Source of the DNA: Luteolibacter ambystomatis
GTDB taxonomy: Bacteria > Verrucomicrobiota > Verrucomicrobiia > Verrucomicrobiales > Akkermansiaceae
Assembly (NCBI RefSeq): GCF_018137965.1
Contig: NZ_CP073100.1
Span: 3,793,754 to 3,857,753 of the forward strand
Direction of reading: 5' to 3'
DNA length: 64,000 nucleotides
Shown here: piece by piece, positions 1-64,000 of the stretch
Numbering within the stretch: the first letter of the stretch is position 1
How the letters are laid out: every line of letters starts with the position of its first letter
Made by a program: the position numbers and the translations under genes
The notes under the pieces: generated by a model
Database searches by the model: none
What the model was told of the DNA's origin: nothing
What the model saw: the letters and a program-made list of their open reading frames with translations, nothing else

Positions 1-1201
1 GGCGGACACCCTGCCGGACCCCTATCGTGCCCAAGCCCTGAAAGGCGCGCTCGTCACCTTGGCGCGGAGTTCACCCGCCGCCGCGCTCGAACGCCTCGAT
101 GCCCTCTGCAAGGGCAAGTCCAACGAATGGCTGCGGACCGCCTTCCACTCCTTCGGCGATCACGACAATGTGAACGGGATTTCCGTGCTGACGGCTCTGG
201 GCCGGGATGATCCGCGGGTGGTGGCGGGTCTCGCCCGGAAGTATCCCGCCTTGGAATCGTCCTCAGCGCTGGTGGAGGTCTTCGGAAGCGCATTGGGCAC
301 CGGAAAGATCAGCGCCCTTGAGGCCTACCGGTCCCTCACCGCGGTAGATTCGGATTCCGGCACGATCACGCTCAACGTCCTGCCACGGATCTGGGAAAGC
401 CTTCCGCCCGAGCAGTTTGGCAAAACCGCTGCCGTACTCGCCAAGGAAGCCGAGTCGGAAGCCCGCGCCGAGGCGATGGGAGGCCTGCTCCAGGCATGGG
501 CCAAAACCTCACCCGATCTGGCGTTGAAGTTCGCGGGCAGCCTCGAGGATCAGGATCTCCGTCTCGCGTTCTATCAGAAGCTGATTGGCACACCCTGGGG
601 CACGTTCTCCCCTGCCAACCTCGCGTCCGTGCCCGGGCGGGACCGTGCGGCGGTGATCGCCGCCTCGCTGGAAGATCCCAAGCAATGGGGGCTGTCCGAC
701 GATCACTTCACGATGCGTCCGCGAATTGAAGATCTGGGTCCGGAGGTGGCGGCGCTTCCGCCTTCACCCGAAGCGACCGATGCCGCGCAGCGGTTGATGG
801 CTATTTGGAGCCAGACGGATCCGAACGCCGCGCTCGCTTGGGCCAATCATTTCAAGGATCCCGCCATGCGGGCCACCTGCACGGCGGATGCCATCCAAGG
901 GTGGGCCCGCCAGGACTCCAACGGCGCGGCCCTCTGGCTCGATACCCAGCCGCCCGGTCAGGTCCGGGACGCTGCGACCTTGCCACTGGTCAGGCAGTTG
1001 AAGGAGTCCGAGCCGGATGTCGCCTGGGAATGGGCGGGAGCGATCTCCAATGAAACCCTGCGAAGCCAGGCCCGGCGCGAAGCCTTCGCCGCGTGGGCCA
1101 CCACTGATCCGGATGCCGCTGCCGCCGCTCTGGACTCCGCCATCAACCTGTCGGAAGCGGATCTGGTCGCACTCCGCCAAACCCTCCTCCCATCGCCATG
1201 A
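1..1201 (+). CDS. Helical-repeat protein, 5' end outside window
   Basis: The reading frame is open from base 2 to a stop at 1199-1201, so the true start lies upstream of the window; an internal TTG at 59 is only the first start-like codon here. The visible ~400 residues are built of repeats of roughly 35-45 residues with a recurring pattern in which a Trp-Ala pair follows Asp-Pro and is followed by Ala-rich helix (for example around residues 270-350 of the visible part). This looks like an all-alpha TPR/HEAT-like solenoid. No catalytic motif is visible. The stop overlaps the ATG of the next gene by 4 bp (ATGA), so the two are translationally coupled. Proteins of this composition are frequent in Verrucomicrobia, in my recollection often near sigma factors, but that is family knowledge and no such neighbour is seen here. 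Function unknown. Confidence 0.75.
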   Translation, partial: ADTLPDPYRAQALKGALVTLARSSPAAALERLDALCKGKSNEWLRTAFHSFGDHDNVNGISVLTALGRDDPRVVAGLARKYPALESSSALVEVFGSALGTGKISALEAYRSLTAVDSDSGTITLNVLPRIWESLPPEQFGKTAAVLAKEAESEARAEAMGGLLQAWAKTSPDLALKFAGSLEDQDLRLAFYQKLIGTPWGTFSPANLASVPGRDRAAVIAASLEDPKQWGLSDDHFTMRPRIEDLGPEVAALPPSPEATDAAQRLMAIWSQTDPNAALAWANHFKDPAMRATCTADAIQGWARQDSNGAALWLDTQPPGQVRDAATLPLVRQLKESEPDVAWEWAGAISNETLRSQARREAFAAWATTDPDAAAAALDSAINLSEADLVALRQTLLPSP

Positions 1202-2820
1202 AACGCAGGAACGGCTTTTTGAAAACCGTGGCCCTGCCGCTGCTGGTCGCGGCTCTGGCTTACGAAGGCACCCGCCTCATTGTCCGCTGGACGAGCCCGA
1301 CCCCTGCGGAAACCGGCTCACCCGACCTACCGCGGTCCACCCGGCCACCGGATGCCGGGGAGATTCTGCGGACTGCGAAAAACGATCTCCACGGATTGGC
1401 CCGGCGGCGGGCGATGGTGGAGCTGGCGTCCACTCCTTCACTCGGCGCGCTCGAACGCCTCCGCTCGTCCGGGAGGGCCAACTGGCAATTGCCCGATCCG
1501 GTCGTTCAAGCCTGTGCCGCACGCGATCCCGAAGCGACCTGGCGTTTCCTCATCGGCGGAGGTGATGCCGCAATCACCTCCCACGCCCAGATCGTGCTGA
1601 CCGAGTGGTTGAAAAAAGACCCCGAGGCTTTCACCGGCATCCTGCGGGTCACGTCCGGTTTCAGTGATCGGCGGTCGATCGCGGAAGCCGCGATGAGATT
1701 TCTGGAAGGGACCGATGACACCTTGGCGGCAGCGGCGATGAAGCATTTTGAGATACTGGTATCGATCGATCCCGATCTTGCCAATTCCCTCACCAGCACC
1801 GGTCCGGAACGAGACCGCTTCCTGTCCCGACTCCTCGCCCTCAAGCCCTCGAACGCCCGGGACCGCATCTGGGCCGGAATCGCGGATCGATGGCTGGCCA
1901 AGGACTGGCTCGCGGCCACCACTTGGGCGGAATCGCTGCCCGCGGAGTCCCGTCGGCAAATCGAAGCCCGTTTCACGGAAACCGCCTTCGCCTCCAAGAA
2001 TCCGGACGATGGGCCGCTGGTGATGTGGGCGGTGAAGTGGCTGTCACGGAAGGCCTCCTCCGGGGATGTGTCCCGGCTGGGCCCGTTGTATGTGAAAGCG
2101 CTGGCCCAGACCCAGCCGGACGAAGCTCTCGAATGGGCGGGCAGCCATCTTTCCGGATATCCCCTGGCGCAGGCCATGGGATCAATCGCAGCCACCCGGT
2201 TCGCCACCGACCCGGATGGAGCGAGGGAAATGGTCGCCAACCTTGCCGCCGGAGGCACCCAACAAACCGCCACGGCCGCCATCGCCATGGCTTGGGCGAG
2301 AACCGATCCGGTGGGCGCGGTTTCCTGGTGGCTGGAGTTTCCCCACGACAGCAATGGCCCGACGGAGTTCACCCGTCTCCGAAGCCAGTTGACGAAAGCA
2401 CAGCTCGAGGAGTTCAGCGCCTACGCCCTCGAACCCGAAACCCCGGCCCTGCCTTCGATCCTCGCCTCGCTGGCGGTCAACTATGAAAACCCGGTATCCA
2501 CCGTGGATCAGGTGGAGCCCGCCACCGGAGCGAACCGGGAACGCATCCTCACCTCCGCCGTCAGCTATTGGGCCACTCAGGATCCGGCCGCCGCAGCCGC
2601 GAGGCTCACGGAGAGTCCGGATCTGCTGAATACCACCCGGGCAAAGCGGATCACCGACCAATGGTACCAGTCCGACCGGGCAGCCACGGTGGCATGGGCG
2701 GCCGGCCTGCCGGACGAAGAGATCCGCGGCAGCCTCGAAGCCTCGCTCCGTGAAAAGATTTCGCAGGATCCGGTCCTCAATCCGAAACAGAAGCGCGCGC
2801 TGATCGACAAGTTGCAGTAA
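1198..2820 (+). CDS. Membrane-anchored helical-repeat protein, paralogue of the preceding gene
   Basis: 540 residues. The N-terminus has a basic stretch followed by a single hydrophobic segment at about residues 9-26, without a clear signal-peptidase site, so it is probably an N-anchored protein facing the periplasm. Residues 60-530 repeat the same Asp-Pro ... Trp-Ala ... Leu-Pro pattern as the upstream gene (for example WAESLP, WAGSHL, WAAGLP), which makes the two likely paralogues. The start is the ATG overlapping the preceding stop (ATGA). No enzyme motif seen. It may act as a scaffold or interaction partner of its neighbour; that is inference from the coupling and shared repeat. Confidence 0.78.
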   Translation: MKRRNGFLKTVALPLLVAALAYEGTRLIVRWTSPTPAETGSPDLPRSTRPPDAGEILRTAKNDLHGLARRRAMVELASTPSLGALERLRSSGRANWQLPDPVVQACAARDPEATWRFLIGGGDAAITSHAQIVLTEWLKKDPEAFTGILRVTSGFSDRRSIAEAAMRFLEGTDDTLAAAAMKHFEILVSIDPDLANSLTSTGPERDRFLSRLLALKPSNARDRIWAGIADRWLAKDWLAATTWAESLPAESRRQIEARFTETAFASKNPDDGPLVMWAVKWLSRKASSGDVSRLGPLYVKALAQTQPDEALEWAGSHLSGYPLAQAMGSIAATRFATDPDGAREMVANLAAGGTQQTATAAIAMAWARTDPVGAVSWWLEFPHDSNGPTEFTRLRSQLTKAQLEEFSAYALEPETPALPSILASLAVNYENPVSTVDQVEPATGANRERILTSAVSYWATQDPAAAAARLTESPDLLNTTRAKRITDQWYQSDRAATVAWAAGLPDEEIRGSLEASLREKISQDPVLNPKQKRALIDKLQ

Positions 2821-2878
2821 CCCGGGCCACCGCCGGGTTTTCGTGGACAAAGCATGCGTTGCATGGCGTTTGTGGAGC

Positions 2879-4057
2879 ATGAAACCCACCCTTCTGCTCC
2901 TTGCCTCCACGCTATTGGCTGCCGCGGAACCCACCGTGCCCGCCACCCCCGTCCAGCCATCTCCTGCGGCACCGGCTCCCGCCCGGTTGAACGAGAAACC
3001 GGCCCCTACCTTGATCGTTGGTTCCGCCGTCACGCCGGAAGTGCTCGGACAGGGCGAATGGCTCCAAGGAGAAGCTCCGAAAAGCTGGGAACCGGGAAAG
3101 GTCTATCTTCTCGAATGCTGGGCGACATGGTGCGGGCCCTGCATCGCTGCCATTCCCCACGTCAATGAGCTACATGCCAAGTATGCGGGGAAAGGTCTGG
3201 TCGTGCTGGGGATGAACGTCTGGGAACGCACCGGCAGGGATCCCGTCGCCACCTTCGTCAAGAACAAGGGACAAGGCATGACCTATCCCGTTTCCTACAA
3301 TCCGAAGGATGGCGCGTTCGACAAACAGTGGCTGGTGCCCGCGGGAGTCGAAGGCATCCCCCACACCTTTGTCGTGAAGGATGGCAGGATCATCCTGATG
3401 TGCCATCCGATGCAACTGACCGACGATGCCATCAAAGGCCTTCTCAAGGGAGGCGACGCCGGGGCCGCCGTGGTCGCCGGAATCCAGGAAGATGACGCGA
3501 GGAAGGAAAAGGTTGGCGCGGCCATGCGGAAATTCAGCGAAGCCACCCGGAAGAAGGATGTCGCCGCGATGGAAGGAGCCATCGCCGAGATCAAGGCACT
3601 CGATCCCGCCAACAACGCGCTCAAGGCGCATCAACTGACCCTGCTGACGATCAGGGGCGACTGGGCGGAACTGGAAACCACGGTGAGCGCCCTGCCGGAT
3701 GCACCGGTCCGCCCGATGCTGGCATTCAACGTGGGCCGGCTCGCGGCTGCCGATCCTGCCGCTCCCACCAGCCTGATGAAGCTGCTCGCCTCGCAGATGA
3801 CGGCGTTCGCGGAAACCCGAAACGAGCCCTACACCTTTCAGATTCTGGCCAAGCTCCAATGGCGGGCCGGAGACAAGGAAGCCGCCCTCACGAGCGCGAA
3901 AAAGTCTTTGGCCGCCGCGAAGTCGGACAAATCCAAGAGCATGAAGCTCAACACCGCTCCCTTCCAGAGCTTCCTGGAAGGAATGGAGGCCGGAAAACTC
4001 CTAAGCGACCAGGAACTCTCCGCCGCCGCCCGGCAGATGGCTCCTGCCAAACCCTGA
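2879..4057 (+). CDS. Exported thioredoxin-fold (TlpA/ResA-like) protein with C-terminal helical region
   Basis: 392 residues from the ATG at 2879, preceded by GGAG; a longer reading from 2843 would put 12 unlikely residues in front of a clean signal peptide. After the signal peptide and a Pro/Ala linker, a thioredoxin-like domain lies at roughly residues 35-190 with the redox motif WCGPC (in LECWATWCGPC) and the cis-Pro loop in GVEGIPHTF. This is the TlpA/ResA/redoxin arrangement, used for thiol-disulfide exchange in the periplasm. Residues 210-385 are a helical extension resembling tetratricopeptide material. No substrate can be named. It is the third gene in the rightward run, 58 bp after the preceding stop. 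Confidence 0.85.
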   Translation: MKPTLLLLASTLLAAAEPTVPATPVQPSPAAPAPARLNEKPAPTLIVGSAVTPEVLGQGEWLQGEAPKSWEPGKVYLLECWATWCGPCIAAIPHVNELHAKYAGKGLVVLGMNVWERTGRDPVATFVKNKGQGMTYPVSYNPKDGAFDKQWLVPAGVEGIPHTFVVKDGRIILMCHPMQLTDDAIKGLLKGGDAGAAVVAGIQEDDARKEKVGAAMRKFSEATRKKDVAAMEGAIAEIKALDPANNALKAHQLTLLTIRGDWAELETTVSALPDAPVRPMLAFNVGRLAAADPAAPTSLMKLLASQMTAFAETRNEPYTFQILAKLQWRAGDKEAALTSAKKSLAAAKSDKSKSMKLNTAPFQSFLEGMEAGKLLSDQELSAAARQMAPAKP

Positions 4058-4178
4058 TGCTTACAAAAAATGTCCGGTGCCGGAAGCAGGCGGACACAAA
4101 TACGGGCAGAACAGGTTCCAAACCCGGACCCGAATCCCACTGGGCGGATGCCTTCCTCCCGGTCATCCTCACATCCTC

Positions 4179-5201
4179 ATGAAAGCATTGGTTCCCCTCC
4201 TCTGTCTTGCCGGTGGCATCGCTGTCGGCTGGTTCGCCCGCCCGATGGCGGCGTCCTCCACCGCAGCTTCGGCTCCACCAGTTCCGGCCGCCACGGCACC
4301 CGCCAACTCTGCTCCCGCTCCCGAAAAACCCGCGGGCTCGGAAACCGCGGCCAACGGACGCACATCCTCCGGCCGCCCCGCCAAGCCCGACAACGACGAG
4401 TCGAAGGCAAAACGGGATGCGAAGGCCAAGGAGGCGATGAAAAAAGGCCAGGACCAGATGGCCAAGCGGATGACCGACGTGCAGCGCAAGAAGTTCGAAG
4501 CGCGTCTCGACAAGCTCGCCGCCGACCTGAATCTCAACGACGACCAGAAGGCCAAAATCCGTGCTGCCATGGAGAAGCGCTTCGAAACCTTCGGCTCGCT
4601 GCTCACCCGTGACGATGACGACACGAACGATCTGGCCCACATGAAGGAAATTGGCGAGTTGATGAAGTCCGACGGCCTCGACACGGCCACGGAAGGCGTC
4701 CTCACCGACGAACAGAAAGAGCAGTACACCGCTTTCAAGGGCAAGGAACGCCAGTCCCGCATCGAATCCAAGGCATTCAAGGATCTCGGCAACATCACCA
4801 ACGTCCTCGACCTGTCCCCCGAACAGCGCGACAATGTCTATCAGGTCCTGATGACCGAAGCCGCCACCCGCGAGGACAACCAGAAAGCCAGTGGCAACAT
4901 GATGAGCCTCTTTTCCGATGGCTTGGGTTTCCAGTTCGATGACGAGCTCGGCGTCCAGGACCTGATGCAGGAGCAGATGGAAGCCCAGATGCAACAACAG
5001 GGCGGTGGGAAAACCTCGATGGCCGACATCCGGAAGAACTTCCAAGCCACCGTGAAACAGCGTACCGATGCGAAAGTGGAAGCCCTCCGCCCCTATCTCT
5101 CCGAACCCCAGCTCCAACAGTACCGCAGCCATCTCGAAACCAAGGGCGGCGGCCTGCTCAACATGTTCGGCGGAGCCGGTGACGACGACGCAGGCAACTG
5201 A
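4179..5201 (+). CDS. Exported coiled-coil protein of unknown function
   Basis: 340 residues from the ATG at 4179, chosen because it starts a clear hydrophobic signal or anchor (residues 1-20) while the upstream extension does not look coding. A Pro/Ala/Ser linker follows, then charged helices rich in Lys, Glu and Gln. A segment near residues 95-125 (LAADLNLNDDQKAKI) resembles the LTxxQ repeats of Spy/CpxP-type periplasmic chaperones, and a second similar stretch (LDLSPEQRDNV) is near residue 210. That similarity is weak and no function is assigned. The C-terminal third is Gln- and Met-rich. It lies 51 bp upstream of serS. Confidence 0.7.
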   Translation: MKALVPLLCLAGGIAVGWFARPMAASSTAASAPPVPAATAPANSAPAPEKPAGSETAANGRTSSGRPAKPDNDESKAKRDAKAKEAMKKGQDQMAKRMTDVQRKKFEARLDKLAADLNLNDDQKAKIRAAMEKRFETFGSLLTRDDDDTNDLAHMKEIGELMKSDGLDTATEGVLTDEQKEQYTAFKGKERQSRIESKAFKDLGNITNVLDLSPEQRDNVYQVLMTEAATREDNQKASGNMMSLFSDGLGFQFDDELGVQDLMQEQMEAQMQQQGGGKTSMADIRKNFQATVKQRTDAKVEALRPYLSEPQLQQYRSHLETKGGGLLNMFGGAGDDDAGN

Positions 5202-5252
5202 CCGGATTCGGGGGTTCACAAGCCGCCCCGGACCGGCTAAAGCCTCCCCGCC

Positions 5253-6533
5253 ATGCTTGATATCCGCGTCATCCGCGAAAACCCCGCCGCCGTTCAGGAA
5301 CGCCTGAAACCGCGCGGCGGCGACCACTGGAAGCTCATCGACGAAGTCCTCGCCTGCGACGAATCCCGCCGCCGTGCCGAGACCGAGAAGCAGTCCCTCC
5401 AGTCCGAGCGGAAGACCACCTCCAAGCAGATCGGCATGCTCAAGGGCAAGGGCGAGGACACCTCCGCCATCGAAGCCCAGGTCCGTGGCATCAACGACCG
5501 CATCGCCGCGCTCGACGCCGAATCCGAAGCCGCCGCCGCCAAGCAGGAGGATCTGCTGCTCAACATCCCGAACATGCCGCACGAGGCCTGTCCGGTGGGT
5601 TCCGATGAGACCGCCAATCCAGTCGTCCGCGTCTGGGGTGAGAAGCCGGACATCGCCGAGCCGAAGGACCACGTCGCCCTCTATGAAGCGCACGGCCTCG
5701 TTTCGATCGACGATGCCACCCGCATCTCCGGATCGGGCTTTGCCGTCTATCGTGGCAAGGGCGCAAAGTTGGAACGCGCGCTGATCAACTTCCTCCTCGA
5801 TACCCAGGCCGGCCACGGTTACGAGGAAGTCAACGTCCCCCACCTCGTGAAGCGCGAGTGCATGGAAGGCACCGGCCAGCTCCCGAAGTTCGAGGACGAC
5901 ATGTACGGCACCGATGCCGGTGAGGATGGCCGGAACAATCTGTTCCTCGCCCCCACCGCCGAGGTGCCCGTCACGAATCTCTACCGCGATACCATTCTCG
6001 CCGAGGATCAGCTTCCGGTGAAACTGGTGGCTTACACCCCCTGCTTCCGTCGTGAAGCCGGTTCCGCCGGACGCGACAACCGCGGCATCATCCGCATGCA
6101 CCAGTTCGACAAGGTGGAGCTGGTGCAGGTGGTGCATCCGGACCACGGCTTCGAGGTGCTGGAACAACTCACCGGCCACGCCGAGGCGATCCTCCAGAAG
6201 CTGGGCCTGCACTACCGCACCATCGAGCTCTGCACCGGTGATCTCGGGTTTTCCTCGGCGAAGACCTACGACATCGAGGTCTGGGCACCGGGCCAGGGCA
6301 AGTATCTGGAAGTTTCGAGTTGCTCGTGCTTCGCCGAATACCAGGCCCGCCGCATGAAGCTGCGTTTCAAGGACGCCGAAGGCCGCAACCGCTTCCCACA
6401 CACGCTGAACGGCTCCGGCACCGCCCTGCCGCGCCTCTACGTGGCGCTGCTGGAACAATGCCAGCAGCCCGATGGCTCCATCCGCATCCCCGGCGCCCTG
6501 GTGCCTTACTTCGGCGCGGAGACGATCGGTTGA
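5253..6533 (+). CDS. serS: Seryl-tRNA synthetase
   Basis: 426 residues, the usual length. SerS charges tRNA-Ser (and tRNA-Sec) with serine in the cytosol. The N-terminal ~100 residues form the long antiparallel coiled-coil arm (Glu/Lys-rich helices). The class II catalytic core follows: the TAEVP segment near residue 232, motif 2 with FRREAGSAGRDNRG at about 263 and motif 3 with NGSGTALPRLYVALLE at about 385. The start MLDIRVIRENP is typical for the family. A strong intrinsic terminator follows within 30 bp of the stop. Confidence 0.98.
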   Translation: MLDIRVIRENPAAVQERLKPRGGDHWKLIDEVLACDESRRRAETEKQSLQSERKTTSKQIGMLKGKGEDTSAIEAQVRGINDRIAALDAESEAAAAKQEDLLLNIPNMPHEACPVGSDETANPVVRVWGEKPDIAEPKDHVALYEAHGLVSIDDATRISGSGFAVYRGKGAKLERALINFLLDTQAGHGYEEVNVPHLVKRECMEGTGQLPKFEDDMYGTDAGEDGRNNLFLAPTAEVPVTNLYRDTILAEDQLPVKLVAYTPCFRREAGSAGRDNRGIIRMHQFDKVELVQVVHPDHGFEVLEQLTGHAEAILQKLGLHYRTIELCTGDLGFSSAKTYDIEVWAPGQGKYLEVSSCSCFAEYQARRMKLRFKDAEGRNRFPHTLNGSGTALPRLYVALLEQCQQPDGSIRIPGALVPYFGAETIG

Positions 6534-6555
6534 AGATGCCTCCCTTTCACATGAC

Positions 6556-6586
6556 AAAGCGACTCCCGCAGGGGAGTCGCTTTTTT
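6556..6586 (+). terminator. Rho-independent terminator after serS
   Basis: A perfect inverted repeat (AAGCGACTCCC / GGGAGTCGCTT) with a four-base loop is followed by a run of six T. It lies 23 bp beyond the serS stop and separates it from the convergent glsB-like gene. Confidence 0.9.
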
Positions 6587-6596
6587 CATGCCCGTG

Positions 6597-6863
6597 TCAC
6601 TTGCTCACCAACCGGAAGATCAGCAGCAGCACCAGCGCGCCCACCGTCGCGGTGACAATCGAACCGAGCGAAGGCAGCCACGTGCCTACAGGTTCGGTCG
6701 GCAGGAACGTCGCGAAGCGCCCCAACCAACCGCCGATCACCGCGCCGATGATCCCCAACAACGTGGTCAGGAGGCAGCCGCCTTTCTGATCGCCGGGCAT
6801 CAACAGCTTCGCCAAGCCGCCTGCGATCAGGCCCAACAGAATCCATGCGATAAAGCCACTCAT
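6597..6863 (-). CDS. GlsB/YeaQ/YmgE family membrane protein
   Basis: 88 residues with three hydrophobic segments (about residues 2-20, 33-50 and 63-84) and the glycine-rich pattern of the transglycosylase-associated GlsB/YeaQ/YmgE family: GLIAGGLAKLLMPGDQKGG, then a GIIGAVIGGWLG segment. The family consists of small inner-membrane proteins often linked to envelope or general stress; no enzymatic activity is established. It is monocistronic as far as can be seen, convergent with serS. Confidence 0.92.
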   Translation of the reverse strand: MSGFIAWILLGLIAGGLAKLLMPGDQKGGCLLTTLLGIIGAVIGGWLGRFATFLPTEPVGTWLPSLGSIVTATVGALVLLLIFRLVSK

Positions 6864-7186
6864 AGCGGTAAAACCTAACCGGGTTTCTCCCCCGCGCGAA
6901 TGGTTTCATGAATTCCGTGTGAAATTCCGGCGGGTTTTCCAATGCCACTTGAATGCGCCTTTGGAGAAGTGGAGAGATGCCCCTGATCGACCGTCCGGTC
7001 AGGTTCCAAACAAGCCGTTTCTTCGTAGCGGCGGCACCACGCCCGGGCTGTCATCCTCGTCCCGTTTCCAAAAGAGGGAGCGAATCGGATGAAGGTTGGG
7101 TTTTCCCTGTGCTGCGGGTGCGCGGTTTCGACGGGTGTCACGTGCTCATGACCCCGCGGCGCAGGGATTCCTCCTCGACGGCGGAA
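6864..7186. other. Intergenic stretch without a recognisable gene
   Basis: 323 bp between the GlsB-like gene and the S41 protease gene. It must hold the promoter of the former and possibly the 3' end signals of the latter. An 88-residue reverse-strand reading at 6875-7141 has no signal, hydrophobic pattern or family resemblance. I see no strong hairpin with a T-run and no RNA gene. Confidence 0.5.
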
Positions 7187-8395
7187 TCACTTCGCCTTCT
7201 GGACCACATCCGGCTCAAGCCCGGTCTTGTCCCACGACTTGCCGGAAGCGGTCATCATCAGGCTTTCACTGACGGTCATGATACCACCGCCATACAACGG
7301 CAGCTTCACGGTCGAGTGACTCTTGCCGTAACTGTTCTCGCCGAAGATCTTCACCTTGCCGGGCAAATTCTCGCGCAAGCTCGCGGCGAGAAACTCAGCA
7401 CCCGACGCGGAGCGCCGGTCCTGAAGGATCTGGATGCTCTGCGGTTCGCAAAAGACCCCGTTGCCATCGCTGACATCGCGTTCTCCCTGCCCATCCTTGA
7501 GCCGTCCAAGCACCGTCTTCTCCGGCGTGAACAGCGAGGCGGCCAGCATCGCCTCATCGCGGAGGCCACCGGGATTTCCGCGGAGATCGAGGATCAGGCG
7601 CGTCACCGGCGCGTTCTCCTGAAGCAGCGCCTTGAACTTGGAAGCGGAGCCGCTGTCGAACTTGCGGATGCGCACGGACAGGCCGGTGGGCCCCTTCTTC
7701 GCACTGACCGAGGGAAACACCTGCGTGGTGCGCTTGATCGTGATCGCCTCCTCCTTGCCCTGCGGTTGGCGGATCTTCACGGACACGGTGGGCGAGGGAC
7801 CGATGAACGCGAGCTTCACCGCGGCAAGACGCTTGCGTTCCACGGAAACGCCATCCACCTCCAGCAACTCGGAGCCGTAGTTGATCCCCGCCTCGGACGC
7901 CGGGCCTTCCGGTTCCGGAAAGCACAACAATCGGCCGCTGTCATCACGCTCCACGATCATCGCGATCTGCCCGCCGCTCTGGCGCGAGGCTTCCTGGAGC
8001 TGCGCGATCTCCGCGCTCGATTCATAGAGGCCGAAGCGGTCGATCGTCGGCAGCAAAGCGGTCAGGGCTTTCTCTACGAGATCGAACGTGGAAGACGAGG
8101 GATCGTTCTTGTTCACCGCGTCCACCAGCTCTGGAAGCGTGGGAGCCTTGTCCGGCTCCCAACTGCGATAGCGCGCGCCAAGCGCGGTGAGCAGGGCCTT
8201 TCGCGCCTTGAGATCGAGCTCCTCGGCTGGAAGCGGCGCGAACGAGTACTCGTTGTAGTTCTTCTGGAAGTCCTCCCATAGCTGCGCACCCGCGGCATGT
8301 TGGTTGGGCGCGGGTTCCGCGGGAGCAGCGGGTTCCGCATGAGCGGTCACGGCGAAAGCAGCCGCGAAAAAGATGGCGTGGAGGAACTTCATCAC
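7187..8395 (-). CDS. S41 family (C-terminal-processing-like) peptidase, exported
   Basis: 402 residues with a Sec signal peptide (residues 1-20, ending in AHA). A PDZ-like region at about 180-245 (SEAGINYGSELLEVDGV) precedes the S41 catalytic domain. In that domain the segment LDLRGNPGG is the family hallmark, Ser in RRSASGAEF (about residue 335) fits the nucleophile, and Lys in ENSYGKSHS (about 360) fits the general base of the Ser-Lys dyad. Family members cleave C-terminal ends of periplasmic or envelope proteins. The substrate here is unknown. The gene is the last of a leftward run after three lipoprotein genes. Confidence 0.9.
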   Translation of the reverse strand: MMKFLHAIFFAAAFAVTAHAEPAAPAEPAPNQHAAGAQLWEDFQKNYNEYSFAPLPAEELDLKARKALLTALGARYRSWEPDKAPTLPELVDAVNKNDPSSSTFDLVEKALTALLPTIDRFGLYESSAEIAQLQEASRQSGGQIAMIVERDDSGRLLCFPEPEGPASEAGINYGSELLEVDGVSVERKRLAAVKLAFIGPSPTVSVKIRQPQGKEEAITIKRTTQVFPSVSAKKGPTGLSVRIRKFDSGSASKFKALLQENAPVTRLILDLRGNPGGLRDEAMLAASLFTPEKTVLGRLKDGQGERDVSDGNGVFCEPQSIQILQDRRSASGAEFLAASLRENLPGKVKIFGENSYGKSHSTVKLPLYGGGIMTVSESLMMTASGKSWDKTGLEPDVVQKAK

Positions 8396-8491
8396 CGTCG
8401 GGGAAAATCGGACACCCGCACCACTCCGGCACGAGTCGCGTGCAGACTATCCTGCAAGCAGCCTCCACGCCAAGGCAAAGCGCGTGACGCC

Positions 8492-9091
8492 TCAGCGCGA
8501 CATCGCGGCATAGGATTTCGCCAGATCACTGAAGGCATATTCCAGCCCTCCCGCAAAAGAACGGTTGCGATCCAAGGAAGCGAGATCGCCACCCGCTCCC
8601 GGGAGCCTGCCCTGCCGCGCGAGATCCAGAGCGCGACCGGTATCCTTCATGCGCCGCTGCCACATGCGGCATTCATCGGCACGGAGCGAAGCTTCCGCAC
8701 GGCTGACCAAAAGCGTATTCGTATCGCCAGAGGCGCGGGCCTGAACAATGCGACCTGCCAGCACGCTCTGGCGCGAAGCCATGGACGAACGGACCCGTCC
8801 GGCCTCGCGGATCGAAGAAGGCGCGGCCTTCACCGTGCCCACCGGATCGATCAGCCGGTTCGACGATTCATTCGCCCGGTAAAGATCTCCGCCCAGCCCG
8901 CCGAACAGCAGGCCGATAGCGGCTCCCGAACCGGCATGACCGGAAATCGAGCCGATGCCCGCCCCAATGGCGGCACCACCGACACGGCCGGTCACCGGCG
9001 CATACGCGGCCCGCTCCTCCCGCGTCGAGCAGGAGGCCAGCAGGCCGCAAACCAGCACACAACCATACAAAGCTCTTCGGCTGGCGCTCAT
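8492..9091 (-). CDS. Lipoprotein with glycine-zipper membrane segment
   Basis: 199 residues. The signal peptide ends in the lipobox LLASC, so the mature protein should begin with a lipidated Cys. Residues 35-70 hold a glycine zipper (GGAAIGAGIGSISGHAGSG), the type that packs helices in membranes. The rest is polar and alpha-helical, rich in Arg and Ala. It resembles the neighbouring lipoprotein encoded at 9464-10120 in layout, suggesting a related envelope role. No function can be given. Confidence 0.82.
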   Translation of the reverse strand: MSASRRALYGCVLVCGLLASCSTREERAAYAPVTGRVGGAAIGAGIGSISGHAGSGAAIGLLFGGLGGDLYRANESSNRLIDPVGTVKAAPSSIREAGRVRSSMASRQSVLAGRIVQARASGDTNTLLVSRAEASLRADECRMWQRRMKDTGRALDLARQGRLPGAGGDLASLDRNRSFAGGLEYAFSDLAKSYAAMSR

Positions 9092-9117
9092 GCTTGGTCG
9101 CGAGAATCCAAGGCCGG

Positions 9118-9381
9118 TTAGTACTTGTCGCTCTCAGCCTTCTCGGTCTTCAGACGATTGATCTCACGCTGCTTCGCTCGGGCGCGGGCCTTGGCGGCAT
9201 CGGTGCGGTCCTCGATGCGGTTGAGACGGGCCTGCCGCTCATCAAGGCGGGCCTGGGCCTTGCGCTCGCTCCAGAAGATGCCGCCGGTGGACGGATCCCC
9301 GGTGGTTTCGCAACTGACGGAAGCAAAGCTGCCGACGACCAGCGAGGCGAGCAGACCGAGACGGACGAAAGTGTGTTTCAT
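9118..9381 (-). CDS. Small lipoprotein with charged helical tail
   Basis: 87 residues from the ATG at 9381; a longer reading would prefix 48 residues of arginine-rich, non-coding-looking sequence. A signal peptide ending in SVSC gives a lipidation site. After it come about 60 residues of highly charged helix (Arg, Lys, Glu, Ala), likely coiled coil. It lies between two glycine-zipper lipoprotein genes on the same strand and is probably co-transcribed with them. Function unknown. Confidence 0.75.
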   Translation of the reverse strand: MKHTFVRLGLLASLVVGSFASVSCETTGDPSTGGIFWSERKAQARLDERQARLNRIEDRTDAAKARARAKQREINRLKTEKAESDKY

Positions 9382-9463
9382 GGGATGACTGGAAAGAAAG
9401 TGGTGGAAAAGGGAAGCCTCCCCGGACCGGGTCCGGAGAGGCCAAAGGATGAATCGGAATCGA

Positions 9464-10120
9464 TCAGACGCCGATCTGGTTCTCGAGGCTGGCGAGGCGC
9501 TGCACCTTCTGCTTGGTGGAGGCACCTTCGGCGCTCACGCTGCTGGTCTTGGAACGCAGCGCGCTGACGCGGGAGGAACCGCCGGCCTGGCTGATGGCGG
9601 AGTTCTGGGCCTTCACTTCCTGGTTGATGGAGTTGACCTGCTTCTCGGCCTCGATGCGCTCTTGCTTGATTTCCTGCTTCAGGCGCTGGAGTTCGCCCTT
9701 GTTGCCGCTGGCTTTGGCGGCGCGGACTTCGCTCTGGAGCGAGGCGATGCGGCCATCGAGCTTGCGGTTGTAGGCGACGGCGGCGCGGCGGTGGCTCTCG
9801 GCTTCCGCGATGCAGGCGTCCAGCCACTCTTCCGTGGACTTGTACTTGGCCTTCTGGTTGGCGACGTGGGTGCCGTAGGCGAAACCACCCGCACCACCGA
9901 GGGCCGCACCGATCAGGGCACCACGGCCGGCATTGCCGGAGGCGGCACCGATCAGGCCACCGAGGGCCGCACCACCAAGGGCGCCGATACCGGCACCCTG
10001 GGCTTGCGTCAGACGGCCGTCCTGGGTGTCAGCGCAACTGGTGAGAAGAAGCGAAGTGGCGCCCACAAGCGAGGTGCAGAGCATCACGGAGCGACGGGCA
10101 AGGGGATTCTTGGGGTTCAT
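9464..10120 (-). CDS. Lipoprotein with glycine zipper and coiled coil
   Basis: 218 residues from the ATG at 10120. The signal peptide ends in LLTSC. Residues 40-85 are a long glycine zipper (repeated GALGGAALGG / GALIGAALGGAGG). Residues 95-190 are a charged coiled coil. This architecture, a lipid anchor, membrane-inserting Gly zipper and periplasmic helix, is seen in outer-membrane-associated proteins that may stabilise or perforate the envelope; its exact role is unknown. It is the first gene of the lipoprotein run and has a plausible sigma70-type promoter just upstream. Confidence 0.82.
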   Translation of the reverse strand: MNPKNPLARRSVMLCTSLVGATSLLLTSCADTQDGRLTQAQGAGIGALGGAALGGLIGAASGNAGRGALIGAALGGAGGFAYGTHVANQKAKYKSTEEWLDACIAEAESHRRAAVAYNRKLDGRIASLQSEVRAAKASGNKGELQRLKQEIKQERIEAEKQVNSINQEVKAQNSAISQAGGSSRVSALRSKTSSVSAEGASTKQKVQRLASLENQIGV

Positions 10121-10145
10121 CGTTTTATATGTTAGAAACCGATAG

Positions 10146-10175
10146 GTTATGCTCGGAAGACCAAGCATTTGTCAA
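10146..10175 (-). promoter_or_regulatory. Putative sigma70-type promoter of the lipoprotein run
   Basis: On the minus strand TTGACA (10175-10170, consensus -35) and CATAAC (10151-10146, -10-like) are 18 bp apart and point at the ATG at 10120, leaving a leader of about 20 nt. Confidence 0.45.
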
Positions 10176-10232
10176 TTCCGTTCGTGATGCGTTCCGGTCA
10201 CGGACAAAGGGCGAATTGCAATGCACCAGTCG

Positions 10233-10373
10233 GGTAGCCGGAGTCGTAAGACTTCGGGCTGGGGAGATTTCCCTCTACCCCCCTACGCGCCAATTCGACT
10301 GATCGTCATCGAACTGGAGGTGCATGAAACTCCGCAGCCCGACCCAACCTGAAGTCTCACGACTTCAGCTACC
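10233..10373. repeat. Pair of inverted REP-like repeats
   Basis: Two ~27-bp elements of consensus GGTAGCYGRAGTCGTRAGACTTCRGG lie head-to-head, at 10233-10260 (plus orientation) and 10347-10373 (inverted). Each is itself partly palindromic around AAGTCGTRAGACTT. They occupy the space between the kinase stop (10378) and the lipoprotein promoter, like a bacterial interspersed REP pair. They could act as a transcription boundary. Confidence 0.65.
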
Positions 10374-10377
10374 TCTC

Positions 10378-13300
10378 TCACTCTGCCGTATTCCCCTCGC
10401 GCGCGACCTGCCCGGCATTGTCCAGGACAATGGCATCATCCACCGGCCCCGGCGAAACCTTGTTCGACTTCGCGCTGCCGCTCGCGCCATCCGCGAAGAT
10501 CGCCGCCACCGAATTCCCGGTGAAGGTGCTGTTGGAAAGGTCCGCCTTCACGCCCGCGAAAACCACGCCACTGTCGCCGTGCTTCGCGAACTCACAGCGA
10601 TCCACCTTCACCGCCGCGCCGCCGCCATCAGCGAACAAGCCGGTGAGACCGTTTTCGAAACGCGAGCTCTCCACCGTGATCGCCCCGCCCTTCTCGGCAT
10701 GAATGCCGTGCTCGCGGTTGCGCTCAAGCTGGCAGTCGGACAGCTTCAAAATCGCGGCACTGCCGGATTCGATGCCACTGGTCTTGTTGTCGCAGATCGA
10801 GGTCTTGCCAGAAGCATTCAGGGATGAACCTTCACCGGAGACGAGAATGCCGCAACCGGACTGGCTGTTCGACACCTCGCAGCCGACCAAATGCATCCCC
10901 GCACCACCGCTGACCTCAATGCCATTGCGGCTGTTCCGCGAAACGATCGAGCCGGAGCTGATGCGAACCGTCGTGCCCGGATCGGAGGCGAGGATGCCGC
11001 AGCGGTTTTCCGAAACCGATCCCTGGTCGAGATCGACCGAGGCCCCCGCACTCGCTTGAAGACCGCACCAGCGGTTGCGCAGCACACGGCAACCGGACAG
11101 ACGCACCGTGGCCTTGTTGATCATGGAAACGCCGCTGCCCATCCCGCCATCGATCACGCAACGGTCGAGCGTGGCATTCGCCCCGTCCGCCACCAGCACC
11201 AGCGGCGGCGAGCTTTCCGGGCTGCCGGTCGCCTCGCGGCGCGCATCGCGGATGACGAGGCCGGAAATCTTCACCTCCACCTTGCCCTTGATCGCGACGA
11301 GGCTGTTGGTCGCCGCGGCGTTCTCGATCACCGCGCCATCGGAAGCATTCAAGGTGATCGCCTTGGTGATGGAGATGGCTTCCTTGTAGGTACCGCCCGC
11401 GATCTCGATGGTGCCGCCGGGCGCACACTTGGCCACGGCTTCCGCCAGCGTCGCGGCCTGACCGGGAACCTTCACCTGCTTCAGCGAATTATCACTGGCA
11501 GTCGGCGGTGGCTGGGACGGCGTGGGATCGTTCCTCGTCGGAGTGGTCGTGGTCGGAACGTTCTGCTGTGGAGTGTTGGCAACCGTTTGCTTGGCCACCT
11601 GCGACGGCTTCTTGAACCACCACCATGCCACCGCACCGCCAACCCCGATCACGCCCAGCAGCAGCACCGCGGCGATGGCCACGATCAGCTTCACCGGCTT
11701 TGGCTTGGCAGGCACCGCAGTGGCGGTCGCCGTCGCACCGGCCACCGGTGGCGGCGTGGAAACGGACGCGGACGCCCCGCCCGGAAGTTGCGGCGGCTTC
11801 GCCAGCGTCTCCATGCTGCGGGCCACGGTGGCTCCGGCGGACATGCTCACCGAAGGCGAATACATCGAGCGGCTCACTGTTTCCGACGCCATGCCGGTCA
11901 CGCCGGGGAGGCGTTCTTCCATCGACAGCCGATCCACGATCTCGCCGCACGAACCCGCCGGATTCAGCCCGGAAACCACCTGGCCGAGATAGCGGTTCGA
12001 GCGTTCGGAAAGACGCGGCACCGCCGGATAGGCGCGGTTGTTGAGAAACGCGGCGGGCGGCAGCGGACGACCGCCGAGCAGGTGGTAAAGGCAGGCCGCG
12101 AAGCGGATCGGCAGCGGCGCATTCACCGAGCCGCTGATGGTGCTGGCCGTTTCCCGCGAACTCTTCTCCGCGGTCACGGACGGCAGGAAGACGGCGATGG
12201 CGAAGCCGGTGGCCTCCGGTTGCTCCGGCGACTCCAGCAGGTGCAGCAGCGCCGGGTGCATCTCCATCGCATCCAGTCCATCGCGCCCCACCAGATCCAG
12301 CCCGGTGGCCAGTGCCCGGATGCGCGGCAGCAGGTCGGACGCGGGCGGCACGCCACCGAGGCGCAGCCAATCCAGCGCGTCCTTGCCGGTCAATGCGGGC
12401 CATGCGACCGAAAGCCAGCCCTCGCCGCGATGCAGCACCACCCGGCCAAGCCCCAATGCGGCCGCATGGCGCTTGAGCAGATGCCCCTGCGGCACCACCA
12501 GTTCCTCGATGGAAGGATCGGGCTTTTCAAAAAGCTGCACGTCCCAGGTCCCCTCCTCCTTCGGCGAGGTGGCCTTGAACAAAATCCGGCAACCGTCCGC
12601 CGCGGGTGCATCGACCGCCGACCACACGGTTCTCCAATCCGCGGCATCCGCCTGCTCCCAGGCATCCGCCGGGTTCTCCGGCACGGCGGGCGTGGCAGCG
12701 GCGGACTCACCGCCGATCACCGACCACGGTACCGGCTGCACCGGGAAATCGGCGGCGAAAGCGCGCTCGATCACCGCCACGGCGGCGGCACCATCGGCCG
12801 GGCGTAGCGCCGGGTCCACCTGCAGGAACGCCCCGATGGCCTCCTGCCACGCGGGCGGCAGGTTCACCAGCAGCGGCGCATAGGTTTGCGCGGCGAGGCG
12901 GCGGTCCAGCACCTGCGACAGATCGCCGGTATCGAGGTGGGAACCGGTCAGCAGCCACAGGAAAGCCGCGCCGAGCGAGAATACATCGGACGCCTTCGCG
13001 GCCTGGCCGCGGAGCTGTTCCGGCGCGGCGAAGAGCGGCGTGCCGATCACCGGATCATTGGCCGGATTGCCGGATTCGGTGTCCGTTTTCCCGGCGAGGC
13101 CGAAGTCGATGAGCTTCAGCGAAGCCGCATCGCCCTCGCGCGCGATCAGCAGGTTCGAGGGCTTGATGTCGCGGTGGAGGATGTTCTGCGAGTGGGCATG
13201 GCCCAGCGCGGCGGCGGATTGGTGGAACCACGCCAGCGCCACGGCGGGCGGTGGAGTGCCCTTCGCATTCCGGAAATCCTCCAGACTGCCGCCCTCGCAG

Positions 13301-13590
13301 AGATCCATCACGTAGTAGAGCAGTCCGGCGTTCTCGCCGAAATCGAGGATGCGGGCGATGTGCGGATGCGTCAGCGAGGCCGCGGAACGCGCCTCCGCCA
13401 GGAAGCTCTGGCCCTGCCGCGAATCCGCCTGCGCCCGGCGGCGCAGGATCTTCAGCGCGGCGATGGTATCGAGGTGGACATGCTTCACCTTGAGCGTCGT
13501 CCCGCCCGAGCCGGAGCCCAGGACGTCCGCCGCTCCGGAAGGGTTGGAAAGGACCTCGTAATTGCCGAATTTCTCGCCGGGTTGGACCAT
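10378..13590 (-). CDS. Transmembrane Ser/Thr protein kinase with extracytoplasmic beta-helix
   Basis: 1,070 residues from the ATG at 13590 (a TTG seven codons upstream is an alternative). The Hanks-type kinase domain covers about residues 10-270. It has a degenerate Gly loop, the Lys in AALKIL, the catalytic HRDIKPSNLL, metal-binding DFG in LIDFGLAG, and APE in FAAPEQLRG. A long linker region follows, then one transmembrane helix near 640-660 (LIVAIAAVLLLGVIGVGG). A Thr/Pro-rich spacer leads to about 370 residues of parallel right-handed beta-helix, recognisable by repeated short strands with N-x-x-x-GI and V-x-x-S patterns. The kinase would phosphorylate cytosolic Ser/Thr and the beta-helix would bind an envelope ligand or glycan. 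It would be the direct downstream neighbour of an FHA-ABC transporter but for the retron island. Confidence 0.92.
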   Translation of the reverse strand: MVQPGEKFGNYEVLSNPSGAADVLGSGSGGTTLKVKHVHLDTIAALKILRRRAQADSRQGQSFLAEARSAASLTHPHIARILDFGENAGLLYYVMDLCEGGSLEDFRNAKGTPPPAVALAWFHQSAAALGHAHSQNILHRDIKPSNLLIAREGDAASLKLIDFGLAGKTDTESGNPANDPVIGTPLFAAPEQLRGQAAKASDVFSLGAAFLWLLTGSHLDTGDLSQVLDRRLAAQTYAPLLVNLPPAWQEAIGAFLQVDPALRPADGAAAVAVIERAFAADFPVQPVPWSVIGGESAAATPAVPENPADAWEQADAADWRTVWSAVDAPAADGCRILFKATSPKEEGTWDVQLFEKPDPSIEELVVPQGHLLKRHAAALGLGRVVLHRGEGWLSVAWPALTGKDALDWLRLGGVPPASDLLPRIRALATGLDLVGRDGLDAMEMHPALLHLLESPEQPEATGFAIAVFLPSVTAEKSSRETASTISGSVNAPLPIRFAACLYHLLGGRPLPPAAFLNNRAYPAVPRLSERSNRYLGQVVSGLNPAGSCGEIVDRLSMEERLPGVTGMASETVSRSMYSPSVSMSAGATVARSMETLAKPPQLPGGASASVSTPPPVAGATATATAVPAKPKPVKLIVAIAAVLLLGVIGVGGAVAWWWFKKPSQVAKQTVANTPQQNVPTTTTPTRNDPTPSQPPPTASDNSLKQVKVPGQAATLAEAVAKCAPGGTIEIAGGTYKEAISITKAITLNASDGAVIENAAATNSLVAIKGKVEVKISGLVIRDARREATGSPESSPPLVLVADGANATLDRCVIDGGMGSGVSMINKATVRLSGCRVLRNRWCGLQASAGASVDLDQGSVSENRCGILASDPGTTVRISSGSIVSRNSRNGIEVSGGAGMHLVGCEVSNSQSGCGILVSGEGSSLNASGKTSICDNKTSGIESGSAAILKLSDCQLERNREHGIHAEKGGAITVESSRFENGLTGLFADGGGAAVKVDRCEFAKHGDSGVVFAGVKADLSNSTFTGNSVAAIFADGASGSAKSNKVSPGPVDDAIVLDNAGQVAREGNTAE

Positions 13591-13799
13591 GATGCGCGTG
13601 GGGTGAAGCAAGCCGGAGGCCAGAGCACAGGCTTAGCGTCGCGATGCTAGCCTGCGAATGGAGCGAACGTCAATGCGGGGGGCTATTCGGAGGCCACTTC
13701 AGATGTTTATAGTTTATGCCCGCGACCTCTTTGTGGTAAGAGTCTTTCATTCGGCATCTCTACTTAAAAACAATTCCCGCCTCTTTACAGAGCATCAAG

Positions 13800-14102
13800 A
13801 TGAAAACATATGCAATAATCTATCGCGGAGAAAAACAAGATAGAATTTACGCCATCTACGAAACAATATCAAAATTATTTAACGTCATCAGTTGTGAGTT
13901 CGATGACGGAATTTGCTTCGTAAAAACAAATGAATCGCCCGAGCGCTCACTTGAGCGCATCGCGACAAATATGGAGCTGAATTTAGCCGACACCATATAC
14001 ATATTCAGAATATCCAAAGAATATACCGCAGCGGGAACAACCAAAACAATACGCGCTCTCGATGCCGCTCTAGAAGAAGACAGCCAACACACTCATTCTT
14101 AA
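13800..14102 (+). CDS. Small ferredoxin-fold-like protein (Cas2/SinR-like layout) next to the retron
   Basis: 100 residues, AT-rich codons like the rest of the island. The predicted order is strand (KTYAIIY), helix (IYAIYETISKLF), strand (VISCEF), strand (GICFVKT), helix (SPERSLERIATNM), strand (DTIYIFRIS). That is the beta-alpha-beta-beta-alpha-beta order of ferredoxin-like folds such as Cas2 and SinR/VapD-type proteins. This is an inference from pattern only. It is convergent with the reverse transcriptase gene and their TAA stops share the palindrome TTAA at 14099-14102. It could be a third accessory protein, an antitoxin-like regulator or an unrelated passenger of the island. Confidence 0.6.
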   Translation: MKTYAIIYRGEKQDRIYAIYETISKLFNVISCEFDDGICFVKTNESPERSLERIATNMELNLADTIYIFRISKEYTAAGTTKTIRALDAALEEDSQHTHS

Positions 14103-15061
14103 GAACCCAATCCAAATCTCTCGACTGATTTGGCATAAGACAAGTGCCCCAATGCGACATCCTCAGATTCCGGGCTCAGCTTGCCACTATTTTCAAGATG
14201 TCGCAAAGCTCGGATTCTATTGCGATATCCCTTCGTTAGACGAGGCACATCCCCACTGACGAGCAAACCGTAAACCTTAAGTCGATTGGGACGCCTTGAA
14301 AATCGGGTCTTGGAGCTGGATATCGACCATCCCGCAGCAGTCACGATTTCCAGAATCTTATTTTCGAGATCAGGAGGGGGATTTCCCCGTCCCGAAATCA
14401 CAATATCGTCTGCATATCTAGTATACACCAGCTCATTGTCCAAAGAATAATTTTCAATCAAAACATCAAACTCCGAAAAACATATATTCGAGAGCACTGG
14501 ACTACAAGGTGCGCCTTGAGCCAAGTTCCCATTCAGGCAAGAAAGTTTAGAAAAAAGCTCGGCTCCTTCGGCAGGAAATCCAAATTTGATCAAGCTTTGC
14601 GTAACTCGCGATTGGGCTGTCGTTTGAAAAAAGTTCTCAATGTCGGTGGAAAATACCCAGTCTTGCGAGCAATGCCTCGCAGCTCCGTCAATAGCGGATA
14701 TTTTAGGAATGAACCCAACGACGGATGGGGATAATTTTAGATTATTAGCCAGATGAAAACCGGCCCATTTTTGAATTACTTTAAGGGCAACCCTTGGAGC
14801 ATCAATTCGTCTAAACTTGCCATTACCCTTCGGCAAATAAAATGTCCTATAGTATCTATCAGGGTTTTTGCACATTGCGCCAATGAATCTTGGCGAATAG
14901 CCAAAAAGCACTCCCAATGTTGCTTTTGAAACAATCGGTGGAAATCCAATTTCCACAAGCGCAGACAAAGAGCTCGCAGCCGAAGAATTATCTTCTACCC
15001 CACAAGCGAGAAAAAGACGGTGGAGCGAATCGAAAGAAACAAGGAGTGGCGGTGCGTTCAC
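14099..15061 (-). CDS. Retron-type reverse transcriptase
   Basis: Up to 320 residues. Motifs in order: RRIDAPR at 84-90, GAARH at 126-130 (a variant of the retron NAxxH), FSTDIENFF at 137-145, QGAPCSP at 182-188, the catalytic YADD at 216-219, and VYG at 253-255 in the position of the retron VTG. The enzyme would prime on a guanosine of its cognate RNA and make branched multicopy single-stranded DNA. The GTG start at 15061 reads through the a2 arm of the RNA, so translation may start later, for example at GTG or TTG codons near residues 32-36. The RNA gene lies immediately upstream on the same strand, the standard retron order. The gene is AT-rich and probably horizontally acquired. Confidence 0.93.
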   Translation of the reverse strand: MNAPPLLVSFDSLHRLFLACGVEDNSSAASSLSALVEIGFPPIVSKATLGVLFGYSPRFIGAMCKNPDRYYRTFYLPKGNGKFRRIDAPRVALKVIQKWAGFHLANNLKLSPSVVGFIPKISAIDGAARHCSQDWVFSTDIENFFQTTAQSRVTQSLIKFGFPAEGAELFSKLSCLNGNLAQGAPCSPVLSNICFSEFDVLIENYSLDNELVYTRYADDIVISGRGNPPPDLENKILEIVTAAGWSISSSKTRFSRRPNRLKVYGLLVSGDVPRLTKGYRNRIRALRHLENSGKLSPESEDVALGHLSYAKSVERFGLGS

Positions 15062-15229
15062 GGGTCAAAAGCGAAGTGTTGAGAACTTCCGTTGAGATCC
15101 GGCGGCCATGCGGCGATCCGAACCGAAGGGGCGGTCGCCGCATGGCCGCCGGCCCTTCTGTCGTAGACCTCTGCTAATGAGGATGATGCACCCTCTCGCA
15201 GTAGAGAGATGCGCACCGCCACTCCTTGG
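15040..15229 (-). ncRNA. Retron msr-msd RNA
   Basis: Read on the minus strand. The a1 arm (15228-15212) and a2 arm (15056-15040) are perfectly complementary over 17 nt (CAAGGAGTGGCGGTGCG / CGCACCGCCACTCCTTG). After a1 come two msr hairpins: CTCTC-TACTGC-GAGAG (15208-15193) and CCTC-ATTAGCA-GAGG (15182-15168). The msd then has an 18-bp perfect stem (15152-15135 with 15116-15099) and an 18-nt loop. A minor hairpin follows before a2. A branching G near the end of a1 is expected but cannot be fixed by eye. The RNA lies between the stop of the 242-residue partner gene (15237) and the reverse transcriptase, and its 3' arm overlaps the start of the RT frame. Total length is about 190 nt. Confidence 0.9.
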
Positions 15230-15236
15230 GAAATCT

Positions 15237-15965
15237 CTACCATTTTTTCCTCGCTAGTTCAAGAGCCCTTTTTACATCAGAAGAACTTCTCGATCGATGA
15301 GAAGCAAAAATGTACAAAGAAGCATGAGTCGGCACATAGTTTCCCGATTCTTGCCAAATGACCCATTTCTTCTTTCGAAGCCGATCTATGACCAACAGAA
15401 CTTGGGCTACCGAAATCGCGGATGATCGAGTCGACTGAAAATTCAATGCACTACATATTTTCTCCGCAGAAACAGGAGAATTCCGCAATATGATTTGGAG
15501 TACCTCTGCTTCAGCTAAATGATCTGTAAATCTTGCTTCAAAGAGGATATTCGTATTGCGATATTCAAGAGACTCGAAAACCGAGTTTGCTACTTTGGTG
15601 ATTTTTTTAGTTGTTTCCTTTGTTAGCTCATCTTCATGGCAAAGCAGTGAAATCGAAACAGTTGGTTTAAAGGATCTAAGATTTTCAAGATTGATCGAAT
15701 CGACTAAAATTCCAACAGCCTCTGCAATGAGTGCCCCAAGACTTTGCGTGATCGTATCGCGCAGCCTATCCGCGTGCCGAACGATCATGACTTCGGAATC
15801 AATTAACTGAGACACTTTGCTACGTAATGTCGAAATCTGCCTTTCCGTTGCTTGAACTGTGTCGTCAATGATCAAGAATGTCACTTCCGGGCCTTCTTCT
15901 ATTTTAGAATTCTTATACCGACCTCGCGAAAAATCGCGAATGAATTCCCTGATAAGATCATTCAT
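15237..15965 (-). CDS. Retron-associated protein with C-terminal winged-helix-like region
   Basis: 242 residues from the ATG at 15965, which overlaps the stop of the HEPN-like gene by 4 bp (ATGA); an upstream ATG at 15986 gives 249. The N-terminal ~140 residues alternate strands and helices (TFLIIDDTVQ, VMIVRHADR, VSISLLCHEDE) like an alpha/beta sensor or nucleotide-binding fold, but I find no Walker, GSxxxxD or toprim motif. Residues ~160-215 look like a winged helix (ILRNSPVSAEKICSALN followed by a recognition-like helix and a KKKWVIW wing). The gene ends 8 bp before the retron RNA. Order and spacing suggest it is a retron accessory or effector; the function is unknown. Confidence 0.75.
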   Translation of the reverse strand: MNDLIREFIRDFSRGRYKNSKIEEGPEVTFLIIDDTVQATERQISTLRSKVSQLIDSEVMIVRHADRLRDTITQSLGALIAEAVGILVDSINLENLRSFKPTVSISLLCHEDELTKETTKKITKVANSVFESLEYRNTNILFEARFTDHLAEAEVLQIILRNSPVSAEKICSALNFQSTRSSAISVAQVLLVIDRLRKKKWVIWQESGNYVPTHASLYIFASHRSRSSSDVKRALELARKKW

Positions 15966-16459
15966 AATCCTAAGATAATTCTGCACTCGGATAGAATCCC
16001 TACATGTTTTCTCATTTCGGAGTGCAAAGTTTCTATTGTTGAGAGCTTATGATTATTCAGAATAAGAGCTCCATTTACTAATTCCGCTTTAAATTCCGGG
16101 CTATAATCAGCAATACATCTAATAGCGTAACCTGCTGTGAGTAGCTTGGCCATCTCCATGATGGAATGTTCAATTCGCCCTCTGAGTCTGCCGTATTCTT
16201 TCGCGGTGACTAAACTTTTTTTTCGAAGGTGTTCTAACTGCTCGATAGATTCCTTTTTGACACTTGATTTTAAATAATCCGGAAGGGCTTTGTGTCCGAT
16301 TTTAAGCCAATTTTTATGAATATTCGGAAGAGTTGTTCTTAATTCCCAATAACAAGCGTAATAAAATCGATTGAATGCACTGCGTCCAAAGGTATCGATT
16401 TTTGCTGCCGCATCTAAACCGCTAGCATAATCTTTAAGATGTAAAGCTACGTCCAGCAT
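15962..16459 (-). CDS. HEPN-like protein of the retron operon
   Basis: 165 residues, all-helical and AT-rich. The N-terminal helix pair FGRSAFNRFYYACYWELR resembles HEPN proteins, and an R-x4-H motif (R93-GRIE-H98) sits in the second half, as in HEPN ribonucleases. The later CIADYSPE fits the ADY segment of the same superfamily. HEPN proteins are often toxic RNases in defence and toxin-antitoxin systems. The start lies 11 bp beyond the stop of the FHA-ABC gene on the same strand, so it may be read through from that gene. Its stop overlaps the next start (ATGA). Assignment to HEPN is by pattern only. Confidence 0.62.
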   Translation of the reverse strand: MLDVALHLKDYASGLDAAAKIDTFGRSAFNRFYYACYWELRTTLPNIHKNWLKIGHKALPDYLKSSVKKESIEQLEHLRKKSLVTAKEYGRLRGRIEHSIMEMAKLLTAGYAIRCIADYSPEFKAELVNGALILNNHKLSTIETLHSEMRKHVGILSECRIILGL

Positions 16460-16470
16460 CTTTCACGAAG

Positions 16471-19341
16471 TTAGCTCCCCGACTGCTTGAACGCCAGTCC
16501 TCCGACCGTGAGGATGTAACCCAGCAACGCCCAGGCCGCGAGGGTGAGGGCGGCGGTGGCGGCGGGGTGGAGGTTGGAGAAGATGGTGCCTTTCAGGTAC
16601 ATCACGTCGTCGCGCTTCTTGACGGAGTCGCGGATGATGGTCGTGAAGGTGCCGGAGACGGGGGTGGTCTCCTGCTTGTGCTGGCCGCGGATTTCCGGGT
16701 AGACCAGCAGGTTCTGCATGGACCGGTTGAAGGGCGAGATCTTGTCGTAGTCCTGGTTCAGCTCCTCGCCACGGGCCTGCCATTTGACCGTTTCCTTCGC
16801 GCCATCCGGGGTGAGGAAGACGGGGGTCTTGGTGCGGTTGGCGAAGAACGGGGTGGCGCGGCCGAAGACGTGGGAGACATCGATGAGGCGCTGGGCGGCG
16901 AAGCTGGGCACCATCTGGGAGAAGGCGCGCGCGGACTTGGTCATTTCCGGGAACGGGATGACGAAGCCGCCGAAGAGGATCTGCGGGATGAGGATGAGCG
17001 GCACCCACATGACGGCCTGGGTGGGGCTGCGGACGAGCGCGGAGATGGTGAGGCCGAGGACGACACCGATCATGGCGGCGGCGAGCAGGCCGCCGAAGCG
17101 CAGGCCGAGGGTGGTGACGAGCACCTTGCTGATAGGGATGCCGGAGAAGGTGAGCAGCTTCCCATCCTTGCCGCGGGCGCGCTCGCCATTGGTGAGCAGG
17201 AGATCGCGCGGGCCGCTTTCGACGATGTTCGGCTCGAGGTAGAACCACTTCGAGATGAGGGCTAGGCGGTTCTTGGTGCCCTCGGACGGCGGGGCCGGGG
17301 GTGCCTGTTCCTTCGGTGCGACGGCGGCGGTTTTCTTGGCGGCGGCACCCTCCTCCTCGCCCCCGACGACATCGAAGTCATCGTCATTGGCGGGCGCGGG
17401 GTCCTCCCGGCCGGCGACGGCGGTGACACGCTCGGTGAGGCGGCGGTCGAACTCGGTGCGGTTGAACTCCTCCGGGTGCCAGACGTGGCCGAGGGTGTGG
17501 GCGCAGGCGAAGAGCAGCAGCGTCTGCACGGCGGTGAGCGCGCAGAGGAACATCCCCTTGCTGAGGTAGTAGGTCTGGAGGCCGAGGCCGCAGACGCGCT
17601 CGCGGCGGAAGATCATGATTTCCCCGATGATCTGCTGGGCGGCATTCGAGCAGCCGAACCACATGGAGGCGACGACGGCGAGGAACATGCGCATGCCGAT
17701 GTCATCACTGACCCAGGCGATGAGCACGGCGATGACGACGGCCTGGGCGAGCAGGAAGGCGAGGTTCAGCGGGTCCGCAATGAGGACCTTCCACTGGCGC
17801 TTCAGAAGGATGTAGAGGGAGACGAGCGAGGGCACCTTGCGGGCCTTGTCCGGCTTCACCGGGCGGGCGACGACGTCCTGGCGCGGGGTGACGGAGGCGG
17901 CGTAGGGCGATTGCTGGAAGGCCTGCTCGAGCTGCTCGCCGGTGTGCGCGCCATCGGCGAGGATGGCGTAGATTTTTTCCAACGGGGCCTCCACCTGGCC
18001 GGGGTGCACGGTTTCCCCGCCGAGGAAGTGGGCGCGGGCTTCGTCGCTGTTCCCCGCGAAGACGAGGCGGCCGTCCTGAATGAAGAGGAGGCGGTCGAAG
18101 AGGTAGGCCTTCTGGAGGACGTGGGTGGTGCAGACGATGGTGATGCCGGTGAGCGCGAGGCGCTGGAGCAAGGACATCAGGTTTTCCTCCGTGGCGGGGT
18201 CGAGGCCGGACGAGGGCTCATCGAGAAAGAGGACGGAGGGGTTCGAAAGCAGCTCGATGCCGATGCTGACACGCTTCCGCTGGCCGCCGGAGAGCATGTA
18301 GACGCGTTTGTGGCGGTGCGGCTGGAGGCCGAGCTGGTCGATGATGCGGTCGATGCGGGCCTTGATGGCGGCGAGCGGCAGATTCAGGCGCAGGCGGCCG
18401 CTGAGCAGCAGCGCGTCATCCACGGTGAGTTCCTTGTGGACGATATCGTCCTGCGGCACGTAGCCGACGCCGAGATCGCGGATGCTCTTGCGGTCCGTGA
18501 GCGGTTGGCCGCTGATGCGGACCTCGCCCTCCGAGGCGGGGACGATGCCGCAGAGGGCATTGAGCAGGGTCGATTTCCCCTGCCCCGAGCCGCCGAGAAT
18601 CCCGACGAACTCGCCGGGGCGGATGTGCATCGAGACCTTGTTGAGGATGGTGCGGCCGCCGGCGCGGCGGACCAGACCGATGGCCTCGATGGTGCCGGAG
18701 GAGGCATCGTCCAGCCAGCGGAGCGAGCGGCCATCGTACTCGAAAACGTAGTAGCCGATCTGGAAGCGGTCGCCGTAGACGAGCGGAGCCTTCGAGAAGG
18801 CGGAGCCATTGAGGGTGGTGCCGAGGCGGCTGACGTCCTCGATGACGGCCTCCTTGCCCTCGATGCGGATCTTGACGTGCTCGCTGGAGACGCGGTGATC
18901 GTCCGCATCCAGATCCACACGGACGGCGGACGGCGCGGCCCCGGCATCGGCGGCGCGGCCGATGACCAGCTCGCCCTTCGCGGGCATGGGAATGGTGGTG
19001 ACCGGCTGGCCGTTGTAGAGCGGCGGGGCGGGTGCGACCTGGAAGCGGATGGGCAATCCGGCGGCGCGGATTTCATCCCCGGACTGGAGCGGCATGCCGC
19101 CGGGCGAAGGCAGCAGTTCGTTTCCATTCAACCACACCGGGCCGGTATTCGGCAGCGGCCGGACGGTCCAGGTGGAGCGCGACGGCTGGAAGGCGAACTC
19201 CAAGAGCGAACCCATGTTCGGCGGCAACGCCGTGACGCGGATCTTGTCCGAGGGGGAGTTGCCTAGGGTGGCGAGATCCTTGGGGAGCTCCGCATCGAAG
19301 CGGTTGCCATTCGGATCGGTGACGGTCAGCCGGGCGAGCAT
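16471..19341 (-). CDS. FHA-domain ABC transporter, ABCG-like half transporter
   Basis: 956 residues. An FHA domain spans about 125-210 (LVIGRAAD, SSEHVKI, TTLNGS), with a possible degenerate second copy at 1-100. FHA domains bind phosphothreonine. The ABC ATPase follows with Walker A GGSGQGKST (about 255), signature LSGGQRKR (about 350) and Walker B SVLFLDEPSSG (about 375), the layout of ABCG/White-type proteins. From about 510 on there are ABC2-type membrane helices interrupted by a large soluble loop. It probably exports a lipid or peptide-like compound under control of Ser/Thr phosphorylation. The Ser/Thr kinase gene would be the next gene downstream if the retron island were absent. Confidence 0.92.
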   Translation of the reverse strand: MLARLTVTDPNGNRFDAELPKDLATLGNSPSDKIRVTALPPNMGSLLEFAFQPSRSTWTVRPLPNTGPVWLNGNELLPSPGGMPLQSGDEIRAAGLPIRFQVAPAPPLYNGQPVTTIPMPAKGELVIGRAADAGAAPSAVRVDLDADDHRVSSEHVKIRIEGKEAVIEDVSRLGTTLNGSAFSKAPLVYGDRFQIGYYVFEYDGRSLRWLDDASSGTIEAIGLVRRAGGRTILNKVSMHIRPGEFVGILGGSGQGKSTLLNALCGIVPASEGEVRISGQPLTDRKSIRDLGVGYVPQDDIVHKELTVDDALLLSGRLRLNLPLAAIKARIDRIIDQLGLQPHRHKRVYMLSGGQRKRVSIGIELLSNPSVLFLDEPSSGLDPATEENLMSLLQRLALTGITIVCTTHVLQKAYLFDRLLFIQDGRLVFAGNSDEARAHFLGGETVHPGQVEAPLEKIYAILADGAHTGEQLEQAFQQSPYAASVTPRQDVVARPVKPDKARKVPSLVSLYILLKRQWKVLIADPLNLAFLLAQAVVIAVLIAWVSDDIGMRMFLAVVASMWFGCSNAAQQIIGEIMIFRRERVCGLGLQTYYLSKGMFLCALTAVQTLLLFACAHTLGHVWHPEEFNRTEFDRRLTERVTAVAGREDPAPANDDDFDVVGGEEEGAAAKKTAAVAPKEQAPPAPPSEGTKNRLALISKWFYLEPNIVESGPRDLLLTNGERARGKDGKLLTFSGIPISKVLVTTLGLRFGGLLAAAMIGVVLGLTISALVRSPTQAVMWVPLILIPQILFGGFVIPFPEMTKSARAFSQMVPSFAAQRLIDVSHVFGRATPFFANRTKTPVFLTPDGAKETVKWQARGEELNQDYDKISPFNRSMQNLLVYPEIRGQHKQETTPVSGTFTTIIRDSVKKRDDVMYLKGTIFSNLHPAATAALTLAAWALLGYILTVGGLAFKQSGS

Positions 19342-19432
19342 GAAGAGAGGACGCGGAGGGTCTTGTTAGAGGGAGCCTGCGGCTCTGGATGACAGAGACG
19401 GAGGTCGGGCGCTTGGAAAGCGCCGCCACGGT

Positions 19433-20239
19433 TCAGCGGTCGAAGTCGATGATCACGTCGCGGTTGCTCGGCATCGGCTTCACCGGTGGCTGGCCCGCGG
19501 GCTTTTGCGCGGGGGGCTGCGGGGTCGGCTGCGGTTGCGGCGTGGGATTGGCCGGGCGCTGCGGCTGCGGAGCCGGAACGGTGGGTTCGTCCCAGCCGAC
19601 CTGCACGGTGCGGTTCGCGCCCATCACGTCATTCGGCGTACGGTTCGGCTGCGGTTGCGGACGAGTTGGCTGGGGCTGCGGCGTGGGAGTCGGCGCGGTG
19701 CCGGTATTGTCCGCGACGGCGGGCATGGACGAGAGCGACTTGCGGAACTGGGCCGCGATTTCATCGCCGGTCGGTTCCTTCCACTCGCCCGCGGCATTCG
19801 CGACGAGCGGGACGACGATCTCGGCTTTGCGACCGTTCTTCGCGAGAATGGTGAAGCCGACCTTCGAGGAGATCGGGTAGTCCGGATCGGGGCCGGTCAC
19901 GGGGAAAACCGAGGCACGGTCCACCGCGCCATCGGAGCCGAGCGACTTCGCCAGCGAGGCCTGGATGGTCTCGACGGCGGCAAGGTAGCTCTGGCGGGCC
20001 TTGGCCGGATCGGCTGCGGCCGGTGCGGAGGACGACGAAGACGAGGACGCGCTGTCGGCTTCCTTTTCCTTCTTCGAGATCTCCTCCTTGAGATTCTTCA
20101 GCGAGTCATCGCGCTGGGAAAGTTCCGCTTCCAGAAGCGAAACCCGCTCGCGCAACCCGGGATCGCCCTGGCGGTCGCAACTGGAAAGCCCACAGGCGCA
20201 TACGGCGGCGATTGCCGCGATCTTGGTGGAAGCGGTCAT
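19433..20239 (-). CDS. Lipoprotein with coiled coil and Pro/Gln-rich tail
   Basis: 268 residues from the ATG at 20239. The signal peptide ends with lipobox GLSSC. A coiled coil occupies about 25-60 and a Ser run follows (10 Ser near 65-75). A globular part spans about 80-170. The C-terminal 90 residues are a Pro/Gln/Thr low-complexity tail (repeats of PQPQP and PTPQP). It is directly upstream of the ABC transporter on the same strand. Function unknown. Confidence 0.75.
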   Translation of the reverse strand: MTASTKIAAIAAVCACGLSSCDRQGDPGLRERVSLLEAELSQRDDSLKNLKEEISKKEKEADSASSSSSSSAPAAADPAKARQSYLAAVETIQASLAKSLGSDGAVDRASVFPVTGPDPDYPISSKVGFTILAKNGRKAEIVVPLVANAAGEWKEPTGDEIAAQFRKSLSSMPAVADNTGTAPTPTPQPQPTRPQPQPNRTPNDVMGANRTVQVGWDEPTVPAPQPQRPANPTPQPQPTPQPPAQKPAGQPPVKPMPSNRDVIIDFDR

Positions 20240-20295
20240 GGCAAAGACAACCATGCCGGGCCTTTGCAGGCCCGGCAAAGAAAAGTTGTCGTTTT

Positions 20296-20499
20296 TCAGT
20301 TCGAGTAGGAACCGGGCTTGCTGACGGCCTCGAAGCCTTCGGCGGATTCCCGTTTCGGCTTCACCACGACGGTGGTGGTTTTGGTGGTCTTCTTCGGCTG
20401 GACCGGGACGTAGTAAACGACGTCACGGCGCGGCTCCGGGCAGGAAGTCAGGAGCATCGGAGCGACCACGGCGGAAGCGAGGATGGTGAGGTATTTCAT
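20296..20499 (-). CDS. Small lipoprotein
   Basis: 67 residues from the ATG at 20499; the longer reading is arginine-rich and overlaps the upstream gene. Signal peptide with lipobox LLTSC, then a short Lys/Thr/Val-rich tail. Nothing else is recognisable. It is one of four consecutive exported proteins on this strand. Confidence 0.65.
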   Translation of the reverse strand: MKYLTILASAVVAPMLLTSCPEPRRDVVYYVPVQPKKTTKTTTVVVKPKRESAEGFEAVSKPGSYSN

Positions 20500-20539
20500 T
20501 TGAGTAAAAGGGAAGGTTGTTTTCAAACGAGGGCGGAGA

Positions 20540-21094
20540 TCACGGACCACCGGCCGGAGATTCCTTCGTGGTGGCGGGAGCCGTGCCACCGGGAAGAGTC
20601 GGGTCGGTCACGAGCGAGCCGTCCGGATTGGTGGTCTCGTTCTTGTCACGCACGGCGCCGCGGCGGCCGACGAGCACGGAGTAGGCACCCATGCCGTTGG
20701 TCTGGCGGAGGTGCAGGTAGACCTGCACGGTGCCGTTGTAGCCGGAGCGGAACTGGACACCGGCACGGCGCGTCGGGCGGCGGTCGTCGAGGATCAGGTT
20801 GCCCACTTCGTCATAGACGTAGATGTCGATGTCGCGGACGAAATCATCGATGCCGGCGAGGAAGACATAGTCCAGGCCGCGGCTGACGGGGACGATGAAG
20901 CGGATCAGCGTGCCACCCGCGCCGACACCACTGGTGTTGGTCGGGGCCATGGCGTAGCCGCGCTGCGTGTATTTGACGGCCATCTGGTAGGCGTCGTCTT
21001 CGGCGGAGGCCGGATCGGCGAATGCTCTGCCAGCCGGCAGGATGAGGGCGGCGAGGCCCAGGGCAAACAATGCCAGCGATGATTTGGTTTTCAT
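20540..21094 (-). CDS. Secreted beta-rich protein, unknown function
   Basis: 184 residues with a Sec signal peptide (1-26, ending AFA). The mature part has a stretch of beta strands (LIRFIVPVSRGLDYVFLA, DIDIYVYDEVGN, VQVYLHLRQ) resembling pre-peptidase or C2-like beta-sandwich modules. The C-terminal tail is Pro/Thr/Gly-rich. No catalytic residues are recognisable. It lies 48 bp downstream of the 21142-21981 gene on the same strand. Confidence 0.7.
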   Translation of the reverse strand: MKTKSSLALFALGLAALILPAGRAFADPASAEDDAYQMAVKYTQRGYAMAPTNTSGVGAGGTLIRFIVPVSRGLDYVFLAGIDDFVRDIDIYVYDEVGNLILDDRRPTRRAGVQFRSGYNGTVQVYLHLRQTNGMGAYSVLVGRRGAVRDKNETTNPDGSLVTDPTLPGGTAPATTKESPAGGP

Positions 21095-21141
21095 GGGAGT
21101 CTACTGGATCGGGGAAAGATCGGTTCGGAGACGGGCAGGTC

Positions 21142-21981
21142 TTACTTCGAGACAATGCCCTTGATGCAATCGGTGGCGAGCGTCTGCAGCTCGTCCACGT
21201 TTTTCTTCGCGATCGGCTTGTCGATGCCGACGTTGACGATCTCGTGCATGCGCGGGAGCGCCGACGCGATCTTCGCCACGGAAGGTGCCTTCTTGATGTC
21301 CGCAGGCAGCTTGTCGATCTTCGCCTGGAGGGCGGCGACAAGCAGCGGCTCGCGCAGGATGTTGGAGCTGGCGTCGCTGTAGTGGGCGGAGATCAGCTTG
21401 CTGGAGTAGCGGCTGCCCTGAACCCAGCCGGTGACCATGAGCAGGGAGCTGCGCGGATCGTTCGGCTTTTCCTCGAGCTTCTTCATGATGTCCTGCTGGA
21501 GGAATCCGAGCTCGCGGAAGACATCCATCCACTTGCCTTCGTTGGCCATGGTGCGGACGCGCTTGGCGCGGGAGAGATCGATTTTTTCATCGAGCTTGTC
21601 GGCGAGCTTCTCGATGTCCGAGGCGGCCTTGCCGAGCATCTCGGCGTCCTTCGCCTGGATGGCCATCACGCCATCGGCGATGCGGATGCCGAGCAGTTCG
21701 GGAATGAGCACATCCTTGTCGGTGTACTTGTCCGGATCGACGTCCACGGCCACCGCGTTGAAAGTGCCGTTCCAGTCGATGTCCTTGGTTTTCACCAGGA
21801 GCGTGAGGGCAAGGAACTTGTCGAGCGGCGTGGGCATGGCCACTCCCTTGTCGACCGCGTTTTTGATATCAATCGGCGGATTCTTCGCGCCGGACTCCTC
21901 CTTCTGGGCCTGGACGTTGCCGATGAGGGCGAGACACGAAAGCGAGGCGGCGAGCGCCGGTGTTAGAGAACGCAAGTTCAT
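21142..21981 (-). CDS. Secreted helical protein, unknown function
   Basis: 279 residues with a signal peptide (1-25, ending VQAQ). The mature protein is mainly alpha-helical, rich in Lys, Asp and Ala. It has a possible conserved core of hydrophobic helices at 50-100 and at 140-200. No known motif. It precedes the 184-residue secreted protein and may be co-transcribed with it. Confidence 0.7.
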
Positions 21982-22055
21982 TGCCCGATGCGCATATCAT
22001 CCGGCATCCGATCAAAGCAAGATCAAAATGGTTCAGGAACGGCCACCAATCCTTG

Positions 22056-22919
22056 CTACTGCAATGCAAACAGCACGGTGACCGCCTGCCAGGCGGCGGC
22101 CACATTGTGTACCCGCAGCACATGCGCGCCGCGCGAAACAGAGGCGGAAATGCACGCCACCGTCCCGGCATCACGGGCAGATGGATCGGAAAGGTGAAGC
22201 ACTTCCCCGATCACGGTCTTCCGCGAGACAGGGACGAGGATCGGGCAGCCGAACTGTTGGAGACGATCCAGTTCGCGGAAAACGGTGAGATTGTCATCAC
22301 GCTGCTTCGCGAAGTCGATGCCGGGATCGAGAATCACCTGGGAGCGGTCGAGTCCGGCGGCATCACAGACGGCGAGTTTGCCTGCGAAGAATGTTTCCAT
22401 GGAAAACATGACATCCTCCCACTGCTGGTGGAGATGAGGAATCTTCGGCTCGCCGACGCTGTGCATGACGAGCAGCGAGGCTCCGGACTCCGCGCAGAGC
22501 CGGGCATTGCGGTCATCGGGGAGGCCACCCATGTCATTGACGAGTTCGACATGGGGATCGGTGACGATGGCGGCGACGACTTCGGGGCGCCAGGTGTTGA
22601 TGGAAAGCACCGGCGGCCAGACCTGAACGGCATCTCGCGGCTGGCTGCGGACGACGAGATCCTCCCAACCAGCGAGGAAGGAACGCAGACGCGCGATTTC
22701 CTCGTCCACGGAAATGGCGGTGCGGTTGGTGCGGGCGCTTTCCGCTCCGGCGTCGATGATGTCCGCGCCGTCCGCGATCTGCTGGCGGGCGATTTCCAGA
22801 GCTGCGGCGGCATCCAGCGTGCCATCGCCGCAGAAGGAATCGTCGTTGATATTGACGATGCCCATCACCAGCGGTCGCCGAGGGAAAAGGATTTCGCGGT
22901 CGCGCAGGCGCCAGATCAT
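22056..22919 (-). CDS. folP: Dihydropteroate synthase (divergent)
   Basis: 287 residues with a TIM-barrel pattern. Folate-pathway motifs are visible: [11 protein letters not shown] (family consensus has TPDSF), [20 protein letters not shown] and VSRKT near the end, followed by RVHNV. The enzyme joins p-aminobenzoate to dihydropterin pyrophosphate to form dihydropteroate in the cytosol. The first motif lacks the usual Thr-Pro, so this copy is divergent within the family. It is divergent from the superoxide dismutase gene with 84 bp between starts. Confidence 0.9.
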
Positions 22920-23003
22920 GCGGCGGATCCAACCAGCGGCCGGTGCGCTTGCCGAGAATCGATTCCATTTGCGCGCCTAACATCCCGCGCTAGCTTGCAG
23001 GGC

Positions 23004-23735
23004 ATGAATCCGGAATTCAACCGCCGCACTTTCGTCAAACTCGGCGCGCTCGCCGCCGCCTCCACCGCCCTCGTTCCCGGCAAAAGCAACGCCGCCGAAG
23101 TGATCGTTCTGCCGGATCTGCCTTATGCGAAGGACGCGCTGGAGCCGCACATCGACGCGCTGACGATGGAGATCCATCATGACAAGCACCACGCGGCCTA
23201 CATCGCCAAGTTCAACGAAGCTCGTGCCAAGAACGAGGAACTGATGGCCGAACCGCTGATCGACACGCTGCGGACGCTGCCCAGCATCAATGACGAGGCG
23301 CTGCGCACCACGCTCCGCAACAATGGCGGCGGCCATTGGAACCACAGCTTCTTCTGGGAAACGCTCGCTCCCGCCGACAAGTCCGGCAAGCCGTCCGACG
23401 AGCTGGCCAAGGCGATCGACAAGGCCTTCGGTTCCTTCGATGCCTTCAAGACCGCCTTCGCCGAAGCCGCCACCAAGCGCTTCGGCTCCGGCTGGGCGTG
23501 GTTGATCGCCACCGCAGATGACAAGCTCAAGGTGGTGAGCACCCCGAACCAGGACAACCCGCTCATGAAGGGCATCGTCCCGGCCGCGGACCAAGGCACA
23601 CCGATCCTCGGCCTGGATGTCTGGGAGCACGCCTACTACCTGCACTACCAGAACAAGCGCCTGGACTACATCAATGCCTGGTGGAACGTGGTGAACTGGT
23701 CGAAGGTGAACGAGCGGTTCAAGAAGACCGTTTGA
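23004..23735 (+). CDS. sodA: Superoxide dismutase, Mn-type, Tat-exported
   Basis: 243 residues from the ATG at 23004, chosen because it opens a twin-arginine signal ([11 protein letters not shown]); a longer upstream frame is only antisense to folP. Metal ligands: His in [11 protein letters not shown] (about 58-63), His in [11 protein letters not shown] (about 106-112), and Asp/His in [11 protein letters not shown] (about 200-204). The GGGH and NQDNP segments fit Mn-specific enzymes. It dismutates superoxide to peroxide and oxygen. Tat export suggests a periplasmic or cell-surface location, which is uncommon among bacterial Mn-type enzymes. A terminator follows. Confidence 0.95.
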
Positions 23736-23759
23736 TCGATCCACCAAACATTTTCCTGA

Positions 23760-23790
23760 AAACACCCGGCCACTCGCCGGGTGTTTTTGT
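23760..23790 (+). terminator. Rho-independent terminator after sodA
   Basis: Inverted repeat AACACCCGGC / GCCGGGTGTT with a short loop, then a T-run, 25 bp after the stop. Confidence 0.88.
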
Positions 23791-23862
23791 TTCGCAAGGG
23801 AATCTTCCCGCTAGAAAACGTCGGCACGGAGCGTCTATAAGGGTCGATTGCATTCCATTGCC

Positions 23863-24936
23863 ATGAAACCCTCCTCGAAGTCCCTCATTCCCGTGCTATG
23901 CGCGGCGGCCCTGGTCCTGCCCGCGTTCTCCGAAGTCGCGGAGGCTCCCGCGAAACCCGCACCCGCCGAGGCCAAGCCCGCCGCAGGCATTCCAATGGCT
24001 CCGGACATGGCGCGCTCCGCCAAGGCTTTCCTTGCGCTGCTGAAGCCGGAGCAACTTCAGAAGGCCACCTATCCGATGGATGCGGACGAGCGGTTGAACT
24101 GGCACTTCATCCCGAAACCCCGCAACGGCATCCCCTTCAAGGATCTCGATGAGGCCCAGAAAAAGGCGGCGCTGGAACTGCTCCACGCCGCGCTCAGCGA
24201 CAAGGGCATGGCCAAGGCGGAGACGATCATGTCGCTGGAAGCCGTGCTGGCGGGCATCGAAAACAACCCGAAGCTGCGTGATGCGGGCCTTTACTGCGTG
24301 ACTGTCTTCGGCACGCCCGGCGACAGCAAGGGCTGGGCTTGGCGTTTCGAGGGTCATCACATTTCCGTCAACATGACGCTTGGGGGCGGCAAGGTCGCCA
24401 TCACGCCGACGTTCATGGGCTCCAATCCCGGCGAGGTCCGCGTCGAGGGCCCGAAGAAAGGCACGCGCGCACTCGCGGGAGAAGAAGACAAGGCCCGCCA
24501 ACTGGCAGCGGCCCTTGCGGAAGCAGGCAAGCCGGTGGTGTTTGATCCCAAGCCGCCCTCCGAAATTCTCACCGCTGCCGAGCGCGAAGTGAAGCATTTG
24601 GAAGCAGTGGGCGTGCAGGCGTCCGACATGACCGAGGCGCAGGAACTCGTCCTCCAACAGCTTCTTGGCGAATACATCGACCGCTATCGCCCGGAGATCG
24701 CCGCAGCGGAGTGGAAGGAAATCCGCGATGCCGGGTTGGAGAAAGTCCGCTTCGGCTGGGCCGGCGGCCTGAAACCCGGCGAGGCCTTCTACTACCGCAT
24801 CCAAGGCCCTACTTTCCTGATCGAAACCGCCAACATCCAGAACAACGCCAACCACATGCATACCACATGGCGTGATTTCAAAGGCGACTTCGGCCGGGAT
24901 CTGCTCGCGGAGCACTACAAGGGCCACGAGGAGTAA
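23863..24936 (+). CDS. DUF3500 family exported protein
   Basis: 357 residues from the ATG at 23863 (a TTG at 23848 adds five residues). A signal peptide (1-22) is followed by an Ala/Pro/Lys linker. The body has the DUF3500 features: WHFIPKPRNGIPFKDL near 80, a WRFEGHHISVN segment near 160, and a C-terminal FYYRIQGPTFLIE ... TTWRDFKGDFG. Members are uncharacterised exported proteins, often next to HupE/UreJ-like genes; no such gene is present here. Function unknown. Confidence 0.85.
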   Translation: MKPSSKSLIPVLCAAALVLPAFSEVAEAPAKPAPAEAKPAAGIPMAPDMARSAKAFLALLKPEQLQKATYPMDADERLNWHFIPKPRNGIPFKDLDEAQKKAALELLHAALSDKGMAKAETIMSLEAVLAGIENNPKLRDAGLYCVTVFGTPGDSKGWAWRFEGHHISVNMTLGGGKVAITPTFMGSNPGEVRVEGPKKGTRALAGEEDKARQLAAALAEAGKPVVFDPKPPSEILTAAEREVKHLEAVGVQASDMTEAQELVLQQLLGEYIDRYRPEIAAAEWKEIRDAGLEKVRFGWAGGLKPGEAFYYRIQGPTFLIETANIQNNANHMHTTWRDFKGDFGRDLLAEHYKGHEE

Positions 24937-25281
24937 ACCGGTGATTTCCGGAAACCGCACCCATGAAACTTCACGCCGCCGGAATCGAAGCCTATGGCGA
25001 GGCGCTGACCAAGCGGGCTCATGCGATTCTGGAACCGCGCCTGGATCGGCGGCTCGCACAGCATCGGGCGGCGCGAATTCTCCCCCGCGTCGTCCGGTCG
25101 TCGTTGGCATGGATGCTGATCTGCCTTTCTCTCCAGCGGAGACTCTCACGGCTGGTTTAACCATAGGCCGGGATAGCACAATTTCTCAATCCATTCAATT
25201 TGAGCAGGTTTCGTGAAATCCCCCTCCCGGACTTGGCAGGGCGGTGGCGCGGGCTAGACTGCGCCTCCCAGCCGCTCCCGC
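24937..25281 (+). other. Gap with a doubtful 65-residue reading frame
   Basis: 345 bp between the DUF3500 gene and the Jet operon. An ATG at 24963 opens a 65-residue frame (ending 25160) that begins well (MKLHAAGIEAYGEALTKRA) but loses coding character after about 40 residues, so it may be a gene remnant. The last 130 bp are AT-richer and should carry the Jet operon promoter; I could not fix -35/-10 sites with confidence. Confidence 0.35.
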
Positions 25282-26760
25282 ATGTCCCGCGATTCCCTCA
25301 GCCACCGCCTCCTCGACTCGGTTTCGCGGGATTTTTTCCGTCCCCTTTCTAGGGCTTCGGCGGCGCTCTACATCGACTGCGCGGACCGGATCGCGGACAC
25401 CGCCGGGGATGCCGGGCGCGTCCCGCATGCCGAAGCCATCGCGGTGATCCGCGAGACGCTGGCCGCTCATCCGGGGATCGTGCTGGATGAGGACGAGGGC
25501 GCGTCCCTCCGCGATGCCCGCCAGAAGGCCGGCCAGATTTTCAACCGGCTTTGCGATGCGGGTTGGATCGAGGATCAGCAGCTCGGCCTGCATGAACGCT
25601 GGGCGCTGGTCTCGCCCGGGCTGCGTCCGTTGCTCCGCCTGCTCCGCGAACTAGCAGAGGACGAGATCGCCGAGCTCACCACCTTCGCCGATACCGTCCG
25701 CGGCGTATGCGAAACGCTGGAGCGCGAGGACATTCTCGATCCGCTGCTGCGCACCGCCGATGAACTGCGCGCGACCGTCACTGATCTCAACGCACGTCTT
25801 GAGAACGCGGTCATCCAGCTCCACGGCGTGGAGAAACTGATCTCGATCTTCGACCAGCGCCAGCGCGCCAGCGAATCCCCCGCCGAGACGCTGCGGCTGC
25901 TCTATGCGGAGTTCGGCGCGGGCCAGCACATGGTGTGCTACGATGCCCTTCGTAGAAACGGCCTGCTGCCGCGCCTCCAGGTTGCCCGTTCCAAGGTGGG
26001 CGACAGCCGCGACCAGCCGATGGTGAAGGAACGCCTCGCCGAGGGGCTCGCCGCCCACTACGGCTGGCCAACCGATGAAGCTTACGCCCGTGCCGAGCGC
26101 GCGCTGCGTGATCTCGAGCGCCGCCTTGCCGCGATCCGTCTCGTCGCCGATGCGATCGACGCGCGCATGGCGAGCTTCAACCAGCTCTCCCAGCAACGCT
26201 ACCGTTACCAGACCGAGCTGCGCGGACGCCGCCCCGAAATCATCAAGGCCTACTGCGATGCGCTCAATGCCGCGCATGCCGGTGGACGTCTCGGCGCGAT
26301 GCGCGATACCGCGCCGGACTTCGCACCACTGGTGCCGGAAATGCGCTGCTTCTATGGCATCGGTTCGCTCGCCCGCACACGCCGGATGAAGACGCCCGCA
26401 GACCTTTCCTTTTCCCAAAGTGGCAACCGCGAGAATGACGAGGACGACACGCTCGCCGCGCTGCGCGAGCGCCAGCGTCTCGCCCTCACGCCCCAACGCG
26501 CCGCCCGTCTCGTGGCACGTCTCGCCGACAAGCTCGCGGCCACCACCGGCACCGATCAATTCACCGCCTCCTCGGTGGACGAGATGCTCGATCTGCTGGC
26601 CACCGCCGCCTACGACCACGCCACCACCATGGATGGAAAGACCATCCGCTGGAAGGTGGAAGGCCACCGCCGCGCCAACGGGCTCGATCCCGAAACCATC
26701 CCTCACGACGAACAAGCCGGCTGGCGCATGGAGCGCTTCGCCATCACCCGCCACGCATGA
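25282..26760 (+). CDS. jetA: JetA/MksF-like kleisin-type subunit (Wadjet family)
   Basis: 492 residues, predominantly helical. It has an N-terminal region (VSRDFFRPLSRASAALYIDC), a middle coiled coil (LRTADELRATVTDLNARLEN), and a C-terminal helical part that fit the kleisin-like subunit of MksBEF/Wadjet complexes. Identification rests mainly on gene order: a ~490-residue protein followed by a DUF4194-type protein and a ~1,100-residue SMC ATPase. In Wadjet, JetA, JetB and JetC form a ring that senses and extrudes circular plasmid DNA before JetD cuts it. The stop overlaps the jetB ATG (ATGA). Confidence 0.85.
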   Translation: MSRDSLSHRLLDSVSRDFFRPLSRASAALYIDCADRIADTAGDAGRVPHAEAIAVIRETLAAHPGIVLDEDEGASLRDARQKAGQIFNRLCDAGWIEDQQLGLHERWALVSPGLRPLLRLLRELAEDEIAELTTFADTVRGVCETLEREDILDPLLRTADELRATVTDLNARLENAVIQLHGVEKLISIFDQRQRASESPAETLRLLYAEFGAGQHMVCYDALRRNGLLPRLQVARSKVGDSRDQPMVKERLAEGLAAHYGWPTDEAYARAERALRDLERRLAAIRLVADAIDARMASFNQLSQQRYRYQTELRGRRPEIIKAYCDALNAAHAGGRLGAMRDTAPDFAPLVPEMRCFYGIGSLARTRRMKTPADLSFSQSGNRENDEDDTLAALRERQRLALTPQRAARLVARLADKLAATTGTDQFTASSVDEMLDLLATAAYDHATTMDGKTIRWKVEGHRRANGLDPETIPHDEQAGWRMERFAITRHA

Positions 26761-27386
26761 ACGACTCCGATCCCAACTGGCCGCGTTTCTGGGCGGACGT
26801 GCCCGATACCGACCGCGCGCCGCTGCGCGAAATCCTCGCCGACCTGCTCGGCCGCGGCACGATCATCGGCACGGAAGGTGGCAACCGCGATCTGTTCCTG
26901 CTGGCGCGCGATCACTACCGCGAGCATCTCAGCGACTATCTCGCTCCGCTCGGGCTCGAGCTGATCGTCGATGATGACTTCTTCCTCCTCCAAGCACGCC
27001 CGCGCCCGGAGACCTGCCTGCTGCTCAGCCAATTCACCAAGGATGAAACGCTGCTCCTCCTGGTGCTGTGGCGCGCCTGGGACGATCATCGCACCACCCA
27101 GATGTCGTCCTCCGTCGTCATCACCGTGGACGATCTGTGGAACCGCTTCCGCAATACCTTCGACCAGATCGAGCCGCCGGAAAAAACCCACCTCGATGCC
27201 CTGCTCGCGCGCCTGAAGCGCCATCGCCTGATCCGCACCCACAAACCGGATGGCGTCACCCAACTCGGTGAAATGCTCATCGAGGTCCTCCCCAGCCTGC
27301 CCCGTGTGATCCCCTTCGATTCCATCGAGGATTGGCTCGCCCGCGCCGCGCTCTATCAGCCCACCGCTGAAGCCTCTTCCAATTAG
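26757..27386 (+). CDS. jetB: JetB/MksE-like subunit (DUF4194)
   Basis: 209 residues. The pattern LLSQFTKDETLLLLVLWRAWDDHR in the middle, followed by DLWNRF and a C-terminal winged-helix-like part ending in a LPRVIPFDSIEDWL segment, fits DUF4194/MksE proteins. These are KITE-type winged-helix dimers that bind the kleisin in condensin-like complexes. The start overlaps jetA; the stop is 12 bp before jetC. The whole operon is GC-rich like the rest of the genome, unlike the retron island. Confidence 0.88.
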   Translation: MNDSDPNWPRFWADVPDTDRAPLREILADLLGRGTIIGTEGGNRDLFLLARDHYREHLSDYLAPLGLELIVDDDFFLLQARPRPETCLLLSQFTKDETLLLLVLWRAWDDHRTTQMSSSVVITVDDLWNRFRNTFDQIEPPEKTHLDALLARLKRHRLIRTHKPDGVTQLGEMLIEVLPSLPRVIPFDSIEDWLARAALYQPTAEASSN

Positions 27387-27398
27387 TCATTTCTCTCC

Positions 27399-30300
27399 AT
27401 GCGCGTTCATCTCAGTCGCATCCTCGCCGTGAACTGGTACGGCTACCGCCAGTTCATTGATGTCTCCGGCCTCACACTCATCACCGGAGCGAATGGCTCG
27501 GGCAAGAGCGCGTTGCTCGACCTGTTGCAGTTCGTGATGCTCGGCGAAGCGGGCAGCCGCTTCAACAAGGCAGCGGCCGGCGCAGGCAGCGGACGCACCC
27601 TGCGCGGCTACTGCCTCTGCGACACCAACACCGTCGGCAAGGACGGCCAGGAGCGTTTCCTGCGCCCCAGCGGCGTGACACTCGCCGGTCTGGAATTCGC
27701 ATGGCCACTACAAGCTGGTGAACCCGAACCGCGCCGCGAGACCTGGGGCGCTCGCATCGAATACGAAGGCCCGACCGCCAAGCCACGCACGCTGTGGTTC
27801 ACCGTTCCCGGGCGACTCGAAAAGGAGGACTTCCTCGCCCAACAGCTTCTCGATGACTCGATCGCCTTCCTCTCGGAGGAGGAGTTCCGCGTGCACCTGA
27901 AGCGCGATCTCGAAGGCGAGGCATGGGACCGGCAGGCCAGCTATCTCGAAGAGATGGCCTCGCGCTCGCATCTCGGCTTTGACCGGCCGCAGATGAACAA
28001 GACGCTGCCGAACTCGATGGCGTTCCAGCCGGTGGACAGCTTCGAGAAATTCATCCGCGACTATCTGTTGGAGCCGGGCCTGCCGGATGTGAAGGCCGTA
28101 CGCGCCAGCGTGGATGCACACCGCCGTGCCCAGGAACGGCTCGATACGATGCATGACCAGCACCAGCGGCTGGTCCGCATCTGCGACCAGCATGCTGCCT
28201 ATCACGAGGCCCGCCGCGAGGCCCGTCTCTACGCCCATCTGCGCGATGCCCTCGCCCATGAGGACAAGCTGGAGAAACTCACCGGTCATCGCACCCGCAT
28301 CGATCAGCTCCGCCTTCAGAACTCCGAGCAACGGGCCGACTACGAATCCGCGGTCGCCGAACGCAACGAGCTCGACCAGCAGCTCGCCGCCGTGCGCCTC
28401 GTCGCGGGCAATGATTCACAGATCGCCCACCTCGCGCAGAACCGCAGCCGCCGCGATGAACTCGGTCGCGAGATCGACGCGCTGCGCGAAGCCGCCAAGC
28501 ACGCGCGCGAATTCCTCTACGAACGCACCCAGCACTGGAAGCACTGGCTGGAACTCGCGAAGTCGCTCGGCCTTGAAGAGCCATCGCAGGCACGCGATTG
28601 GATGAAGCAGATGCAGGACACCGAGGAAGCGCCCGCCCTCGATGCCGCCGCGCGCATGACCCGCATCTATCAGATGCTCGTCAATGACGGCCAGGATCAG
28701 CTCCGCCCGCTTGAGGAAAAGATCAAGGATCTCGAAGCCCGCGAGGCCCGGCTCCAGCGCGAACTCGATGATCTCGATCGCAAGGGCAGCGCCGCTCCGT
28801 CACCATTGCTGGATGCATTGAAGTCACGCGGCCAGCGTGCCGTCGCACTTGGCCGGGTGATCGAGGTAAAGCCCGAAGCGGAACCGTGGTGGCCGCTGCT
28901 GGAGTCGCTGCTCGGCCCGAATCGCCAGGCGGTGCTCGCGGAAGATTTCACCGCCGCGTGGGATCAGGCCCAGCGCCTCGGTCACATCGATGAGCCGCTG
29001 GTTCATCCGGAGGAACTCACCAAGCGCGAAGCAAAGGCGGGTTCCGTCGCCGACTTTTTCGAAACCGCCAACGATGATGCGAAGGCCTATCTCCGTCATC
29101 TGTTCGGGGATGTCGTGGCCGTTGAGAAAGCCCGCCAGCTCGACAAGCATCCGCGCGCGCTTTCACGCGATGGCTGGCTGAAGGATCCGCCGCTGCGGCT
29201 GCATCTCCAACCCTCAAAGGAATTCACCATCGGTGAAGAAGGCTTGCGTCGTCTGCGCACGCTGCGCGAGGACGAGTTGGAGCAGGTCCGCGAGGAACTC
29301 GTGCGCCTGCGCAATGCCCGCGATGGCTGGAAGCTGTGGCTGCACCGCGGTCAGGAGTGGCACCTCGACAAGGCGGACGCGCCCAGCGGCACCGGTGGTC
29401 TTCATCAGCTCCCGCGTTTGAAGAAAGAAGCGCAGTCGCTGGATGAAACCATCCGCCTGCTCGCCACTCCGGAACGTGAGGAGACGGTGGAGAAACTCCG
29501 CGTGCTGGAGAAAACTTTCCACGGCGTGATCGAACGCATCGGCCGTCTCGATGCGACCTTGTCGAAATTCTCCCAACAGGAGCGCGAGCTGCTCGACTCC
29601 ATCGCCTCGGCGGAGGAAGACGAGCGCAGCGCCCTGCACACCCGCCAGTTCAGCCGCGAGTTGCTCGAAGGCGTGCGCGAGGCGGAGATCGCCTCGCAGA
29701 TCGAATCGGTCTGTGACCAGTTCCCGAAATGGCAACAGCGTATCGACGCCGCCAAGGTGGTCGCGGACACCCGCAGTCACGATGCGGAAAAGGCCCGCGA
29801 CATGCGCGACATCGAACGCCGCGCTTTGGCCGAGAAGCATCCGGAAACCGCCGAGGTCTTCGATCCCGCGGACGAATCCAACGACCGCTACGAGGCACGC
29901 CGCAGGGAGCTGGAGGAACATGAACTCGAACGCTTCCGTGCCGCGGCTGAAGACGCCCGCCGCGAGTGGGAGGATCGCCTCCAGCACCAGGTGCTCGATG
30001 TGCTCAAGGAGAAGCTCGATGAAGCGGAGCGCACCAAGCGCGAACTCAATCGCGCCATGGATCACGACATCGGCGGCTGGCGCTACCAGCTCTCGATGCG
30101 CGCCGACCGCACCCACAGTGCGATCTGGACGTTGGTCGACAAGGGCCTCAATCCCGGCCTCGAACTTTTCGCTGCAGGCGGCAAGGAGGACATCGAGCGC
30201 GCCAAGCAGGCGCTGATGACCGCCATCGAGAATGCCGAGGATCCTCGTCATCAGAAGGCACTCGATTACCGGTTCTACCATCACTGGGATATCCAGGCCA

Positions 30301-30716
30301 CCCCCACCGGCAAGGGCGAAGGCGCCGCGATCTCGCTCAACAAGAGCGCGAAGAAACAGAGCGGTGGCGAAAACCAGGCTCCGTTCTTCGTCGCCATGCT
30401 CGCCGCCTTCCAGCGCGTCTATGACATCGGCCGCAAGGAAACGCGCCAGAACCTCGGTGTGGTCATCATGGACGAGGCCTTCTCGAAGCTCTCCGGCGAC
30501 CGCATCGACGCCTGTCTCGCGCTGGCCCGGAACTTCGGACTCCAGCTCATCATGGCCTTCCCCGAAGACCGCCTGCCGACGATGATCCAGCACGCCGAAA
30601 CGGTGGTGCAGGCCCGCGTCGAGCGCGCCTATGATGACAAGAGCGGCAGCGTGACGAACATCGAGAACTGGTGCGTCAAGGTCGACCGTGGGAAGCTCGC
30701 CGAGGCGCTTGCGTAA
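27399..30716 (+). CDS. jetC: JetC/MksB-like SMC ATPase
   Basis: 1,105 residues. Walker A GANGSGKS at 30-37, long coiled-coil arms from about 230 to 930 with a central hinge-like globular part (about 480-620), the ABC signature SGGENQ near 988, and Walker B VVIMDEAFS near 1020. This is the MukB/MksB/SbcC-type motor of the complex. It drives DNA loop extrusion. No JetD/MksG nuclease (DUF2220/toprim-like) follows: the next gene is a DUF4178 protein. A palindromic repeat overlaps the stop codon. Confidence 0.93.
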   Translation: MRVHLSRILAVNWYGYRQFIDVSGLTLITGANGSGKSALLDLLQFVMLGEAGSRFNKAAAGAGSGRTLRGYCLCDTNTVGKDGQERFLRPSGVTLAGLEFAWPLQAGEPEPRRETWGARIEYEGPTAKPRTLWFTVPGRLEKEDFLAQQLLDDSIAFLSEEEFRVHLKRDLEGEAWDRQASYLEEMASRSHLGFDRPQMNKTLPNSMAFQPVDSFEKFIRDYLLEPGLPDVKAVRASVDAHRRAQERLDTMHDQHQRLVRICDQHAAYHEARREARLYAHLRDALAHEDKLEKLTGHRTRIDQLRLQNSEQRADYESAVAERNELDQQLAAVRLVAGNDSQIAHLAQNRSRRDELGREIDALREAAKHAREFLYERTQHWKHWLELAKSLGLEEPSQARDWMKQMQDTEEAPALDAAARMTRIYQMLVNDGQDQLRPLEEKIKDLEAREARLQRELDDLDRKGSAAPSPLLDALKSRGQRAVALGRVIEVKPEAEPWWPLLESLLGPNRQAVLAEDFTAAWDQAQRLGHIDEPLVHPEELTKREAKAGSVADFFETANDDAKAYLRHLFGDVVAVEKARQLDKHPRALSRDGWLKDPPLRLHLQPSKEFTIGEEGLRRLRTLREDELEQVREELVRLRNARDGWKLWLHRGQEWHLDKADAPSGTGGLHQLPRLKKEAQSLDETIRLLATPEREETVEKLRVLEKTFHGVIERIGRLDATLSKFSQQERELLDSIASAEEDERSALHTRQFSRELLEGVREAEIASQIESVCDQFPKWQQRIDAAKVVADTRSHDAEKARDMRDIERRALAEKHPETAEVFDPADESNDRYEARRRELEEHELERFRAAAEDARREWEDRLQHQVLDVLKEKLDEAERTKRELNRAMDHDIGGWRYQLSMRADRTHSAIWTLVDKGLNPGLELFAAGGKEDIERAKQALMTAIENAEDPRHQKALDYRFYHHWDIQATPTGKGEGAAISLNKSAKKQSGGENQAPFFVAMLAAFQRVYDIGRKETRQNLGVVIMDEAFSKLSGDRIDACLALARNFGLQLIMAFPEDRLPTMIQHAETVVQARVERAYDDKSGSVTNIENWCVKVDRGKLAEALA

Positions 30717-30745
30717 GTAGGACGAGTTTCCAACTTGTGCTACTT
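30715..30745. repeat. Imperfect palindrome at the jetC 3' end
   Basis: AAGTAGGACGAGTT and AACTTGTGCTACTT are inverted repeats with two mismatches around TCC. The element overlaps the last two bases of the jetC stop. It resembles intergenic mobile palindromes of Verrucomicrobia, though that resemblance is from memory. Confidence 0.55.
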
Positions 30746-30801
30746 ATCTGCCCCCGTTTTCTCATTGGCCGCGCTAACAAAACCCGCCATCATGCGCGAA
30801 A

Positions 30802-32703
30802 ATGCGCCAGTTCGATTGTCCACAGTGCGGGGCACCGGTTCCCTTTGAAACACCGGGCGCGGTGTTCGCGGTATGCCAGCATTGCCAGTCGATGGTGGTG
30901 CGCAAGGACGCCTCGGTCGAAACGATCGGCAAGATGGCCGATCTGCCGCCGGACGTCACCCCGCTGCAGATCGGTGCGAGGGGCGATCACAATGGCCGCC
31001 CATTCCGCCTGATGGGCCGTCTGCGTGTCGGCTGGACGGATGGCACGTGGAATGAATGGTACGCGGACTTCGGCGGAGACCGCTACGGCTGGATCGCGGA
31101 GACGCAGGGCTTCTTCATGATCTCGGAGGCCGCGCCGGTGCCGCCGGGTTTCAAGTTCGACAAGATCGCGATGCTCGGTCCCGAGTCGTCCATCGCGATC
31201 GGCCAGGACGCCTATCGAAAGACGGATCACAAAAAAACCCGCGTCATCGCCGGCGAAGGCGAACTGCCTTTCATCGCGAAGCCGAACGACGAATGGGTCG
31301 GCATCGACCTCGTTGGCCCGGGCCGGAAATTCGCAGGACTCGAAAGCGACGGCCCGGAAACGCGCTTCTACCTCGGTCTATCCGCCCAGCCGGAGGAAAT
31401 CGCTTGGGAAGGCCTGCGCCCCGTGCCCGGTTGGAACGGTGAACCGGTACCGGTGGAGAAGCGCAATACCGACGCAGTCGGCTGTCCGGAATGCGGCGGA
31501 GTCATCCAGGTGAAGGCCGCCGGTCTGACCCAGAGTCTCGTGTGCGGTCACTGCGGTACGCTGCTGGATGCGAAAGGAAGCAAAGTCGCCGTTGCCCAGA
31601 AAATCGAAGCGGCCTCGCGCTTGGAACACCCGCCACTGCCGCTCGGCACGCGTGGAACGCTGAAGGGCATCGAGTGGGAAATCATCGGCTGCGTAAAGCG
31701 CCGTGATCAATACTCCCAGTGGACTGAAGGCCTGCTCTACAATCCATGGCACGGCTTCGCATGGCTGACCGAGTGGAACGGCCATTGGAACTACATGCGC
31801 CGCGTGCTGGAATCACCCGATCCGATGTCGCCCGTCTTTGAGGGTCGCCGCTACAAGCTCTTCGCCCGCGAGGAATCGATGGTCGTGGCGGTGGCGGGTG
31901 AGTTCTACTGGCGGGTTCGCATCGGTGAAAAATCCACCGTGGCGGACTACATCAATCCGCCACGTATCCTGTCCTCCGAGATCTATCCGGAGCTCGAAGA
32001 AGTCACCTGGTCGGAAGGCGAGTATATTTCCGGCCCGGAGGTCGGTGCCGCCTTCGGGATGAAGAACCTCGCGTTCGCCAGTGGCGTCTATCTCAACCAA
32101 CCGAACCCGTGGGCGACCCGCGCTCCCACGCTGAGCCGCTACGCATGGATCGCCACCGCTGCTTTGCTCATCATCCAGATCGTCGGCATGGCCGGTGCGG
32201 GTAAGAAGGTGGTGCTCAACCAAGACTTCACCTATGAGAAGCCTGTTGCCGGAGCGCCTCCCATGCCCGCGCTGGTCTCGCCTTCATTCGATCTCGATGG
32301 CGGCCAGAGTCCCGCACGCGTGGAAGCGGAAGCCGCGGTCGACAATTCATGGATCGGCCTCGATGCCGACCTCGTCAACGAAACCACCGGCCAGACCTAT
32401 CCGGCGGACATCTCCGTGGAATACTACCATGGCTACGATGATGGCAACTGGACCGAAGGCAGCCAGAAGGCGGGCAGCGACATCCCCGGCGTGCCTCCCG
32501 GACGCTACCATCTCCAACTGGCACCGGATGCCGATCCCGCACTGGCGAAGATGCCCTTCCATATCACGCTGAAACGGGGCGGCATCTTCTGGTCGAACTT
32601 CTTCCTGTGCCTCATCGCCATCTGGATCTGGCCGCTGTGGGCGAAGATCCGGAATTTCTCCTTCGAAGCCCGCCGCTGGAGCGAAAGCGATTTCACCTCA
32701 TGA
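30802..32703 (+). CDS. DUF4178 protein with two zinc ribbons and membrane helices
   Basis: 633 residues. Zinc ribbon 1 is at 5-28 (CPQC, CQHC) and ribbon 2 at about 227-252 (CPECGG, CGHC). Each ribbon precedes a beta-rich DUF4178-type module containing GTW/YSQW-E-W-Y patterns (about 55-180 and 285-440). Two transmembrane helices lie near 447-465 and 592-612, with an extracytoplasmic-looking part between. This protein opens a five- to six-gene run with DUF350, aminopropyltransferase, FAD oxidoreductase and SpeD. Its role in polyamine or membrane modification is inferred from context only. Confidence 0.85.
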   Translation: MRQFDCPQCGAPVPFETPGAVFAVCQHCQSMVVRKDASVETIGKMADLPPDVTPLQIGARGDHNGRPFRLMGRLRVGWTDGTWNEWYADFGGDRYGWIAETQGFFMISEAAPVPPGFKFDKIAMLGPESSIAIGQDAYRKTDHKKTRVIAGEGELPFIAKPNDEWVGIDLVGPGRKFAGLESDGPETRFYLGLSAQPEEIAWEGLRPVPGWNGEPVPVEKRNTDAVGCPECGGVIQVKAAGLTQSLVCGHCGTLLDAKGSKVAVAQKIEAASRLEHPPLPLGTRGTLKGIEWEIIGCVKRRDQYSQWTEGLLYNPWHGFAWLTEWNGHWNYMRRVLESPDPMSPVFEGRRYKLFAREESMVVAVAGEFYWRVRIGEKSTVADYINPPRILSSEIYPELEEVTWSEGEYISGPEVGAAFGMKNLAFASGVYLNQPNPWATRAPTLSRYAWIATAALLIIQIVGMAGAGKKVVLNQDFTYEKPVAGAPPMPALVSPSFDLDGGQSPARVEAEAAVDNSWIGLDADLVNETTGQTYPADISVEYYHGYDDGNWTEGSQKAGSDIPGVPPGRYHLQLAPDADPALAKMPFHITLKRGGIFWSNFFLCLIAIWIWPLWAKIRNFSFEARRWSESDFTS

Positions 32704-32713
32704 CCTGCCGCCG

Positions 32714-32863
32714 ATGAAACACCTCATCTACCTAGCCTGGACGGCGGCCGCCGCCGGTTACCTCTTCTTCGCCAATTCGCGTGGCTGGAGTCTCATCCAC
32801 ACGATGTCCCCCGCCCGTTTGTTTTCCTCGTCCGGACATGGTTCCGGCTTCCATCACAAATAA
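32714..32863 (+). CDS. 49-residue membrane peptide with His/Gly/Ser tail
   Basis: An ATG at 32714, 10 bp after the DUF4178 stop, opens MKHLIYLAWTAAAAGYLFF and ends with a Ser/Gly/His-rich tail (SSSGHGSGFHHK) at TAA 32861-32863. A hydrophobic helix covers about residues 3-19. It fits tightly between its neighbours, which supports it as a real small gene of the cluster. Function unknown. Confidence 0.6.
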   Translation: MKHLIYLAWTAAAAGYLFFANSRGWSLIHTMSPARLFSSSGHGSGFHHK

Positions 32864-32875
32864 AAACGCCCCGCC

Positions 32876-33088
32876 ATGGACCTCATCAACCTCAAGGACG
32901 TCGTCGCGTCGCTGCTCTATTCGATCATCGGCATCATCATCTTCTGCGTGTCCTTCATCATCGTGGACAAGCTCACTCCCTATGACCTGTGGAAGGAGTT
33001 GATCGAGCAGAAGAACCTCCCCCTGGCCATCGTCGTCGCCGGAGTGGGCCTCGGCCTGTGCATCATCATCGCCGCCTCCATCCACTGA
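32876..33088 (+). CDS. DUF350 family membrane protein
   Basis: 70 residues with two transmembrane helices (about 8-29 and 46-67) and the family pattern: a Tyr/Ser-rich first helix, then DKLTPYDLWKELIEQKN, then AIVVAGVGLGLCII. DUF350 (YjfL-type) proteins occur next to polyamine or glutathionylspermidine genes and PspA-type proteins in other bacteria. Here it is 8 bp before the aminopropyltransferase start. Confidence 0.9.
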   Translation: MDLINLKDVVASLLYSIIGIIIFCVSFIIVDKLTPYDLWKELIEQKNLPLAIVVAGVGLGLCIIIAASIH

Positions 33089-33096
33089 TCCCGCGG

Positions 33097-34626
33097 ATGG
33101 AATCGCGCGGCATGCGCCTGCTGCTGCTGGCATCGGTCTTCACCATCGCCACCTGCGGGCTGATTTACGAGCTGATCGCCGGCACGCTGGCGTCGTATCT
33201 GCTCGGTGATTCGGTCACGCAGTTCTCGACCGTCATTGGTGTCTATCTCTTCGCCATGGGCGTGGGCTCGTGGCTGTCGAAGTTCGTGAAAGACAAGGTG
33301 CTCGCCACCTTCATCCGGGTGGAGTTCCTGATCGGTCTGATCGGTGGGTTTTCGGCGCTGCTGTTGTTCGCACTGTTCGATCAGGTGGCATCGTTCCGCG
33401 TGCTGCTCTATGGGCTGGTGTTCATCACTGGCGCGCTGGTAGGGCTGGAGATTCCGCTGCTTCTGCGATTGCTGAAGGATCAGTTGAAGTTCGAGGACCT
33501 GGTGTCCCGCGTCTTGTCCTTGGACTACATCGGCGCGCTGGCGGCCTCGTTGCTGTTCCCGCTGATCCTGGTGCCAAAACTGGGATTGGTCCGCTCTTCG
33601 TTCTTGTTCGGGCTGTTGAATGCAGGTGTCGGCCTGCTGGCCTTGCATTTCCTGCGCGCGAGCTTGGAACGCCAGCGCGCGCTGTGGGCGGGCGGCATTC
33701 TTTCCATCGTGCTGCTCGGCGCCGGCTTCGCGGGAGCCGACCACTGGCAGGCATGGGCGGAACGATCCGCCTACAACGAGAACATCATTTTCGCCCACAG
33801 CAGTCCTTACCAACGCCTGATCCTCACCCGTCATCGTGACGACCTGCGGCTCTACCTGAATGGCAATCTCCAGTTCAGCTCACGCGACGAATACCGCTAC
33901 CATGAGACGCTGGTGCATCCGGTGCTGTCGCGGATCGAAAAGCCGAAGCAGGTGCTGGTCCTCGGCGGTGGCGACGGCCTCGCTGCTCGCGAGGTCCTGC
34001 GCTACCCCGCGGTCGAAGGCATCACGCTGGTGGACCTCGATGCGGAAATGACGCGGCTGTTTTCCCGACAACCGCTGCTCACCACGCTCAATGCCGGATC
34101 GCTGATCTCACCGAAGCTCCATATTGAGAACGCCGATGCCTTCACCTGGCTGGAAGAGGCAGCCAAGCGCGGCCTGAAATTCGACGCCGCAATCATCGAC
34201 TTCCCTGATCCTTCGAACTTTTCCATCGGCAAGCTCTACTCGACCGCCTTCTACGAGAAGCTCCGTAGCGTGCTCTCGCCTTCCGCACTGATCTCGATCC
34301 AATGCACGTCACCGCTCGCGGCGCGGAAGTCCTTCTGGTGTGTGGATGAAACTCTGCGCGCCTGCGGCTACAGTACCGCGCCCTATCACGTCTACGTGCC
34401 ATCGTTCGGCGAATGGGGATTCATTCTCGCCGCGCCTGAACCTGCCACCCTCACCGATGGATCGCCGCATGCCTTGCCGGAAGGACTGCGTTACCTCACG
34501 ACGGAAACGCTGGTGCAGTGCTTCCGCTTTCCTCCGGACATGTCCGCGGTGCCCGCCGGGGTGAACCGGCTGAACAACCAGATCCTCGTGCGCCACTTCG
34601 AGGAGGAATGGGGGCGCTATGAATGA
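33097..34626 (+). CDS. speE: Membrane-bound polyamine aminopropyltransferase (spermidine synthase-like)
   Basis: 509 residues from the ATG at 33097 (ATG 33112 is an alternative). The N-terminal ~220 residues contain six to seven transmembrane helices. The soluble catalytic domain follows: YQRLILTRH near 245, the Gly-rich VLGGGDGLA near 287, VDLD about 315, DAFTW near 348, and IDFPDPSNFSIGKLYS near 366 (the PDP loop seen in spermidine synthases). It would transfer aminopropyl from decarboxylated S-adenosylmethionine to a diamine or other acceptor at the membrane. The stop overlaps the next start by 8 bp. Confidence 0.9.
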   Translation: MESRGMRLLLLASVFTIATCGLIYELIAGTLASYLLGDSVTQFSTVIGVYLFAMGVGSWLSKFVKDKVLATFIRVEFLIGLIGGFSALLLFALFDQVASFRVLLYGLVFITGALVGLEIPLLLRLLKDQLKFEDLVSRVLSLDYIGALAASLLFPLILVPKLGLVRSSFLFGLLNAGVGLLALHFLRASLERQRALWAGGILSIVLLGAGFAGADHWQAWAERSAYNENIIFAHSSPYQRLILTRHRDDLRLYLNGNLQFSSRDEYRYHETLVHPVLSRIEKPKQVLVLGGGDGLAAREVLRYPAVEGITLVDLDAEMTRLFSRQPLLTTLNAGSLISPKLHIENADAFTWLEEAAKRGLKFDAAIIDFPDPSNFSIGKLYSTAFYEKLRSVLSPSALISIQCTSPLAARKSFWCVDETLRACGYSTAPYHVYVPSFGEWGFILAAPEPATLTDGSPHALPEGLRYLTTETLVQCFRFPPDMSAVPAGVNRLNNQILVRHFEEEWGRYE

Positions 34627-36142
34627 CCGCATCAGCCGCCGCGTGTTTCTCGCCGGATCGCTCACGCTCGGCGCGTGCGGTCGGACCACGCGTGCCGGCG
34701 GTGATCGTGGCTGGACCGGCGGCATCGTCGGAGCCTCCCATCAAACCGGCCACCTGCTGCGGCAGGGGATGACTGGTCCACCGGTGCAGGCGGAAACCGC
34801 GGATGTAATCGTCGCCGGTGGCGGTATGTCCGGATTGATCGCCGCGCTGCGGCTCAAGCAAGCCGGACGACGCGTGAAGGTGATCGAACTGGAAGCCAAC
34901 GTCGGCGGAAATGCTAGCAGCAGCCGCAATGCCACATCCGCTTATCCCTGGGGTGCCCACTATGTGCCGGTGCCGTCCGAAGACATGACCGATGTGTGCG
35001 CGCTGCTTGCGGAACTCGGTCTCGGCAAGCCCGGCGCGTGGAAGGAGGAAACCCTCTGCCACGATCCCTCCGAGCGACTATGGATCCGCGGCCACTGGCA
35101 GGATGGCCTGGTGCCATCCTATGGAATCTCTGCCGAAGAACGGCAGCAGATCGAACGCTTCTTCGCCCGCATGGAGACCTACAAGTCCCGCCGCGGCAGC
35201 GATAACAAGCGCGCCTTCGCCATTCCGGTGGATCACAGCTCGCGCGATCCGGAATTCACCACACTCGATGCGATCACGATGGCGGAGTGGCTGCAGCGCG
35301 AAGGTTTCACCAGTCCCGAGCTGTTGTGGCACATCAACTACGGCTGCCGCGATGACTACGGCGCGGGCATCTCGCTCGTCTCCGCATGGGCGGGCATCCA
35401 CTATTTCGCCTCGCGGGATTCACAGGAACTTTTCACCTGGCCGGAGGGCAATGGCTGGATCGTGAACCGCCTGCGCGAACAACTCGACGGCGACATTCTC
35501 ACAGGTCATCTGGTCACCCGCCTCACTCCGGATGGACGCGTGGAAGCCATCGAGGCCTCCACCGGCAAACGCCTCGCCTGGCAGGCGGATGCCATCGTCT
35601 GCGCGGCTCCGCGTTTCATCGCGAAGCATCTCGTCCCGGAACTCGCCACCAGTCCGGCTCCCGACTACTCGCCATGGATGGTGGCCAACCTCACACTCAC
35701 CGGCCCCATCTCGGAAACATGGGACAATGTCCTGCGTGACAGCCGCGCGCTGGGATACGTGGTCGCCACCCACCAGAGCCTCTATCCGGCACAGGGACCG
35801 ACGGTCATCACCTACTACCAGCCGCTCGATCACCTGCCGCCCCCCGCCGCACGAGAAGAGGCGCTGAAAACCAGCTACGAGAGCTGGTGTGAAAGCATTC
35901 TCACCGATCTGGAGCGACCTCATCCGGACCTTCGGGATCATCTCACCCACCTCGACATCTGGCTGTGGGGCCACGCCATGAGCCGCCCGCTGCCCGGAGT
36001 CATTCATGGCGAAACACGCGCCCGGATGCGAGAAACGCTCGGGAAAATTCACTTCGCCCACAGCGACATGAGCGGCCTGTCCATTTTTGAAGAAGCCTGC
36101 CATTGGGGTCACGAAGCGTCCCGGACCATTCTCTCCGTTTAA
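34619..36142 (+). CDS. Exported FAD-dependent amine-oxidase-like protein
   Basis: 507 residues. The N-terminus has a twin-arginine motif (ISRRVFLAGS) and a lipobox-like LGAC, so it is likely Tat-exported and perhaps lipidated. The FAD-binding Rossmann motif VIVAGGGMSGL starts near 63, with the Glu-ending strand in VKVIELEANVGGN. The rest is compatible with flavin amine oxidases. Location next to SpeE and SpeD suggests it oxidises a polyamine or polyamine conjugate outside the cytoplasm. It is 8 bp overlapped with speE. Confidence 0.85.
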   Translation: MNDRISRRVFLAGSLTLGACGRTTRAGGDRGWTGGIVGASHQTGHLLRQGMTGPPVQAETADVIVAGGGMSGLIAALRLKQAGRRVKVIELEANVGGNASSSRNATSAYPWGAHYVPVPSEDMTDVCALLAELGLGKPGAWKEETLCHDPSERLWIRGHWQDGLVPSYGISAEERQQIERFFARMETYKSRRGSDNKRAFAIPVDHSSRDPEFTTLDAITMAEWLQREGFTSPELLWHINYGCRDDYGAGISLVSAWAGIHYFASRDSQELFTWPEGNGWIVNRLREQLDGDILTGHLVTRLTPDGRVEAIEASTGKRLAWQADAIVCAAPRFIAKHLVPELATSPAPDYSPWMVANLTLTGPISETWDNVLRDSRALGYVVATHQSLYPAQGPTVITYYQPLDHLPPPAAREEALKTSYESWCESILTDLERPHPDLRDHLTHLDIWLWGHAMSRPLPGVIHGETRARMRETLGKIHFAHSDMSGLSIFEEACHWGHEASRTILSV

Positions 36143-36196
36143 CGACCTCCCTCATCCGATTTGAAATCTCAAATTTGATCTTTGAAATCCTCTCTC

Positions 36197-36580
36197 ATGA
36201 CCCTCGCCTGGCATACCCTGATCGACTACCACGATTGCGACTCCGCCCGCCTGACCGATCCCGGGGGCCTGCGCACCGTGCTACTGGAAGCGATCTCTGC
36301 CGCCGGAGGGACCTACGTGACGGATGTCTTCCATCAGTTCAGTCCGCACGGCCTGAGCGGCGTGGTTGTGATCGCGGAGAGCCATGTGGCCATCCACACT
36401 TGGCCGGAGCACCGGTTCGCCGCCGTGGACATCTTTTCATGCAGTCCCTCGCTCGATCAGGAAGCCGTCATTGTCCGCCTCGGCGCATGGTTGGGCGCGG
36501 AATGGCGGCGGATCGACCCACGGGAGCGGGGATTGCACGTCCACCGCGCTCCCACGGATTGCGGCAAAAAAGACGGGTAA
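36197..36580 (+). CDS. speD: S-adenosylmethionine decarboxylase proenzyme
   Basis: 127 residues from the ATG at 36197. The self-cleaving site is visible: Glu-Ser in IAESHVAIHTWPE (about residues 59-71), where Ser becomes the pyruvoyl cofactor; a following ...DIFSC segment has the catalytic Cys. Short class 1B bacterial enzymes have this length. The product, decarboxylated AdoMet, is the aminopropyl donor for the speE-like enzyme two genes upstream. An AT-rich 54-bp gap with repeated TTTGAAATC precedes it. Confidence 0.93.
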   Translation: MTLAWHTLIDYHDCDSARLTDPGGLRTVLLEAISAAGGTYVTDVFHQFSPHGLSGVVVIAESHVAIHTWPEHRFAAVDIFSCSPSLDQEAVIVRLGAWLGAEWRRIDPRERGLHVHRAPTDCGKKDG

Positions 36581-36636
36581 TTTTTCCCCTTTTCCCACGT
36601 AGTATCCCTCTCACAACCCACTCATCTGTTCTATTC

Positions 36637-37548
36637 ATGCACCTGAGAAACTCCCTGCTCGCCATCGCAGGCGCGGTCACCGCGCTGCTCCCGCTCGCCA
36701 ACACGGCGAAGGCCGAGGACGCCAAGAAGAAAATCGTTTTCGTCGCCGGACGTCCCAGCCACGGCCCGGGCGAACATGAGCACCGCGCCGGCTCCATGCT
36801 GCTGGCCGATCAGCTCAACAAGAGCGGCCTGCCGGTCCAGGCCACCGTGGTGGACAACGGCTGGCCGCAGGACACGTCCGTTTTCAATGGGGCTTCGGCC
36901 ATCGTCATCTATTCGGACGGCGGTGGCGGTCACCCGGCTTTCAAGCACCTCGATGAACTCAAGGCCTTCGCCAAGGCCGGAGTCGGCATCGGCTGCATCC
37001 ACTATGCGGTGGAAATCCCGAAGGGCGAAGCGGGCAATACTTTCCTCGACCTCGTGGGCGGCTATTTCGAGACCGATTGGTCCGTGAACCCGCACTGGAA
37101 CGCCTCCTACACGCTGCCGAAGCACGCCGTTACCCGTGGCATCTCGAACTTCAGCATGCTGGACGAGTGGTACTACCACATGCGCTTCCGCGACAAGATG
37201 GCCGGTGTCACCCCGATCCTCACCGCACTGCCGGGCCCGGAAACCCTCACCCGCAAGGATGGCCCGCATGAAGGCAATCCGGAGGTCCGCGCCGCCGTGA
37301 CCGAACGCAAGGAACCCCAGCACACGATGTGGGTCTACGAGCGTCCGGACTCCGTGGGCAAGGGTCGCTCCTTCGGCTTCACCGGCGGCCACTTCCACAA
37401 GAATTGGCAGAACGACGATTTCCGCCGCGTGGTGCTCAACGCCATCGTCTGGACCACCGGCCTCGAAGTCCCGGCCAAGGGCGTGCCGTCCAAGACCCCG
37501 ACCGACGCCGAGATGCAGGCCAACCTCGACCCGAAGGGAAAGAAGTAA
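36637..37548 (+). CDS. ThuA-domain exported protein
   Basis: 303 residues from the ATG at 36637, which opens a signal peptide (1-25, ending AKA). A longer frame from 36103 is out of phase with speD and not coding. The ThuA domain (class I glutamine amidotransferase-like fold) is at about 28-270: FVAGRPSHGPGEHEH at 32, VIYSDGGGGHP near 90, GCIHYAVEIP near 123, and GFTGGHFHKNW near 248. ThuA proteins are linked to trehalose or other sugar use. The same fold occurs twice in the megaprotein at 41582-46669. A terminator follows. Confidence 0.9.
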   Translation: MHLRNSLLAIAGAVTALLPLANTAKAEDAKKKIVFVAGRPSHGPGEHEHRAGSMLLADQLNKSGLPVQATVVDNGWPQDTSVFNGASAIVIYSDGGGGHPAFKHLDELKAFAKAGVGIGCIHYAVEIPKGEAGNTFLDLVGGYFETDWSVNPHWNASYTLPKHAVTRGISNFSMLDEWYYHMRFRDKMAGVTPILTALPGPETLTRKDGPHEGNPEVRAAVTERKEPQHTMWVYERPDSVGKGRSFGFTGGHFHKNWQNDDFRRVVLNAIVWTTGLEVPAKGVPSKTPTDAEMQANLDPKGKK

Positions 37549-37572
37549 GCCGGGTTTTCCAACAGTTCTGAA

Positions 37573-37607
37573 ACCAAAACGGCCGAGAGGAATCCCGGCC
37601 GTTTTTA
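37573..37607 (+). terminator. Rho-independent terminator after the ThuA gene
   Basis: AAAACGGCCG / CGGCCGTTTT inverted repeat and a T-run about 25 bp after the stop. Confidence 0.88.
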
Positions 37608-37764
37608 TTGCAATCATTCTTCGCTTGCCAAAAGCGGACAACCGGTTTCGCTCCAAGGAGCCTCTCATCCATCCATGCCCCCATGGTCCGGAATGGAGGA
37701 TGGACTGCTGCTCCGCGCGAGAACGGAGATCAACGCAGAACAGGGCAATTCGCCCCGTTCTTCA

Positions 37765-38480
37765 TCATCTGCCCTCGCGGATGAACTCCTCCAGACCAAG
37801 GCTGCCGTTCTTGTCCTTGTCGTACTTGTCAAAGAGCTGCCCTGCCTTTTCCCGCTGCTGCTCCTTCTCCGGAGCGAGGTAATCCTCTTTGGTAACGCTG
37901 CCATCCTGATCCCGATCCAGGGTTTTGAACGCGGCTTCACGGCGCGGCTTGTCCTCCGCCAGAACGTCCGCAATCGCTTGCTCGAGATTCGGGATGGGCT
38001 TGTTGCCCGAGAAGAGGAATTCTTCGAGGCTGAGCAACTTGTCCTTGTTCCTATCGAATTTCCCGAACTCCTTCTCGCCGTCGATCTTGTCCTTGCGGTC
38101 GCTCAGAAACTCCTCCGGCGCAAGCTGCCGGTCCTTGTTCTTGTCGAGCCAGTTGAAGTAGCCCATGCGTTCCAAGAGATACTTCGCCCGGCCCGGGGAA
38201 AGGATCTCCGGGCGCTTGGCATCGGCCTCGATCTGGGCGGGCGTCTGCCAGACGCGGACATAGTCAATGGTGAATGCATCCGGCAGGATGGCTTCCTCGA
38301 TCTTACCGCGCCATTTCTCCACCTCGCATGACAGGATCAAGTGTTGCGGACGATCGGACATCGGCGCTTTCGTCAGGCGGCCGGTCTCCACGCCGTCGGT
38401 GATTGTACCCAGAACGCGCACCAGGCGCCCTTCGTGTTCAGAACCTTGGCGCGCGCTTCAAATCAGGGTGAGGGCGGATA
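37765..38480 (-). pseudogene. Remnant of GH16-type glycoside hydrolase with EF-hand tail
   Basis: An intact 218-codon frame ends at 37765. Its last ~150 residues have four EF-hand loops (DKNKDRQLAPEEF, DRNKDKLLSLEEF, DRDQDGSVTKEDY, DKDKNGSLGLEEF), typical calcium-binding dockerin-like tails. In front of them LILSCEVEKW and FTIDYVRVWQ are the C-terminal end of a GH16 or related concanavalin-fold hydrolase. Upstream, in a different frame, ARAKVLNTKGAWCAFWVQSP is a GH16 N-terminal half. The catalytic centre (E-x-D-x-x-E) between the two halves is missing, so an internal deletion with frame change has destroyed the enzyme. The EF-hand part may still be translated from GTG 38421. Confidence 0.7.
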
Positions 38481-38540
38481 GTAACCTCATGGGACGGAAT
38501 CAAGTATGAGGAGAAAGCAGGCGGAGCAGGGAAAATGACA

Positions 38541-38751
38541 TGCGCCGGTCGCTCCAAAGGACCAACCGACGCATGCCATGGTCTTCCGTGTCGACCTCCC
38601 ACCGGAGCCGGACACTGGCAGGATTGCCGGGTCGGGTCATGAGCTGACCATACGAATCCGGTAGCGGGGAGGTGAGTTGGGAAAAAGTTGAGCCTATTGC
38701 AGCCGGGGTGATTTGCGCCGGCTCTGGTCCCCTTTGAACAGAACCGGCGCA
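38541..38751. repeat. Two copies of a palindromic repeat (TGCGCCGGT...ACCGGCGCA)
   Basis: Copy 1 at 38541-38573 has arms TGCGCCGG / CCGACGCA; copy 2 at 38714-38751 has arms TGCGCCGG / CCGGCGCA around a CTCTGGTCCCCTTTGAACAGAA core. Similarity continues for about 30 bp beyond each copy (GCATGC ... CCTCCC), so the unit is about 80 bp. They lie in non-coding sequence between the two decayed hydrolase genes. Confidence 0.6.
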
Positions 38752-38864
38752 TGCATTGCACCCCGTGGCAGGCCTCCCCCGAGGCCCGCCACAAACCTGG
38801 AAGCCGATGCCTTGGCGGATCACGGCGATACCACCACCCGGACGCGGGCGAAGAGCTTCAGTGA

Positions 38865-40111
38865 TCACCTGCCGGCACGCTTCAAGACTTCCAATTCGAA
38901 AACCGAATAGCCCCACACGGTCACGGGCTCCTTCATCACGACCCGCACCTGACGGGCCTTGATGGTCTGGAATCCGATGCGGGTCCGGTCGCCCCCCACC
39001 TTGGCTGCGGCCACTTGCTTCCATGTCCCGCCATCGGTCGAAATCTCCACCTCAACCCGTGCCGGACGCGCTGTTTCCCACGCGATATCGAGGGTATTGC
39101 ATTCCTTCGCTTCGCCGAGATCCACCACTAGCCATTGGTCCGCCTTGGTCTGCCCGGAGGATCAGCGGCTGGATGCATCTCCGTCCACCGCTTTTTCCGG
39201 CACCAGATCATGTTCGCTGTCCGAAGCGGACGCGCTCGCCGTGTGTCCATCGGCCAGATTGTCCGGCAAGTCCAAACCCGTCGCGCGACCGATCTCCCTG
39301 GCGGTGAAAACGCGGTTGAAGACTTTCAAATTCCGGATCACTCCGACAAATGAATTGCCGTTGGGGCTGCCCAACAGGGCGAGCGGACACAACATCTGGT
39401 TGTTGCTCTCGCCGGTTTTCACGCCATTTACGAAAACCGTCGTATGTCGCTGGTCCCCCACGATGGCGATCTTCACCCACGGATCCTTCGCCGGAGCTGG
39501 CGCGTAAACGCGGCTCACGTCATCTGCAATGTGTAGGACAATGCCGGATCCTTGCCCGGCGTACCTACGGCACGCACCACACCGATCCCTTCCACCGTTT
39601 CTTTGGTCGTGGACTCCTTCCCATCCGGGCCCTTCATTTTCCGGGTTTCGATGCGCGAATAGTCCGAACAGATTTCCGCCTGCCCGGAAGAAAGGATCAC
39701 TCCCCGCTTGTCCGTGACGGCCGTCTTCCGGATCTCCATCGTCAAGGTCCAAGGGCATTCCAGATCCGCCCGGCCACGGGCAAACGCGAGCGACTCCCGC
39801 GCATCCACCGAAGCGAGGACATGTTCGCCGGGCAAATCGAGCACCAGACCGCCCGCCCTTGGTGCCCCACAATTTTTCAGCGAAGACCTGCATGCTGGGA
39901 AACGCAAGGCCCGCGATCTCCGTCATGGTATAGCCCGTCGGCCCTTGATCGTTCCACACATGCAGCTTCCCTCCCAGCAACGCCGGATCTCCTTCCACCG
40001 GATTCTTCGCCGGGTCCGAGCTGATCCTCCAAGGCTGCCAGTTCTGATACACGCCGCCGTTGCTCACGCCGTAGTAGTGGGCTCCGGGAACGATGTAGGT
40101 GGCACCAGATA
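38865..40111 (-). pseudogene. Remnant of GH20-like hexosaminidase with LamG and discoidin modules
   Basis: Read on the minus strand the region encodes, in three different frames, pieces of one protein. First a GH20 C-terminal segment (IVPGAHYYGVSNGGVY ... GGKLHVWNDQGPTGYT ... QVFAEKLWGTKG), then the beta-rich part VLDLPGEHVLASVDARES to PALSYTLQMT (39515-39870), then a LamG-like stretch (HTTVFVNGVKTGESNNQM ... VIRNLKVFNRVF). Next, after a stop at about 39162, comes an F5/8 type C end (LGEAKECNTLDIAWETARPA ... VWGYSVFELEVLKR) to 38865. At least three frame disruptions and loss of the 5' catalytic half make it non-functional. Its 5' break abuts the BSP gene stop at 40118. Confidence 0.75.
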
Positions 40112-40117
40112 TCCGTG

Positions 40118-41500
40118 TCACTCCATTCCGAGACGTTTCAGGTTTCCGGCTTTCCACTCCGCATTGAGCTCTTCCAGGGTCTTTCCGGTCCACTGTTTCC
40201 AAAGATCCTCCGAGTAGCCCGTGTGGGTGACCACGTTCATCTTGCGGATGAGATCCTTGTCATAAGTCCGCACCACCCAGTCGAGGAAGTTGGCGGTGAC
40301 CCGGTAGCTGTCCGAGTATTTGGCATTGCGGACATTGCCTTTGGTGATCTCGGCTCCCTTGCTCTGCGGTTCGTAGAGGAACCAACGGATGTAGTCGGCG
40401 AGACCTTCGGTGAACCAAGTGGGGGGACGCGGGATGTTGGTCCGGCCCATGTTGCCGAACTGGACGATGTGGACGATCTCATGCACCGCGCAGCCGATCG
40501 CTTCTCCTGTCGCATTCTGGCGCATGAAGGTGGCGTTCAGCGTGATCGAGTTTCCCGTCGCATAACCGGGGACGCCCTGGGCGTGGCCGGGCAGCGTGGT
40601 GGCATTTTTCAGAGTGAAGCGGATGGTGTCCGTCGGCGTGTAGCCGTCCACCGGAATCATGCCGATGATCTTCGGATACCACTCTTCCATCACCGGCATC
40701 AGCTTCTCCTCGCACCATTTCGCCAGGTCCGGTGCCTCCGTCGCATCGAGGATGAAGTGATACTTGCCATCCTTCGAGTGATACGTGCTGACCACGCGCT
40801 CGTAGTACTTCGGCTCCGGTCCGTTGGCATCGATCACATCGATCTCGCTGAAGAAAGTGTTGCCGTGGCCGCTCGGATCCGCGTTGGCCCGGATGTCGAA
40901 CAACAGATGGCGGAATTTGCCAAGCGGAGCGCCGCTTGCCGTGGCGATCGAGACCGCTTGCTGGCCCGTTCCCTTGTCGTGGGTGTCCACTTCCGTGATG
41001 AACTTCCAGCCGACGGTGGCCGGATCGACTCCCTGGCCGGGTTCGGTTTGGAAGCCTGCGGCAGCACCATCGGCACCGTAAAGCTTGTACACCTGGCCCG
41101 CACGCGGACCGGGGTGCCAGGAAAAGCTCGCCACGTTCTTCACGTCGATCACGCTTCCCAGATCCATCGTGAGACGGCCACCCGGGCCGCTGAAGAAAAA
41201 GTTGTTCCCGGGAGCGTCCTCGTCATTCGGCCCGCGCCCGTCACGGATCACATCCAGCACGCCGCAATTCGGATCCGCATTGCCGGAGACGATCTTCAAC
41301 GAGGCCTTGGTGGCGGCATCGTTGGTGGCGATGCCCGGAATGCCGCCGATCTTGAAAGCGGCATCCGTGGCGCTACGCCCGGTGGTGACCTTGATCTCCG
41401 GCGCGGGGTCCGCGGCCAAGGCGGATGAAGCGGCGGCGATGAGACAGGCGGCCGTCAGACGACCGAACGGCAGGGTAACAATAGTGTGCAAATGATTCAT
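40118..41500 (-). CDS. Basic secretory protein family metallopeptidase
   Basis: 460 residues from the ATG at 41500. A signal peptide (1-29, ending ALA) is followed by a beta-sandwich, discoidin-like module (about 40-230) and a C-terminal peptidase domain of the 'plants and bacteria' BSP type. The zinc site HEIVH is in CAVHEIVHIVQF (about 338-345) and the downstream TWFTEGLADYI fits the third-ligand region. It is probably secreted and acts on protein outside the cell. No inhibitor or partner gene is adjacent. Confidence 0.85.
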   Translation of the reverse strand: MNHLHTIVTLPFGRLTAACLIAAASSALAADPAPEIKVTTGRSATDAAFKIGGIPGIATNDAATKASLKIVSGNADPNCGVLDVIRDGRGPNDEDAPGNNFFFSGPGGRLTMDLGSVIDVKNVASFSWHPGPRAGQVYKLYGADGAAAGFQTEPGQGVDPATVGWKFITEVDTHDKGTGQQAVSIATASGAPLGKFRHLLFDIRANADPSGHGNTFFSEIDVIDANGPEPKYYERVVSTYHSKDGKYHFILDATEAPDLAKWCEEKLMPVMEEWYPKIIGMIPVDGYTPTDTIRFTLKNATTLPGHAQGVPGYATGNSITLNATFMRQNATGEAIGCAVHEIVHIVQFGNMGRTNIPRPPTWFTEGLADYIRWFLYEPQSKGAEITKGNVRNAKYSDSYRVTANFLDWVVRTYDKDLIRKMNVVTHTGYSEDLWKQWTGKTLEELNAEWKAGNLKRLGME

Positions 41501-41581
41501 AAGCAATGCACCGGGATTCCACCGGCGAATCGTGCAGCGAAACCGGATGGCGGTTTTATCTAACATCGCCTCTCTCCTTCT

Positions 41582-44500
41582 TCATTTTCCCGCGCACCAC
41601 AGTACGGAGTTCTTGAGGAGCGTGCGGTATTCCGGCAGATTGTGGGCGCGCTCGTCGTGGCCGAGGGTGATGCCGACCACGCGGGATTTCGGATGCTTCA
41701 CGATGAAAACCTGTGGAAAGGTCTTGCCGGTTTTCGGGCTGGTCGCGGTGGCCAGTACTGCGATGGGCGTGGCCTGCGGGTCCGGGATGTAATTGTAAAG
41801 CTCGTCCACAATCTGGAATTCCGCGGTGACGCCCTTGGTGACCGGGTGGTTGGAATTCACGACCTTCATCGGATAGGCACCGAGAGCGTCATGACCGCGG
41901 GTGCCGCCGCCGATGATCTCCTTGTTCCACTGCGGGAAATCCTCCCATGCATACCAGGTGCCTGGATGGAGGGCGACGATGCCCTTGCCGGAGTTGGCGA
42001 AATCGATCAGAAGCTTGCGGGTCTCCGGGGAGATCGCCTGATTCGCGCTCCACACAAGGACGTCCACGTTCTTGAGAATATCCGCGAGTCCGTTGGCATT
42101 CTGGGTGAAGCCAACCCAGCCCACGACTGGTTCCAGCGTGGCCTTGTCGGTGTCTCCGAAGAACTTCACGAAGTCATGCGAACTGCCACCGCCGACCAGC
42201 AGCACGCGCGGCCCCTTGGCACTGAGCGGAGGCACCGGCACGGAATCGTTGAACTGCGGCTTGAAGCCCGGCTTGGTGTTCACCGCAGCGGTTGGTGCGG
42301 GCAATGGTGCGGCGTTGGCATCCGCGAGCTCGGCGGTGATGGCGGCCAAGGTCGGCGCGGCACCGGTGGCGAAGCTTTCGATGGCGAGGCGGTCGATCGG
42401 GCCGGCGCGCTTGAGTTGCTTGCTGAAGAAGCGGATCTGGTGATCCCTGAGCACATCCACGTATTTCGAGCCTGGCACATCGGTGCGACGGTAGTAGTCG
42501 GCGAACTCGATGCCATTCTGGAACACCAGCTCCTCGCTTCCACCATCGGCGTAGAAGACGGTCACCTTCATCACGGGCGAAGGATCGCCGCCACCCTGAT
42601 AGCCCCAACCAGTGACCCCACCGAGGAAATGCAGACGGTTCGCCTTGAAGCCGCCAGTCTTCACTTCAACCTTCCGCGCGAGACCTGCAGAGAACGTGCC
42701 CGCACCGCCGCCCTTCAGGACGAGGATGTTGTTGCCATTGGTGCTCTTGCCGGGATCGATGACATTGAAGGGAACCTTCTCGATTTCCTGAGTACCATAC
42801 TTGCGGAACACCAACGTGTCCCCCGTGGCGGCCTGCGATTGATAGAGGCCCTTGCGCGTGTCCGCGGTGAAGACGCCACGCAGATCGAGCGTGCGATACC
42901 TCGCCGCGTCCGTTCCGCAAAGATAAGCGAGGATGTCGCGAAGCGATTCGCCGCCGAGACCTTCAAGACCTTCCGGCATCAGCGAGCGTCCGGTGTTCAC
43001 GCGGCTCTTGATGTCCGCGATGCGGATTTCCTCCTGTCCGGCGAGACTCTTCAACACGAGGCTGGCGGGATTCTCGCGAGCGATGATTCCAGCATGGAAA
43101 CGACCATCCTTGGTCTCGATGTTCCAAGCGGCGAAGGAAGGATCGACCTCACGGTTCGGATCAACGATGGCCGTGAGCAGTTCGGAAATGCCATGCGAAC
43201 CCATGCCGGTGAGGGCCGGCCCGATGTCCGCGCCTTCGTCTCCATACTTGTGACAGATGGCGCAGGTGGCGGTGAAGAGCTGTTTGCCTCTCACCGGATC
43301 TCCAGGTTGTTCGACCACCGCCGAGAGCTTCGCGAGAATCTCGCCCTTGGCCTTCAGGGAGGGTCCCATCAGTTCATCGAGAATGGCCGAGGCACGCTTG
43401 GAGATCTCGCCATCCGGATAGGTGCGTAAGCGGGCGAGATTGGCCGGGCCGAAGATCGCCACATCGACCTGTTTCTTCGAAAGCGCATCCAGAAGGGCGA
43501 GCGCGCGGTCGCTGCGCTGGAGCAGCACTTCAAATGCGGCGGCCTGAGCCTCGGTGGGCAGCTTGCCCAGCGACGCGGCAAGAGGACCGCCAATGGGCGC
43601 GTCGCCACTGTCACCGAGAGCAAGCACCAGTTCGCGTTTGAACGCGGGGGTGCCTTCACCATTCAGGGCCTTGAACACAGCCTCCACGGCTTGCTCGGCG
43701 CGCAGATCCAGGAGCGTACGGGCCGCAGCCAGCTTCTGGTCGTCGGTGCCTCCTTCGAGACGCTTGAACAACTCCGCCGTCAACTTGGTGATGGACGGCT
43801 TGAGCACGCCCGCCTTGTCCCACTTCGCGGCGAGCGGCAGGGTGCTGCCACCGGCACCGCTGAGCAACAGCGTATCGAGCGCCTTGGCCAGCGGCGGGTT
43901 CACCTCCGGCGAAGCCTTGAGCGAACGGACGAGCGTATCGAGAATGCCACGCTTCATCGCATCGGAGGAAGCAGGCTTGGAAGCGAGGGCGATGACGAGC
44001 TTTGCCGCAGCGGCGGTATCGTTCTTTTCAGCAAGACCTTGGGCAAGCTGCGAAGCCAGTGGCGCGAGCGATGCATCCGTAGTGTCCAGCAACGCGGCGA
44101 TGGCCGAGGCCGGATCGCGGGCAAGCGCGCCGAGTGCGGCACTGCGCTGGAAATCATCATCGAATTTCGCCCACTGGCTGAGGATGGCGGCGGCATCCGC
44201 ATCGGTGGCGGGAACCGCGGCCACGGCACGCAGAGCGGCGAGACGCACCGGCGCTTCCGAATCTCCGATCAGCTTCAACAAGGCGGCTCCCCCGCCCTGT
44301 CCGGCGGCTTCCACCACGCCCGCGGCATTGCGGCGCACGGCGGCATCGGCATCCGTCATGACGGTCTCGATGACTCCCGGCTTGATCGCGCCGAGGCCGT
44401 GCAGCGTCCACATCGCGGCGATGCGGGTGTCGGACGACTTGCCCTTTTCCATCTGCGCCTGGATGGCGGCGATCACCTCCGGCTTGCTTTCCTGGCGGTC

Positions 44501-46669
44501 GATCAGCAGGCGGCTGGCCAGCAGGCGCACCGCGCGGTTCGGGTGATCCAGCGCGGCAGCGATCTGCACCGGCGTGGCCTTGGCTAGATCCGGTACGGTC
44601 AGCTTGGTGGCTTCCTTGTGATCGATCTTCCAGATGCGACCGAAGTAGTGGTCGCGGTCGGGACGCACGGCGGCGTTCACCTTGTTATGATCCGGTCCGC
44701 GGGTGTCGTTGTGAATGACGGCCTGGTTGTAGAAGTCGGCGAGATACACCGCGCCATCCGGACCCACGCGCACCTCGACGGGACGCCACCACATGTCCTT
44801 GCTGCGGATGAACTCCGTCTCCTCCCGGCCGGACAGTTTGTGGAACGTGTAGCTGGAACCTTCCGGTGTGAGACGTGCGTGGTGGACGATGTTGATCGTC
44901 GGCTCCGTGGTCAGGTAGTCGCCCTTGTATTCCGCGGGCCACGAGCCGCCGTCATAGATCACGCAGCCTGCCGCCGCGGTGAAGGAACCGACCCAGTCGA
45001 TTTGTCGATAAGCCTGCTGCTCCCAGCTCATCAGCGGGAAGGTCTTCTTCGAAGGCTCGACCACGTGATAGCTCGCAGTCTTGCCGACCTTGCCGCGTGC
45101 CAGCGCGTATTCCGGCAGCACGGTCTGCATCAGCAGCTCGCCGCTCGTCGGCTGGGTCCACATCACGCGGTTGTCACCGGTGATCTCGAGACCCCAGGTA
45201 TTGCCGCCCTTGGACGAGTATTGCTCGATCACCGAGCCGTCCGGCTTGAAGCGCACCACGCCGCTGCCGATCACCGGCATCTTCTCCCCCTTCGCGTTCA
45301 AGACATGGTCGGAACCACTGTAACCCTGGGTTGCATAGATCCAGCCATCCCAACCCCAGCGCGGGTTGTTGATCACCGCATGGGTGTCACCGGTGCCGAG
45401 GCCGGTGAAGAGTTTCTCCACCTTGTCCGCCTTGCCGTCATGATCGGTATCGCGCAGCCACAGGATGTCCGGGGCCTGGGTGACGATCACGCCGTCCTGA
45501 TAGAAGACGAGGCCGGTGACCAGTTCGAGGCCCTCGTAAAAGACCTCCTTCTTGTCCATCACGCCATCTCCATTGGTGTCGGTGAGAATGGAAATCTTGT
45601 CGATGGCCTTGCGGTTCTGCTGGCCGGGATCGGGATCAACGCCGCCGTGATCCTTCCACTCCCTGCCGCGATAGTCCGGGCGCATGCCGCGGCGACCGTT
45701 CGGATACTCCGGAGTCTCCGCCACCCACATGCGGCCGGAGGCATCCCAATCGAAGTTCATCGGCTTGGTGATCAGCGGCTCGGCGGCGATCAGCTTGAAA
45801 TTGAAATCCGGATGGACCTCCAGGTTCTTGAGCGTCTCCTCCGGCTTCTGCGGTCCACCTTCCGGATAGGTCAGCGAGCTGATCTCCTCCGGCTTGCAGA
45901 ACTCATCGAGGTTCGGACGCTTGCCTGCCCATGCGATGCCACGCAACAACACCGCGCGGTAAAACGGCTTTTCAAATGTTCCCCACAAGTGGCCGGGGAT
46001 GCTCACGAAGGCGCGGTAGTTGTCCTTCTCGTAAGCCCACATCTGTGGCTGGATGTCATAGACGTTCGCCTTGCCTCCTTCTGCCGGCCGCTTTCCTTCC
46101 GGAACCTTCGGCGTGTAACTGGTGGCCAGCACGCGGATGTCCGGCGAGAGATCCATGTCGTAGTAGATCTCATCATCGATGTGGAAGTTCGAAGCGCCCT
46201 TCGTGATCGGATGCTGGCCTTCGATGCGCTGGTTCTCCACGTAGTAGAGATCCATCGGGCCCTCCTTCCACTTGGTCTTTCCCTCCACCCACGAGCCGCC
46301 GATCACGGACTTCCACCACGCCGGGTCATCGGAAACCGCCGCAGTATGGATCACCACGATACCACCGCCGCGCTTGGTGAACTCCGCCAGGTTCGCCTTC
46401 TGCTCGGGTGCCGCATTGCCACCGTTCTGGGCATACATCACCAGCACGTCGGTGTTGCGGAGCTGCTCGGCGGTCGGCCAATTCTTGGCGCCGTCAACCA
46501 CCATGCCACGGGAAGCGAGCAGCGGCTTCCACTCGTTGAGGAACTTATCGTGCTCGTGCGCGTTCGGTCCGTGGGTTTTGTCTCCCCCCCGGATGAAGAC
46601 GCGAAGCGGCGCCGCCTGCACGGTCGCAGCCAGAACCAGTCCGATGAGGAGAATAAAGAGCCGTTTCAT
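41582..46669 (-). CDS. ThuA - PVC dehydrogenase - HEAT - cytochrome c - ThuA megaprotein
   Basis: 1,695 residues from the ATG at 46669 (signal peptide 1-19). Domain order: ThuA-like (about 20-255); PVC-type putative membrane-bound dehydrogenase (about 290-760, with repeated Asp-rich turns such as DTNGDGVMDKKE and a beta-propeller-like layout); HEAT repeats (about 780-1110); PVC-specific CxxCH heme domain with CAICHKYGDEGADIGP near 1135; a beta-rich NPCBM-like module (about 1240-1420); a second ThuA domain (about 1480-1695). PVC phyla use such proteins for periplasmic sugar oxidation, with electrons passed to the heme. A terminal second ThuA domain is unusual in my experience of the family. 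Confidence 0.92.
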   Translation of the reverse strand: MKRLFILLIGLVLAATVQAAPLRVFIRGGDKTHGPNAHEHDKFLNEWKPLLASRGMVVDGAKNWPTAEQLRNTDVLVMYAQNGGNAAPEQKANLAEFTKRGGGIVVIHTAAVSDDPAWWKSVIGGSWVEGKTKWKEGPMDLYYVENQRIEGQHPITKGASNFHIDDEIYYDMDLSPDIRVLATSYTPKVPEGKRPAEGGKANVYDIQPQMWAYEKDNYRAFVSIPGHLWGTFEKPFYRAVLLRGIAWAGKRPNLDEFCKPEEISSLTYPEGGPQKPEETLKNLEVHPDFNFKLIAAEPLITKPMNFDWDASGRMWVAETPEYPNGRRGMRPDYRGREWKDHGGVDPDPGQQNRKAIDKISILTDTNGDGVMDKKEVFYEGLELVTGLVFYQDGVIVTQAPDILWLRDTDHDGKADKVEKLFTGLGTGDTHAVINNPRWGWDGWIYATQGYSGSDHVLNAKGEKMPVIGSGVVRFKPDGSVIEQYSSKGGNTWGLEITGDNRVMWTQPTSGELLMQTVLPEYALARGKVGKTASYHVVEPSKKTFPLMSWEQQAYRQIDWVGSFTAAAGCVIYDGGSWPAEYKGDYLTTEPTINIVHHARLTPEGSSYTFHKLSGREETEFIRSKDMWWRPVEVRVGPDGAVYLADFYNQAVIHNDTRGPDHNKVNAAVRPDRDHYFGRIWKIDHKEATKLTVPDLAKATPVQIAAALDHPNRAVRLLASRLLIDRQESKPEVIAAIQAQMEKGKSSDTRIAAMWTLHGLGAIKPGVIETVMTDADAAVRRNAAGVVEAAGQGGGAALLKLIGDSEAPVRLAALRAVAAVPATDADAAAILSQWAKFDDDFQRSAALGALARDPASAIAALLDTTDASLAPLASQLAQGLAEKNDTAAAAKLVIALASKPASSDAMKRGILDTLVRSLKASPEVNPPLAKALDTLLLSGAGGSTLPLAAKWDKAGVLKPSITKLTAELFKRLEGGTDDQKLAAARTLLDLRAEQAVEAVFKALNGEGTPAFKRELVLALGDSGDAPIGGPLAASLGKLPTEAQAAAFEVLLQRSDRALALLDALSKKQVDVAIFGPANLARLRTYPDGEISKRASAILDELMGPSLKAKGEILAKLSAVVEQPGDPVRGKQLFTATCAICHKYGDEGADIGPALTGMGSHGISELLTAIVDPNREVDPSFAAWNIETKDGRFHAGIIARENPASLVLKSLAGQEEIRIADIKSRVNTGRSLMPEGLEGLGGESLRDILAYLCGTDAARYRTLDLRGVFTADTRKGLYQSQAATGDTLVFRKYGTQEIEKVPFNVIDPGKSTNGNNILVLKGGGAGTFSAGLARKVEVKTGGFKANRLHFLGGVTGWGYQGGGDPSPVMKVTVFYADGGSEELVFQNGIEFADYYRRTDVPGSKYVDVLRDHQIRFFSKQLKRAGPIDRLAIESFATGAAPTLAAITAELADANAAPLPAPTAAVNTKPGFKPQFNDSVPVPPLSAKGPRVLLVGGGSSHDFVKFFGDTDKATLEPVVGWVGFTQNANGLADILKNVDVLVWSANQAISPETRKLLIDFANSGKGIVALHPGTWYAWEDFPQWNKEIIGGGTRGHDALGAYPMKVVNSNHPVTKGVTAEFQIVDELYNYIPDPQATPIAVLATATSPKTGKTFPQVFIVKHPKSRVVGITLGHDERAHNLPEYRTLLKNSVLWCAGK

Positions 46670-46817
46670 GATGGAAAAGCGTCTGCCGGGAAGGTCCCGA
46701 TGCATTGGGTGGGATACGCGGAGTACACCGGATCGTTTCTCAAGGCGAACGATCAACAGGCACATTCATCTATCACATTTCCCCGGTGGAGGCGATGAAG
46801 GAGCCCGCTACAAAGAA

Positions 46818-46847
46818 CAGGCCCCGGAGCATCCGCTCCGGGGCCTG
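46818..46847 (-). terminator. Rho-independent terminator of the autotransporter gene
   Basis: CAGGCCCCGGAGC / GCTCCGGGGCCTG perfect 13-bp inverted repeat with a 4-nt loop. On the minus strand it is followed by TTCTTTGT, 27 bp beyond the autotransporter stop. Confidence 0.78.
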
Positions 46848-46873
46848 ACTGGCGAAATGGCTCCAGCGTCCTC

Positions 46874-49800
46874 TTAGAAGGTGGTGCTGACCTTCAAATT
46901 GACGGAATCCAGGTCGTAATTCTGGGCGAAGGCCTTGGTGTAATCGATACCGACACTGACCTCGTTCACGAAGATCACGTCCGCACCGAAGGACACGCTG
47001 CCCACGGAGCCGAGTTGCACCTGCAGATCCATCGGAGCCACTCCGCGCGGAGCACCGGCGAAGCCGGCGATGACATCGGTGTGGTCCGGAGTGAGGAAGT
47101 GCTGGTAGGCGACTTCCGCGTGGAGACGGAGTTCCGCTCCGGACTGGAACGGAATGACTTTACCGAACTCGATCGCGGGGCGGACCCACGCGTGGGTTTC
47201 GTTGTAGTGTCCGAGAACGAGGCTGGTGGCTCCGGCACCGGTCTCGGTGGCGGACTCGGCGCTCAGACGGGAAGCGCCGAAGTCGATCATCGGCTTGATG
47301 TAGAGCCCGTCGTTGTTGAACTCATGCGAAACGCGGACCATGGCGGTGAGGGCCTGCAGGTCGCGGTCGACATGGGTGTAGAACGGCGAGGTGACCGCAC
47401 CCGAACGACGGGACTGTGCCTGGTTCCAGCTGTAGGAGAGAATTCCAGCGATCTCAGTGCCGCTGAAATCGCGCTTCACGATGGCACCGAGGCGTTCGGT
47501 GTCACCATTGGCTCTCCAACGTCCGTCATAACCGCCCGCGGTGTTTTCCTCCAGCGCGGCCGCAGCTCCGACGATCCAGCCATCCTTCAGCTCGTGCTCG
47601 AAGCCCATGGCGAAGCCATTGGAGTTCTGGCGGACGGTCTTGTAGTCATCGTAACCGTGATGGACGGTATCCGAGCTTTCGAAGTCGAACCACAGCAGGC
47701 GGCCCTTCTTGCCGTAGCGGTAGGCACCGCCATCGAAGAGGGTTTCACCGAAGCGCTGGCTGCCACGGAGAACCTCGGCCTGCTGCTCCGCGTAGAAATC
47801 CGGAGTGAGCATCGACAGGGACTCCTTGTAGGCCTGGATGGTGGGATCGTACATCAGCTTGACCACCGTGTCCGCAAGCGCGGGCGAGCTGCCGGCGTCC
47901 TGGATGCGGTTGATGTAGCTGCCGACCGTGGCGAGGTTCCGACCCAGCTTGCCTGAGGGCGAGAAGTCCACATTGTAGTCCAGGATCGCGTCCTTACCGG
48001 TCGGGTAGAGGATCTGGTAGTTGATGACCATGGAGGGAGCCGTGACGAGCTCCAGGCCATCGTTGGTGACGCCGCCGTCCGCGTGATAGAGCACCTTCTG
48101 GAAGTGGCCGGACTTGACGAGCTGCGGATTGAGCAGGCTGACATCCACCTTGCCATCGAGACTGGCGGTGCCGGTCATGTAGAGCTGGTCGATGGTTTCG
48201 GTTCCGAAGTCGAGTTCGGCGTAGGTCTTGCCGGTATCGCTCTGGGTGAAGCTGCCGGTTACATCGGTGTGCTGCGCCAGGAGCATGTTGCCCGGGAGCA
48301 GGATGCCATCGTTGACGAGCTGGTTGGCGGCGGCTCCAAGGAGGAACAGCGGACCGGGAACCATGACGCCATCAGTGTGGTTGACGAACTTGTTCGCGCC
48401 CGCGCCGAGATCGACCTGACCGAAGAAGTCCCCGTTGTTCTCGACCGTCTCACCGCCATCGGTGCCCTTCACGCTCCAGGCAGCCAGACCATCCTTGCCG
48501 GAGACGGTGCCGTTGTTGACGAACTTGTTCGCCGCGCCGCCGGAGAAGCTGACGCCGGTGCCGTTTTCACCGAAGTAGAGGAACTTGTCCGCGGCGAGAT
48601 CGATTTCGATATTACCCTGCCCAGCGCCGCCCTGCGATTGGGCGAAGATGCCGACACCGCCTTCGCCATCCGCCACCATATTGCCACGCATGCGGAGGGT
48701 GATGGCTCCGGCGGAACCGGTGCCCCCGGAGCTGCCGAAGAAGAAGTCATCCACGAAACCACCGCCACCGCCGAGGCTCTGGGCGATGACCGCCACCGAG
48801 CGGTCGCCATGGACGATGACATCGCCCTTCTGGGTGAGATCGAGGATGCCGCCGTTGCCGGTGTTGGTCGTGTTCTTGACGATGGAGATGTTCGCCGGGT
48901 CGAGGTCGGTGAGGGCCAGGCCGCCGCCACCGCCGATCGACTGGAGGATCAGGCCGTGGGCGAGTTCACCCTCGGTGTAGATGATGCCGGTATTGTCGAG
49001 GGTGATGTTGCCACCATTGCCAGCGGCACCGTTCTTGCCGCCGAGGGAAAGCTCGAGGGCTTCGAGTCCGACGAGGTTCAGTTTGCCACCGCCCGCACCG
49101 ATGCTCTGGTAGAGCACGCCGTAGGAGCGATCCCCGGTGGTGCCGATATCGCCCGCGGTCAGGAAGACCATGTTGCCACCATTGTTCGCGGCACCGCCAT
49201 CAGCCCCGAGCGAGGCCAGAGTGACGACTGGCGGTGGGATGGAAACCGGTCCGGACGGAGCTCCGAAGGCGGCCATGGCGGACGCGGTCGGAGTGAGATC
49301 CGGAACGCGGACGACCTTCACGGACAGGTTGCCGCCACCACCGCCGATGGACTGGGCCTCGACGCCGCCGGAATCCGTGCCGGTGGTGATCACCTTGCCA
49401 GTGCGGGTGGACTTGATGTCGCCACCCGCGCTGTTGGTCGCATCCGTACTGCCGAGGGCGAGGTTGAGATCGACCGTTGCATTGGTGTTGACCACGACTT
49501 CCTGGGTGCCATTGCCGCCGCCCGCGCCGATGGATTGCAGGAGCGAACCGATGGCCTTTTCACCAGAGGTGTAGAGGTCGCCGACGTGGGTGGCTTCCAC
49601 CGCGCTGGCAGCGGAGTCCGCTGCGAAGTCGGTGCCGAGTTTGACGGTGGACTTGATGAAGCCCATCACCGTGTCCACATCACCGCCATCGGGTGGGAGC
49701 TCCACGCCATCATCCCCGAGGGCGACGGCGTGCTTGCTGACGTCCAGGAACAGATCGACGTTGCCGCCGCCACCGTTGATGGACTGGCCGAGCTGCGCGG

Positions 49801-52800
49801 TGCTGTTTTTCCCGGACATCACGATGGTGCCGATGGTGTTGATCGTGACGGTGCCTGCGGTGCCCGCCGTGCCGTCGCGCGCGCCGAGAGCGCCTTCGAT
49901 GACCAGATCGGCCGCCATCCAGGTGGGAGCGGTGAGTTCGTAGGCGGCATTGCCACCACCGCCGCGGACGGACTGGGCGAAGATGCCGTAGGAATTGTCG
50001 CCGTGGGAGATGATCGAGCCGGTGTGGTTCACCGTGACGTTGCCACCATTGCCACCGTCCCCGCCGAAACCGCCGAGGCCGATGTTCATGAATGACTTCG
50101 CCATGTCCGTCTTCGGATTGAAGAGGATGTTGCGCGAAAGGGTGGCCGCGAAGCCGCCATCGCCGCCACCGCCACCGACGCTCTGGGCGTAGATGCCATA
50201 AGCGCTCTTGCCGAAGACCTCGATGGAGCCACTGTTTTCAACGGTGACGTTGCCGCCATCGTTGCCATCACCACCAGAACCACCGAGGGCCATGGAGACC
50301 ACCTTGCCGGTGTTGTCATCGGGCTTCTTGCCGAGGGCGAGATCGCCGGTGACGCTGACACCACCATTGCCGCCGCCGCCGCCGATGGACTGGGCGAGGA
50401 TACCGTGGGCCTTGTAGCCGTAGGTGGTGATGGAGCCCTGGTTGTCGACGGTTACGACACCGCCGGTGCCGCCGCTGCCACCCGAACCGCCAAGGTTGAA
50501 GAGGAAGGCATTGGTGGTGGCGTCCGCGGAGGTGCCCTTGGTCGGGCGGAGCACGCTGACCGCGGTGCTGCCGGTACCACCGCCGCCGCCGATGCTCATC
50601 GCAGCGATGCCATGGGAGTAATTGCCCACGGTGATGATCTTGCCGCTGTCGTCATCGTCGTTGGTCTTGTTGGTGACGGTGACCTTGCCGCCGGCACCGC
50701 CGGTGCCACCCTTGCCGCCAACGGTGATGCTGAGGTTGTTGCCACCCGCGGAACCGGTGACATTGCTGCTCACCACGGTGGCCGCATTGCCACCACCGCC
50801 ACCGATGGACTGGGCGAAGATGCCGATGGAGTTTTCCTTGCTGGTGCCGATGCCGCCGGTGTTGGTCACCACGACCTCGCCACCCACCGCGCCGCTGCCA
50901 CCCTTGCCGCCGACGGTGATCATGCCGCCGTTGGTCGGATCCTTCTGGGTGTTGCGCAGGATGGCGTTGATCGCCATGCCGGAGTTGCCGCCGCCGCCGC
51001 CGAGACTCTGGGCGAGGATGCCGTGGGAGCCGACGCCATCGGTGATGACGATGCCGCCGTTCTCGACGGTCACCTTGCCGGCATACATGCCCGCACCACC
51101 TTCACCGCCGACACTGACGGAAAGCCCGTCGACCTTGGAAGTGAGGCCGCCTGCGGTGGACATGCCGCCGGTACCGCCACCGCCGCCCACGGATTGGGCG
51201 AGGATGCCGACCGAGCCGTCCCCATAGGTGCGGACCTGGGCGTTGCTCTTGACTGTCACAGTGCCGCCGTAGCCGCCGGTGCCACCCTTGCCACCGACCG
51301 CGACACCAATGGTGGCGCTGCTGAGGCCGAAGGTGTTGGCGGAACCGCCGTTGCCACCACCACCGCCGATGGACTGGGCGAAGATGCCGTGGGCGTTCTT
51401 GCCGTGGGTATCGACAAAGCCCTCGGCCGTGAGAAGAACGCTGCCACCGTAGCCGCCCTCGCCGCCTTCAAGGCCGACCGAGACGGATGCGGACTCGGCG
51501 GGGTTGTCGTCGGTATCAGGACCGGTGATGGCCACGGAGGTGGACGAACTATTGCCGCCGCCATTGCCGACGGATTGCGCGAGCATGCCGAAGGAGCCCT
51601 CGCCGTGGGTCAGCACGCTGCCATCGGAGGACAGGGTGACATCACCACCGTAACCACCGATGCCACCGATACGGCCGACGGTGATCGAACCGCCGCCACC
51701 GCTGGTGATGGCCATGGCGAGATCCATGCCGGCATTGCCACCGCCGCCGCCGATGGACTGCGAGAGGATACCGTAGGATTGTTTTCCGAAGGTCTCGATG
51801 TCGCCGACCTGGATGACGTCCACGGTGTCACCGTGACCGCCATCGCCGGGAGCGCCACCGATCGCGAGGGCGAAACCGAGCGTCTTGTTTTTCTTGGAGG
51901 GGTCCTCGAAACCGCCGTAGGTGACGGAGAGGTTGAAGTTGGCATTGCCGCCGCCACCACCGATGGACTGGGCGATGATGCCGTGGCTCTTGTCCTGCTT
52001 GGTGAGGATATCGCTGTAGTTCGTCACCTTCGCCTTGCCGCCGTTGCCCGCCTCGCCACCGGCACCACCGATCGCGAAGTTGGCCACGAAACCTCCATCG
52101 TCCGGGTTCTTACCCGCCATGGTGACGCCCGCGTTGAAATTCATGCCGGCATCGCCACCGCCGCCGCCGATGCTGGAAGCCTCGATGCCGTAGGCGTTCT
52201 TGCCGTCGGTGGTGATCGTGCCGGTGGAGGCGGTCTCGCTGCCACGGATGACTTCCGCAGCGCCTGCATGGCCGCCGCCGGAACCGGTGCCGCCGACACC
52301 CACGGAAATGGGCGAGCTGCTGCGGCTGAAGACGCCGGTGACATTCATGCCGCCGTTGCCGCCACCGCCGCCGATGGACTGGGCGGCCACGCCGCGGGCA
52401 TTGTCGCCCTTGGTGGTGACGATGCCGTTCTGGGTGACCTTGACGTCGCCCGCGTCCGCGCCCTTGCCGCCGGTGCCCCCGACGCCAGCGACCACGGTGA
52501 TATCCTTCTTGCCGCCCGAGTTGTCGGAGTCAGACCAGTTGAAAGCGCCGGTCACGTTGAGAGCGCCATTGCCACCGCCACCGGCGATGCTCTGCGCCAT
52601 CAGGCCGTGAATCCAGTTGCCGGAGGTCGTGATGTTACCGGTGTGATCGACCGTCACATCGCCGCTGATCGCACCCGCTCCACCGGAGCCGCCGACACCG
52701 ACGGTGATGGCGGGCACGGTGCTTTCCTTTGCGATGGCGATGCTGCCGCTGACGTTGAGGCCACCGTTTCCGCCACCGCCGCCGAGGCTTTGGGCCATGA

Positions 52801-55800
52801 TGCCCGCGGAAGCCATGTTCTTGGAATCCTTCGCGGAAGCGTAGATGTCCGCGGTCGCGGTGACCTTGACGTCCTTCGCGACACCGGCATCGCCGCCGGA
52901 GCCGCCGACGCCCACCACCAGCGGGGAATCGGAAACGATGCCGCCGCTGACATTGGTGGCACCGGTGCCGCCACCGCCGCCCACGCTCTGGGCGAGAATG
53001 CCGGAGTGACCCGCGCCGTAGGCGGAAATGCTTTCGCCGCCGGTGACAAGGACGTCGACCTTGCCGGCGTCGCCACCGTCGCCGCCGTAACCGCCGACAC
53101 CGACCATGATGCCGTAGGCGTCACCCTCGCCGCGGGCGAAGGAAAGGCCGCCACTGACATTGAGGCCGCCATTGCCACCACCGCCGCCGATGGACTGGGC
53201 CGCGATGCCGTTCGAGCCTTCGCCGTCTTCCTGGAGTTCGAAATAGCCGGGGGTCACCACGTGGGTCACCGGATCGGTGACGGGCGGATGATAGGTGCCT
53301 GGCAGCGCGGAAATGGTGCCGTCGTATTTCACATCCACCGCACCGGCATAGCCGCCGCCGCCGCCGAAACCACCCACGCCGATGGAAGCCGCAAGAGTCT
53401 TCGCCGGACCGGAAGAGGCCGCGGTGAAAGCGATCGTGCCAGAGACGTTGGTACCGCCGTTGCCGCCACCGCCACCGATGGATTGGGCGAGAATGCCGTG
53501 GGATTGGTTGCCCATGGTAATGATGTCTCCGGCGACATCGACGGTGACTTTGCCCGCATTGCCCGCACCGCCGCCGAAACCGCCGACACCGACCCCGATG
53601 GCCGCGCCGTTCTTGCCGGTGACGTTGACCGCGCCGGTGACGTTGGTGCCGCCGTTGCCGCCGCCGCCGCCGATGGACTGCGCCACGACACCGGAGGAGT
53701 GATCTCCGGTGGTGCCGATCTGGTTGTGGGCCGTGGTGGTCTTGATGGTGCTGGTGACATCCAGGGCATCACCGCCATTGCCACCGAAGCCGCCGACACC
53801 GATGCCGACACTGCCGCCATTCTCCTTGCTGAGGTTCACGGCGCCGCTGACGTTCAGGCCGCCATTGCCGCCGCCGCCACCCAGTGACTGGGCGACGATG
53901 GCATCGGAGTAGTCACCCGTGGTGACGGTGCCGCCGGTGACGGTGTTGGTGACGGACATGGCGTTGCCACCGTCACCACCGAGGCCGCCGATGCCGATCG
54001 CGAGGGCACCGCTGCCCTGCTTGGACGCGGTGAAGACTCCGCTGACATTGAGGCCGCCATTGCCACCGCCACCGCCCAGCGATTGGGCGAGGATGCCGGT
54101 GGAGTGGTTGCCCTGGGTCTGCACGTAGCCGGTCACGGTGTTTTCGACTTCGCCACCGTTGCCCCCCTTGCCGCCCGAGCCGCCGAGACCGAAGGCGAGC
54201 GCGCCCGCACCGGTCTTGGCCGCGGCGATCGAGCCGCTGATGGAAATCCCACCGTTGCCGCCGCCACCGCCGATGGATTGGGCCGCAATGCCGCCGCTGT
54301 CGTTGCCGACGGTGTAAACATCCCCGGTGACGCCGCTGATGACCTTGCCCGCATAGCTGCCTTCACCACCCGAGCCGCCGAGGCCGATACTGACCGCGCC
54401 GGTGCCGGTGCTGGCGAAGGACATCGCGCCGGCGATGGACATGCCGCCATTGCCGCCGCCGCCGCCGACGGACTGGGAAAGAATCCCTGCGGAGCCATCC
54501 TTGGCGGTGGAAACGCTGCCAGTCACGCTGGTGGTGACCGCGCCCGCGTAGCCGCCGGTTCCGGCGCTGCCACCGATGCTCACGCCCACCGCACCGCTGC
54601 CGGTGCTGGCACCGGAGAGAGAGGCGGTGACATCAAAGGCACCGTTGCCGCCACCTCCGCCGACCGATTGGGCGATGATACCGGCGGAGTTCTTGCCGGT
54701 GGTCATGACGTTGTTGGTGACCGTGAGATCAACGCTCATGGCGTAACCACCGCCCGCGCCGCTGCCACCGAGGCCGACGCCAACGGAACCGCTGCCGGTG
54801 CCCGCGCCAGAACCGGCGACGTTCACATTGAAGCCGCCGTTGCCGCCACCGCCACCGATGGACTGGGCGAGGATACCACCGGACTTGTCGCCGGTGGTGG
54901 AAATGAAGTCGCTGGTCTTGGCGATCACGATGCCACCATGGCCGCCGCCCGCACCGCTGCCACCGAGGCCCACGCCGATGGCACCGCTGCCGGTGCCCGC
55001 ACCGGAGACGGCCGCGTTCACGTTGAAGCCGCCGTTACCGCCGCCGCCGCCAATGGACTGGGCGATGAAGGCCGTGGAATTGTTGCCCTTGGTCGTGATG
55101 GTGCCGCTGGAGCTGACGTCGACGAGATAGCCGTCACCGCCGCCCGAGCCGTTGCCGCCGAGACCCACGCCGATGCTACCGCTGCCGGTGCCCGCACCGG
55201 AGATGGCTGCGTTGATGTTGAACCCGCCATCGCCACCACCACCACCGATGGACTGGGCGAGAATGCCGGCGGAGTTTTCGAGAAGGGTGTCGATGTCGCC
55301 GGAGATGGTCGCCTTGACGTCGCCGCCGTCACCGCCGCTGCCGCCCTTGCCGCCGAGGCCGACCGCAATGGCACCACTGCCAGTACCCGCGCCGGAGCCA
55401 GCTCCGGAAACGCTGAAACCGCCGCTACCACCACCGCCACCGATGGACTGGGCCACGACCGCCGCGGAGTTTTTCCCGGAGGTGCTGACGTCGTTGGAAG
55501 CGGTGAGCGTGACTTTCTTACCATCGCCACCACCGCTGCCGCTGCCGCCGAGGCCGACATTGACCGCGCCGCTGCCGGTGCCCGCGCCGGACGCGGCGAC
55601 CGCCACGCTGAAGCCGCCATTGCCACCGCCGCCGCCGATCGATTGGGCGAGCAGGCCGATGGAGTCGGAGCCCTTGGTGGTGATCTTGCCGAGAGACGTA
55701 TTCACGGTGACGATGCCACCGTCATTGCCGGAGCCGCCGCTGCCGCCGAGGCCGACATTGACCGCGCCGCTGCCCACGCCCGCGCCGGAACCGGCGACGG

Positions 55801-58800
55801 TCACGCTGTAGCCGCCGTTGCCGCCACCGCCGCCGATGGACTGGGCGACAAAGCCCGCCGAGTGGTCGCCCAACGTATCAATCTTACCGGTGGAGGACGC
55901 GGTGACGGTTCCGCCGATGCCGCCGGTGGCACCCTTGCCCCCGAGGCCGACCGTGACCGCACCGCTGCCGGTACCCGCACCAGCCGCACCGGCTGCCACG
56001 TTGAACCCGCCGTTGCCACCGCCGCCACCCACGGATTGGATGAGGATACCGCCGGAGTTGTTCTTGGCCGTGCTGACATTCGATTGGAGATCCGCGAGGA
56101 CCGTTCCGCCCGCGCCGCCGCCGCCACCCTTGCCGCCGAGGCCGATGTCGAGAGCACCCGCGCCCACGCCCGCGCCTGCGGCACCTGCCGCGATGGAATA
56201 GCCGCCGTTGCCGCCGCCGCCGCCGATGGACTGGGCGATGATACCGGTGGAGTTTTCACCGCCGGTGGTGACGGTGCCGGTGCGGGTGGCGAGCCAGACG
56301 TCGCCGCCGGTGCTGCCGGTACCCGCATTGCCACCGATGGCGAGGCTCATGGTTCCCGAACCGCCGCCGGAACCGGCGAGCGAGGCAGCGATGGAGCCGC
56401 CGCCATTGCCACCACCGCCGCCGACGGACTGGGCCAGCAGGCCGGTAGAGTTATCCTCCTGGGTGGTGATGTTGCCACCGATGCCGACGGAAACCTTGCC
56501 ACCATTGCCACCGCCACCGCCTTCACCGCCGATACCGATCGCGATGGAACCGCTGAAGGCCAGCGAGCCGCTGCCTGCGGCGCTCACCGCCAGACCGCCA
56601 TTGCCACCCCCGCCACCCACGCTCTGGGCGAAGAAACCGGTGGAGCGCTCGTCCTTGGTCAAAATGCTGCCGTCGAAACCAGTGGAAATGAGGGAGCCGG
56701 TGCCCGTAAAGGAACCCACGCTGACCTCACCACCCGCGCCAGCCGTGCCGCCATTGCCACCCACCGAAACGCTGAGGGAACCGGACACCGGGCCGCCCGA
56801 AGCCGCCACCGCGACGGAGTAGCCGCCATTGCCACCGCCACCACCCACGCTCTGGAGAAAGACACCCGCCGAATCGACGCCGTCGGTTTCGATGACGCTG
56901 GAGCCGGTGCCCTTGGTCAGATTGACCACACCGCCCGCGCCGCCCTTGCCGCCTTGGCCACCGACCGCGAAAGCTCCGGCGAAGCCGACGCCCACGGAAA
57001 CCTGGACGGCACCGCCGCCGCTGCCACCGCCACCGCCCACGGACTGGGCGAAGACACCGGTGGAGCGATCACCGCTGGTGCTGATGAGGGACGCGTTGTT
57101 CACGTCCACGCCCTGGAGCATGACGTTCACATTGCCGCCTGCGCCACCGGTGGAGCCGGAACCACCGACGGCGACGCCTGCGAAAACACCGACGGAACCG
57201 GTGCTGCCGCCATTGCCACCGCCGCCACCCACGGACTGGGCCACGATACCGCGTGAGTCATTGCCGAGAGTCGTGATCGTGCCGCCGTTTTTCACGGTGA
57301 CCGTGGAGCCGGAACCGCCGCCCGAGCCCTTGCCACCGACCGCGACCATGCCGCCGGAATTGCCGCCATCACCGCCGCCACCGCCGATGGATTGGGCCAC
57401 GATGCCGCGGGAATTGTCCTGGCTGGTCGAGATGGTGCCGTAGTTTTCCACGGTCACCACACCGCCGCTGCCAGCCGAGCTGCCACTGCCACCCACAGCC
57501 ACCAGGCCGCCCGCATTGGAGCCGGAGCCACCGCTGCCGCCCACGGACTGGGCGAAAATCGCATCGGAGCTGAGTCCGGTGGTGGTGATGGAACCGGTCG
57601 AACCATTGGTGACCGTCACCGTGCTGGCGCTGCCGCCATTGGAACCGGAACCGCCGAGAGCGATCAGGCCGCCGGCGGTGCCGCCAGAGCCGCCACCGCC
57701 ACCGATGGACTGGGCGAAGATGCCCTTCGCCTCTTTGCCGGTGGTGAGGATCGAGCCGTTGTTGGTCACCGTCACGGTGCCGCCATTGCCACCGTTGTCG
57801 GAGGAGCCTTGCAGGGAGAGAATGAGGTTTCCGGTTGTCCCGGACGAGCCCCCGGAGCCACCGATGCTCTGAGCGAGAATCCCGTGGGCCTGCTCCCCGG
57901 AAGTGGAGATCGTTCCACCCGCCGAGTTCGTCACGGACACCGCACCGCCATTGCCACCGGTACCTGCGGAACCGCCCGCGCCGACGATGCCCCACTGGCT
58001 GCCGCCGCCGCCGCCCTTGTTGCCGACGCTGAGGGCGTAGATGCCATAGGCACCCTTGCCGGTGGTGATGATATTGCCCTGGTTGTCGACCGTGACGCTG
58101 CCGCCATCGCTGGACGCACCGCCCGATCCGCCGCCCGGAGCACCATATCCGGAGCCACCGGCACCTGCGGCACCGCTGCGGCTGTAGGCGAAGACGCCGT
58201 ATTTGTCGTCTCCCGTCGTGGCGATCTGAATACCGCCGCTGTTGGTGAAGCTCACGTTTCCGCCTTTGCCGCCGTCACCGCCGTTGCGACCGCTCCAGAC
58301 GGAGAGGTAGGCACTTCCACCGTTACCTCCGTTACCGCCGAGGCTGCCGATTTCGACGCCAATCTGGTTGGTGGTTGAGATGACGGTGGTGTTCGTGTTC
58401 GAGACGTTGGGTCCCGTGGCACCATTGCCACCGGAGGAAGGTGGCACGACCAGCGCACCAGCGCGACCGTTGGAACCGCCCGCACCCACCCCGACGATTT
58501 TCACGCCTGCGGCACCGCCGACCACGGCGGGGGCCACGGCTGCGGAACCCGCGGTTCCTCCGCCTGGATTAAGCAGCCCATCGATGCTCGTGTTGGTGGC
58601 CAGAGCCTGATAGGGAAGAGTGGCCGTACCATTTTTGGCCGGGTCCGGGTCCGCCGGGAAGGGAACGAGGGTCACCGTCTTGGCGGTGGTGTCCTTGCTC
58701 TGGATGGTGAAGCCCTGGGGCGGATTGTCGCCGTTGTAGATGACGTCGCCCACGGCCTTCACGAGGAAGATGTAACCGTCCGCCGTTTTCACGAAGGCCA

Positions 58801-59014
58801 CCGTGCCTGCGGTGGGCGTGCCCGTCGGGTCTTTGATCAGCGCGGTGACCGTGGTGCTCGAAGATGTCGCCGGGTTGTTGACCGTCTGACCGAGCGTGGA
58901 GGCTTGCGAAGGATCCGGATCGGCTGCCCACGCGGTGGAGGACATCGAAATGACGACGGTGCTCATCGCAAGCGCACGAATGGCCTGTGCGCGGCCACAA
59001 TCTGAGGCGAACAT
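46874..59014 (-). CDS. Giant glycine-rich autotransporter (about 4,046 residues)
   Basis: From the ATG at 59014: signal peptide (about 1-32, ending STAWA), a ~220-residue N-terminal globular part, then about 3,300 residues of glycine-rich repeats. The repeat core is A-Q-S-[IV]-GGGGGNGG followed by two to three short strands (GAVxVGLGGSG, GGxVTV, GxIxTxG), 40-65 residues per unit, roughly fifty units. The last ~285 residues form an autotransporter beta-barrel ending in Phe (STTF), with alternating aromatic strands. The passenger should be secreted through the barrel and form a long beta-solenoid on the cell surface, for adhesion or biofilm. I see no Cys after the signal region. It is the only gene of the 12-kb segment; opposite-strand frames are artefacts. 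Confidence 0.93.
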   Translation of the reverse strand: MFASDCGRAQAIRALAMSTVVISMSSTAWAADPDPSQASTLGQTVNNPATSSSTTVTALIKDPTGTPTAGTVAFVKTADGYIFLVKAVGDVIYNGDNPPQGFTIQSKDTTAKTVTLVPFPADPDPAKNGTATLPYQALATNTSIDGLLNPGGGTAGSAAVAPAVVGGAAGVKIVGVGAGGSNGRAGALVVPPSSGGNGATGPNVSNTNTTVISTTNQIGVEIGSLGGNGGNGGSAYLSVWSGRNGGDGGKGGNVSFTNSGGIQIATTGDDKYGVFAYSRSGAAGAGGSGYGAPGGGSGGASSDGGSVTVDNQGNIITTGKGAYGIYALSVGNKGGGGGSQWGIVGAGGSAGTGGNGGAVSVTNSAGGTISTSGEQAHGILAQSIGGSGGSSGTTGNLILSLQGSSDNGGNGGTVTVTNNGSILTTGKEAKGIFAQSIGGGGGSGGTAGGLIALGGSGSNGGSASTVTVTNGSTGSITTTGLSSDAIFAQSVGGSGGSGSNAGGLVAVGGSGSSAGSGGVVTVENYGTISTSQDNSRGIVAQSIGGGGGDGGNSGGMVAVGGKGSGGGSGSTVTVKNGGTITTLGNDSRGIVAQSVGGGGGNGGSTGSVGVFAGVAVGGSGSTGGAGGNVNVMLQGVDVNNASLISTSGDRSTGVFAQSVGGGGGSGGGAVQVSVGVGFAGAFAVGGQGGKGGAGGVVNLTKGTGSSVIETDGVDSAGVFLQSVGGGGGNGGYSVAVAASGGPVSGSLSVSVGGNGGTAGAGGEVSVGSFTGTGSLISTGFDGSILTKDERSTGFFAQSVGGGGGNGGLAVSAAGSGSLAFSGSIAIGIGGEGGGGGNGGKVSVGIGGNITTQEDNSTGLLAQSVGGGGGNGGGSIAASLAGSGGGSGTMSLAIGGNAGTGSTGGDVWLATRTGTVTTGGENSTGIIAQSIGGGGGNGGYSIAAGAAGAGVGAGALDIGLGGKGGGGGAGGTVLADLQSNVSTAKNNSGGILIQSVGGGGGNGGFNVAAGAAGAGTGSGAVTVGLGGKGATGGIGGTVTASSTGKIDTLGDHSAGFVAQSIGGGGGNGGYSVTVAGSGAGVGSGAVNVGLGGSGGSGNDGGIVTVNTSLGKITTKGSDSIGLLAQSIGGGGGNGGFSVAVAASGAGTGSGAVNVGLGGSGSGGGDGKKVTLTASNDVSTSGKNSAAVVAQSIGGGGGSGGFSVSGAGSGAGTGSGAIAVGLGGKGGSGGDGGDVKATISGDIDTLLENSAGILAQSIGGGGGDGGFNINAAISGAGTGSGSIGVGLGGNGSGGGDGYLVDVSSSGTITTKGNNSTAFIAQSIGGGGGNGGFNVNAAVSGAGTGSGAIGVGLGGSGAGGGHGGIVIAKTSDFISTTGDKSGGILAQSIGGGGGNGGFNVNVAGSGAGTGSGSVGVGLGGSGAGGGYAMSVDLTVTNNVMTTGKNSAGIIAQSVGGGGGNGAFDVTASLSGASTGSGAVGVSIGGSAGTGGYAGAVTTSVTGSVSTAKDGSAGILSQSVGGGGGNGGMSIAGAMSFASTGTGAVSIGLGGSGGEGSYAGKVISGVTGDVYTVGNDSGGIAAQSIGGGGGNGGISISGSIAAAKTGAGALAFGLGGSGGKGGNGGEVENTVTGYVQTQGNHSTGILAQSLGGGGGNGGLNVSGVFTASKQGSGALAIGIGGLGGDGGNAMSVTNTVTGGTVTTGDYSDAIVAQSLGGGGGNGGLNVSGAVNLSKENGGSVGIGVGGFGGNGGDALDVTSTIKTTTAHNQIGTTGDHSSGVVAQSIGGGGGNGGTNVTGAVNVTGKNGAAIGVGVGGFGGGAGNAGKVTVDVAGDIITMGNQSHGILAQSIGGGGGNGGTNVSGTIAFTAASSGPAKTLAASIGVGGFGGGGGYAGAVDVKYDGTISALPGTYHPPVTDPVTHVVTPGYFELQEDGEGSNGIAAQSIGGGGGNGGLNVSGGLSFARGEGDAYGIMVGVGGYGGDGGDAGKVDVLVTGGESISAYGAGHSGILAQSVGGGGGTGATNVSGGIVSDSPLVVGVGGSGGDAGVAKDVKVTATADIYASAKDSKNMASAGIMAQSLGGGGGNGGLNVSGSIAIAKESTVPAITVGVGGSGGAGAISGDVTVDHTGNITTSGNWIHGLMAQSIAGGGGNGALNVTGAFNWSDSDNSGGKKDITVVAGVGGTGGKGADAGDVKVTQNGIVTTKGDNARGVAAQSIGGGGGNGGMNVTGVFSRSSSPISVGVGGTGSGGGHAGAAEVIRGSETASTGTITTDGKNAYGIEASSIGGGGGDAGMNFNAGVTMAGKNPDDGGFVANFAIGGAGGEAGNGGKAKVTNYSDILTKQDKSHGIIAQSIGGGGGNANFNLSVTYGGFEDPSKKNKTLGFALAIGGAPGDGGHGDTVDVIQVGDIETFGKQSYGILSQSIGGGGGNAGMDLAMAITSGGGGSITVGRIGGIGGYGGDVTLSSDGSVLTHGEGSFGMLAQSVGNGGGNSSSTSVAITGPDTDDNPAESASVSVGLEGGEGGYGGSVLLTAEGFVDTHGKNAHGIFAQSIGGGGGNGGSANTFGLSSATIGVAVGGKGGTGGYGGTVTVKSNAQVRTYGDGSVGILAQSVGGGGGTGGMSTAGGLTSKVDGLSVSVGGEGGAGMYAGKVTVENGGIVITDGVGSHGILAQSLGGGGGNSGMAINAILRNTQKDPTNGGMITVGGKGGSGAVGGEVVVTNTGGIGTSKENSIGIFAQSIGGGGGNAATVVSSNVTGSAGGNNLSITVGGKGGTGGAGGKVTVTNKTNDDDDSGKIITVGNYSHGIAAMSIGGGGGTGSTAVSVLRPTKGTSADATTNAFLFNLGGSGGSGGTGGVVTVDNQGSITTYGYKAHGILAQSIGGGGGNGGVSVTGDLALGKKPDDNTGKVVSMALGGSGGDGNDGGNVTVENSGSIEVFGKSAYGIYAQSVGGGGGDGGFAATLSRNILFNPKTDMAKSFMNIGLGGFGGDGGNGGNVTVNHTGSIISHGDNSYGIFAQSVRGGGGNAAYELTAPTWMAADLVIEGALGARDGTAGTAGTVTINTIGTIVMSGKNSTAQLGQSINGGGGNVDLFLDVSKHAVALGDDGVELPPDGGDVDTVMGFIKSTVKLGTDFAADSAASAVEATHVGDLYTSGEKAIGSLLQSIGAGGGNGTQEVVVNTNATVDLNLALGSTDATNSAGGDIKSTRTGKVITTGTDSGGVEAQSIGGGGGNLSVKVVRVPDLTPTASAMAAFGAPSGPVSIPPPVVTLASLGADGGAANNGGNMVFLTAGDIGTTGDRSYGVLYQSIGAGGGKLNLVGLEALELSLGGKNGAAGNGGNITLDNTGIIYTEGELAHGLILQSIGGGGGLALTDLDPANISIVKNTTNTGNGGILDLTQKGDVIVHGDRSVAVIAQSLGGGGGFVDDFFFGSSGGTGSAGAITLRMRGNMVADGEGGVGIFAQSQGGAGQGNIEIDLAADKFLYFGENGTGVSFSGGAANKFVNNGTVSGKDGLAAWSVKGTDGGETVENNGDFFGQVDLGAGANKFVNHTDGVMVPGPLFLLGAAANQLVNDGILLPGNMLLAQHTDVTGSFTQSDTGKTYAELDFGTETIDQLYMTGTASLDGKVDVSLLNPQLVKSGHFQKVLYHADGGVTNDGLELVTAPSMVINYQILYPTGKDAILDYNVDFSPSGKLGRNLATVGSYINRIQDAGSSPALADTVVKLMYDPTIQAYKESLSMLTPDFYAEQQAEVLRGSQRFGETLFDGGAYRYGKKGRLLWFDFESSDTVHHGYDDYKTVRQNSNGFAMGFEHELKDGWIVGAAAALEENTAGGYDGRWRANGDTERLGAIVKRDFSGTEIAGILSYSWNQAQSRRSGAVTSPFYTHVDRDLQALTAMVRVSHEFNNDGLYIKPMIDFGASRLSAESATETGAGATSLVLGHYNETHAWVRPAIEFGKVIPFQSGAELRLHAEVAYQHFLTPDHTDVIAGFAGAPRGVAPMDLQVQLGSVGSVSFGADVIFVNEVSVGIDYTKAFAQNYDLDSVNLKVSTTF
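48600..57900 (-). repeat. Tandem glycine-rich coding repeats of the autotransporter
   Basis: DNA recurs every ~120-200 bp with the plus-strand core CCACCGCCGATGGACTGGGC (coding AQSIGGGG on the minus strand). Units differ in sequence, so they are old, diverged repeats rather than exact copies. The region will recombine and assemble poorly. Confidence 0.85.
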
Positions 59015-59183
59015 GGTGGTTGGGGAGGGTGAAGGGTGAGGGTGCGGAAAACGTGCAAAAATCCCCCCCGCTGAGGGACATAAGACCGACCACTGTCTAA
59101 CAGGACAGGTGGTGTCAGGGTGGGGGTGAGTTTTCCTTATCAGGATCAGTGGCTTCCAGCAAAGCTGTTTCCGGACGAATATC

Positions 59184-59215
59184 TTATAGGTCACCGTGTT
59201 TTATAGATCACCGTG
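59184..59215. promoter_or_regulatory. Tandem 15-bp repeat between autotransporter and hydrolase genes
   Basis: TTATAGGTCACCGTG (59184-59198) and TTATAGATCACCGTG (59201-59215) are direct repeats with a 17-bp period, in the divergent intergenic region. The spacing allows same-face binding with slight twist, so a regulator could sit there. This is inference. Confidence 0.4.
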
Positions 59216-59299
59216 CATTTTACACTCACGTAGCTCCTACGGAGACCTTCGAGGCTTTGGCCGCGCACAACTTCCCGTCTTCAGGCGGGTTTTCCCTTC

Positions 59300-60277
59300 A
59301 TGACCTTCCGCATCCTGGCAGCACTGCTGGTTTCCGTACTCACCTTGAGGGGTGCTTATGATCCACTCAGGGTCGCGGAAGCGAAGATCGAGTCGAAGAC
59401 CTTCGACATGAAGGATACCACGCGTGACCGCGTCATCCCTGTCCGCATCTATCTTCCGGCCACATCGAAACCGGCACCGGTGATTCTGTTTTCCCATGGT
59501 CTCGGTGGATCAAGGGACAACAATCCCTATCTCGGCAACCACTGGGCCGCGCGCGGCTATGTGGTCGTCTTCATCCAACACACGGGCAGCGACGAGGCAG
59601 TGTGGAAGAACGCCCCGCTCGTCGGACGGATGGGGGAGCTGAAAAAGGCGGCCTCGTTGGAAAATCTCGTCGCGCGCGGCAAGGACATCCCGGCGGTGAT
59701 TGATACCCTCACGGCGTGGAATGCGGACAGGGCCCATCCGCTTTACGGTCGCATGGATCTCTCCCACCTCGGCATGTCCGGCCATTCGTTCGGCGCGGTG
59801 ACCACCCAGGTCGTGTCCGGCCAAACCTATCCACTGGGCGGAGCTTCCTTTCTGGAACCGCGCATCAAGGCCTCGGTGATGATGAGCCCCAGTCCGCCTG
59901 CCGCCGGTGACCCGGCCAAAGCTTTCAGCTCAATCAAAGTCCCCTGCCTGCTGATGACCGGCACCGGAGATACCAGCCCGATCGGGAATACCAGCGCGGA
60001 AGACCGCCTGAAGGTCTTTCCAGCACTCTCAAATGCCCCGGCATGGCAGGTGGTCTTCGACAAGGGCGTACATATGACCTTCGGTGAGCGCGATCTGCTT
60101 GGTGCCGCACCCAAAGATCCACGCTACCACCGCGCCATTCTCGCGCTCACCACCGCCTTCTGGGATGCCGAGTTGAAGAACGACAAGGACGCCAAGGCCT
60201 GGCTCAACGGCGAGGGCGCGAAGTCCGTTCTGATTCCTGCGGACAAATGGGAGAAGAACGGGAAGGCCACGCTCTGA
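59300..60277 (+). CDS. Alpha/beta hydrolase of PAF-acetylhydrolase/dienelactone type, exported
   Basis: 325 residues. A signal peptide (1-19) precedes the alpha/beta-hydrolase fold. Oxyanion segment LFSHGLGGSRDN near 64; nucleophile Ser in GMSGHSFGA near 161; acid Asp in GTGDTSP near 222; His in GVHMTFGE near 260. The order and spacing fit a Ser-Asp-His triad. The substrate (ester or phospholipid) cannot be told. The gene is divergent from the autotransporter and convergent with the EEP gene. Confidence 0.9.
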   Translation: MTFRILAALLVSVLTLRGAYDPLRVAEAKIESKTFDMKDTTRDRVIPVRIYLPATSKPAPVILFSHGLGGSRDNNPYLGNHWAARGYVVVFIQHTGSDEAVWKNAPLVGRMGELKKAASLENLVARGKDIPAVIDTLTAWNADRAHPLYGRMDLSHLGMSGHSFGAVTTQVVSGQTYPLGGASFLEPRIKASVMMSPSPPAAGDPAKAFSSIKVPCLLMTGTGDTSPIGNTSAEDRLKVFPALSNAPAWQVVFDKGVHMTFGERDLLGAAPKDPRYHRAILALTTAFWDAELKNDKDAKAWLNGEGAKSVLIPADKWEKNGKATL

Positions 60278-60325
60278 TTCCAAAGCCGATGGCAGCGGCC
60301 AGAACCAGCTCCGGACATGTCCGGG

Positions 60326-61273
60326 TCATGGCGCCGCATCCTCCCATTCCAGTTCGATCAGCAACGCCGCGTGATCGCTCGGAAATTTCCTCTGGGATTG
60401 CGGGATTCCCGGGTTCTCCTCCTGCTCCGGAAAAATCCGGGCCGCCGTGGGACGCAGGCCAGCGTTCCGCACATAGAGCCGGTCGATCCGAGCCTGCGCT
60501 TCTTCCTTCCCGGCATCCCCGTTCACCTTCTGCAAGGGCGACCAGGTGAGTCCCGGATGCTGGCGCACGTCCGGGAAAATCCGTCGGTAGGCATCCATGA
60601 AGCCTTCCTTCTCGAAGGCGATCGTTCCCGGAATGGGGATCACCTTGCCGCCGTGAAGATCCTTGGTCGACTCACCGAGATCCAGATGCGAGGGCGAGTT
60701 CCAGTCCCCTGCAACCAGCAAGGGCAGCTTCGTGTCCAGATGGCCGGTCTTTTTCAAGTGGGCGATCAGGTCCAAGGTTTCCTTGGTTCGCGATGACTCC
60801 TTTGTCTCGCAGGCGAGCAGCTCATCCACCGTGCTCTCCGGCCTGTCGATCAAACGTTGGCTGACATTCGCGCGGTAGTCGATCCAACAAGCCCATGCGA
60901 GGAACTCCTTACCTTCGGCGGCACGAATCCGCGCCCCGATGCCGTGATAGGAGGAATAATAGAAGGTCTCCGCGATGGGAAAACGACTGAGCACGCAGAG
61001 GTGGTCGCTGTCTCCTTGGTAGGAATGCCATCCGAGCTCCCCCGCCACCCACGGTCCCAGCTTCACCCCGAGCCTGTAGTTCTTGTAGCTCTCCTGCATC
61101 AGCACGATATCCGCCTTCGAATCGCGAATCACCTTCACGGTCTTCTCCGGCCCGTCCTCGAAGTAGTTGGCTCCGCGCTGGACGTTCCACAGCAGGACAC
61201 GCAACGGTTCAGCGGCGGAGACTCGTGCGAACAAAAGCAGCGAGGTGAGCAGGGGCAACCATCGGATGATCAT
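60326..61273 (-). CDS. Endonuclease/exonuclease/phosphatase family protein, exported
   Basis: 315 residues from the ATG at 61273, which opens a signal peptide (1-20, ending VSA). EEP motifs: LLWNVQRG near 26, the metal-binding Glu in VLMQESY near 61, VAGDWNSPSHLD near 186, ARIDRLYV near 265, and SDHAALLIEL near the end. This fold hydrolyses phosphodiesters or inositol/phospholipid phosphates. Export suggests an extracellular substrate such as DNA or a phospholipid. It is convergent with the hydrolase gene. Confidence 0.9.
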   Translation of the reverse strand: MIIRWLPLLTSLLLFARVSAAEPLRVLLWNVQRGANYFEDGPEKTVKVIRDSKADIVLMQESYKNYRLGVKLGPWVAGELGWHSYQGDSDHLCVLSRFPIAETFYYSSYHGIGARIRAAEGKEFLAWACWIDYRANVSQRLIDRPESTVDELLACETKESSRTKETLDLIAHLKKTGHLDTKLPLLVAGDWNSPSHLDLGESTKDLHGGKVIPIPGTIAFEKEGFMDAYRRIFPDVRQHPGLTWSPLQKVNGDAGKEEAQARIDRLYVRNAGLRPTAARIFPEQEENPGIPQSQRKFPSDHAALLIELEWEDAAP

Positions 61274-61361
61274 CGAGGAACCTACACTGGTATCGCCCCG
61301 GAATGTTTCGCTTCCGACGCAACTGCCAACCGTTTCGGCGAAAGTGCCACACCGCCCGAAC

Positions 61362-61394
61362 AAAAAAGGAGCCGTGCGCGAGCACGGCTCCTTT
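61362..61394 (-). terminator. Rho-independent terminator of gnd
   Basis: AAAGGAGCCGTGC / GCACGGCTCCTTT hairpin; on the minus strand it is followed by a T-run. It ends the gnd transcript about 45 bp after the stop. Confidence 0.82.
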
Positions 61395-61436
61395 GAAGTT
61401 TTCAGAGGCTGGGCCCTTGAAAAGCCCCGCCACCGA

Positions 61437-62855
61437 TCAGCCGATGACTTCCGGCCACTCGGTGTGGAAGAACTCGCCGCGCGGCTTGTCCGTGCGCTCG
61501 TAGGTGTGCGCGCCGAAGAAGTCGCGCTGGGCCTGGAGCAGATTCGCCGGCAGCACCGCGCTGCGGTAGCTGTCGTAGTAGCCGAGGGAGGCGGAGAAGG
61601 CCGGCACCGGGATACCCGCGAGGGTGGCGGTGGCGATCACTTCGCGCCAGTTCTGCTGGAACTCGTTGAGGAGGTCGGTGAAGTACGGGGCCAGCATCAG
61701 GTTGCTGAGCTCCGGGTTGGAGCGGTAGCTGTCCGTGATGTGGTTCAGGAAGCGGGCGCGGATGATGCAACCACCGCGCCAGATGGCGGCGATCTTGCCG
61801 AGATCGAGGCCCCAGTTCTTTTCCTTGCCCATGGCGGCGATCAGGTCGAGGCCCTGCGCGTAGGAGATGATCTTGGAGGCGAAGAGCGCGTCATGCACCT
61901 TCTTCACCAGCTCGGCCTTCTCGGCGGAGATCTCGGCCTTCGGGCCGTGCAGCTTGGAGGAAGCGGCCACGCGGGCGTCCTTCATGGAGGACAGGATGCG
62001 GGCTTCCACGGCGGCGTTGATGGTGGAGATCACGACGGCGTTCTCGACGGCGTTCATGATGGTCCACTTGCCGGTGCCCTTCTGGCCGGCGGTGTCGAGG
62101 ATGAGATCGACGAGCGGCTTGCCGGTTTCCGGGTCGACCTGTTCGAAGATCTTCGAAGTGATCTGGATGAGGTAGGACTCGAGGTCGCCTTCGTTCCAGT
62201 CGGTGAAGACGGTGGCGAGCTCGGCCGGGGTGAAGCCCGCGGCCTTGAAGATGTTGTAGGCTTCGCAGATGAGCTGCATGTCGCCGTACTCGATGCCGTT
62301 GTGGATCATCTTCACATAGTGGCCGGCACCGCCGGGGCCGATGTGGATCACGCAGGGCTCGCCATCGACCTTCGCGGCGATGGATTCGAAGATCGGCTTC
62401 ATCACATCCCAGGTAGAGGCAGGGCCGCCGGGCATGATGGACGGACCCTTGCGGGCACCTTCCTCACCACCGGACACGCCGGCACCGATGAAGCGGAAAC
62501 CGAGATCGCCGAGCCACTTGTCGCGGCGCTCGGTGTCGGTGTAGAGCGAGTTGCCGCCGTCGATGATGATGTCACCCTTGTCGAGGAGCGGGATGAGCTG
62601 CTCGATCACGGCGTCCACCGGTCCACCGGCCTTCACCATGATCATGATCTTGCGCGGGGAGGCAAGGGACTGCACGAACTCCTCGAGGGACTTCGAGCCG
62701 ACCAGCTTCTTGTCCGGATGGGCGGCGACGAATTCGTCCGTGACGGAGGTGGTGCGGTTGTAAACCGAGACCTGGAAGCCGCGGGATTCGACGTTGAGGA
62801 CGAGATTCTGGCCCATGACGGCCAGACCAATGAGTCCGAAATCGCTGTTGCTCAT
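61437..62855 (-). CDS. gnd: 6-phosphogluconate dehydrogenase, decarboxylating
   Basis: 472 residues, the usual length. N-terminal Rossmann motif GLIGLAVMGQNL and VYNRTT; catalytic-site segments GAGVSGGEEGARKGPS (about 128) and GPGGAGHYVKMIHNGIEYGDMQ (Lys and His/Asn about 183-190), and the C-terminal ARFLNHI / EVIATAT ... DYFGAHTYER-like end (here RDFFGAHTYERTD). It oxidises 6-phosphogluconate to ribulose 5-phosphate and CO2 with NADP, in the cytosol. Divergent from pgsA. Confidence 0.97.
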   Translation of the reverse strand: MSNSDFGLIGLAVMGQNLVLNVESRGFQVSVYNRTTSVTDEFVAAHPDKKLVGSKSLEEFVQSLASPRKIMIMVKAGGPVDAVIEQLIPLLDKGDIIIDGGNSLYTDTERRDKWLGDLGFRFIGAGVSGGEEGARKGPSIMPGGPASTWDVMKPIFESIAAKVDGEPCVIHIGPGGAGHYVKMIHNGIEYGDMQLICEAYNIFKAAGFTPAELATVFTDWNEGDLESYLIQITSKIFEQVDPETGKPLVDLILDTAGQKGTGKWTIMNAVENAVVISTINAAVEARILSSMKDARVAASSKLHGPKAEISAEKAELVKKVHDALFASKIISYAQGLDLIAAMGKEKNWGLDLGKIAAIWRGGCIIRARFLNHITDSYRSNPELSNLMLAPYFTDLLNEFQQNWREVIATATLAGIPVPAFSASLGYYDSYRSAVLPANLLQAQRDFFGAHTYERTDKPRGEFFHTEWPEVIG

Positions 62856-62954
62856 GGTGTGATGGAGTTAGGAGGCGGGCGGGGGTGTAGGACACGGATT
62901 GCTTGCAAGCAACCCCTTGTTGCGTTTTCCGAATGCATTTCCCACATTCGGTCC

Positions 62955-63545
62955 GTGAATCTGCCGAATGCGATCACCCTCTCCCGCCTCGTCCTGACGG
63001 TCGTTTTTGTCGTCGGAACGGGAGCCGCCGGACTACGCGGCCATGTCGTCGCGCTGATCGCCTTCACCATCGCCGCTGCCAGTGATTGGCTGGACGGCTA
63101 CCTCGCCCGCAAACTGGGTCTGGTCACGCCGCTGGGCAAACTGCTCGATCCGCTGGCGGACAAAATCCTGGTCTGCGCCGCCTTCGTCTTCTTCTGCGCC
63201 AAGGACTTGTGCCCGGTCTGGGTCACCACCCTGATCATCGCCCGCGAGTTCCTCGTCACCGGCCTGCGCCAGATCGCCATCGAAGCCGGGCAGGTGCTGG
63301 CCGCCGACAATCTCGGCAAATGGAAGACCACCTTCCAGCTCACCTTCTGTATCACCGGCCTCGTGTGGCTGACCTATTCGGATATCGAAGTTCCCGGAAA
63401 AATCACCGCCTTCTGGATCAACCTCAGCCGCCCCGATGGCTGGCTGGCCCAGATCTCCCTGTGGACCGCCGTGGCGCTGACCGTGATTTCCGGTGGCAAC
63501 TACCTCTGGAGCGGGCGCCATCTGTTGAAAGGTTCAGCCCGCTGA
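62955..63545 (+). CDS. pgsA: CDP-diacylglycerol-glycerol-3-phosphate phosphatidyltransferase
   Basis: 196 residues from a GTG at 62955; a longer frame from 61167 is antisense to gnd. The CDP-alcohol phosphotransferase signature D-G-x2-A-R-x8-G-x3-D-x3-D is complete in SDWLDGYLARK ... PLGKLLDPLADK (about 44-70). About six membrane helices follow the usual plan. It makes phosphatidylglycerophosphate in the inner membrane for phosphatidylglycerol synthesis. The stop overlaps the convergent CHAD gene by 12 bp. Confidence 0.95.
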   Translation: MNLPNAITLSRLVLTVVFVVGTGAAGLRGHVVALIAFTIAAASDWLDGYLARKLGLVTPLGKLLDPLADKILVCAAFVFFCAKDLCPVWVTTLIIAREFLVTGLRQIAIEAGQVLAADNLGKWKTTFQLTFCITGLVWLTYSDIEVPGKITAFWINLSRPDGWLAQISLWTAVALTVISGGNYLWSGRHLLKGSAR

Positions 63546-64000
63546 CACGGCCTTCCGGACCTTCGGCGCGGACAACAGCACCGTCTCCAGCAGCGAGGCC
63601 AACCGCTCCTCCAACGCCCGCCATGGGATGGGCGAGAGGGCTTGGGAAAAGCCATGCACCGCCAGCCAAGTGGCCAACACGTGCAGGTCGTTCACGTCCC
63701 CGAGCACATCGGCATAGTCGACCAACTCCTTTTCCGGCTCCTCGCCCAAGTGATGCAGCGCTCCCAGCCAGGCCTTGATCGCCTTGCGAGCCTCATGCAG
63801 TTCCACCGCGCCGGGATCATGTCCGACCGCCTTCAAGCGCTTCTCCAGCCGCCGGGCGAGCGCCTTCCGGCCCTTGCGCACCCGCTTTTCCAAATCTTCC
63901 TCTGAAATGGCGGACAGAGCCGCGCGGGCATGCCGCAGTCTGGCCTCCGCCCACTCCACCGCCACCGGAGGCGGGCGACGTGCCGCCGATTTCGCATGCG
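63534..64000 (-). CDS. CHAD domain protein, 5' end outside window
   Basis: The frame stays open to the window edge, so the start lies beyond 64000; a GTG at 63965 is internal. The visible ~155 residues have the helical CHAD pattern with basic residues (RVRKGRKALARRLEKRLK, VELHEARKAIKAWLGALHHL) that binds polyphosphate or phosphorylated compounds. CHAD proteins associate with polyphosphate granules or CYTH partners; no CYTH part is visible here. It ends overlapping pgsA by 12 bp. Confidence 0.85.
   Translation of the reverse strand, partial: HAKSAARRPPPVAVEWAEARLRHARAALSAISEEDLEKRVRKGRKALARRLEKRLKAVGHDPGAVELHEARKAIKAWLGALHHLGEEPEKELVDYADVLGDVNDLHVLATWLAVHGFSQALSPIPWRALEERLASLLETVLLSAPKVRKAVSAG

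Follow-up and report, generated by a model that had tools for sequence, protein, structure and literature searches.

A predicted type IX retron in Luteolibacter ambystomatis, complete by its parts, with its a2 arm inside the reverse transcriptase reading frame

In the accessible text of PMC13405049, type IX retrons are defined by HEPN and winged-helix (WH) genes that share one operon with a noncoding RNA (ncRNA) and a reverse transcriptase (RT), and anti-phage activity is demonstrated for one member, retron-Kva2, for which phage defence through tRNA cleavage by HEPN is reported. The Kva2 complex holds four RT to four msDNA, the latter 55 nt long, and its WH protein contacts the msDNA both at the tip (G26, A27, A28 and G29) and near the end (T57, T58 and C59, with T60 as the boundary); D190 and N193 touch the flipped G26/A27, and a helix of WH residues 230-245 touches T57-C59 (same text of PMC13405049). 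The terms 'type IX' and 'HEPN' are absent from the accessible part of PMC12548924.

We analysed a stretch of 64,000 nt (positions 3,793,754 to 3,857,753 of contig NZ_CP073100.1; this whole stretch is called the window below) from the genome of L. ambystomatis, which is one contig of 5.3 Mb. Its minus strand carries, in this order, genes for a HEPN RNase and a WH protein, an ncRNA and an RT gene, and all three reading frames are open. The features, in coordinates of the window, are:

15962-16459, minus strand: HEPN RNase effector, 165 aa (PADLOC HEPN_IX, 6.7e-35; HEPN of PDB 36HT, 4.6e-19)
15237-15986, minus strand: WH protein, 249 aa (PADLOC HTH_IX, 1e-23; WH of 36HT, 4.1e-5)
15040-15228, minus strand: retron ncRNA, a1-msr-msd-a2 (leave-one-out covariance model; fold z -9.0)
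15212-15228, minus strand: a1 arm, 17 bp with a2; CAAGGAGTGGCGGTGCG
15171-15201, minus strand: msr, a 7-bp hairpin with a CAU loop (15179-15195) within a short outer stem (covariation, 37 sequences)
15073-15089, minus strand: small hairpin GAAGT/ACTTC between the msd stem and the RT start (fold; conserved alignment blocks)
15040-15056, minus strand: a2 arm, inside the RT frame (codons 2-8), 17 bp with a1; CGCACCGCCACTCCTTG
14099-15061, minus strand: retron RT, 320 aa, GTG start (PADLOC RT_IX, 3.1e-116; RT of 36HT, 1.4e-67; Pfam RVT_1, 4.7e-18)
15100-15159, plus strand: predicted msDNA, residues 1-60 in Kva2 numbering (residue n at 15099 + n), ends inferred (DNA fold z -7.0)
15125-15128, plus strand: GAAG tip, msDNA 26-29, a predicted 4-nt loop (motif and spacing; Kva2 contacts in the accessible text of PMC13405049)
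15156-15159, plus strand: TTCT, msDNA 57-60, copy of a conserved AGAA in the RNA (motif and spacing; Kva2 contacts in the same text)

PADLOC calls the HEPN, WH and RT proteins type IX alike: the RT scored 385.9 bits with RT_IX against 208.5 bits with the next-best model, and the other retron types (RT_II-A, III-A, X and others), with scores far below RT_IX, were rejected. The retron types were reportedly defined in Mestre et al. 2020. Each of the three proteins also matches one chain of PDB 36HT, the solved retron-Kva2, at 231 bits for the RT and only 27 bits for the WH protein. The original prediction had identified a retron, and at the level of sequence this was upheld by an RT carrying both the YADD and VYG motifs that it named, paired arms, an msr hairpin and a long msd stem; it had not recognised the retron, which can now be assigned to type IX through the PADLOC models. 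The two effector genes, the overlap between a2 and the RT gene and the conserved msr fold were absent from it.

Relatives were collected with a profile built from the window RT and two plasmid RTs (Leisingera and Photobacterium), which matched 168 RTs in genome contigs (the best 80 of 168 listed) and 57 in viral contigs, and the 40 top-ranked loci were taken (the window, L009, L010, L011-L046 and L091). HEPN was found in 33 of the 40 and the WH protein in 37, one of them partial (L046). Three of the loci without HEPN (L013, L014 and L091) start at a contig end close upstream; the others are L021, L044, L045 and L046. L021, from a Nitrosomonas MAG, has in the place of HEPN and WH an ORF (3442-3813) that we take to be IS200-like, before a type IX ncRNA and RT. 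L044 and L045 gave no convincing HEPN or WH (weak tblastn pieces) and no a1/a2 helix that could be accepted at the chosen starts; in L045 the RT match covers residues 114-316 only and the start is unsure. L046, on a deep branch, was matched by both covariance models (E 1.6e-5 and 3.3e-5) and has a2 in the RT frame. L044, L045 and L046 were left out of the ncRNA counts, which thus refer to 37 loci. The type IX retron L091 comes from a contig in a viral collection (IMG/VR). In the RT tree the window groups with three Planctomycetota type IX RTs (L011, L014 and L019; support 97/95). Among 387 genomes of its own phylum, an RT_IX match below 1e-100 was found solely in the window's genome (8e-115); seven others reached 4.9e-60 to 1.7e-51, the level attained by other retron types. 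No other genome of the 387 gave a strong ncRNA covariance match, and the one in G125 (E 0.0052 per genome, over 387 genomes) was dismissed as expected by chance.

In the ncRNA, a1 (15228-15212) and a2 (15056-15040) form 17 bp with zero mismatches, as originally described, and this helix scores 46, a value never attained when the upstream region was dinucleotide-shuffled 100 times (best 25). The 18-bp perfect msd stem is likewise present, and folding of 15030-15240 gives -110.8 kcal/mol (z -9.0). This stem had been singled out as notable; a long stem proved ordinary in type IX, since relatives also carry one, and the GC-rich stem was dropped as an oddity, but the folding energy of the window ncRNA (-109.1) is indeed the lowest of the 37, the others ranging from -58.0 to -99.4. 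The msr had to be revised. The two small hairpins first proposed (loops TACTGC and ATTAGCA) are real as short inverted repeats but incompatible with the conserved fold. That fold has one hairpin, GAGGGTG-CAT-CATCCTC (15195-15179), inside an outer stem CTGC/GCAG (15201-15171), and is supported by two-sided changes among the 37 aligned ncRNAs. In the consensus of the 37, both sides change in at least one sequence at 24 of 26 predicted pairs (msd stem and msr); a1 and a2 are unpaired there because the arms shift register between loci, and their pairs were counted apart. Arms that are not conserved in homologues had been named as a refutation, and this check did not refute the retron: 37 loci, counting the window, retain the two arms, the msr hairpin and the msd stem. 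A covariance model from the 36 relatives, built without the window, found the window ncRNA at 118.7 bits (E 2.6e-27); the two covariance models also gave a weak match to the plus-strand mirror of the stem (E 0.04-0.07). Rfam gave no family at its gathering score in the window, and chance-like matches only at E<=10. In the region of the small hairpin, (C)GAAAG-like and CTTTGC-like blocks are conserved in the alignment. Two peculiarities were seen besides: 7 nt in the window msr region (15171-15228) are absent from the other 36 aligned type IX ncRNAs, and the spirochaete ncRNA L027:1853-2010 has a much shorter msd that lacks the conserved tip spacing.

The predicted msDNA carries GAAG and TTCT at the places of the Kva2 contacts, 31 nt apart as are G26 and T57 of Kva2, and, folded as DNA, has exactly positions 26-29 as its loop. 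The accessible text of PMC13405049 varies on residue 26, writing it once as G and once as C, so that the match in numbering depends on the two motifs, GAAG and TTCT, combined with their distance of 31 nt. When exact letters are required, 9 of the 37 ncRNAs have a spacing of 31 nt, 19 of 30 nt and 4 of 29 nt (32/37 in total); with GGAG and one ATAA allowed, variants admitted post hoc once the exceptions were seen, the numbers are 12, 20 and 4 (36/37, L027 being the exception). GGAG replaces GAAG at the tip in the Planctomycetota loci L011, L014 and L019, also at 31 nt. Since the window, though distant from Kva2, keeps the two predicted msDNA contact points 31 nt apart, this spacing looks like a molecular ruler of type IX. 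If the numbering holds, the stretch from the msd stem to a2, small hairpin included, would lie outside the mature msDNA.

Aligned to 36HT, the HEPN catalytic pair H56/R114 corresponds to H64/R122 of Kva2, both residues being present in all 33 HEPNs found (window included), and F32-Y33-Y34 to Y40-42, with F in place of Y40 in 8 of the 33. In the WH protein, D201/R204/K205 correspond to Kva2 D197/R200/K201, and 34 of 37 rows have D at the place of D201, the exceptions being L015 (E), L027 (N) and L046 (a gap); D237, R240 and L242, the counterparts of Kva2 D233, R236 and L238, are invariant among the 22 of 37 proteins aligned. Where Kva2 has W191, a tryptophan shared by 33 of 37 rows, the window has Q195. 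It has A and L for D190 and N193, two sites that vary among relatives as well, so their change says little. The window WH protein is divergent: it shares 16-24% identity with 20 of the other 21 aligned proteins and 14-15% with the lowest. Its structural model (pLDDT 85.1, pTM 0.47) gave query TM-scores of at most 0.27 among the 50 Foldseek matches listed, and 36HT was not among them; the structure library runs to April 2026 and the Kva2 preprint dates from July 2026, and the comparison was given no weight.

By analogy with Kva2, reverse transcription of the msd by the RT would yield a hairpin DNA of ~55-60 nt tipped by GAAG, and RT, msDNA and WH protein would assemble around a HEPN dimer and keep it inactive. 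A phage DNA-binding protein would then displace the WH protein at the msDNA tip and remodel the complex, and the freed HEPN tRNase would stop growth of the infected cell. Synthesis of msDNA, assembly, trigger and tRNA cleavage at this locus are all likely on the Kva2 precedent, the evidence for function here being wholly comparative.

The cassette is an AT-rich insert of ~2.9 kb, with 38-52% G+C (400-nt windows) against 64-72% around it, and is flanked by an ABC-transporter gene and a kinase gene with ~2.88 kb between them. In G307, a relative from another genus, the transporter stop and the kinase ATG are 9 nt apart; in the three same-genus genomes searched, neither flanking gene was found at the thresholds used. 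Only 11 nt separate the transporter stop from the HEPN start, so transcription of the operon may come from the host gene; sigma-70-like matches number 4 where 4.5 are expected, and none stands out as a promoter of the operon itself. Mobile-element ends (the two insert edges searched share one exact repeat of 7 nt and no longer one) and a phage origin (no informative PHROG match) were rejected as candidates, and there is no tRNA in the window. The same insert holds, convergent with the RT, a 100-aa ORF (13800-14102, plus strand) with no match at curated cut-offs (best PADLOC JetB, 0.0023; no PHROG) and no copy in the other loci examined; we presume that it resembles small SinR/Cas2-like proteins.

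Gene content and order, family membership, the ncRNA fold, the tip and 3'-end motifs with their spacing and the catalytic residues point, on sequence, to a retron that is complete and by its parts an ordinary type IX, with a mechanism well supported by homology. We put at about 0.88 the probability that the locus, which was probably acquired horizontally, is a complete type IX retron working as reported for Kva2. That this host carries a decayed or repurposed retron is improbable: the locus is the sole RT_IX match below 1e-100 in the 387 genomes of the phylum, its WH protein is divergent and the relative L021 shows such decay, but the three frames are open and the HEPN catalytic residues and RNA motifs intact. 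A chance hairpin beside an unrelated RT has practically nothing in its favour except the missing Rfam match, and is contradicted by the fold z of -9.0, the shuffle control, the covariation and the leave-one-out model; we regard its probability as negligible.

The ncRNA had been placed directly before the RT; instead, a2 lies within the RT reading frame. The earliest possible RT start is the GTG at 15061, with an in-frame TGA one codon upstream, and a2 spans nt +5 to +21 (first base of GTG = 0), that is, codons 2-8. When a2 was scanned for from -80 to +60 relative to the RT start, it fell inside the RT frame in 37 of the 40 loci (as the best helix; the second best in L039). In the clade of MRLPH-like RTs (15 members, support 100/99) a2 runs from +1 to +12 or +15 in 14 of 15 and from +8 to +19 in L043, and in the other 22 loci, whose RTs begin MNAPPLLVSF or similar, it lies between +2 and +24. 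Shuffled upstream regions (100 per locus) never reached the observed helix at 30 of the 37 loci, and at the other 7 did so in 1 to 10 cases. A swap control, stricter and at the same time weaker in outcome, had the own a1 beat all 36 foreign a1 regions in 11 of 37 loci; each of the remaining 26 had between one and nine foreign regions that were equal or better, some of these being near copies in the RT tree (L009/L030 and L010/L036/L039). Watson-Crick pairing of a1 with a2 is 0.890 over 19 loci and 0.900 over 15 (L013, L018 and L040, of differing register, stood outside this test), and none of 2000 deals in which a1 was redistributed among loci, with relatedness ignored, reached these values (means 0.747 and 0.770, maxima 0.813 and 0.844). 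Within the 19 loci, Leu codon 6 is CTC in 13 of the 15 that bear Leu there, where the codon habits of the genes themselves predict 1.4. RT codons 4-6 have a third-position G+C of 0.65, compared with 0.35 for the rest. Pairing above chance together with this codon skew indicates that RNA pairing shapes the RT coding sequence.

For comparison we took 40 RT loci other than type IX, 39 with a usable start, and kept the best of all candidate starts. Three of the 39 (L049, L050 and L061) reach a helix score of 26; in L047, L049 and L050 a strong helix ends shortly before a plausible ATG, and in L049 and L050 an earlier start would place a2 in frame, so that an in-frame a2 cannot yet be called exclusive to type IX. 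We found no description of the a2/RT overlap in the part of the retron literature that was searched (the accessible parts of PMC8989520 and of the review PMC6868368 included), which does not establish novelty; the accessible main text of PMC13405049 contains neither 'overlap' nor 'start codon'.

From the overlap, one transcript molecule should serve as either RT message or folded ncRNA, and RT translation and ncRNA folding may compete. We tentatively propose, at somewhat short of even odds, that a1 folding onto a2 hides the RT start in a self-limiting switch that makes each transcript RT message or msDNA template. The overlap could be an artefact of annotation, the true RT start lying downstream and a2 being merely leader, and the GTG start of the window RT would fit this, as would the count of Shine-Dalgarno matches of at least 5 nt (none at 37 RT starts, 5 of 33 for HEPN and 13 of 36 for WH, with ORF starts taken mechanically), although the scarcity at HEPN starts makes the lack at RT starts weak evidence. 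Against it, the next start in the window is 31 codons on and would cost the conserved PLLVSF segment, which the solved Kva2 RT chain carries at residues 6-11, and ATG is the chosen start at 33 of the 37 loci, an in-frame stop lying within a few codons upstream of some starts; we therefore consider an artefact quite improbable. A real overlap with no regulatory effect, in a compact operon that keeps a2 pairing for msDNA synthesis only, is a genuine contender, a little less probable than a coin toss: closeness of a2 to the RT start is general, as Ec86 illustrates, and a small shift would suffice, while the arm register, which differs between clades yet stays in frame, fits a selected position but also drift. 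Should the proposed switch be true, it would keep RT and msDNA near the 1:1 of the complex and so the HEPN toxin covered, and a coding a2 arm, present in 37 loci, would be a simple way for a toxin-holding ribonucleoprotein to balance its parts. For tool builders, excising a type IX ncRNA or recoding an RT start would alter both parts together.

Among known systems, the locus is close to retron-Kva2 of Klebsiella variicola (PDB 36HT; accessible text of PMC13405049), with HEPN, WH, RT and ncRNA in one operon, homologous chains, the HEPN H/R pair, a YADD RT and msDNA GAAG and TTCT at 26-29 and 57-60, and unlike it in having Q for W191 in the WH protein. The type IX loci of Planctomycetota (L011, L014 and L019), whose RTs are the nearest by path, share the ncRNA layout and the a2 in the RT frame, and differ at the tip (GGAG instead of GAAG). 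Ec86/Eco1 of E. coli also has an a1-msr-msd-a2 RNA just upstream of a retron RT; unlike the window, its effector is annotated as St85-family and its a2 ends 6 nt before the RT ATG (L148:2676), outside the frame, this ATG being the one that yields the 320 aa of the PDB chain, whereas the record annotates a later one.
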